Assembly: GCA_025361145.1 (NCBI GenBank)
Contig: JANYAV010000014.1
Span: 148,741 to 183,520 of the forward strand
Source of the DNA: Dehalococcoidia bacterium
GTDB taxonomy: Bacteria; Chloroflexota; Dehalococcoidia; Dehalococcoidales; UBA3254
DNA length: 34,780 nt
Reading direction: 5' to 3'
The notes below the pieces were generated by a model, which was given only the letters and a program-made list of their open reading frames with translations, ran no database searches and was not told the DNA's origin. How positions within the stretch are numbered: position 1 is the first letter of the stretch; the number at the start of each line of letters is the position of its first letter. Of the stretch, positions 1 to 34,780 are shown piece after piece. The position numbers and the translations under genes are program-made.

Positions 1-1611
1 ACTTTAAATTGGAAATACTCTCCCCCTATCCAAAAGTATTATCTTGAACTGCCTTCTGCCACTATTGACGATAATACCAGTGATATTTCCCGTATTAGGC
101 GTGGCCTTAAGCAACAATTTGATCTGGAAGGACTTTTGATTGATTTTGATGTAATTAAAAAAGCCCCTCAAGTTTTACGTGAACTCGGTTTTAAAATAAC
201 TATTACAATTTTAAATGCTTTGGAACAGGATGATACCTGTTTAAGAAGAATAATCAACGTCGAGGCTGGAGATACTCGTGAACACCTTTATGCCCTGGCC
301 GTAGATATAGGCACAACCACGGTCTGCTCTCAACTTTTGGATTTAAACCGGGGCAAGATTCTAGCTAATACTATTGTCTTTAATAAGCAAATCAGCTACG
401 GTAGCGATGTTATCACCCGTATAGCTTATACCCAGAAACCTGAAGGCCTTTTAAAATTACAAAAATTAGTGGTTGATTCTATCAACGAGACCATTGATAA
501 CCTGCTAATAACCTGTAATGTCGACAGGAATGACATCAGTTATATATCTGCCGCCGGTAACACCGTCATGCAGCAGATATTATTAGGACTTGATCCTAAA
601 TATATACGGCTATCTCCCTATACTCCAACGGCCAATTTTATACCGCTGGTGAAGGCTGCAGAACAGGGAATAAACGTCGGAAACCAGGTATACTTGTACA
701 CATTCCCGTCTGTTTCCAGTTATGTAGGAGGAGATATCGTCTCCGGTGTGGTAGCCTCCGGCATGTATCAGAGAAATAAGCTGACCTTATATATGGATCT
801 GGGTACCAACGGTGAGATAGTGATTGGCAACAGCGATTGGATGGTAACAGCTTCCTGCTCCGCCGGCCCAGCCTTTGAAGGCGGTGGAATAAAGTGCGGT
901 ATGGTAGCCATGAACGGCGCGATTCAAGATTTTGCCATCGACCCAAAAACGTTAGAGCCTGAGATCAAAACTATTGGCGATGCTAAACCTAGAGGCATTT
1001 GTGGATCCGGGCTCATAAGTGCGATCGCTGGATTTATGCTAGCGGGGGTTATCGGTCAAAACGGTAAATATAATAATCAATTAAAATCCAAACGAATACG
1101 CGAGGGCACCGATGGCTGGGAATATGTTCTGGCCTGGGCTAAGGAAACTCAAATCGGTCAAGATATTGTCCTGACAGAAATAGATATCGATAACCTGATC
1201 CGAGCCAAAGCGGCTATGTATGCGGGTTGCGATACTGTTAGTCGCAGCGTCAACATTGCCTGTGCTGATTTTAAGCAGGTTATTTTGGCGGGTAATTTCG
1301 GTAGCAGTTTGAATATCGAAAATGCGATCACAATCGGGTTGCTCCCCGATATTCCACGAGACCGTTTTGTGTTTATCGGCAACGGCTCGCTGTCGGGTGC
1401 CCGGTTAGTAAATTATTCTCAAGATATTAGTCAAGCTACCCTCAGGGTAGCCCGCATGATGACCAATATTGAACTTAGTGAAAACAATGAATTTAATCAA
1501 AATTACATAGCGGCCATGTTCCTGCCCCATACCGACGAACAGGCTTTTCCCAGTGTAACCAAAGCATTAGGGAATCATATAAATTCAATCCAGAAAAGCG
1601 AGGGAGGCTAA
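1..1611 (+). CDS. Corrinoid-activating ATPase (RACo / ASKHA-domain protein), 5' truncated by window edge
   Basis: The reading frame is open from base 1, so the gene starts upstream; an apparent TTG start at 136 is internal. The visible 536 residues begin in the linker region (PPYQKYYLELPSA), which in full-length RACo follows an N-terminal 2Fe-2S ferredoxin domain not in this window. The C-terminal part is an ASKHA-type ATPase with phosphate-binding signatures LAVDIGTTTVCSQ, YMDLGTNGEIVIG and GICGSGLISAIAG. RACo-family proteins use ATP to drive reduction of inactive Co(II) corrinoid to Co(I), here presumably in AcsCD (family knowledge). It leads the CODH/ACS operon, with cooC one base after its stop, which supports that partner. 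A methyltransferase-type corrinoid activator for another system is possible but less likely in this context. Confidence 0.88.
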   Translation, partial: TLNWKYSPPIQKYYLELPSATIDDNTSDISRIRRGLKQQFDLEGLLIDFDVIKKAPQVLRELGFKITITILNALEQDDTCLRRIINVEAGDTREHLYALAVDIGTTTVCSQLLDLNRGKILANTIVFNKQISYGSDVITRIAYTQKPEGLLKLQKLVVDSINETIDNLLITCNVDRNDISYISAAGNTVMQQILLGLDPKYIRLSPYTPTANFIPLVKAAEQGINVGNQVYLYTFPSVSSYVGGDIVSGVVASGMYQRNKLTLYMDLGTNGEIVIGNSDWMVTASCSAGPAFEGGGIKCGMVAMNGAIQDFAIDPKTLEPEIKTIGDAKPRGICGSGLISAIAGFMLAGVIGQNGKYNNQLKSKRIREGTDGWEYVLAWAKETQIGQDIVLTEIDIDNLIRAKAAMYAGCDTVSRSVNIACADFKQVILAGNFGSSLNIENAITIGLLPDIPRDRFVFIGNGSLSGARLVNYSQDISQATLRVARMMTNIELSENNEFNQNYIAAMFLPHTDEQAFPSVTKALGNHINSIQKSEGG

Positions 1612-1612
1612 A

Positions 1613-2380
1613 TTGAGTTTTACTATTGCCGTCGCTGGCAAGGGAGGCAGTGGAAAGACCTCTATATCGGCTTTAATAATTCGCTACCTGATCAAAAATA
1701 ACAGGCACCCGGTTTTGGCGGTTGATGCCGATCCTAACGCTAATCTAGGAGAGAGCCTGGGACTGAAAATTCATGAGACCGTTGGCCTCATGTTGGATCG
1801 TTTCCAAAAAGAAAAGATCGATATCCCCTCTGGAATGACTAAAGAAGCTTACCTGGAATACCGCTTAAACACTATTTTATTAGAAACCCGCGACTTTGAG
1901 CTTTTAACTATGGGCAGAGGCGAAGGGCAAGACTGCTACTGTTATCCTAATACAATTCTGCGCAAGTTCATTGACCGCCTTTCGGATAGTTATGTTTTTG
2001 TGATAATGGATAATGAAGCTGGTATGGAGCACCTTAGCCGGGGAACGACTCAGGACATTGATGAACTCTTGATAGTTTCTAACCATTCAGTTAAGGGTAT
2101 CCGTACCATTTCCCGCATCCAGGAGTTGGTCAAAGAATTAAAATTACGAGTTAAAAATGAATCTATCGTTATCAATATGGTTTCTGACCAGTTGGACCCT
2201 TTTATCGTTAGTGAATTGGCAGCGCTTAAACTAACTCCTGATGCTATCATTCCCCAGGATGACCTCATTTTACAGGCGGATTTGAAACAACAATCACTGG
2301 TAGAATTACCAGACAACAGCGCTGCTGTCAAAGCAATTGACCGATTAATGACCAAAATCTTATCCCATAAAAAGTCTTAA
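1613..2380 (+). CDS. cooC: CO dehydrogenase nickel-insertion ATPase CooC
   Basis: A 255-residue MinD/SIMIBI-class P-loop ATPase. The deviant Walker A GKGGSGKTS lies at residues 9-17, an Asp-rich switch (AVDADPNANLG) at about 36-46, and the CxC metal motif at C108/C110 (DCYCYPN). CooC proteins dimerise, bind Ni through the CxC cysteines and load the CODH C-cluster. The start is TTG at 1613, one base after the upstream stop, with a GGGAGG ribosome site inside the end of that gene, so the two are probably translationally coupled. Its substrate enzyme is CODH, four genes downstream. Length is normal for the family. Confidence 0.92.
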   Translation: MSFTIAVAGKGGSGKTSISALIIRYLIKNNRHPVLAVDADPNANLGESLGLKIHETVGLMLDRFQKEKIDIPSGMTKEAYLEYRLNTILLETRDFELLTMGRGEGQDCYCYPNTILRKFIDRLSDSYVFVIMDNEAGMEHLSRGTTQDIDELLIVSNHSVKGIRTISRIQELVKELKLRVKNESIVINMVSDQLDPFIVSELAALKLTPDAIIPQDDLILQADLKQQSLVELPDNSAAVKAIDRLMTKILSHKKS

Positions 2381-2415
2381 GCTTTTTCCTGTTTTAGATT
2401 ACTGAGGAGGGGGTA

Positions 2416-3306
2416 ATGCCTGCTAAAATCATTAGTGGAACCGAGGTTGCTAAACAAATTCGGGAGGAATTGAAGTGTGAAGTAGCTGATCTAAAAGCAA
2501 AACATAATCTGATACCCGGTTTAGCCACCATATTACTGGGCGATGATCCTGCCTCAAAAAGTTATATCGCGGGCAAAGAAAAGGCAGCTCTAGCTCTGGG
2601 TATATATTCTGAAAGAATTGACTTACCTGCCAGTACTACCGAAGAACAGCTATTGACTCTGATCAAGCGCTTAAATAACGAACCCAGAATTCATGGTATC
2701 TTGGTGCAGGTTCCCTTACCTGGACACATTGATGAGACACGAGTGCTTTATGCCATCGATCCCAAGAAAGATGCAGATGGTTTCCACCCTTTAAACCTCG
2801 GCAAACTTATGATCGGCGACCCCGACTTCATTCCATGTACTCCCTACGGCATTCAACAATTGCTGATCCGTTCAGGTATTAAAACAGATGGGGCTGAAGT
2901 CGTTATCGTAGGCCGTAGTAATCTGGTAGGTAAACCCATCGCCAATATCTTACTGCAGAAGAAGGATGGAGCCAATGCTACTGTTACGATCTGCCATACA
3001 GGCACTAAAGACATCAAATCTCATACACTTCAAGCTGATATTCTAATTGTAGCCGCCGGAAAGCCCAATTCTGTTACTGCGGATATGGTTAAAGAAGGAG
3101 CAGTAGTGATAGATGTCGGAGTCAACCGCGTCGGCAAGACCGCTGACGGGAAAGATATACTGGTGGGTGACGTAGATTATAATAAAATTAAAGATAAGGC
3201 CAGCTTCATAACCCCTGTGCCTGGCGGGGTCGGTCCCATGACCATCACCATGTTGATGGTAAATACTGTCAAAGCAGCTAAACTATCAATCGGATTATCT
3301 AATTAA
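2416..3306 (+). CDS. folD: Bifunctional methylene-THF dehydrogenase / methenyl-THF cyclohydrolase FolD
   Basis: A 296-residue protein of typical FolD length. The catalytic YxxxK is Y50-K54 (SYIAGKEK); the folate-site motif ILVQVPLP, the Rossmann signature GRSNLVGKPIA and the C-terminal PVPGGVGPMT are all present. It interconverts 5,10-methylene-THF and 10-formyl-THF using NAD(P). This is the middle of the methyl branch of the Wood-Ljungdahl pathway, and also serves general one-carbon metabolism. ATG at 2416 is preceded by a strong GGAGGGGG site. Its place inside the CODH/ACS operon points to a dedicated pathway role. No methylene-THF reductase gene accompanies it here. Confidence 0.96.
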   Translation: MPAKIISGTEVAKQIREELKCEVADLKAKHNLIPGLATILLGDDPASKSYIAGKEKAALALGIYSERIDLPASTTEEQLLTLIKRLNNEPRIHGILVQVPLPGHIDETRVLYAIDPKKDADGFHPLNLGKLMIGDPDFIPCTPYGIQQLLIRSGIKTDGAEVVIVGRSNLVGKPIANILLQKKDGANATVTICHTGTKDIKSHTLQADILIVAAGKPNSVTADMVKEGAVVIDVGVNRVGKTADGKDILVGDVDYNKIKDKASFITPVPGGVGPMTITMLMVNTVKAAKLSIGLSN

Positions 3307-3318
3307 GGGAAGAATTTT

Positions 3319-3540
3319 ATGAATGAAATATTAAAAATGAAAGCACCCAACCGTCCAGAAGTTGAGGTTTTGGGGCCTACTTATGAAGAAGGGACTCCCC
3401 AGGGAGAAACAACGGGTAAATGGAGCAATAAATTGTCTTCCCGGGCTGAAATTTTAAAATATTTGCAGACTGGCCAACGATATTTCTTCAGTCCTACAAA
3501 TGAAGGATTCGGGAGCGAAAAAAGAAAGAAACCCGCTTAG
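3319..3540 (+). CDS. Unrecognised 73-aa protein in the CODH/ACS operon
   Basis: Function not recognised. It is a soluble, charged 73-residue protein with no cysteine, no membrane segment and no signal peptide. It is rich in Glu, Lys, Gly and Pro, with a basic tail (EKRKKPA). The middle holds GKWSNKLSSRAEILKYL, which could form a helix. ATG at 3319 lies 12 bases after folD, preceded by AAGGGAAG as a ribosome site, and it is collinear with all neighbours, so it is very likely translated with the operon. A small assembly or accessory factor of CODH/ACS is conceivable from position alone; nothing in the sequence proves it. Confidence 0.65.
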   Translation: MNEILKMKAPNRPEVEVLGPTYEEGTPQGETTGKWSNKLSSRAEILKYLQTGQRYFFSPTNEGFGSEKRKKPA

Positions 3541-3594
3541 ATTCAGGTGAGAATTGAGTAGGTTTAAACACCAACAATTTTGAGGAAGGTAAAA

Positions 3595-4548
3595 ATGGCG
3601 ATTGTAATCCCTAAAACAATTTATAACGGCAAAGTCAAAGAGATCAAATTAGGTTCTGATATGCAGGCCGTTAGCGTGGGCGGAGAAAACTGCTTTCCTT
3701 TTTATCTTTTTGAAGGAGCTATGCCGCATAAGCCCGTTATCGCTATGGAGGTCTGGGACTCAGGCACTGAGGATTGGCCAGTAGCTGCGCTGGAACCTTT
3801 TAAGGATGTAATCTCAGATCCTGCAGCCTGGGCGAATAAATGTATTTCCGAGTATGGCGCAGAAATGATTTGCTTGCAACTTGTTAGCACTGATCCTAAT
3901 GGAATGAATCGCGGAGCGACAGAAGCGGCAGCTCTGGCAAAAAAAGTTGCGGATGCTATCAATGTGCCTTTGATTGTTTGGGGCACTGCCAATATTGAAA
4001 AGGACACAGAAGTTTTACGCGCTGTGGCGGAAGCCTGTCAGGGTAAAAATATAATTCTGGGGCCGCTGGAGGAAAAGGACTTTAAAAAAATCGGAGCAGC
4101 GGCTATAGGTTATCATCAAACCGTTATCGCTTCCAGTCCTATCGACATCAACCTTGCAAAGCAGCTGAATATATTAATGGGTAATCTGGGTATACCGGAA
4201 AACGCGTTGCTTATGGATCCCACAGTTAGCAGCATCGGTTACGGCATAGAATACTGTTATTCGGTCATGGAAAGAATTCGCGCCGCAGGCTTGACCCAGA
4301 GCGATGATAAATTACAGTACCCCCTGATATGCAATATCAGCAAAGAAACCTGGAAGGCCAAAGAAGCCAAAGTTACCGAACAGGAAGATCCGTTAATGGG
4401 TGACGCCAAAAAGAGAGGCATACTTTTAGAGGCGATGTCAGCCCTGATTCTGGCCTTAGCCGGAGGTAATATTCTGGTCATGCGCCATCCGGAAGCGATT
4501 AAATTAATTAAAGGTATTCTTGATGAATTATATGTACCATCAAAGTGA
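3595..4548 (+). CDS. acsD: Corrinoid iron-sulfur protein small (delta) subunit AcsD
   Basis: A 317-residue TIM-barrel subunit of the corrinoid iron-sulfur protein. With AcsC it carries the methyl-cobamide that moves between the methyltransferase AcsE and the A-cluster of AcsB. Family features are the N-terminal VIPKTIYNGKVKEIKLG stretch, the AMEVWDSGTEDWP block, and the barrel segments LLMDPTVSSIGYGIEY and GGNILVMRHPEAIKLIK. The start chosen is ATG at 3595, with GAGGAAGG five bases upstream; a TTG at 3580 in the same frame would add five residues and overlaps that ribosome site, so it is unlikely. A 54-base gap separates it from the small gene before; CODH follows after 20 bases. Confidence 0.93.
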   Translation: MAIVIPKTIYNGKVKEIKLGSDMQAVSVGGENCFPFYLFEGAMPHKPVIAMEVWDSGTEDWPVAALEPFKDVISDPAAWANKCISEYGAEMICLQLVSTDPNGMNRGATEAAALAKKVADAINVPLIVWGTANIEKDTEVLRAVAEACQGKNIILGPLEEKDFKKIGAAAIGYHQTVIASSPIDINLAKQLNILMGNLGIPENALLMDPTVSSIGYGIEYCYSVMERIRAAGLTQSDDKLQYPLICNISKETWKAKEAKVTEQEDPLMGDAKKRGILLEAMSALILALAGGNILVMRHPEAIKLIKGILDELYVPSK

Positions 4549-4568
4549 ATTGGTGAGAGTGTGTAGAG

Positions 4569-6530
4569 ATGACAGATAAAAAAATCCAGAGTGTCGATCA
4601 AGCTACTCTTGAGATGATTGAGAAATCTCATCAAGACGGTTGCAGCACGGTGTTTGATAGAGCTGAAAACATGAAACCCTGTCCGATCGGGGCTGAGGGT
4701 AGTTGCTGCAAGAACTGCGCCATGGGGCCCTGTCGTGTACCTATCAATAAGAGTAAAGAAGAAACCCCAGAAGACCATAATAAACGCAAAGGAGTCTGCG
4801 GCGCTACAGCCGAGACGATTTCGGCGCGTAATTTCGCCCGCATGGTGGCCGCCGGGACTGCCGCACATGGTGATCATGGTAGGCGCGTAACCGAACTTTT
4901 TATGGCAGTAGCAGAAGGCAAAGCGCCCGGATATTCTATTAAAGACGAACAAAAACTGCTGCAACTGGCTCTTGAACTGGGAGTAAAAGTTGGCGATCGC
5001 CCTAATAATGAGATTGCCAAAGATATTGCTGAAATTCTTCAGAAGGACTTCAGCCGCCAGGAAGGTGAATTGAATTTTATCAAACGCGCCCCTTTAAAGC
5101 GCCAGGCTGTCTGGCGGCAAAATGGCGTTACTCCAAGAGGAATTGACCGCGAAGTGGTTGAAACTATGCATCACACTCACATGGGTGTAGACCAGGACTA
5201 CCAGAATTTAATAAAGCAGGCTACCCGCACCGCTCTGGCTGATGGTTGGGGCGGAAGCATGATCGGTACTGAACTGCAAGATGTGATGTTTGGTACACCT
5301 TCTCCGGTCCTCAGTCAGATCAATCTGGGTGTTTTAAAAGAGGAAGACGTTAATATTATAATTCACGGCCATGAACCAGCCCTGGCTGAAATTTTGGCTG
5401 TAGTCTCCCAGGATCCGGTCATGATAGAATATGCGAAATCCAAAGGGGCTAAAGGCATCAACCTGGTAGGAATGTGTTGCACGGCCAATGAAATTTTGAT
5501 GCGCCATGGCATCCCTATCGGCGGCAATTTCCTGCAACAGGAACTGGCCATTGTGACAGGTGCAGTGGAAGCGATGATCGTCGATGTCCAATGCATTATG
5601 CAGGGATTGACTGATGTAGCTCAATGTTATCACACTAAGATAATCACCACGGATGAACGCGCGCATATTACAGGGTCGACATTTATTCATTTCGATGAAT
5701 TAAACGCTATCGAGATTTCTAAGGAAATCCTTAAAATGGCCATCGATAACTTCCCTAACCGACACAAAAATGTTAGGATTCCTCAAGTAAAAACTGACAT
5801 GATCGCTGGGTTTAGCCATGAGACGATAACTTATTTATTAGGCGGCCTTTTCCGCGCTTCTTATCGTCCTTTAAACGATAATATCATTAATGGACGTATC
5901 CGCGGAGTGGCTGGCGTAGTGGGTTGTAACAACCCTCGAGTTACCCATGACGACGTGCATGTCACTCTGGTTAAAGAGTTGATCAAAAACGATGTTCTGG
6001 TCCTTCAGACCGGCTGCAGCGCAATGGCCACCGCCAAGGCCGGCTTGATGCTGCCGGAAGCCTCTAAATTTGCTGGGGAAGGATTAGCCTCTGTCTGTGA
6101 AACCGTGGGTATCCCGCCTGTGCTTCATCTGGGCGCATGTGTGGATAACTGCCGGATATTGACCGCCGCCACCGCCATGGTCAAAGAAGGTGGGCTGGGT
6201 GACGATATCAGCGATCTTCCAGTTGCCGGTTGCGCTCCCGAATGGATGAGCGAAAAAGCGGTAGCTATTGGTCACTATTTTGTAGCCTCTGGTGTATATA
6301 CTATTTTCGGCGTAACCTGGCCGACGGTCGGTTCGAAAGAACTAACTGATTATCTCTTTAAAGGACTAGAGCAATCTTTAGGTGGAAAATGGGATTTTGA
6401 AATCGACCCCTATAAGATGGCCCAAAAGATGATTGCTCACATTGATTTGAAACGCAAGGCTCTCGGCATCGATAAGTCTCGAGAAAGAGTACTCTACGAT
6501 ATGGCCATGAGACGGGATTTGGAAAAGTAG
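4569..6530 (+). CDS. acsA: Anaerobic Ni-CO dehydrogenase catalytic subunit (AcsA/CooS)
   Basis: A 653-residue Ni-Fe-S CODH, which interconverts CO2 and CO and feeds CO to AcsB. N-terminal cysteines C38 and C46 fit the intersubunit D-cluster; C47, C50, C55 and C77 fit the B-cluster. The C55-C77 spacing is 22, eight more than the 14 of CooS/CODH-II as I recall them, so this loop carries an insertion that may be a clade trait. C-cluster ligand motifs follow: IIIHGHEPA (His), GMCCTANEI, DVQCIMQG, GVVGCNNPR, QTGCSAMATAK and HLGACVDNC. A His-rich AAHGDHGRR stretch near residue 99 matches the proton-path region. The gene sits between acsD and acsB, as expected for the bifunctional CODH/ACS. Confidence 0.96.
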   Translation: MTDKKIQSVDQATLEMIEKSHQDGCSTVFDRAENMKPCPIGAEGSCCKNCAMGPCRVPINKSKEETPEDHNKRKGVCGATAETISARNFARMVAAGTAAHGDHGRRVTELFMAVAEGKAPGYSIKDEQKLLQLALELGVKVGDRPNNEIAKDIAEILQKDFSRQEGELNFIKRAPLKRQAVWRQNGVTPRGIDREVVETMHHTHMGVDQDYQNLIKQATRTALADGWGGSMIGTELQDVMFGTPSPVLSQINLGVLKEEDVNIIIHGHEPALAEILAVVSQDPVMIEYAKSKGAKGINLVGMCCTANEILMRHGIPIGGNFLQQELAIVTGAVEAMIVDVQCIMQGLTDVAQCYHTKIITTDERAHITGSTFIHFDELNAIEISKEILKMAIDNFPNRHKNVRIPQVKTDMIAGFSHETITYLLGGLFRASYRPLNDNIINGRIRGVAGVVGCNNPRVTHDDVHVTLVKELIKNDVLVLQTGCSAMATAKAGLMLPEASKFAGEGLASVCETVGIPPVLHLGACVDNCRILTAATAMVKEGGLGDDISDLPVAGCAPEWMSEKAVAIGHYFVASGVYTIFGVTWPTVGSKELTDYLFKGLEQSLGGKWDFEIDPYKMAQKMIAHIDLKRKALGIDKSRERVLYDMAMRRDLEK

Positions 6531-6557
6531 AATCTTGTAACCCTGGAGGCAGCCTTA

Positions 6558-8762
6558 ATGTCCAAAATAATTGCTTCAGCCGCTATACGAGGAGCCTATA
6601 AAATAGTCGCTCAGGCCCAGGAACAATGGCAGCGAGCGATGGATAAATTCGGTGCGAAAGAACCTGTGGGTTTCCCTAACACCGCTTATTATCTGCCCGT
6701 TATTTACGGTATGCTAGGCGCTAAAGTCGAAAAATTAGGTGACATGGAATCGATCCTTAAAAGATGTAAGCAGATTCTGCCTGCACCCGTTAAAGAAAAC
6801 CATCCCCTGCCCTATTTGGGGCCCGCTCTGGATGCTGGTATGGCTACACTTTTTGCTGAGGAATTAATCGAGGCTGTGCGCTATCTAGAAAAGCCGGACT
6901 TCTATACTAAGGGAGAGGATATCTCTGACCGGAGCATCTGGCTGGGTGCTGCTGACGACGTAATTCTTAGAAAACGTGGGGTTGAATTTGTAGATGGTAC
7001 TGCGCCCGGTTTCGCTGCTATTTTGGGAGCAGCACCCACCAAAGAAATAGCTTCTAAGATAGCTCAGGAATTGCAGCAAAAAAACCTGTATGTCTTTATG
7101 TCAGGAGAATACAACGGCAAACGCTTTTCGGAACAATTACTGGAGGCGGGCGTACAGATAGGCTGGCCCACCAGATTGGTTTCCTTCGGCCCGGATACCA
7201 CGGCTACAGTTTTTGCTATGGGTTTTGCAACCCGCGCCGCGCTGTCTTTTGGTGGTATCCAACCCGGCGATTTCAGAAAGATTCTGATTTATAATAAAGA
7301 CCGTATTTTCGCCTTTGCCTTGCCTATGGGTTTTGTTAGTGATGAATGGTATGCTACCGCTGCCGGCGCAATTAACTTTGGTTTCCCCGTTATTGCGGAT
7401 ACGCCTATTCCTGAGATATTACCTACCGGTATTTGCACTTATGAGCATGTAGTTTCCAATATCGCACATGAAAATCTTGTCGCTAAGGCCGTAGAAGTTC
7501 GCGGCCTCAAAGTAAACTTAGCTTCAGTTCCCATTCCTGTTGCATATGGAGCTGCTTTTGAGGGCGAACGGGTACGTGGAGAGGATATCTACCTTGAATG
7601 CGGCGGCGGACGTACTCTAATGTGCGAGTGGGTTACGAGCAAACGCATGTCTGAAGTTGAGGATGGCAAAGTTGAAGTTATCGGCCCTGAGCTGAAAGAT
7701 GTCCCCGCCGGTTCCAAATTGCCCATGGCTATTTGTGTAGAAGTGGCTGGACGTGAAATGCAGGAGGATTTCGAACCCATCCTGGAACGCCAGGTCCATC
7801 ACTTGATCAACTATGCTCAGGGTGTTATGCACATCGGGCAGCGTGATATTGCCTGGATAAGAATCAGCAAACAGGCCGTAGAAAAAGGTTTTAAGATCAA
7901 GGATTTAGGCATTATCCTGCATGCCAAATTGCATCAGGATTTCGGCCGTATTTTTGATAAGTTACAGGTTAAAATATATACCAATGAGACTGACGTCAAG
8001 GAAAAAGTTGAAAGAGCGCGTGAGGTCTACAAGCATAGAGATACTCGAATTGAAGGTATGACCGATGAGACTACCGACATCTACTATTCCTGCACACTCT
8101 GCCAGAGTTTCGCACCCAGTCACGTCTGCGTTATCAGTCCTGAAAGAACAGGTTTGTGCGGATCCTATAACTGGATGGATTGTAAGGCTTCTTTTGAGAT
8201 TAATCCCACTGGACCAAATCAGCCAGTTCCTAAATTGGAGACTATTGATCAAAAACTGGGGCAATGGACAGGCGTTAATGACTTTGTGAATAAAGCCTCT
8301 AGAGGTAAGATAGATCATTACAATTTTTATAGCATTATATATGATCCAATGACCACCTGCGGCTGTTGCGAATGTATCGCCGCTGTTTTACCCATGTGCA
8401 ATGGCATTATGACCGTCAACAGAGATTTCCCAGGTATGACTCCCAGCGGAATGAAATTCACTACTCTGGCAGGTACCATTGGCGGCGGATTGAGCACCCC
8501 CGGTTTCGTCGGACACGGCAAATACAATATAACGCAGCGCAAGTTCGTAAAAGGAGATGGGGGTATTTCACGTATCGTTTGGATGCCCAAAATGTTAAAA
8601 GAAGAGATCGGAGAACGCTTTTCACAGCGAGCCGCCGAATTGGGTTATCCTGATTTGCTAAATCAAATCGCTGATGAGACGGTCGGCACTACAGAAGATG
8701 CCATTTTGCCTTTCCTGACTGAAAGGAACCATCCGGCATTGAGTATGCCGTCGATTATCTGA
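6558..8762 (+). CDS. acsB: Acetyl-CoA synthase (CO-methylating) AcsB
   Basis: A 734-residue bacterial-type acetyl-CoA synthase. It condenses CO, a methyl group from the corrinoid protein, and CoA at the Ni-Ni-[4Fe-4S] A-cluster. The cluster ligands C512, C515, C524 and C534 have the same spacing as C506/509/518/528 of the Moorella enzyme. The Cys-Gly-Cys that binds the distal nickel is C601-G602-C603 (TTCGCCEC). The N-terminal part, about residues 1-310, is the CODH-docking domain that archaeal versions lack, so this is not an archaeal-type complex. A GGAGG ribosome site lies upstream of ATG 6558. No key residue is missing. Confidence 0.97.
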   Translation: MSKIIASAAIRGAYKIVAQAQEQWQRAMDKFGAKEPVGFPNTAYYLPVIYGMLGAKVEKLGDMESILKRCKQILPAPVKENHPLPYLGPALDAGMATLFAEELIEAVRYLEKPDFYTKGEDISDRSIWLGAADDVILRKRGVEFVDGTAPGFAAILGAAPTKEIASKIAQELQQKNLYVFMSGEYNGKRFSEQLLEAGVQIGWPTRLVSFGPDTTATVFAMGFATRAALSFGGIQPGDFRKILIYNKDRIFAFALPMGFVSDEWYATAAGAINFGFPVIADTPIPEILPTGICTYEHVVSNIAHENLVAKAVEVRGLKVNLASVPIPVAYGAAFEGERVRGEDIYLECGGGRTLMCEWVTSKRMSEVEDGKVEVIGPELKDVPAGSKLPMAICVEVAGREMQEDFEPILERQVHHLINYAQGVMHIGQRDIAWIRISKQAVEKGFKIKDLGIILHAKLHQDFGRIFDKLQVKIYTNETDVKEKVERAREVYKHRDTRIEGMTDETTDIYYSCTLCQSFAPSHVCVISPERTGLCGSYNWMDCKASFEINPTGPNQPVPKLETIDQKLGQWTGVNDFVNKASRGKIDHYNFYSIIYDPMTTCGCCECIAAVLPMCNGIMTVNRDFPGMTPSGMKFTTLAGTIGGGLSTPGFVGHGKYNITQRKFVKGDGGISRIVWMPKMLKEEIGERFSQRAAELGYPDLLNQIADETVGTTEDAILPFLTERNHPALSMPSII

Positions 8763-8787
8763 TATAGCCATAAAGGAGATAACATAA

Positions 8788-10134
8788 ATGCCGCTTACCG
8801 GAATAGAGATTTTTAAATTACTGCCCAAGACCAACTGCGGAAAGTGCGGAGTCCCTACCTGTCTTGCGTTTGCTATGCAGTTGGCTGCCGGCAAGGCCGA
8901 CCTCAATGCCTGCCCTACCGTTTCCGAAGAAACTAAAGCCAAATTATCTGAAGCTTCCGCACCGCCTATCCGGCCTTTAACCATAGGTACCGGTAACCGG
9001 GCTATTAAAGTAGGCGGAGAAACCGTTTTGTTTCGCCATGAAAAGAGATTTGAAAATCCTACCGGTTTGGCTATATTAATCACTGACACAATGGCAGAGT
9101 CTGATGTTGAAGCCCGCATCAACCGACTCAACAATCTGATCTATGATAGAGTAGGTTTGACACTGAGACCTGAGATGGCGGCTTTAAGGGCTGATTCGGG
9201 TAAAGTTGAATCTTTTGTAGCCTTGATCAATAAGGTCAAAACCCAAAGCGATTGCTCGCTGATATTAATCAGCCAGGATGCGGATATTTTAACAGCCGGA
9301 GTGAAAGCCTGTGCTGAACGAAAACCTTTAATCTATGCGGCGACTGCAGCTAATGCGGCCACCATTGGCGCGTTGGCCAGAGAAGCCGGATGCCCTGTCG
9401 CAGTCAAAGGCGCTAATCTGGATGAGATCGCCGGCCTTACCGATCAATTGACCAAAATAGGCATCAAAGATATAGTAATTGACTCAGGAGCCCGCTCGGT
9501 TAAACAGGTTTTTGAAGATCAGATTTTTATCCGCAAAGCTGCCCTCGCCAAAACACGTTCACTAGGTTTCCCAACCATCGTCTTTGCCTGCGATATGACA
9601 CAAGATCCTATGAAGGAAGCCTTAATTGCCTCTTTGGCCATCGCTAAATACGCTGCTATTGTGGTGCTGTCTGACTTCCAGGGGCATGCTTTGTTTCCGC
9701 TTTTGGTAGAACGCTTGAACCTTTATACCGATCCGCAGAAACCTTTGGCGACTAAAGAGGGGATCTATGAGATCGGCGGACCTAATGAAAATTCACCTGT
9801 ACTTCTGACTTCTAACTTCTCTCTGACCTATTTCATCGTGTCGGGGGAAATTGAAAATAGTAAGGTTCCTGCCTACCTTCTGGTTAAAGATACTGAAGGC
9901 CTTTCGGTGATGACTGCTTGGGCAGCCGGTAAATTCGTGGCGGATGTTATCGCACCCTTCGTCAAGAAATGCGGCATTACCGATAAAATTAAACACCGCA
10001 AGCTAATAATCCCCGGCTACGCTGCGTCTGAAAGCGGCGGACTGGAAGAAGAATTGCCAGATTGGAAAATAGAAGTTGGTCCCCGAGAAGCCGCCCATAT
10101 TCCGGCGTATCTAAAAACCTGGAAAGCCCAGTAA
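8788..10134 (+). CDS. acsC: Corrinoid iron-sulfur protein large (gamma) subunit AcsC
   Basis: A 448-residue large subunit of the corrinoid iron-sulfur protein. The N-terminal [4Fe-4S] domain has C17, C20, C25 and C42 (TNCGKCGVPTC ... NACP), as in CdhE/AcsC. A TIM barrel follows, and the C-terminal part (about 330-448, ending in PREAAHIPAYLKTWKAQ) corresponds to the cobamide-binding domain. The N-terminal cluster relays electrons for reductive activation by RACo. It is 25 bases after acsB with an AAAGGAGA ribosome site, and 10 bases before acsE. Confidence 0.95.
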   Translation: MPLTGIEIFKLLPKTNCGKCGVPTCLAFAMQLAAGKADLNACPTVSEETKAKLSEASAPPIRPLTIGTGNRAIKVGGETVLFRHEKRFENPTGLAILITDTMAESDVEARINRLNNLIYDRVGLTLRPEMAALRADSGKVESFVALINKVKTQSDCSLILISQDADILTAGVKACAERKPLIYAATAANAATIGALAREAGCPVAVKGANLDEIAGLTDQLTKIGIKDIVIDSGARSVKQVFEDQIFIRKAALAKTRSLGFPTIVFACDMTQDPMKEALIASLAIAKYAAIVVLSDFQGHALFPLLVERLNLYTDPQKPLATKEGIYEIGGPNENSPVLLTSNFSLTYFIVSGEIENSKVPAYLLVKDTEGLSVMTAWAAGKFVADVIAPFVKKCGITDKIKHRKLIIPGYAASESGGLEEELPDWKIEVGPREAAHIPAYLKTWKAQ

Positions 10135-10144
10135 GGAGCGGAAA

Positions 10145-11023
10145 ATGATTTTAATTGGTGAAAACCTGAATATCATGTCCAAAACCCTGGGTCCAGCTTT
10201 AAAAGAGAGACAGTCCGCTGCAGTTCAGGAAATGGCCATGGCTCAAAATGCTGTTGATGTCGATTATATCGATCTTAATATTGGCCCTGCCCGAAAATCG
10301 GGCGAAGAATTTATGGCCTGGACTGTACAGACTGTTCAAGCAGTTACCGCTAAACCTCTTTCTCTGGACTCCACTAACCTGACTGCTGTAGAAGCTGGAT
10401 TGAAGGTCTGCAAGAGCAAAGCTTTAATTAACTCCATCTCCCTTCAACCTGACCGCATCGAAACCGGCTTGCCGTTGGTTAACAAATATAACGCTGATAT
10501 GATTGGGCTCCTTTGGGGTGTCGAGGGCATGCCCCGTGACGCTAATGAACGTTGTATGCTGGCCGTTGATCTGGTTTACAAAGCCAACGCCGCTGGAATC
10601 ACCAATGAAAAAATCTGGATCGACCCTATTGCTACCCCGGTAAGTGGGGAAATTAACCAATTGAAAGCCTGCTTTGAGTTTATGACCATGTTAAGTGACA
10701 TAGCTCCAGGCTGCAAATCAGTGGTTGGGCTTTCTAATGTTTCTAACGGCACTCCGGTTGATTTGAGGCCTTATTTAAATCGAACCTTTCTAGTAATGTT
10801 GTCTAGATACGGCCTTTATAGTGCTATTGTGGATGCCTTTGATCAAGAATTGATCGACATCGCTCGGGGTAGAAGGCCGGAGATTACTCAATTAATTCAC
10901 AACCTGATGGATGGCAATTCACCTGATCCCAAATCGCTTTCTCCCGAAGCCATGAAATATTACAAAACAGTGCGGGTTCTAACCGGTGAAAGCCTTTATT
11001 CACATTCCTGGCTGGATATTTAA
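10145..11023 (+). CDS. acsE: Methyl-THF:corrinoid iron-sulfur protein methyltransferase AcsE
   Basis: A 292-residue pterin-binding TIM barrel of the dihydropteroate-synthase fold. Visible motifs are ILIGENLNIMS at the N-terminus, YIDLNIGPARKSG (pterin pocket), LSLDSTNLTAVEAGL, the strand IWIDPIATPVSG, and VVGLSNVSNG. It transfers the methyl group of 5-methyl-THF to Co(I) of AcsCD. It is slightly longer than the Moorella enzyme as I recall it. A GGAGCGG ribosome site lies just before ATG 10145, and it is the last gene of the tight CODH/ACS run; 115 bases without a clear terminator follow. Confidence 0.94.
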   Translation: MILIGENLNIMSKTLGPALKERQSAAVQEMAMAQNAVDVDYIDLNIGPARKSGEEFMAWTVQTVQAVTAKPLSLDSTNLTAVEAGLKVCKSKALINSISLQPDRIETGLPLVNKYNADMIGLLWGVEGMPRDANERCMLAVDLVYKANAAGITNEKIWIDPIATPVSGEINQLKACFEFMTMLSDIAPGCKSVVGLSNVSNGTPVDLRPYLNRTFLVMLSRYGLYSAIVDAFDQELIDIARGRRPEITQLIHNLMDGNSPDPKSLSPEAMKYYKTVRVLTGESLYSHSWLDI

Positions 11024-11138
11024 CCTTTCTCCTTTTTCGGTTTTTTTCTCCCCTTGTGTGAGTGAGGAATTAAAGGCGAGGGGTACTCCATGTTGAATAA
11101 AGTGGGAAAAATTAAGGTAAATATATAAAAAGGTAATT

Positions 11139-11813
11139 ATGAGCGAAGGTCTGGAACATCCGACGATTCCCTTGCCTGACCAAAAGAATTTTGAAGTGGC
11201 TTATGGTCTAGCTCTCAAACTTGCCTCAGAAATACTGGCCTCAGAATCTAATATAGAAGAATTATGCCGCCGTTCCGGATCTGCGTTTATTTCTCAAAAT
11301 AACAATCCTGCTATTCAGTTGAATTACCTCAATAGCCCATACCTGATCAGTCTGCCAGACGTGATTATCAGCCTGGCCAAAAATCCCACACCGGTTGAGA
11401 TTAGAGATAAAATATTGATTTTGCATTACCTGCTGACATCATCCGGGGAACCTCTCTCTAGCGAGCTAATTTCCTTTAAAGAACTGGGAGAAGGCCTGGC
11501 TTATTATCCTACCTTTGCCCAACGCTCCATCCGGCCTTTGATAACCTACTTCGGCAGCCAGCCTGAGAAAATGCTCAGCTCGACAGCCGCACTGGGAGGA
11601 GTAAAATCCTCTTTTGGGAACTTCTCCGTAACCATACCCGCTTTTGATAAAGTTCCCATAACTCTGATAATTTGGCAGGGCGACGAAGAATTCCCTCCAG
11701 ACGCCAATATATTGTTTGATCGGCTTGCCCTCGATTATTTACCCATGGAAGATTTGATAGTTTTATGTCAAACAATCGTCTGGAAAATGATTAAATTTTT
11801 ACAGTCGAGATAA
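11139..11813 (+). CDS. DUF3786-like protein
   Basis: A 224-residue soluble protein resembling the DUF3786 family: an N-terminal helical part, a central block YYPTFAQRSIRPLITYFG, then a C-terminal block with FDKVPITLIIWQGDEEF and DANILFDRLALDYLPMEDL. DUF3786 proteins occur in strict anaerobes, often near corrinoid or iron-sulfur enzymes (family knowledge); no biochemical function is established that I know of. Neither metal-binding cysteine clusters nor a signal peptide are visible. It lies between acsE and a flavodoxin gene in the same direction, so it may be an extension of the Wood-Ljungdahl gene set. Confidence 0.72.
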   Translation: MSEGLEHPTIPLPDQKNFEVAYGLALKLASEILASESNIEELCRRSGSAFISQNNNPAIQLNYLNSPYLISLPDVIISLAKNPTPVEIRDKILILHYLLTSSGEPLSSELISFKELGEGLAYYPTFAQRSIRPLITYFGSQPEKMLSSTAALGGVKSSFGNFSVTIPAFDKVPITLIIWQGDEEFPPDANILFDRLALDYLPMEDLIVLCQTIVWKMIKFLQSR

Positions 11814-11824
11814 GGAGACCGGAC

Positions 11825-12271
11825 ATGAAAAAGGTTCTGATCGCCTATTTTTCTCTCAGCGGTAATACCGAAAAGATGGCTGAATTTATTGCTGAAGGCG
11901 TGCGCTTTACCGGGAACCAGGCTGAAACGCGCAAAATTAGCACTCTTAAAACGATCACTGACCTGAACGGTTACGACGGCTATATTTTTGGCTCTCCTAC
12001 TTATCATCTAGAAATGGCGGAACCCTTTAAAACCTTTCTTTTCCTTTGCCGCAAAGCTGACCTGGCGTGTAAACCAGCGGGTGCTTTCGGTTCTTACACT
12101 CACACGGGTAACGCTCCCGCTCAGATCTTGGACACCATGCAGTATGTCTTTAAAATGCAGCCCTTTGAACTTGGCTCTCTTAAAATATTAGAAAGAGCTC
12201 TGGCCAACCGAGAAGCACTTAAGGCCTGTCAGGACTATGGCAAAGTGTTCGGGGAGAAACTTGGCAATTAG
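11825..12271 (+). CDS. Flavodoxin family protein
   Basis: A 148-residue single-domain flavodoxin. The FMN phosphate loop is FSLSGNTEKMA, about residues 10-20. The next loops are YIFGSPTYHLEMAEPF and a GAFGSYTHTGNAP segment that would contact the isoalloxazine ring. It has a GGAGACC ribosome site 4-5 bases before ATG 11825. It most likely carries single low-potential electrons. Placed directly upstream of the formate dehydrogenase and downstream of the CODH/ACS genes, it could replace ferredoxin for CODH, RACo or the FDH flavin module. That pairing is inferred from position. Confidence 0.85.
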   Translation: MKKVLIAYFSLSGNTEKMAEFIAEGVRFTGNQAETRKISTLKTITDLNGYDGYIFGSPTYHLEMAEPFKTFLFLCRKADLACKPAGAFGSYTHTGNAPAQILDTMQYVFKMQPFELGSLKILERALANREALKACQDYGKVFGEKLGN

Positions 12272-12325
12272 ATATTAATTTTCCTTATTATTTGTGAATC
12301 CTATTAACATGGAAAGTGAGTTGAC

Positions 12326-15300
12326 ATGGAAGATATTATTTTAAGTATTGATGGGAAAGAAATCCGAACAGACAGCTCTCAGACTGTCTTTGAAGCAGCC
12401 AGAAATGCTGCTATCTATATTCCCGCTCTCTGTAACTATCCTGGTCTGGCGCCTTTACCTGATATCGCACCAGATATGTCATGTCAATTATGCATCGTGG
12501 AGATAGATAGCCAGATTGTTCTTTCCTGTAACACCCTGGCTGCTTCTGGCATGAGAGTAAATACCCGTACATCACAAATACAGGAGCTCAGGCGCAAGAT
12601 CCTCACAGATATACTTCGCCGCTATCCCATTGATACTCTTAAAAAAGACTTGCCTGAAAGCCGCGAACTACAGAAAGCTATTGATTACGTTGGGATTAGT
12701 GAATTACCTGCTTCTATTAGTAGACAGTTACCAGTGCGGGATGACAGCCCATTCTTTATCCGGGACAACAACCGCTGCATTCTCTGTTCGCGCTGTGTAC
12801 GTGTCTGCCAGGACATACGTCTAAATAAGGCAATCGAGTTTGCTTATCCCTGTTATAAAGCTTGTCCTGCAGGGATAGATATTCCCCGCTACATACGAGC
12901 TGTCGAACGTGGCCGTCCCAGCGTTGCTTTAGCCATAATACGTGAAAAAGTGCCTTTCCCAGGGGTTCTGGGAAGGGTCTGTATACATCCTTGCGAGCAA
13001 GCTTGCCAGCGCGGCAAAACTGTGGATAAACCACTCCATATACGGTTACTCAAACGATTTGCAGCCGATCACGGAGATGAGTCCTGGAAGAAACTGTCCA
13101 GGCATTTGCCGGATTCCGGAAAGAAGGTTGCAGTTGTTGGGGCAGGTCCCGCCAGCTTAACGGTTGCTTATTATTTGGCCAAATCAGGTCATAAAGTGAC
13201 CGTATTTGAAGCGCAGTCCCGGCCGGGCGGAATGATGTGGATGGGAATACCGGAATATCGCTTACCGCGTCAAGTTCTTGAAGGAGAAATCAAGGAAATC
13301 TTAGACGCTGGCGTCGAATTAATAGTTGATAGTCGGGTAAATTCTCTCGAGCCACTTTTCGACCAGGGTTATAACGCTGTCTTCCTGGGAATAGGAGCTC
13401 ATCAGGGCATGAAACTCGGTGTCGAAGGCGAGAATTTACCAGGGGTGATCGAAGCTGCTGAGTTCTTAAGGCAAGGTAATCTGGGAGAGAAAATAGAAGT
13501 AGGTGGCCGGGTTGGAGTGGTTGGTGGTGGCAATGTGGCTATTGATGCCGCCAGAATGTCACTTCGTTTTGGGGCTAATAAAGTAATTGTTTTCTACCGC
13601 CGGACCCGGGCTGAAATGCCTGCTGCTGATGAAGAAATAGAAGCTGCTTTGGCCGAAGGCATAGAAATACTCTATCTAACTGCTCCTGCTAAAGTCACTC
13701 GATCTAACGGAGTGTTACAGCTTGTCTGCCTGCGAATGAAATTGGGTGATCCCGATGCCAGTGGTAGACCGCGCCCGGAACCAGTGGAAGGGAGTGAGTT
13801 CATCACCGAATTCGATACTTTGCTGGTTGCTATTGGGCAGAAACCTGATTTACCGGTTGATCTGCAAGTTGAAGTCGGCAAAGGTAACGTTATTAAAATA
13901 GACGCTGATATGATGACCTCTAGAAAGGGCGTCTTTTCCGGAGGCGATTGCGTCAGTGGTCCGGCTTCGGTTATCGAAGCTATTGATGCAGGAAGAAAAG
14001 CGGCTGAATCTATTGACCGCTATTTGGGTGGAAAAGGAGATATATCCGAGTCGCTGGTTAACTTAAACGAATCTTTAGTTTTTCCTCCGGAAAAAGTTTC
14101 CCAGGAACAATTAGCAGAGGTTTCCCTTTTACCACCTGATAAAAGAGCAACCAATTTTAACGAAGTAGAATTGCCCTGGGATCGGGAGACAGCAACTTCT
14201 GAAGCTAAACGCTGCTTACGCTGTTACGTCATTGCCCCTCCCAATGATAAAGTCCTAAAGGATGCTGACTGTGAGTTTTGCGGTGCATGTGTTGATGCCT
14301 GCCCGACCGGTGCTTTACTTGAACGTAGAGGTCTAGTATCCGGTACAATTGATAAGGTTGTCTCAACTACTTGTCCATACTGCGGTACCGGATGTCAGCT
14401 TGACCTGGAAATTAAGGATGAAACGATCCAACGGGTTATTCCAGCTTATGGTGCATCCAACCGCGGCCAGGCTTGTGTTAAGGGCAAATTTGGTTTGGAG
14501 TATATTCACAGTCCTGATCGGCTTACCCACCCTCTTATTAATAGAAACGGACAATTTGAAACAGCCAGTTGGGATGAAGCTATTGACCTCATTGCTGAAA
14601 AATTTTCTACCTTTAAACCTGATGAAATTGCCGTTGTAGCGTCTTCAAGGGCTTCCAACGAAGATAACTACGTCGCACAGAAATTCGCGAGGGCGGTATT
14701 GCATACCAACAACGTCGATAACTGTGCCCGGGTCTGACACGCCCCAACGTTGGCCGGTCTGGCCAACACTTTCGGCTCTGGAGCAATGACCAATAACATT
14801 GAAGATATTGGTAATGCTGGTTGTATTATGTCAATCGGCAGCAATACCACCGCCGCCCATCCTATTATCGGCCTCAAGGTTAAGCAATCTGTGAAGCAGG
14901 GAGCCAAATTGATCGTGGTTAATCCCCGTGAAATAAAGCTAGTGCGCAACGCCGATCTCTGGTTGAGACTTAAGCCCGGCACCGATGTAGCCTTAATTAT
15001 GGGCATGATTCGCCTGATTCTGGAATCCGGACTGCAAGACCAGAAATTTATTGATGAAAAATGTGAAAACTTCTCTGCGTTACAAGAGTCACTGAAAGCC
15101 TTTCCTTTGGATAGGGTCGCTGCGATTACTGAATTGCCTTCCGAACAAATAATTGCCGCCGCCAAAATGTATGCCAGCTGCGGACCTTCCGCTATCTTAT
15201 ACACTCTCGGTATTACGGAACATACTCACGGCACGGATAGCGTGATGGCACTGGCCAATTTGGCCATGGTAACTGGTAACGTAGGTAAACCAGGCAGCGG

Positions 15301-16372
15301 AGTCAATCCCCTACGTGGCCAGAACAACGTGCAGGGCGCCTGCGACATGGGAGCCTTGCCCAATCTGTTCCCAGGTTATCAGTCTGTGACCAATCCGGAT
15401 ATCAGGGCTAAATTTGAAAAAGCCTGGGGCTGTTCCCTCAATCCACAACCCGGCCTGCCTTTAACCTTTATGTATAAGGCTGCCGCAGAAAAGAAGCTTA
15501 AAGCTATGTACCTTGTAGGTGAGGATCCGGTTTTAAGTGAACCCGATATGAATCATACCATCCAATCACTGAAAAGCCTCGATTTCCTGGTCGTGCAAGA
15601 CATCTTTATGAGTGAGACAGCTAAACTGGCGGATGTAGTTCTGCCTGCAGCCGGCTTTGCCTCTGATGACGGCACTTTTACCAATACCGAACGCCGCGTT
15701 CAGCGGGTCAGAAAAGCCGTGCCTCCTCCGGGACAAGCTAAACCTGATTGGGAAATTGCCTGTTTGATCGCTCATAAAATGGGTGCTAAAGGATTCGAGT
15801 ACACCCATGCCAGCGAAATCTGGCAAGAGATGACCGCTTTGACTCCTAACTTCTCCGGTATTAGCTACGAACGTTTAGAAGAAGAATTCGGCTTGCAGTG
15901 GCCCTGCACTTCTGCCGAACATCCGGGTACCTGTATCTTGCACACACATGGTTTTACCAGAGGCAAAGGAAAATTCACACCAATCAGTTATCGGCCTTCA
16001 GCCGAGTTGACCGATAAGGACTATCCTTTGATTTTAACCACCGAGCGCAGTATTTATCATTACCATACCGGCACTATGACTCGGAAGGTGCCCGGTTTAA
16101 ATCTTTTGAGAAGCGAAGAACTGGTCGAGATAAATCCATTCGACGCCGCTGATCTGGGTATACAGCAAGGAGATTGGGTTACAGTCACTTCTCGCCGCGG
16201 CCAGGTGGACTCAAGAGCCAAAATAACCACCGATTCACCCAAAGGTGTCGTTTGTATGACTTTCCATTTCAGTGAAAGCCCCACCAATGCCCTGACTAAC
16301 TCTGCCCTGGATCCCATATCTTTTACACCGGAGTATAAGGTCTGCGCGGTTAAAGTAACAAAGAAGACTTAA
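12326..16372 (+). CDS. fdhA: Selenocysteine formate dehydrogenase with nested GltD-like FAD/NAD(P)H module
   Basis: One 1348-residue gene read through UGA at residue 804 (ARV-U-HAPTLAGL). Order of parts: 2Fe-2S domain (C36, C53, C56, C68); first [4Fe-4S] motif C151/154/157/161; then a GltD-like module at about 175-632, starting with C176/C180 and C219/C223/C227, with FAD motif VGAGPAS near 271 and NAD(P) motif VGVVGGGNVAIDAAR near 396, ending EAKRCLRC. The second [4Fe-4S] motif is C649/652/655/659, and the molybdopterin domain begins with CPYCGTGC (683-690). The C-terminal MoCo domain ends near ICAVKV-type strands. It should interconvert CO2/formate with NAD(P)H, the first step of the methyl branch. 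An automatic caller would split it into two genes, the second from a false TTG at 14750. Both halves share one frame, so no frameshift is needed. Confidence 0.93.
14735..14737 (+). other. In-frame UGA selenocysteine codon of the formate dehydrogenase
   Basis: TGA interrupts a reading frame that stays open and homologous on both sides. The flanking residues NCARV-U-HAPTLAGL match the active-site context of selenocysteine formate dehydrogenases (NCARV-U-HGPSVAGL in E. coli FdhH, from memory). The selenocysteine is the expected molybdenum ligand and the next residue is the conserved catalytic His. Confidence 0.95.
14738..14767 (+). promoter_or_regulatory. bSECIS element for selenocysteine insertion
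   Basis: Directly after the UGA is a perfect hairpin: GTTGGCC (14749-14755), loop GGTCT (14756-14760), GGCCAAC (14761-14767). The loop contains the GGU that SelB recognises and is the same as the E. coli fdhF apical loop, and it begins 18 bases after the UGA, the same spacing as in fdhF (both from memory). It would recruit SelB with Sec-tRNA. No sel genes lie in this window. Confidence 0.9.
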
Positions 16373-16402
16373 GCCTGGGGCATGTCCTCTCCCTTGACTT
16401 AA

Positions 16403-16540
16403 TGGACGCAAGAGACCAAACAGACGGATTTTAAGCTAAAGGAGCTTTTCGACAAAGTCACCGTTGGGCTAATCGTCACCTGGACGATAATGGTGCAGTA
16501 TTACTTCAGGAAGAAGAAGGGGGAGAAAACGAAAGGGTAG
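16403..16540 (+). pseudogene. Possible remnant of a small membrane-peptide gene
   Basis: A frame open from 16403 to a TAG at 16538-16540 encodes about 45 residues with no ATG, GTG or TTG until well inside. It reads FKLKELFDKV, then a hydrophobic stretch VGLIVTWTIMVQYYF, then a Lys-rich end. This one-helix layout with a basic tail is protein-like, but there is no start and no ribosome site, so a decayed gene or chance are the two readings. It sits just downstream of the formate dehydrogenase. Confidence 0.3.
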
Positions 16541-16559
16541 TTGAAACGAGCACACATAC

Positions 16560-16585
16560 AATGGGACAAATATAGATGTCCCATT
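16560..16585. terminator. Hairpin between convergent genes, probable bidirectional terminator
   Basis: Nine-base inverted repeat AATGGGACA (16560-16568) and TGTCCCATT (16577-16585) with an 8-base loop, between the end of the formate dehydrogenase gene and the end of the convergent surface-protein gene. T-runs on either side are poor, so termination efficiency is uncertain. Confidence 0.55.
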
Positions 16586-16621
16586 ATTAGATAATTGTAA
16601 CTCTATTTAAGGTTCGATATT

Positions 16622-18718
16622 TTAGCTTCTCCGTCTGACGAATATAACACCTACTACACCTATCATAACAACGGCTACAATAATCACTAAAATCATCGTC
16701 CAGGGAATCGACTTAGCCGGAACCGTTTTCGTGACGGGAGTGGAAACAGCTGTCACAGTTTGAGCAACGGTTGCCGGAATAGAATTCGTTGGTTGGACGG
16801 CGGGCGTCGTAGGCAAAGGTATAATTGTGGGAGTGGCCGTTGGCATTGGAGATGCTGTGGGTGTGGGTGATGGCGGTGAAGTCGGAGTAGGCGTCGGTGT
16901 TGCAGATGGGGCTATTGCGGTAAATAGAGTAAAGTGGCTAACCGGCACGGTAATAGTATGCTTGATAGTATCAACTACTCCACCCGGGATTGTAATCCAC
17001 TGTCCAGTCACAGTATCATAAAAAGCTAGAACCAGATTGGTTTCTAAAACCCCGCTAAGTATATTAGCCGGGTTATAGCTGATGGTCATTGATATAGGCG
17101 GGTTAAACACTGCCCCATTTGGGCCGAAGTCATAAGCGACCCCAATTACATTAGAAATGGTAGGAGGTGGAGGCGGCGTAGCCTGTAATGCTACAGTTAT
17201 TTTGCCCAGGGGTGCACCGTTCAGAGTTCCTGAAGTACCAGCAGCAATATTGACAGTGGCGATGCCATTTGAAGACTGTAAAGTTGCTGGCTGAGTAAAG
17301 ACACCAGTGGTGGTAATAATCCCTCCCACATAAGCTGAGCCAGTACCGCTGACTGGCGTCGGTGTCGGTGTCGGCGTCTGTGTTGGTGTTAATGTTATTG
17401 GCGGTGGACCTCCGCCCCCGCCAGGTCCACCACCGCTAACTGCGGCTACATAGGTGAAACCTCCGGCTAAAGTTGCAGATCCACCAGGGGTTGTGATTAC
17501 GACGTTCTGGAGTCCAGCCGTACCTACTGGAGTGACTGCCGTGATAGACGTCGGACTTGCAACGATGACACCCGTTGCGGCAGTGCCGCCTATGGTCACT
17601 GTTACGCCGCTAACAAAACCCGTCCCGATAATAGTTATAGAAGTCCCGCCGGTTGGCGGACCAGACGATGGTGAGATACTGGCAACTGTTGGAGCTGCTA
17701 CCCAGGTAAAGGATCCGGTGCTAGTAGCCGTGCCACCTCTTGTGGTCACCGAAACCGTACCCGTGTTGCCAATACCCAAAACAGCCGTAATCTGGGTATT
17801 CGAATTCACTGTAAAACTGGAGGTTGCAGCGCCACCAAAGCTGACCATCGTAGCCCCACTGAGATTGGTGCCGGTAATGACTACAGCAGTTCCACTACCT
17901 CCTGAGCCGGGGATAAAGGAAGCAATAGTTGGAGGGGGCAGGTAGGTAAACCCGCCTATCAGTGTCGCTGAGCCAACAGGAGTTGTAACCGCCACATTCT
18001 TACCTCCCGTTGTACTAGCCGGAGTAACTGCTGTTAGCGAGCTTTCGCTCACAAAGGTTACGCCCGTAGCGACAATGCCACCTATGGTAATCGTTGTATG
18101 ATCGCTAATAAAACCATTTCCGGTGATTGCGACAGGAGTTCCTCCGACTAGTGGGCCGGAAGCCGGTGAGCTCCCGGTAATCGTTGGAGAAGCGATGATT
18201 ACTTGATTCTGACCTCCAATATTACCATAGTAAGGCCCTTCTCCAGCTATGTAATACTCGATGCGGGGTGTTAATAAAGAATTTGTAAAATAATAGGTAC
18301 CCTGCGTAGCATTGGCCGGCACAGTTACCTGATAAACAACCGTAAACTCAGTTCCACTAGTAAAGGGACCGAACCAGATATAGTCAGCCCGATTAGCGGT
18401 AACTTTATTGGTATCACTGCTGGGCGAATTCCAGGCATTATTCACTGCCACAGTCCACCCTACCGGAGCAAAATCACTCAAGCCAATGGCAATGAAGTTA
18501 TCGATGGGGGACGTAAAGGTGACCATCACATCTAAAATCTCACCAGGGTAAACATAAGACGGCAGTGTGCGCGTCACGGTTATATCATAAGGTGGGCTAG
18601 CAGCATAACTTATGCTGGTATTATTAAAACTTACCAACAGACTGCTTAACAAAATGATTATAAGCACAATACCACGGAGTAATATAACTGCTCTTTTTTT
18701 AAAAGCACTTTTTATCAT
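16622..18718 (-). CDS. Secreted, C-terminally anchored IPT/TIG-domain surface protein
   Basis: A 698-residue envelope protein. Residues 1-40 form a signal peptide (basic start, hydrophobic GIVLIIILLSSLLVSF, SYAAS cleavage area). About 43-175 is a beta domain also found in the neighbour at 18766-21189 (shared NFIAIGLSDFAPVGWTV type core). Three IPT/TIG repeats follow at about 177-259, 262-339 and 342-424, each with an ASGP/SSGP-type opening and a GGFTY-type end. Then come a Gly/Pro/Thr linker, a beta domain at 455-602, a long Thr-Pro stretch (603-670), and one membrane helix ending in RRRS. This gives a wall- or membrane-anchored adhesin-like layout. No LPXTG motif is present. Ligand unknown. 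Confidence 0.85.
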   Translation of the reverse strand: MIKSAFKKRAVILLRGIVLIIILLSSLLVSFNNTSISYAASPPYDITVTRTLPSYVYPGEILDVMVTFTSPIDNFIAIGLSDFAPVGWTVAVNNAWNSPSSDTNKVTANRADYIWFGPFTSGTEFTVVYQVTVPANATQGTYYFTNSLLTPRIEYYIAGEGPYYGNIGGQNQVIIASPTITGSSPASGPLVGGTPVAITGNGFISDHTTITIGGIVATGVTFVSESSLTAVTPASTTGGKNVAVTTPVGSATLIGGFTYLPPPTIASFIPGSGGSGTAVVITGTNLSGATMVSFGGAATSSFTVNSNTQITAVLGIGNTGTVSVTTRGGTATSTGSFTWVAAPTVASISPSSGPPTGGTSITIIGTGFVSGVTVTIGGTAATGVIVASPTSITAVTPVGTAGLQNVVITTPGGSATLAGGFTYVAAVSGGGPGGGGGPPPITLTPTQTPTPTPTPVSGTGSAYVGGIITTTGVFTQPATLQSSNGIATVNIAAGTSGTLNGAPLGKITVALQATPPPPPTISNVIGVAYDFGPNGAVFNPPISMTISYNPANILSGVLETNLVLAFYDTVTGQWITIPGGVVDTIKHTITVPVSHFTLFTAIAPSATPTPTPTSPPSPTPTASPMPTATPTIIPLPTTPAVQPTNSIPATVAQTVTAVSTPVTKTVPAKSIPWTMILVIIVAVVMIGVVGVIFVRRRS
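16835..16915 (-). repeat. Low-complexity Thr-Pro coding repeat
   Basis: Degenerate six-base GTNGGN-type units (plus strand view) encode the Thr-Pro/Ser-Pro stalk before the C-terminal membrane helix of the surface protein. A shorter similar run lies at 17360-17396. Such tracts vary in length between strains and can cause misassembly. Confidence 0.6.
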
Positions 18719-18765
18719 CGCATCTTCTTTTATAATCTCTTTATTCTCACATCATCTGTATAGAT

Positions 18766-21189
18766 TTAATTAATGGGGGATTTCCAAGCACTAATTATAT
18801 TTAAGACCTTGGACATACTTAAATCCGTGCCGTCCTGTGGCGGAATTTTCCATTTATTGATACCAGCCAGAACATAATTCATATTTGGCGCATTAGGTAC
18901 GAGACTAAATTCACCTTTGAAATTAAGCGTATATACCCCACTAAGATCTGTAACATTTATTGTTTGCGTTTGGCTACGATATACAGTCTTAGTTGCTACA
19001 ATAGTGTGACTACCCATGGTGGTAGTTAGCAAAGTATAAACACCGTCAGGTCCGCTAATCATGGATACCTGACCATCTATGGTCTCAGTAACACCTCCCA
19101 GCGACAATCCATTGGCTTCATAGCTGGTACCATTAATTATTGCACCTTGGACCACCTGAATTTGAGATACTCCAACCACAGGTACCGTTACCGCTGTATT
19201 GCCAACGAAATATAATATTGTTCCGTTGGTAAAATTGTATGTTCCATAGGCAATATTACTAGGGACTGTTACTTTATAGACTGCGGTAAACAGGTTACCC
19301 TGGTAGTATGGACCATACCAGATCAGGTCAGCTTTGGTCCCAGTGACCAGCAAATCATTCGTATTTGGTGTAGAAAGGTTGTTAAGAGCCGTTACCGTCC
19401 AACCAGTCGGAGCCAAGTCACTAAGCCCGATAGCATTGAAGTTATTCGCTGGTGCTGTAAACGTGACCGTTACGTTGAACTGTTGCCCCCTGGTAACGAC
19501 CACAGGCAAAGACCTGACGGCCTCCATTGTTGAAGTCGTAAAGGTCATCTCTGCCCCGTAAATAGTATTTGCGCCTACTGCAACGGCTTTATAGGTATAA
19601 CTGACACCAGCGGTTATACCGGTTATGTTCGCGGAGAAAGCGCCTGCGGCGGTCTTTGCCACAGGGATGGTGAACAGATGATCACCCCCTGCCGTAGGCC
19701 AGTATTCAAAGTTCACGTTAACATTGGTTTCGGCACCCAAACTTATCAGGTTACCCTTTAACGTTACTGTCTGTAATCCTGTAACCATGGCGGGAACCGT
19801 TGTGACCCCAAAGTTATATAGAGTGGTAAAGCTGCTATCATCTCCACAAACCGTAACATTACCCGCCGCTTTGGCCCTGAAATGATAAGTAGTACCTGGA
19901 GCCAGCCCGGTAATAGTGGTGTTATAACCGCCTGTGGCTGTCAATTCTGTAACTGAAGTAGTATTGCCATATTCAGTGGTTAGCCCGTAATCAAAGGAGG
20001 AATTGACTGCCGTATTTGACCCTAAAGCTTGGAGGGTACCGCTTAACTTAGCTGTGTTTACGCCGATATTACTGGCAGTTACCACTGTCTTTATCACCGG
20101 AATAGCTGAAGTGGTGAAACTCCTTTCGATGCCGTAAGTGGTACCATAACCCACCGCCTGAGTTCGAAAGTAATATGTCGATCCAGGATACAGATTATTT
20201 AACGTAAAACTGAAGTCACCCGTTGTGAGTAATTGTTGCGGAGTGGTTTCATTTGTATAATTACCCGAAACAATGCCCCATTGGAATGACACATTAACCG
20301 CAGGCGCAGAGGCTAAAGACGCCAGACCTCCTTTTAATGTGACGCTACTAGTTGTAATGTCAGAAACATTTAATGTCGATACCGAGGGGGCCATCCAGTC
20401 CCCCAATCCCCAGGATGGATAGTAAAAGGAATATGATGTATTTGCAATCGATGTCCCATTAGTGCCGGTCGCTGAAATGAATGAAAGACCATTACTATTA
20501 TTATAAACAATGTTTTGCCCATCGGGTGACCAGGAAGACGAACTTTCAGCCCTTATTCCTCCAATAACGTTACTGCCATCTACATTCATAATATATAAAT
20601 AGCTATAACAATAAAATGCAACTTTAGTCCCGTCTGGAGATACGGTGGGATAGCTAATCGATGAATTTGAATATATTGAAGTAGAATTTGCCCCATCTGC
20701 GGTCATAACATAAATATTACTGCCATATGAATAAACTATTTTGGTGCCACCTGAGGCATAACCCCCAACCACACTGGCATATACATTAAGAGATCTTTCA
20801 TTCGTTCCATCAGCATTAATTACACTTAACATACTATTTTTAATAAATAATATTTGAGTACCGTCCTGAGACCATTTTGGGCCATAACCCCCGTTAGCGA
20901 GTGTAATCACATTAGTACCATCTGGATTCATTATTTTTAGGCGGTGGCCTGAGGAGTCATCATTAAATGCAATTTTGGTTCCATCCGGGGACCAGCAAGG
21001 ATAATCAGCGCTGCTTTTAACCAGCGTTTTATTTGTACCGTCCGAGTTCATTACATATATACTTCCATTGTAAGTATATGCGATCCTTCCAATTGGGGAA
21101 GAAGCATATAGTTGTGCTGGAGTAAATGGAAGAAGGGTAAGAATGATAAGCAAAGCTACCATCAGCGGAATAAATCTTCTAATAATCAT
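18766..21189 (-). CDS. Secreted beta-propeller / FnIII-like protein with dockerin-like C-terminal motif
   Basis: About 807 residues from ATG 21189, chosen because GTGAGGA lies nine bases upstream and a signal peptide (IIRRFIPLMVALLIILTLLPF) starts there; the upstream ATG at 21237 would bury the signal. About 31-265 are TolB/WD40-like propeller repeats (SPDGTKIAF, NPDGTNVITL, SQDGTQILFI, SPDGTKVAFY, SPDGQNIVY). Three FnIII-like units follow (about 270-555), marked by PGSTYYFRTQAVG and PGTTYHFRAKAAG. A domain shared with the downstream surface protein (556-680) and a carboxypeptidase-regulatory-like beta unit (680-765) come next. The C-terminus (INKWKIPP, DGTDLSMSKVLNIISAWK) resembles half a dockerin or a sorting tag. 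It lacks a membrane anchor. Role unknown, probably extracellular binding. Confidence 0.82.
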   Translation of the reverse strand: MIIRRFIPLMVALLIILTLLPFTPAQLYASSPIGRIAYTYNGSIYVMNSDGTNKTLVKSSADYPCWSPDGTKIAFNDDSSGHRLKIMNPDGTNVITLANGGYGPKWSQDGTQILFIKNSMLSVINADGTNERSLNVYASVVGGYASGGTKIVYSYGSNIYVMTADGANSTSIYSNSSISYPTVSPDGTKVAFYCYSYLYIMNVDGSNVIGGIRAESSSSWSPDGQNIVYNNSNGLSFISATGTNGTSIANTSYSFYYPSWGLGDWMAPSVSTLNVSDITTSSVTLKGGLASLASAPAVNVSFQWGIVSGNYTNETTPQQLLTTGDFSFTLNNLYPGSTYYFRTQAVGYGTTYGIERSFTTSAIPVIKTVVTASNIGVNTAKLSGTLQALGSNTAVNSSFDYGLTTEYGNTTSVTELTATGGYNTTITGLAPGTTYHFRAKAAGNVTVCGDDSSFTTLYNFGVTTVPAMVTGLQTVTLKGNLISLGAETNVNVNFEYWPTAGGDHLFTIPVAKTAAGAFSANITGITAGVSYTYKAVAVGANTIYGAEMTFTTSTMEAVRSLPVVVTRGQQFNVTVTFTAPANNFNAIGLSDLAPTGWTVTALNNLSTPNTNDLLVTGTKADLIWYGPYYQGNLFTAVYKVTVPSNIAYGTYNFTNGTILYFVGNTAVTVPVVGVSQIQVVQGAIINGTSYEANGLSLGGVTETIDGQVSMISGPDGVYTLLTTTMGSHTIVATKTVYRSQTQTINVTDLSGVYTLNFKGEFSLVPNAPNMNYVLAGINKWKIPPQDGTDLSMSKVLNIISAWKSPIN

Positions 21190-21294
21190 TTCCTTGTCCT
21201 CACCCTTTAAATTATTAACTAAGAAATCTCTGAACAAGTGCCCATCACAGAAGATGCCACCTAGCTGTTACTACACTTACCATCAGCATATTTT

Positions 21295-21323
21295 AAAACG
21301 GGGTCTTTTACAATCCCCCTTTT
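21295..21323 (-). terminator. Probable terminator after the OB-fold lipoprotein gene
   Basis: On the minus strand AAAAG-GGGG and CCCC-GTTTT pair around an 11-base loop with one G-G mismatch and end in TTTTAAAA, shortly after the stop at 21345. This has the form of a short intrinsic terminator with a weak stem. Confidence 0.5.
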
Positions 21324-21344
21324 AGTGGTTATCTGACACTTGTT

Positions 21345-22193
21345 TTATTTTGCGATTGTACAATTTTTCAGATCAACATACATCCATTTACCATCTCCGG
21401 TCCCATTGATTGTTAATGTTTGCCCCTTTTGCAGATTAGCAAGATTACTGGCTTCTGACTTATTGAAAGTGGCTTCTATTCCGCTCATATTATAAGCATC
21501 CATACCAAAACTGACTTTAGGATAGCCCAAAAGGTCGGTGCTGATATCTGTTATGACACCGGTTACTTGTAAATATTTACCTTTATATTTTAAGTCAGCT
21601 CCAACTTCATTAAACTCATAAGCTGTATACAAATCCACAGCAGATATTTCGATAACTGATGTGGCAGAAGTTGTTAACGCAGGATTAGCTACCACAGAAG
21701 TGGCGGGTTTTATGGTACCAGAAGTGTTCACCACCGTACAATTTTTCAAATCAACATACATGAATTTACCATCTCCAGTACCATTGACTGTGATTGTCTG
21801 ACCCTTTTGCAGGTTAGCGACATTGCTGGCTTCTGACTTATTAAAAGTAGCTTTTACTTTGCTAATATTATAACTATCCATACCAAAACTGACAGTAGGA
21901 TAGCCCAAAAGATCGGTACTGATATCTGTTATAACACCAGTTACACGCAGGTTTTTCCCTTTATATTTTAAGTCAGCTCCAACTTCATTAGCTTCATAAG
22001 CAGCATACAAATCTACAGCAGATATTTCAATAGCTGACGTTGCTGAAGTTATTGTGGTAGGATTTACTGTTGTTGGAGCAATGGGTTTGTTTGTTGTGAA
22101 CGTGTTTGCGGTAGTTGGTGCAGATGGACTGCTGCTACAACCACCTGATACCAGTACAATTAGACACAAACTAATAAGCATCAATTTATTCAT
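21345..22193 (-). CDS. Lipoprotein with two tandem OB-fold-like repeats
   Basis: A 282-residue predicted lipoprotein: signal peptide with lipobox VSGGC, Cys19, then a Ser/Thr/Pro-rich spacer. Residues about 55-153 and 181-279 are near-identical copies beginning IEISAVDLY and containing GVITDISTDLLGYP, VSFGMD, ATFNKSEASN, GTGDGK and YVDLKNCT. Each copy resembles the tRNA_anti-like OB-fold domains found in bacterial lipoproteins (family resemblance, moderate confidence). The ligand is unknown. GAGGA lies nine bases before ATG 22193. It is in the same strand block as the two surface proteins, but terminator-like DNA separates it from them. Confidence 0.8.
   Translation of the reverse strand: MNKLMLISLCLIVLVSGGCSSSPSAPTTANTFTTNKPIAPTTVNPTTITSATSAIEISAVDLYAAYEANEVGADLKYKGKNLRVTGVITDISTDLLGYPTVSFGMDSYNISKVKATFNKSEASNVANLQKGQTITVNGTGDGKFMYVDLKNCTVVNTSGTIKPATSVVANPALTTSATSVIEISAVDLYTAYEFNEVGADLKYKGKYLQVTGVITDISTDLLGYPKVSFGMDAYNMSGIEATFNKSEASNLANLQKGQTLTINGTGDGKWMYVDLKNCTIAK
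21357..21653 (-). repeat. Intragenic repeat, copy 2 (OB-fold-like domain)
   Basis: Encodes residues 181-279 of the lipoprotein. It aligns without gaps to 21735-22031 at an offset of 378 bases, differing at roughly one residue in six, which indicates an in-frame duplication of about 126 codons. Confidence 0.8.
21735..22031 (-). repeat. Intragenic repeat, copy 1 (OB-fold-like domain)
   Basis: Encodes residues 55-153 of the lipoprotein and is the partner of 21357-21653. The Ser/Thr-rich stretch SATSAIEIS / SATSVIEIS just before each copy is also repeated. Confidence 0.8.
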
Positions 22194-22329
22194 AAATATT
22201 CCTCACTTTTAATCTGCATGATATAACGTTGGAAACTGCCTAAACTTTCCGATAATAGGTCGAATCAATGTTCTAATTGCTTAGTAATATATATTTCCCT
22301 TCTCTGGTGTTTTCTATCATCTCGTGAGT

Positions 22330-22698
22330 TTAATATGTGGGTGTGTAATTTGGTAATGGAGATGCACTCTTGGGTTTACGTGAGGCTACTAAGGCTAAAA
22401 TGCCTCCCACTATTAAAAGAACACCACCAAATATATAAGCGGCCGAAATACAAATGATACCGCCCACTCCGCTTATAAGCATAATAATCCCTGCTGCCTT
22501 TGGTTTTGAAATAGAGAGTGCTCCTCCTATAATACCTAATATTGCAAAGGGAATGGCAACCCAACCTAATGTTGTAACCGTGTCAGCACCCTCAGCCCCA
22601 AAAGCACCTCCGACTGCACCAACGGTCAGGGCGATGATAGCACCAATAAAACCGCCAATGCCGCCGATTAGGCCCAAGACCAACGCTGAAACCTTCAT
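22330..22698 (-). CDS. Small glycine-rich membrane protein
   Basis: A 122-residue protein with four hydrophobic segments (about 4-33, 43-62, 68-83 and 86-106), rich in Gly, Ala and Ile, and a short polar Pro/Tyr tail. The pattern resembles DUF4064-type bacterial membrane proteins with helices packed by GxxxG motifs, but that assignment is loose. AGGAGG lies seven bases before ATG 22698, a strong ribosome site. The neighbouring genes encode envelope proteins; no function can be assigned. Confidence 0.75.
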   Translation of the reverse strand: MKVSALVLGLIGGIGGFIGAIIALTVGAVGGAFGAEGADTVTTLGWVAIPFAILGIIGGALSISKPKAAGIIMLISGVGGIICISAAYIFGGVLLIVGGILALVASRKPKSASPLPNYTPTY

Positions 22699-22897
22699 TA
22701 TTATACCTCCTAACTTTTTAAGGTATTGAAAGCTATAATTTTTAAATAGATTCGCGCCCTGGAGGTGAGTAATTCCTACACTAATATAATTTAGCTGATT
22801 ATATTCTATATATCACTATTAATCAATACGTACAATTCCGCTTCGTTGGCGTAGATATGTATTAGAACATAGGCTAAAGAAAATAATAATTTCTTGC

Positions 22898-23137
22898 TTA
22901 AAGTTTCATATTGAGGGAATCAGAGCGAATCCCCATAAGCGTGGCTGACATATTCGCCCTGGCGCGAAAGCGATCGTCTTTCAGCCGAGATAGAAACTCA
23001 TGCCATTCCTGGGGAGTGCCTTCGTACAAAGCCTGCCTCAATTGGAAAGAGAACCTACCATTTTTCAAAGCGTTAAGATTATGGAGCGGCGCACCGGCGC
23101 CGGGGCGCTTACCGCCACGAGGCATATAAAAACCCAT
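22898..23137 (-). CDS. Small basic protein with phage-like N-terminal motif
   Basis: A 79-residue protein. PRGGKRPGAGAP followed by NLNALKNGRFS is a motif I know from many short phage- or mobile-element proteins, some annotated as terminase-small-subunit-like; the rest (QEWHEFLSRLKDDRFRARANM) looks helical. Its ATG overlaps the stop of the upstream gene by one base (TAATG), suggesting translational coupling. A second ATG at 23125 would give MPRGG as the N-terminus. Function not known. Confidence 0.6.
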   Translation of the reverse strand: MGFYMPRGGKRPGAGAPLHNLNALKNGRFSFQLRQALYEGTPQEWHEFLSRLKDDRFRARANMSATLMGIRSDSLNMKL

Positions 23138-23412
23138 TAAAGGTCATTGGGACTGCCCCTTTTCTGTATGATCTCTTTGATTCGCGCGATTCCGTTTCTA
23201 CGGTGCGCTTCGATCCAATCAGGGCGATCCGGATTACCCAGAGGATACCTCTGATCTATTCGCATGAGCCTAACATTATAATCCTCCAGAAGATCGCTGA
23301 ATTGTTTATCCAGGGACTTTCCAGAAGCTTTAGGGGCAACCAGAAGAGAACTATTAACCAACACCTGGCTATGAGGACGTGCGACCGGTATTAACATCCA
23401 TATATAAGCCAT
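23137..23412 (-). CDS. Unrecognised 91-aa protein coupled to the phage-like small protein
   Basis: Not recognised. It has a hydrophobic start (MAYIWMLIPVA), a middle with KSLDKQFSDLLEDYNVRLM, and a charged C-terminal part containing NPDRPDWIEAHRRNGIARIKEII, probably helical. Its stop overlaps the next start (TAATG), so the two are likely co-translated. The iteron-like array at 23471-23579 lies about 60-170 bases upstream of this start and may regulate it or mark an origin. An AT-rich stretch (TATATATA) directly precedes the gene. Probably part of an accessory element. Confidence 0.5.
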   Translation of the reverse strand: MAYIWMLIPVARPHSQVLVNSSLLVAPKASGKSLDKQFSDLLEDYNVRLMRIDQRYPLGNPDRPDWIEAHRRNGIARIKEIIQKRGSPNDL

Positions 23413-23470
23413 TTTTATATATATATTTATTTAACCTTTCTTTAGGCGAGGCTAACTCAGGCTCAACAAA

Positions 23471-23579
23471 CTTACCGTTTGGGTAAGTCTTTTCTTCCCG
23501 TTTAGGTAAGTTGGAAGTTACCGTTTAAGTAAGTTCCTTATCGGGCGTTTTGAGATTTAGAGTTACCAGTTCGGTAAGT
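23471..23579. repeat. Iteron-like array of four 18-bp palindromic repeats
   Basis: Four copies of CTTACCGTTTGGGTAAGT or close variants start at 23471, 23494, 23517 and 23562. The first three are spaced exactly 23 bases apart; the fourth is at 45, about two units on. Copy 1, with one more base, is a palindrome of 7-base arms (ACTTACC, GGTAAGT) around five bases. The unit resembles an operator or a plasmid iteron. It lies upstream of the 91-aa gene on the minus strand. Confidence 0.8.
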
Positions 23580-23678
23580 TTACCCACGTGATAACCCCGC
23601 GCCCGGCTGACACGCCAATCATCAAAGTTTTTATTGAACTTAAAGGCCACAGGACAAACGAGCTGCTATCTTCGAGCT

Positions 23679-24026
23679 TTAAGTAACTAATAAGAAGAGA
23701 GACGGATGTGAGTATGTCGGACCTGCACTGGGAAAGGAAGTCTGCGAGGTCCTACCTTCAGGGAGACGAATACTTGAGATTATCCCCCAAAATCTATGAG
23801 CGAGACCGATTATCATGTGGATAAGGAAAGACGGTATTAGCAGCGACCAGAGATATGAGTGGTATTTATAGAATGATTTAAACCAATTTTTTTTCATTAA
23901 CGGTTTAGTAAAATTCAATGTAGGTATAAACCTGCAAGAAAATAATAAGAGCAAAACACATATAGCGTTAATTATAGCGGAAACCAGAATGATATCTTCA
24001 ATTAACGGGGACAATAAAAATGACAT
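23679..24026 (-). CDS. Short membrane ORF, possible truncated haem-binding membrane protein
   Basis: A 115-residue frame. Two hydrophobic segments (about 12-30 and 57-77) are followed by a Ser/Pro-rich end. H56, H70 and H77 lie in or beside the second helix (YKYHSYLW ... FLIHMIIGLAH), a spacing that recalls cytochrome-b-like or ferric-reductase-like haem helices; this is only a resemblance. The last 30 codons run through the hairpin repeat at 23718-23758, so the natural C-terminus may have been lost or replaced. No clear ribosome site precedes the ATG. It may be a pseudogene. Confidence 0.4.
   Translation of the reverse strand: MSFLLSPLIEDIILVSAIINAICVLLLLFSCRFIPTLNFTKPLMKKNWFKSFYKYHSYLWSLLIPSFLIHMIIGLAHRFWGIISSIRLPEGRTSQTSFPSAGPTYSHPSLFLLVT
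23718..23758. repeat. Hairpin-forming dispersed repeat, copy 1
   Basis: Forty-one bases, 35 of them identical to 24149-24189. It contains GGACCTGCA (23719-23727) pairing with TGC-G-AGGTCC (23743-23752), a 9-bp stem with one bulged G and a 15-base loop containing GGGAAAGG. Weaker similarity extends some tens of bases on both sides. Confidence 0.7.
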
Positions 24027-24148
24027 ATCTACGTTGTATTACGATTCACAATTTATCATTGGGAACTGTTACAAATATTCTGGTTATCCGGCATGACAAC
24101 GATGGAAAAAGGAGATAGCAAGTAAAGGACGCGGGGGATTCACAAGGG

Positions 24149-24189
24149 CGGACCTGAACCGGGAAATGAGGACTGCGAGGTCCGACCTT
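24149..24189. repeat. Hairpin-forming dispersed repeat, copy 2
   Basis: Partner of 23718-23758, in the same orientation 431 bases away. The outer stem GGACCT/AGGTCC (24150-24155, 24178-24183) and the loop GGGAAA are kept, while the inner stem is weakened. Preservation of the outer stem fits a structured RNA or a small mobile repeat. Confidence 0.7.
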
Positions 24190-24338
24190 TAAGACCAAAC
24201 GAATGAATACCAACGACCAATAATCTACGTCCCTATTAAATAGTGGTAATGGAGGCTATTCTAAACAGTTTCTTTATCAGAAAGGCCTGACCTTTACGGT
24301 GGAAATTGCCCGGCAAGGCGGGAAAAATGAACTGTCAG

Positions 24339-24355
24339 CACAAATCGAATTTGTG
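24339..24355. promoter_or_regulatory. 17-base palindrome, possible operator
   Basis: CACAAAT and ATTTGTG flank the triplet CGA as a perfect inverted repeat, about 105 bases before the start at 24460. It has the size of a helix-turn-helix dimer site, but it is too far upstream for a classic repressor operator of that promoter. Confidence 0.3.
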
Positions 24356-24446
24356 ATACTTCGCTCTCCATTCTGGAAAGCAAAAATTCGATCAAGTGCT
24401 CGCCTACTTTCAAGCCGCAAACATATTCATTTTAATCTTTTTGCGT

Positions 24447-24452
24447 TATAAT
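24447..24452 (+). promoter_or_regulatory. -10 box, probable leaderless promoter of the 178-aa membrane protein
   Basis: TATAAT ends eight bases before ATG 24460, so transcription should begin at or next to the A of the start codon. No ribosome site is present. A -35 box is not evident. Confidence 0.55.
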
Positions 24453-24459
24453 CTGGTTA

Positions 24460-24996
24460 ATGAGTCTTCAATCAGTATCTAGCCAAAACACTATCGAAAC
24501 CAAACCATCCAAACCTGAGCACAGAGGTAAATACTTTGCGGGAATTATTGTCTGCATAGTATTGCTCTATATTTTCAATAATTTGCTTTCTCTGTATCTT
24601 TTTTCAGTTCCGCCGGGATCCAACCTCATAAAAGCCATAATAGACAGCACTTATGTTCAGGTTAAAATCCCTTTTCTGGCCGATAGCTTTGTGAGTTGTC
24701 TTTGGGCTATCAATTTAGCGGTTGTATCGGGAATAATGGGAAATTTCTGGTTCTTGTTCTACCGGCCTCGCTGGTTTTATTACCTGCTTCAGGCTATTAT
24801 GATCGCGGTGGGAATTATTCCGGTATATGTGGTTCACAAAATCTTCCCTTTCGTGATAGAGTCTCAATCAATACAGAGTCTGGTTAAAACTGGATTGATT
24901 GTTTTTATGATTATTCTTGGCGTTATCAGCCTCTTCCTGCTCATTAAATCAGCAATTGCCTTTGTGCGAAACATTCGCAATTTTGAACTTCTGTAG
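24460..24996 (+). CDS. Four-helix membrane protein of unknown function
   Basis: A 178-residue protein with a polar N-terminus of about 28 residues and four predicted membrane helices (about 30-50, 70-100, 108-128 and 145-167). No catalytic or metal-binding motif is visible, and no family is recognised. ATG 24460 lacks a ribosome site but lies just after a TATAAT box, so a leaderless message is likely. It is convergent with fixX across a shared terminator. Confidence 0.7.
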   Translation: MSLQSVSSQNTIETKPSKPEHRGKYFAGIIVCIVLLYIFNNLLSLYLFSVPPGSNLIKAIIDSTYVQVKIPFLADSFVSCLWAINLAVVSGIMGNFWFLFYRPRWFYYLLQAIMIAVGIIPVYVVHKIFPFVIESQSIQSLVKTGLIVFMIILGVISLFLLIKSAIAFVRNIRNFELL

Positions 24997-25012
24997 CCTA
25001 CTCCAACAAAAA

Positions 25013-25038
25013 CGGGGATCCTCTTTCGAAAGTCCCCG
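25013..25038. terminator. Bidirectional intrinsic terminator
   Basis: CGGGGA (25013-25018) pairs with TCCCCG (25033-25038), with an inner CTTT-CG-AAAG hairpin. On the minus strand it is followed by a T-run (GTTTTTG), suited to ending the fix operon; on the plus strand a T-rich stretch begins about 10 bases later, serving the membrane-protein gene. Confidence 0.75.
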
Positions 25039-25072
25039 CTAAAAAATTGTTTTTAGTTTATTTTTGGGATAT

Positions 25073-25351
25073 TTAACCAAACTTGTGGCTGATGCCGTAA
25101 CCGCCCTTGGGAAACTTCCACTCGATATTTAAATCAGGACAGCCGATGCGGCAGGAACCACACTCCAGGCAGCCTTCATGATTAATTGCGATACGGTCCC
25201 CTTCCGGGCGGTAAACATAAGCCGGGCACAAAAACAGACAAGCCTGGCTTTCGCACTTCTTACATTTTTCGCCATCGATAATCTTGAGATGACTTTCCTC
25301 ATCTACTTTAAAACGGTCAAGAAATAACTTGTCCTCGATTTTCATTGTCAT
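25073..25351 (-). CDS. fixX: FixX ferredoxin-like protein
   Basis: A 92-residue ferredoxin-like partner of FixC. Cysteines fall in two groups: CKKCESQACLFLCP (C30, C33, C38, C42) and CLECGSCRIGCP, then the FixX-type C-terminus WKFPKGGYGISHKFG. The start used is ATG 25351, whose ATGA overlaps the stop of fixC, with GGAGG eight bases upstream; an earlier in-frame start at 25366 adds five residues but lacks this arrangement. It is thought to pass electrons from FixC flavin to quinone. Last gene of the operon, followed by a terminator. Confidence 0.92.
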   Translation of the reverse strand: MTMKIEDKLFLDRFKVDEESHLKIIDGEKCKKCESQACLFLCPAYVYRPEGDRIAINHEGCLECGSCRIGCPDLNIEWKFPKGGYGISHKFG

Positions 25352-26652
25352 TTCACCGACCTCCAACCTCTCCAGGCGATCTTAGCTAGATTTAGCAAAC
25401 CGATTTTTTTCTTGACCTCATCCATGATGAGTTTCTGCTTGTGTTTCTTAGTAACTCCGTCGACGGTCAGCATCTCCCGAGCTGCAAATTGCGCAACATG
25501 AGGCAGTTCATCAAATAATTGGTGCGTGTTATACAAAAAGCCCGGGAAGCCGCGATACTTATTCATGTCTTTCAAAACAAAGGATTCACTCATCGCCTTA
25601 GAATAAGATGACAGACTTTGTTTTGAAACGTCGTTCTTTTTAAGAGCGGCAATAATCGCTTCCGCCGCCATTTTACCAGAAGCCATTGCCAGGTTACTGC
25701 CCTCACGGTGCAAGGCATTAAAAAGCATCGCTGAATCACCCGCAATTAGATAACCATTTCCCGCCAACTGAGGAATAGTATAGAATCCGCCTTCTGCCAG
25801 CCAGTGGGCCGTATATTCGATAGGTTTACCGCCCGCGATAAGGGGTGCTACCATCGGATGCAGTTTATAGGCTTCCAGCATTTCGTAAGGTTTCATTTTA
25901 GTTTTAGCAAATTGGGCCAAATTGGCACCGACTGAAATCGAAATGGAATTCTTATTGGTATATATAATCGAGACACCGTCCATCCCACCGGTGACTTCCC
26001 CTAACACTTCGGTAGTGACGCCATCTGCCGCAGAAACCCCAAAACGCTGTTCAATAACCTCAGATGGTAATTCGATCGTCTCTTTAACTGCCAAGGCCAC
26101 ATGCTCAGGTTTTAATTCCGGTCTAAATCCAGTTTTAGCCGCCAAGGGAGAATTCACTCCATCAGCCAATAAGACCACTTTAGCTTGAACTTCGCCATCT
26201 TGTCGGTTAGTGACCACGCCGGTTACTTTACCAGAAGCGTCTTTCAACAGGTCTACCACGACTGTGCTTGCTACAATCAAAGCGCCTTTCTTCTTGGCTT
26301 GTTCGGCAAACCAACGGTCAAACTTGGCGCGTCCAACGGTGAACACGTTGTTTTTTCTTTCATTGGCAAAAATACTGTCCCTGTACCCAATGCTTAACCC
26401 AGCCTCTTTGGAAAGATACCATATCCGTGATTCAACGATATTCCTTTCAATAGGACAGCCGCGCGCCACGAAATCAGGCAGAATCTGGGCTAGATTATAA
26501 CCGTACAACACACCACCCGATGTGTTTTTAGAACCAGCGTACTCGCCGCGTTCAATAACCATAGTTTTGATGCCCGCGTCGGCCAAAATACAGGCAGCGG
26601 ATATCCCGGCCGGCCCGGCACCGACTATGACAACATCGTAGGACTCATTCAT
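25348..26652 (-). CDS. fixC: FixC flavoprotein (ETF:quinone oxidoreductase-like)
   Basis: A 434-residue FAD protein of the geranylgeranyl reductase/ETF-QO fold. The N-terminal Rossmann motif is VVIVGAGPAGISAA with the acidic end VIERGE; AKVVLLADGVNSPLA and YLIAGDSAMLFNALHREG are the later FAD motifs. It takes electrons from the EtfAB pair and hands them to FixX and the quinone pool. ATG overlaps the etfA stop (ATGA), and the same type of overlap links it to fixX, so translation is coupled. Membrane association is likely peripheral; no helix is seen. Confidence 0.94.
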   Translation of the reverse strand: MNESYDVVIVGAGPAGISAACILADAGIKTMVIERGEYAGSKNTSGGVLYGYNLAQILPDFVARGCPIERNIVESRIWYLSKEAGLSIGYRDSIFANERKNNVFTVGRAKFDRWFAEQAKKKGALIVASTVVVDLLKDASGKVTGVVTNRQDGEVQAKVVLLADGVNSPLAAKTGFRPELKPEHVALAVKETIELPSEVIEQRFGVSAADGVTTEVLGEVTGGMDGVSIIYTNKNSISISVGANLAQFAKTKMKPYEMLEAYKLHPMVAPLIAGGKPIEYTAHWLAEGGFYTIPQLAGNGYLIAGDSAMLFNALHREGSNLAMASGKMAAEAIIAALKKNDVSKQSLSSYSKAMSESFVLKDMNKYRGFPGFLYNTHQLFDELPHVAQFAAREMLTVDGVTKKHKQKLIMDEVKKKIGLLNLAKIAWRGWRSVK

Positions 26653-27920
26653 TGTTGCGCCCCTTGTGTCTGGATATTGGGAATCCTGGCTTTCAGCCCT
26701 TTGATCAACTCAGGCACTACTTTCACATAATCGCCGATTATGGAATAATCAGCTACCTGAACCATCTGAGCGTTTTTATCGTTATTAATAGCCATTACTT
26801 TTTCGGAGCCCTGCATACCCACCATATGCTGCACTGCTCCTGACACGCCTATACCGATATATAACTTGGGTGCGACCGTTTTGCCGGTCTGGCCCACCTG
26901 CCTGACATAAGGCAGCAGACCCGCCTCTACTAGCGGACGGGAACAGGCTACAGACCCGCCTAAAAGTGCTGCTAACTCCTCCAACATCTGGAAGTTTTTG
27001 CTATCACAGGCGCCTTTGCCAACTACTACCAGCACTTGAGAGTGAGTTATATCGACCAGATTGGCGGTGTCCATTTTAATAGTTTCAAGTATCTCGATAA
27101 GCGGTTCCACTACATTATCGTATTTGAAGGGAATGATCTCACCGGTACGAGCCGGGTCGCGCTTGGGCATTTTAAAAACCTTAGGCCTCACTGTGCTCAT
27201 CTGGGGACGGTGATTGCGGCAGTAAATGGTAGCCATGATGTTTCCGCCGAAGGTCGGGCGGGTCATCATCAGCAATTTCTCTTGAGGATCCACATCCAGT
27301 CCGGTGCAGTCGGCTGTCAAACCGGTCTGCAATTGGGTAGCAATCACGCTGGATAAATCGCGTCCTAGAGAAGAAGCGCCAATTAAAAATACCTCGGGCT
27401 TGACCTGTCTGCATAACTCAGTTAAAGCCGCTCCATATACTCTTGAAACGTAAGTTTCAAAAGCCGAATTATCCAGCACATAAACCGAATCACAGCCATA
27501 AGATATGGCCTCAGCAGCAATAGATTTCACGTTATGGCCAACCAGAAAACCCATCACATTGGTATTTAATTTGTGAGCCAGTTCACGGCCCTTCCCAACC
27601 AGTTCCCAGGACACATCAGCCGCAACGCCATCTTTGACCTCAATAAAAACCGCCACTCCCTTGTAAGCAGCTATTCCAGATTCTACAAATTCCGCTGGTT
27701 TAACAACTTTCTTTTTAATTGGTTTATCAAATAAAATAGCATCTGAGGGGCAGACCATTACGCACTTGCCGCAACCGATACATTTTTCAGCGGTAATCTT
27801 AGCCACCCCATCTTCAATGTCTATGCATCCTACCGGGCACTCACCCACGCAGGCCTGGCAACCAGAACACTTTTTGGGATTGACTTCAGCTATATCTTTA
27901 CCTTCACTGTTTTTAGGCAT
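26649..27920 (-). CDS. fixB: Electron-transfer flavoprotein alpha subunit (FixB) fused to a 2[4Fe-4S] ferredoxin domain
   Basis: A 423-residue EtfA. The N-terminal 60 residues form a ferredoxin with C18/21/24/28 and C47/50/53/57 (CSGCQACVGEC, CIGCGKCVMVC). A linker leads to the ETF alpha domain and then the C-terminal FAD domain, with GASSLGRDLSSVIATQL, QVGQTGKTVAPKLYIGIGVSGA and INNDKNA. The FAD passes electrons from the bifurcating flavin of EtfB to FixC. Classical nitrogen-fixer FixB lacks the ferredoxin part as I recall; such fusions occur in acetogen ETFs (CarE, LctC). It overlaps etfB by eight bases. Confidence 0.92.
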   Translation of the reverse strand: MPKNSEGKDIAEVNPKKCSGCQACVGECPVGCIDIEDGVAKITAEKCIGCGKCVMVCPSDAILFDKPIKKKVVKPAEFVESGIAAYKGVAVFIEVKDGVAADVSWELVGKGRELAHKLNTNVMGFLVGHNVKSIAAEAISYGCDSVYVLDNSAFETYVSRVYGAALTELCRQVKPEVFLIGASSLGRDLSSVIATQLQTGLTADCTGLDVDPQEKLLMMTRPTFGGNIMATIYCRNHRPQMSTVRPKVFKMPKRDPARTGEIIPFKYDNVVEPLIEILETIKMDTANLVDITHSQVLVVVGKGACDSKNFQMLEELAALLGGSVACSRPLVEAGLLPYVRQVGQTGKTVAPKLYIGIGVSGAVQHMVGMQGSEKVMAINNDKNAQMVQVADYSIIGDYVKVVPELIKGLKARIPNIQTQGAQQ

Positions 27921-28764
27921 TTTTTACCTTACTATCATTACTCAATATTTCACTCATAATCGCCGCTTCTTTTTGAAACAGGGTATCCAGCAAGCTGTTC
28001 ACTGCCTGGTCCATCCCTTCAGTAGTATCGTAAACTGGCCCTCCTTTGCGAGGAGGAGGGGCGAAGATGGTTTTTACCGAAGTAGGAGAACCTTTAAGCC
28101 CACATTTTTCCGCGGTACAGCTTAATTCTTTAGCTCCCCAAACTTTTATTTCATGTTTAATAGCTTTGATCAAACCCGGCAGAGTAGCATATCGTGCTGC
28201 GCCTAACTCCAATTCTACCGTTAGCATCACGGGTAGTTTGGCCTCAATAATCTGACTGGCATTTTCAATTTCACGCCTGACGGTTATGGTTTGTTTCTGG
28301 ATATCCAGGCCAATAATCTGTGAAACGTAGGTCAATTGCGTAAATCCCAGGCGGGTAGCTATACCCGGACCGGTCTGGGCAGTGTCGCCGTCAATAGCCT
28401 GTTTGCCACACATAACTATTTGCACCGGATCAATTTCGTTAAGTTTTTGGATAGCCGAAGCTAAGGTATAGCTGGTAGCCAAAGTATCCGCGCCAGCCAG
28501 GGCTCGATCGGAAACCAGGATTGCTTGATGAGCTCCCAGGGAAAGGCATTCTCTCAACTGCACTTCTGCGGATGGAATGCCCATGGTGATTACCGAAACG
28601 CTGCCGCCATATTTCTCGGTTATTTTGACCGCAGCCTCTACTGCTACCAGATCGTAGGGATTACAAATAGACTCGACTCCGGCCCGAACCAAAGTATTAG
28701 TGGCTGGATCGATCTTAACCTGAGTAGTATCCGGAACCTGTTTAACACAACATACTATCTGCAT
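27913..28764 (-). CDS. fixA: Electron-transfer flavoprotein beta subunit (FixA)
   Basis: A 283-residue EtfB. It begins MQIVCCVKQVPDTTQVKID and contains CNPYDLVAVEAAV, a GAHQAILVSDRALAGADTLA stretch, and AIDGDTAQTGPGIA, the flavin/nucleotide-binding motif. In FixABCX this subunit binds NADH and the bifurcating FAD. The start chosen is ATG 28764, with AAAGGTGG seven bases upstream; an in-frame ATG at 28785 would place that ribosome site inside the gene. First gene of the fix operon, divergent from the amidohydrolase across about 190 bases. Confidence 0.93.
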   Translation of the reverse strand: MQIVCCVKQVPDTTQVKIDPATNTLVRAGVESICNPYDLVAVEAAVKITEKYGGSVSVITMGIPSAEVQLRECLSLGAHQAILVSDRALAGADTLATSYTLASAIQKLNEIDPVQIVMCGKQAIDGDTAQTGPGIATRLGFTQLTYVSQIIGLDIQKQTITVRREIENASQIIEAKLPVMLTVELELGAARYATLPGLIKAIKHEIKVWGAKELSCTAEKCGLKGSPTSVKTIFAPPPRKGGPVYDTTEGMDQAVNSLLDTLFQKEAAIMSEILSNDSKVKNA

Positions 28765-28940
28765 CTTTTTTCCACCTTTTGTCATTTAACCACATAAACG
28801 ATCTTCCGATCAATAATCGTATAAACCAATTTTGCAAGATTTGTCTCGTTTACCTGCTCTCAAATATGCTATCTTGTACTTCGGGTGTTCGCTGCATGAT
28901 CAGTTTAACTACTATTCTTATTATTTCCTTGCATCTCTGA

Positions 28941-28946
28941 TATAAT
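28941..28946 (+). promoter_or_regulatory. Extended -10 box, probable leaderless promoter of the amidohydrolase
   Basis: TGA-TATAAT (28939-28946) matches an extended -10 element and ends seven bases before ATG 28954. Transcription would begin at the start codon. No ribosome site precedes the ATG. Confidence 0.6.
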
Positions 28947-28953
28947 CTGAACC

Positions 28954-29790
28954 ATGATAATTGATTTTCATACTCATATCTTTTCTCCGCAGATCAAGAA
29001 TCACCGGGAGGATTACGCTTTACGCGATCCTCTATTTGCTAAATTATATTCCGATCCTAAAGCTAAACTGGCCATGGCTGAAGATTTGATCACTGTAATG
29101 GATAAACAGGAAATAACTGCCTCCGTGGTTTTAAACATCAATTGGAGTAGCGCTGAGCTTTGCCGTGTGAGCAATGACTATCTCTCCGAAGCCGTTACTC
29201 GATATCCCGGTAGACTTTACGGTTTTGGCATGATTGACTTTAGTTCCCCAGATAAAGCTATCGGTGAAATTGACCGTTGTGTCCAAAACGGAATGAAAGG
29301 TATTGGTGAAGTACGGTTTTCTAGAGCGCAGTTAAGCAAACCCGAATGCATCCAGCCTATTTTGGAATACATAATTGAAAATAAACTAATATTGCTCACT
29401 CATACCTCTGAACCGGTAGGCCACACATACCCCGGTAAAGGTGATTCTACTCCTGCATTGTTATATCCATTTATTAAGCGGTTTCCGGAATTAAAACTGG
29501 TCTGCGCACATTGGGGAGGCGGCCTGCCTTTCTATTCCTTAATGCCTGAGGTTAAAAAGGCTATTGGCCAGGTTTATTTCGATTCAGCCGCTTCTCCTTA
29601 CCTTTATTCCCCCCAGGTTTATACTGAAGTCCCCGCTGTAATAGGAGACCAGCATGTTCTCTTTGGCAGTGATTATCCTCTTGTTAATCCTGAAAGATTG
29701 CTACAAGATATCAATAATTTACAGTTCCCTGAAAAAACCAGGAATCGTTTTTTATACGACAACGCTGCTAAATTATTAGGTATCTCTTAA
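28954..29790 (+). CDS. Amidohydrolase family protein (Amidohydro_2 type)
   Basis: A 278-residue TIM-barrel metal hydrolase. The metal-binding HxH is H6/H8 (IDFHTHIFSP); later ligands are in LILLTHTSEPVGH, LVCAHWGGGLPF and LFGSDYPLVNPE. This is the pattern of the PF04909 family, which includes decarboxylases and lactonases of aromatic-acid metabolism; the substrate cannot be read from the sequence. ATG 28954 directly follows a -10 box. The RNA phosphodiesterase gene starts two bases after its stop. Confidence 0.87.
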   Translation: MIIDFHTHIFSPQIKNHREDYALRDPLFAKLYSDPKAKLAMAEDLITVMDKQEITASVVLNINWSSAELCRVSNDYLSEAVTRYPGRLYGFGMIDFSSPDKAIGEIDRCVQNGMKGIGEVRFSRAQLSKPECIQPILEYIIENKLILLTHTSEPVGHTYPGKGDSTPALLYPFIKRFPELKLVCAHWGGGLPFYSLMPEVKKAIGQVYFDSAASPYLYSPQVYTEVPAVIGDQHVLFGSDYPLVNPERLLQDINNLQFPEKTRNRFLYDNAAKLLGIS

Positions 29791-29791
29791 G

Positions 29792-30391
29792 ATGAATACA
29801 GAAGAATCCCTCCGCACATTCATAGCTATCGAGTTACCCGAAGAAGTTAAAAATGGTTTGAATACGTTGGAAAACCGTTTGAAATCCTCTTGTTCCACCT
29901 CGGCCAAATGGATTGATTCTCGCAGCATCCATCTCACTCTGAAGTTCTTAGGTCAGACCTCCATTAACTCTATTCCCTCCCTCACTTCCGCGCTAAACAC
30001 TGTCGCAGAAATCACCCTACCTTTTAGCCTTTCAGTTACCCAGCTAGGCGCCTTCCCTAATAACCAGAGGATCCAGGTAGTGTGGGTCGGCTTGACTGGA
30101 GATTTGAACTGCTTGAATCTGCTTCAGCAGAACATTGAATCAGCCATATCACCTCTAGGCTATCCTGCCGAAAAGCGAGCCTTTGTGCCCCATCTCACTT
30201 TGGCCCGGGTGCGTGACACTGCTTCTTCTCAAGACCGTTTAAATTTAGGCACTTTACTGACTAAAACCAACTTGCACCCCTCGTTGAATATGAGTGTAGG
30301 TTCAATAAGCTTAATGCAAAGTAAACTGACTCCGATCGGTGCTATCTACGCCAATCTACACACGGCAAAGCTAATACCACCTTGCGCTTAA
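29792..30391 (+). CDS. thpR: RNA 2',3'-cyclic phosphodiesterase ThpR/LigT
   Basis: A 199-residue 2H phosphoesterase. Both catalytic HxT motifs are present, H47-L-T49 (SIHLTLKFLG) and H134-L-T136 (VPHLTLARVR), and the N-terminus LRTFIAIELPEE is typical. It hydrolyses 2',3'-cyclic phosphate ends of RNA; the family was first seen as a tRNA 2'-5' ligase. It is tightly linked to the preceding amidohydrolase. Length is normal. Confidence 0.93.
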   Translation: MNTEESLRTFIAIELPEEVKNGLNTLENRLKSSCSTSAKWIDSRSIHLTLKFLGQTSINSIPSLTSALNTVAEITLPFSLSVTQLGAFPNNQRIQVVWVGLTGDLNCLNLLQQNIESAISPLGYPAEKRAFVPHLTLARVRDTASSQDRLNLGTLLTKTNLHPSLNMSVGSISLMQSKLTPIGAIYANLHTAKLIPPCA

Positions 30392-30410
30392 CTACCTTTT
30401 GTTGTATACT
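30382..30410 (+). promoter_or_regulatory. Promoter of the zinc-ribbon protein gene
   Basis: TTGCGC (30382-30387) and TATACT (30405-30410) are separated by exactly 17 bases, inside and just after the end of thpR. The predicted start of transcription is near 30417, about 11 bases before the GGAGGT ribosome site. Confidence 0.5.
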
Positions 30411-30439
30411 GCAATTCAAATTGGATGGGAGGTGGATCT

Positions 30440-30646
30440 TTGGAAAACAATTTCCCCAAGTGTCAAAAATGCAAATCAGGTGACTTAGTTCCTCTTTCAG
30501 ATTTCGGTAGTCAAGGTGCTGCGATCCAATATAAAGCCTGGGTTTGCACTAATCCTGATTGTGGTTTTAACCTCAAAATCCGTAATGGTGATGTCTATAT
30601 TTACGAACCCATCAATGACGGCTCACATTCCATACGTAATCACTAA
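30440..30646 (+). CDS. Small zinc-ribbon protein
   Basis: A 68-residue protein with C8-x2-C11 and C36-x4-C41 (KCQKCKSGD, WVCTNPDCGF), a two-knuckle zinc ribbon, followed by a beta hairpin (LKIRNGDVYIYEPI). The start is taken as TTG 30440 because GGAGGT lies six bases upstream; an in-frame ATG at 30425 would consume that ribosome site. Similar short zinc ribbons are common and unassigned. It lies between thpR and the ComF-like gene. Confidence 0.7.
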   Translation: MENNFPKCQKCKSGDLVPLSDFGSQGAAIQYKAWVCTNPDCGFNLKIRNGDVYIYEPINDGSHSIRNH

Positions 30647-30662
30647 ACCTTTCTGGATTCGT

Positions 30663-30668
30663 TATAAT
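30663..30668 (+). promoter_or_regulatory. -10 box before the ComF-like gene
   Basis: TATAAT ends 13 bases before ATG 30682, leaving a leader of about 7 bases at most. A first ATG at 30675 opens only a 13-codon frame. There is no ribosome site. Confidence 0.45.
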
Positions 30669-30681
30669 TTACTGATGCAGG

Positions 30682-31392
30682 ATGGCAAAAGTGCTTCCTC
30701 ATTTGATAACTATTAAGAGGGCAGCACTGGATCTTTTCTTTCCCCAGAGATGTTTAGGCTGTGGAAGAGAAGGTGAACTAATTTGCCGTCCGTGCCGCAA
30801 CAAGTTGCCCAGAATCCATCCTCCGATTTGTCCCAGATGCGGAAAACCTCAGGCTAGCGGGATTCTTTGTTCAGCTTGCATCAATTTTAATAGCTATCTG
30901 GATGCTATTCGTTCTCCTTTCAAATTCGAAGGCGTCATGCGCGAAGCAATTCACCAGTACAAATACCAGAACCTTCGCAGCCTGACCAATCTTTTCGGCT
31001 TACTTGTTAAAGATTACTGGATGAAAGACCCCTTACCTGTTGAACTGATCATACCCGTGCCTTTGCATCCAAGCCGAAGTAAAGAGAGGGGCTATAATCA
31101 ATCTGCTCTTTTAGCCATTGAGTTTGGTAAAATATTTCATTTTCCGGTCTTGCCTTCCGCTTTAACCCGGGTCAAATATGTCATGCCTCAAACACAAACT
31201 AAATCTGTTGAAGAACGGCGCCTTAATCTTAAGCAAGCCTTCGTTAATCGAGATAGCGTCGTGGCGGGTAAACAGATATTATTGATTGACGATGTGACAA
31301 CCTCAGGCGCTACACTGGAGTCTTGCGCTGAGGCCCTCAAAACCGCAGGAGCAAAGTGTGTTAGGGCACTGGTTCTAGCCAGGGAGCTATAA
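30682..31392 (+). CDS. comF: ComF family phosphoribosyltransferase-like protein
   Basis: A 236-residue protein. The N-terminal double zinc ribbon has C24/C27, C35/C38, C50/C53 and C63/C66. The C-terminal phosphoribosyltransferase fold carries IIPVPLHPSRSKERGYNQS and the PRPP loop LLIDDVTTSGATLESC. ComF is needed for DNA uptake in naturally competent bacteria; in others its role is unclear (family knowledge). A 32-base gap leads to the hibernation factor, so the two may be co-transcribed. ATG 30682 lacks a ribosome site and follows a -10 box closely. Confidence 0.9.
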   Translation: MAKVLPHLITIKRAALDLFFPQRCLGCGREGELICRPCRNKLPRIHPPICPRCGKPQASGILCSACINFNSYLDAIRSPFKFEGVMREAIHQYKYQNLRSLTNLFGLLVKDYWMKDPLPVELIIPVPLHPSRSKERGYNQSALLAIEFGKIFHFPVLPSALTRVKYVMPQTQTKSVEERRLNLKQAFVNRDSVVAGKQILLIDDVTTSGATLESCAEALKTAGAKCVRALVLAREL

Positions 31393-31424
31393 TATAAATA
31401 CAGGTACATACAGGAGGTATAAAC

Positions 31425-31988
31425 ATGGAAATGCAAATCACTGCCAAAAACTTGGATCTCTCAACCACGAGTCGCAGTTATATCAGTCGTAAGCTAGACA
31501 AAATCGAAAGACATTTAAAGAATATCGAGGCTTTTGAAGTTGTTGTTTCTGAAGAAAAAACTCGTTCGCCCGATCAGCGGTTTATAGTTCAAGTTACCAT
31601 TCAAAATAAAGGGACTATTCTTCGCGGAGAGGAACGTGGAATTGATTTACAAACTGCTATCGATAAAGTGGCTGAAATTATGAATCGGCAGGTAGAGCAT
31701 TATAAAGGTAAACTCCCTTCTTCCAACAACCGTGGTAAGCCATCCATACGAACTTCAACTGCTGAAGTAACTTCTCCTGTGGATGAAGAAGAAACCGTAG
31801 AAGAAGGTCCTCGGATAGTAAAAACTAAGCGTTTTGACGTTAAACCCATGGCTGTCGATGAAGCAGTTGATCAGATGACCTTGCTGGGACATGATTTCTT
31901 CCTGTTTTCCAACACCGATAACAACAAAATAAACTTGCTGTATAAACGCAAAGATGGTGATTTGGGTTTGATTGAAGCCAACAAATAA
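31425..31988 (+). CDS. hpf: Ribosome hibernation promoting factor, long form
   Basis: A 187-residue protein with two parts: an N-terminal ribosome-binding domain (MQITAKNLDLSTTSRSYI, KLDKIERHLKNIEAFEVVV) and, after a Ser/Thr/Glu-rich linker, the dimerisation domain (RIVKTKRFDVKPMAVDEA, MTLLGHDFFLFSN, KRKDGDLGLIE). The long form links two 70S ribosomes into a 100S dimer in stationary phase. A strong AGGAGG lies eight bases before ATG 31425. A clear terminator follows the stop. Confidence 0.95.
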   Translation: MEMQITAKNLDLSTTSRSYISRKLDKIERHLKNIEAFEVVVSEEKTRSPDQRFIVQVTIQNKGTILRGEERGIDLQTAIDKVAEIMNRQVEHYKGKLPSSNNRGKPSIRTSTAEVTSPVDEEETVEEGPRIVKTKRFDVKPMAVDEAVDQMTLLGHDFFLFSNTDNNKINLLYKRKDGDLGLIEANK

Positions 31989-31996
31989 GCCCATTA

Positions 31997-32023
31997 AAGA
32001 AGCCCCTCTTTGAGGGGCTTCTT
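31997..32023 (+). terminator. Strong hairpin terminator after hpf
   Basis: A perfect 12-bp stem, AAGAAGCCCCTC (31997-32008) with GAGGGGCTTCTT (32012-32023), and a TTT loop, starting nine bases after the hpf stop. The tail AATTTAA is only modestly T-rich. Confidence 0.85.
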
Positions 32024-32037
32024 AATTTAAGGTGGAT

Positions 32038-32544
32038 ATGGAATCAAAATACTTTGTTATTTTCCAAACACAAGCCGGTTGGATGGGTATCGCTGGTTCC
32101 TCAAAGGGTATCTGCCGTACTACTTTACCTGAGAAGTCTTACCAAAACGCCTTGACGACTGTGAATCCAAATAATACTTATATTGAAAATAGAAGTGATG
32201 ATTTGAATCGCCTAACCGCTGATTTAATAAATTATTTTAGCGGGTTACCCGTATATTTTAAAGCTAATATAGATTTTTCTGAGGTAACGAAATTTCAAAA
32301 AGCGGTCTATCAAGCGGCTGTAAGTATACCCTGTGGAGAAACCCGCAGTTACGCTTGGATCGCCTATAATATTGGCTGTCCCCAGGCTGCCAGAGCTGTC
32401 GGTCAGGCACTTAAGCGCAATCCTCTACCCATCCTGGTTCCCTGCCATAGAGTAGTTCAGGCTTCCGGGAGACTGGGAGGTTTCGCGGGCGGTGTTATAC
32501 TAAAAAATGATCTTCTTAAGTTGGAATCCCTAAAAGCACATTAA
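32038..32544 (+). CDS. ogt: Methylated-DNA-protein-cysteine methyltransferase
   Basis: About 168 residues. The alkyl-acceptor motif PCHRVV has its cysteine at 136, followed by the GRLGGFAGG wing; the helix-turn-helix part is FQKAVYQAAVSIPCGETRSYAWIA. The protein removes alkyl groups from O6-guanine in DNA by one-time transfer to this cysteine. The start is unclear: ATG 32038 has GGTGG only two bases away, and GTG 32032 would add two residues with no ribosome site. It lies just beyond the hpf terminator and converges on the molybdoprotein gene with five bases between. Confidence 0.9.
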   Translation: MESKYFVIFQTQAGWMGIAGSSKGICRTTLPEKSYQNALTTVNPNNTYIENRSDDLNRLTADLINYFSGLPVYFKANIDFSEVTKFQKAVYQAAVSIPCGETRSYAWIAYNIGCPQAARAVGQALKRNPLPILVPCHRVVQASGRLGGFAGGVILKNDLLKLESLKAH

Positions 32545-32549
32545 ATTAT

Positions 32550-33740
32550 TTAGCAGCAGCCTGCGCCCGCTGTAGAAGGATCCTCATAATATTCCTCATA
32601 TACTTCGCCGCTATCAAGTGATATAGAAACCGGATGAGGAACCATTGCACCAAAAAGATAACCCTGCTCACTCCATTTTTGTTGCTTAATTTCGTATTGA
32701 GTATTACCGGCTTCGTCACTGGCACGCGGTGTAATGGTCAGGTCTCCCGGCTCAGCATCAAAACAAAATTCCCAGCGAGTCCCGGCACGCTCAATATTAG
32801 GACCTGTCAGGGACACTGGTAAAAAGGTTTTGCCTCCGTCGAGACTAACATCAACTCTAGAGATACGCCCGAAGGGAGACCAGGCATATCCTGAGATTAT
32901 CTGATGCCCCGCTCTTAGTTTAGCCGGCCAGGGCAAACAGCAAGCGCTTTTCATCACCTGATTGGTAACCTCTGCTCTTCGATAACCCGCTTTTAAAGAA
33001 CGTTGGGATACGATTATTTTATTCGCCCACTTGGTGCTGGCGGTTCCTACCCAACCCGGCACGATAGCCCTTACCGGGAAACCATGATCTACTGGCAAAA
33101 TAGAACCGTTCATTATGTAAGCTAAAAGGGTATCGTCTTCCATAGCTTTAGATACAGGAATAGATAATCCTTCTGAATAATTATCTATTCCTTCCGTCTT
33201 CACTTCCGCTGCTTCTGGTTTTATCCCGGCTATTTTTAATATTTCAGATAGCTTCACTCCGGTCCATTCAGCAATGCCGAAGCCCCCAAAATGCCATTGG
33301 TAACCTGGTGCTTTTTTACCCATGAGCAAATCGTAAAATATGCGTCCGTTGCCCGCATCCTCCAAATAACGGGTATAAGCCACCGAAGGCAGCTGCAATA
33401 ATTCATCGTAGTTTATAGAAAACGGATTACTTACGCCGTCGCCTTCAACGCTTAAGCGCCATTTCTGAATATCTGTTAACGCCGGCTGGCTATGAGCATG
33501 TGTAAAAAACAAATAATTGGACGTAGTATAATGCCTCATATTCGCCATACTGGCGAAATTCATCTCCTTAATCGCAGGTTTTGTAGAGATGAGTGCACCT
33601 TTAGCGATACATCTGGCCAACAGACCGGCTGCTCCAGAATTTTCTAGGACGTCGAAGAATTCTTTTTGGGGAATCAACGCGGTTTGCGCCAGATTCCAAA
33701 GAGCAATAACTTTCGGTGTGTTTAAACCAATAGTTGTCAT
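32550..33740 (-). CDS. Sulfite-oxidase-fold molybdopterin protein with Asp in place of the Mo-ligand Cys
   Basis: A 396-residue protein of the sulfite oxidase/SoxC/YedY superfamily: a molybdopterin domain at about 90-270, including YQWHFGGFGIAEWTGVKLSEIL and DHGFPVRAIVPGWVGTASTKW, then a C-terminal dimerisation domain with RISRVDVSLDGGKTFLPV. The motif normally read LECAGNGR is LEDAGNGR here (D128), so the usual cysteine ligand of molybdenum is missing. No signal peptide or Tat motif is seen, so it is probably cytoplasmic, and it ends in GAGCC. Either the Mo site is unusual or the enzyme has lost this chemistry. A -10-like TAGACT lies six bases before the ATG. Confidence 0.82.
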   Translation of the reverse strand: MTTIGLNTPKVIALWNLAQTALIPQKEFFDVLENSGAAGLLARCIAKGALISTKPAIKEMNFASMANMRHYTTSNYLFFTHAHSQPALTDIQKWRLSVEGDGVSNPFSINYDELLQLPSVAYTRYLEDAGNGRIFYDLLMGKKAPGYQWHFGGFGIAEWTGVKLSEILKIAGIKPEAAEVKTEGIDNYSEGLSIPVSKAMEDDTLLAYIMNGSILPVDHGFPVRAIVPGWVGTASTKWANKIIVSQRSLKAGYRRAEVTNQVMKSACCLPWPAKLRAGHQIISGYAWSPFGRISRVDVSLDGGKTFLPVSLTGPNIERAGTRWEFCFDAEPGDLTITPRASDEAGNTQYEIKQQKWSEQGYLFGAMVPHPVSISLDSGEVYEEYYEDPSTAGAGCC

Positions 33741-33781
33741 ACTTTTAGTCTAATATAATTATTAACAGTTTTGTTGCTGTC

Positions 33782-34177
33782 TTATTTAATAACGAAGTTA
33801 AATGCTTGCTGTTTGTCTTCAGCTTTAGGGGATTCCCATGGCCTGTAATAGGTAAAAGTGATTTTGCCTTGACCCGCTTTTAAGGCCTTGAAAGTAAAGA
33901 AAGTGGTGCCGCCGGAACCCACGAGCTGCTGACCACTGTGATCATCCTGTTGATAGTCTTTTTTTACCTGGCTGACAAGCCCTGCATCAAAAACCGGCTG
34001 CCAATCATAACCTGTGGTTGGATTAGCCTGTAACGCAATAATAAATTCCTGGTTCTGGTTCAAATTGATCGGCTGGGTTGAGTCGGTATAGGTTGAAACC
34101 GTGCCGCCTACACAACCTGTCAATAAACCGGTCAATAACAATACTAAAGCCGACAGTATTACCAACGCTCTTTTCAT
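33782..34177 (-). CDS. Chagasin-like (I42) protease-inhibitor lipoprotein
   Basis: A 131-residue lipoprotein: signal peptide with lipobox LLTGC (C22), then the inhibitor I42 loops NPTTGYDW, the GSGGTTFFTF segment and YYRPWE. Members block papain-type cysteine proteases by inserting these three loops. The start is ATG 34177, with AAGGAG five bases upstream; the earlier in-frame ATG 34216 would put a basic extension before the signal peptide. No cysteine protease gene is near, so the target is unknown. Confidence 0.88.
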   Translation of the reverse strand: MKRALVILSALVLLLTGLLTGCVGGTVSTYTDSTQPINLNQNQEFIIALQANPTTGYDWQPVFDAGLVSQVKKDYQQDDHSGQQLVGSGGTTFFTFKALKAGQGKITFTYYRPWESPKAEDKQQAFNFVIK

Positions 34178-34242
34178 TTTTCTCCTTATACGCCTTCTTA
34201 GTTTCGTATAATACAACGATAAAATCCAAAAAACGTTAGTAC

Positions 34243-34780
34243 TTAGCCGGGGTTAACTTCATACCTTTCTATCCAACCTTCGCCGGCAAAGCTATAGAAT
34301 CGGTTATCTCCAATAATTATATGATCGACCAGCTTGATATTCATCACCAGACCAGCCTGTACCACAGCTCTGGTAAGTTCGTGATCGCTCTGGCTGGGCT
34401 CCGGGTTACCCGAGGGATGATTGTGTACCAAAACAAAGGAAACAGCGCGAGTGCTGATGGCTTTCTCCATCACTTCTCGAGTGTATAGATAACTGGCGTC
34501 TACCGTACCTTGAGATAAATCGTGTATATCCAATATCTCGTTTTGTGTATTAAGATAAACCACCTTTATCATCTCTTTTGGCAAGCCGCGCATAGTGTGG
34601 TAAAAATACTCATAAATCTCTTGTGAAGATGAACACACCGGTTTTTGCAGGCTTTTCTCTTTCAGGAACCGGGAGGCAACAGCCTGCATAAATTTGATGC
34701 CAAATACGCTGTGAGGACCGATGCCCGATATCTCTTGCAATTCCTCAGGAGAAGCTTCTAAAACACCCCTCAGGCTTTTA
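34243..34780 (-). CDS. radC: RadC/JAB-domain protein, 5' end beyond the window
   Basis: The frame is open to the right edge, so the N-terminus is missing; the visible 178 residues start KSLRGVLEASPEELQEISGIGP, the helix-hairpin-helix part of RadC. The C-terminal JAB/MPN domain has VHNHPSGNPEPSQSD with the metal-binding His pair and Asp. RadC was once thought to repair DNA, but its role is uncertain (family knowledge). An apparent TTG start at 34740 is internal. Confidence 0.92.
   Translation of the reverse strand, partial: KSLRGVLEASPEELQEISGIGPHSVFGIKFMQAVASRFLKEKSLQKPVCSSSQEIYEYFYHTMRGLPKEMIKVVYLNTQNEILDIHDLSQGTVDASYLYTREVMEKAISTRAVSFVLVHNHPSGNPEPSQSDHELTRAVVQAGLVMNIKLVDHIIIGDNRFYSFAGEGWIERYEVNPG

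Follow-up and report, generated by a model that had tools for sequence, protein, structure and literature searches.

The locus and its gene neighbourhood

The window analysed here, a 34,780-nucleotide stretch from a Dehalococcoidia bacterium, carries on its reverse strand an open reading frame of 396 codons with no internal stop (32550-33740), whose product is a SoxC-like protein of the sulfite oxidase fold that has lost its catalytic residues. The fold, already proposed in a preliminary description of this DNA, is borne out by two matches above the Pfam cut-offs that place the protein in the sulfite oxidase fold superfamily: PF00174 (Oxidored_molyb; E 4.9e-44, 150.3 bits against a cut-off of 24) and PF03404 (Mo-co dimerisation; E 5e-8, 33.4 bits against 22.7). 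The best PDB match is the SoxC-type structure 2xts (E 2.5e-40), and the best NCBIfam match is SoxC (TIGR04555), at 182.3 bits and hence below the curated cut-off of 420. A single-sequence structure prediction (pLDDT 35) was too poor for use. Fold and domain order are those of the SoxC/SoxCD sulfite dehydrogenases. The protein can also be aligned residue by residue with vertebrate sulfite oxidase (PDB 1sox and 2a99; C185S mutant, 3hbg), with which it has the molybdenum and dimerisation domains in common, although the vertebrate heme domain is absent.

The gene context differs from that of its relatives. In all three that were checked, the next gene encodes a small c-type cytochrome whose sequence has a lipoprotein-like start, whereas the gene after the one in the window is convergent and methyltransferase-like (PF01035). 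Upstream are genes for an I42 peptidase inhibitor and for RadC. The inhibitor (33782-34216, reverse strand), directly adjacent to the sulfite-oxidase-fold gene, is of the chagasin family and has a lipoprotein-like start; it was considered as a partner and rejected, its one match in G001, a genome of the same genus, being weak and located on a different contig, with none in six further genomes. On the whole, the neighbouring genes point to no new function.

Losses and retained residues at the active site

Codon 128 (33357-33359, reverse strand) is GAT, which puts an aspartate, within RYLEDAGNGR, at the site of a molybdenum-ligating cysteine that is regarded as invariant across the sulfite oxidase family. 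This substitution had been noticed from the DNA alone, and alignment upholds it: D128 falls exactly on Cys185 of chicken sulfite oxidase, and the column holds cysteine in all 65 homologues in which it can be read, from searches of the order (156 genomes), of 393 genomes from the class and of 400 from the phylum. The preliminary description had allowed that another cysteine might occupy the ligand position, but in the alignment no neighbouring cysteine of the window protein fills the column. It had also held that homologues uniformly with cysteine would imply a sequencing error or an inactive copy. The uniformity is real, but going from TGC or TGT to GAT takes at least two base changes, so one sequencing error cannot account for Asp128. 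Admittedly, Asp128 itself is documented in a single genome, because the only other sequences from the same family, in G001 and G002, are pieces that stop short of residue 128. Given the many other derived features of the protein, several of them common to G001 or G002, we nevertheless consider an error of sequencing or assembly at the cysteine codon of an otherwise ordinary sulfite dehydrogenase extremely improbable. A DNA-motif scan for [FY]xEDAGNGR, which covers that exact motif alone, gave 16 stretches in the assemblies of 84,980 species (a set that may omit the source genome), none of them encoding a relative of the query. A peptide-pattern scan of assemblies likewise found no close relatives, and viral contigs yielded none that were usable.

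The aspartate is one among several coordinated losses. In the alignment of 63 homologues, conservation reaches 97% or more in 64 columns. Of these the window protein retains 57, and it departs from the other seven by R81H, C128D, N254R, T255R, the loop Tyr, the loop Gly and N357S. All but one of these seven positions belong to the active site (in chicken numbering Cys185, Arg138 and four in the Tyr322 loop). At codon 81 (CAT; 33498-33500, reverse strand) a histidine stands where 63/63 aligned homologues have the active-site arginine, chicken Arg138, which we take to be human Arg160. The human R160Q variant, altered at a residue within the Mo active site, has normal molybdenum and an activity under 5% (review PMC10574614). 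Further along, the alignments show an altered and shortened segment (residues 246-259; 32964-33005, reverse strand) in place of the invariant NTxxY...G loop, which aligns with the region of the catalytic tyrosine (chicken Tyr322), the loop being some 18 residues shorter than in the relatives; Tyr253 lies nearby, and its placement requires a structure. Of 106 columns conserved in 33 homologues, 25 differ in the window protein, as against 2-9 in its five nearest relatives in a leave-one-out comparison. Such a combination makes a simple ligand swap in an otherwise working sulfite enzyme less likely. It also divides the earlier statement that the rest of the fold is intact and argues against general decay, which is sustained by the open frame and the selection described below but fails at the active site itself.

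The near-invariant columns that were kept include R133, W149, D186, H219, R224, K237 and W238. Since H219, R224 and K237 align with human His304, Arg309 and Lys322, which bind the cofactor, it is possible, judging by sequence, that the window protein binds it as well. The retention of these pterin-pocket residues may, however, reflect the requirements of the fold alone.

Termini, relatives and selection

Both ends of the protein are altered. The five near relatives, which are of the same order, have an RRxFL motif and a lipobox at the N terminus, whereas the corresponding region of the window protein (residues 23-51, IPQKEFFDVLENSGAAGLLARCIAKGALI; 33588-33674, reverse strand) has lost both the twin arginine and the lipobox, reading QKEFF and containing charged residues in the stretch. 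The piece from G002 is changed in the same way (SQSEFF). This loss of the Tat/lipoprotein signal suggests that the protein is probably cytoplasmic. At the other end, an extension past the normal family end (about residues 375-396 and the stop; 32550-32618, reverse strand), absent in the five near relatives, closes with the GAGCC that had been pointed out earlier as adding two cysteines. The tail is genuine, and G001, ending in LTGGCC, has the Cys-Cys pair in common with the window protein.

The nearest relatives (L005-L009) show 51-58% identity in the parts of each that were matched first. In the tree the window protein forms a fully supported group with these five, its branch measuring 0.89 as compared with 0.11-0.20 in its sisters. 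Its own family is represented by the two pieces, which have derived features in common with it. That of G001, at a contig edge, comprises the last 64 residues; that of G002 (L084, 1427-1792, reverse strand) covers residues 2-111 and then breaks off, through either truncation or misassembly, so that this copy may be truncated. The local GC of the G002 piece is about 0.42-0.44 and that of its contig 0.53. Against the C-terminal piece from G001 we obtained a dN of 0.30, a dS of 1.85 and a dN/dS of about 0.16; against the N-terminal piece from G002, pN was 0.33 and pS 0.85 (saturated). In neutral simulations run to 55% identity none of 100 sequences stayed free of stops, the mean number being 7.

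Early decay of the gene in the source genome, that is, a young pseudogene, might be suspected from the long branch, the interrupted copy in G002 and the loss of catalytic residues. Yet all 396 codons are open, the losses among the near-invariant columns are concentrated at the active site and the rest are kept, and the low dN/dS with G001 and the stops that arise under neutrality point the same way; we therefore regard decay as distinctly unlikely. With a dN/dS below 1 on these partial sequences and stops expected under neutrality, sequence change appears to have been fast yet constrained, and a change of role fits better than simple decay.

Cofactor supply and possible roles

The genome encodes MoaA and two further PF00174 proteins, both with the cysteine, and with these present the molybdenum cofactor is probably made, as far as gene content can tell. 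The paralogues (L002, G000:C14:2321-2755, and L003, G000:C2:19110-19526) are short sulfite-oxidase-fold proteins that keep the cysteine in IHCVTTWS and LNCVEGW, respectively; one of the two has a lipoprotein-like start.

Could the protein be a working molybdoenzyme of altered chemistry, with molybdenum ligated by Asp128 or by C395/C396 of the tail and a substrate other than sulfite? The earlier suggestion of a precedent is correct: molybdenum is ligated by aspartate in the NarGHI nitrate reductase (PMC9370002). However, NarG belongs to the DMSO reductase family and not to that of sulfite oxidase, the common feature being the residue type alone, and a limited search of the literature found no description of a natural aspartate ligand in the sulfite oxidase fold. 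The retained pterin-pocket residues, the Cys-Cys tail conserved in G001 and the presence of MoaA would all suit such an enzyme. On the other hand, Arg138, the Tyr322 loop and the cytochrome partner have gone along with the cysteine, and the histidine at position 81 is not conserved, G002 having Phe there. As the other catalytic residues and the electron acceptor were lost together, we think a working site of this kind less likely than the explanation given below, and rather doubtful. The more specific proposal, that a naturally evolved protein of this fold holds Mo-molybdopterin by Asp128 or by a cysteine of the new GCC tail and performs some new reaction in the cytoplasm, strikes us as unlikely.

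The explanation that we prefer, with somewhat better than even confidence, is a lineage-specific derivative of a SoxC-like enzyme, probably cytoplasmic, that no longer oxidises sulfite and has been kept for another role; it would probably be a repurposed protein and not an ordinary enzyme in which a single metal ligand is unusual. Its ancestor would have been a Tat-exported, lipid-anchored SoxC-like sulfite dehydrogenase, encoded, as in the relatives, beside a small c-type cytochrome. Within this bacterial family the export signal, the electron acceptor, the Mo-ligand cysteine, the active-site arginine and the catalytic tyrosine loop would then have been lost, while the fold stayed, together with residues that hold the pterin and its phosphate in known enzymes. 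Sulfite oxidation by the derived protein is most likely gone. Selection would maintain a cytoplasmic protein that may bind molybdopterin, or a molybdenum form of it without cysteine ligation, and that could serve as a pseudoenzyme (perhaps a molybdopterin-binding one), a carrier or a sensor. As the fold has been kept, and the cofactor pocket too as far as the alignment shows, with the cysteine, arginine and tyrosine loop lost, the gene amounts to a natural experiment that could reveal whether the cofactor is held without a thiolate and what purpose such a protein has. Annotation through a domain match would label it a sulfite oxidase, which is probably wrong.

Elsewhere in the window, a formate dehydrogenase-like fusion gene (12326-16372, forward strand) has an in-frame TGA (14735-14737; RVUHAPTLAG), consistent with selenocysteine. 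A hairpin 3' of this TGA scored no better than shuffled sequences (z -0.49), and a tRNA-Sec is found in the genome above the Rfam cut-off.
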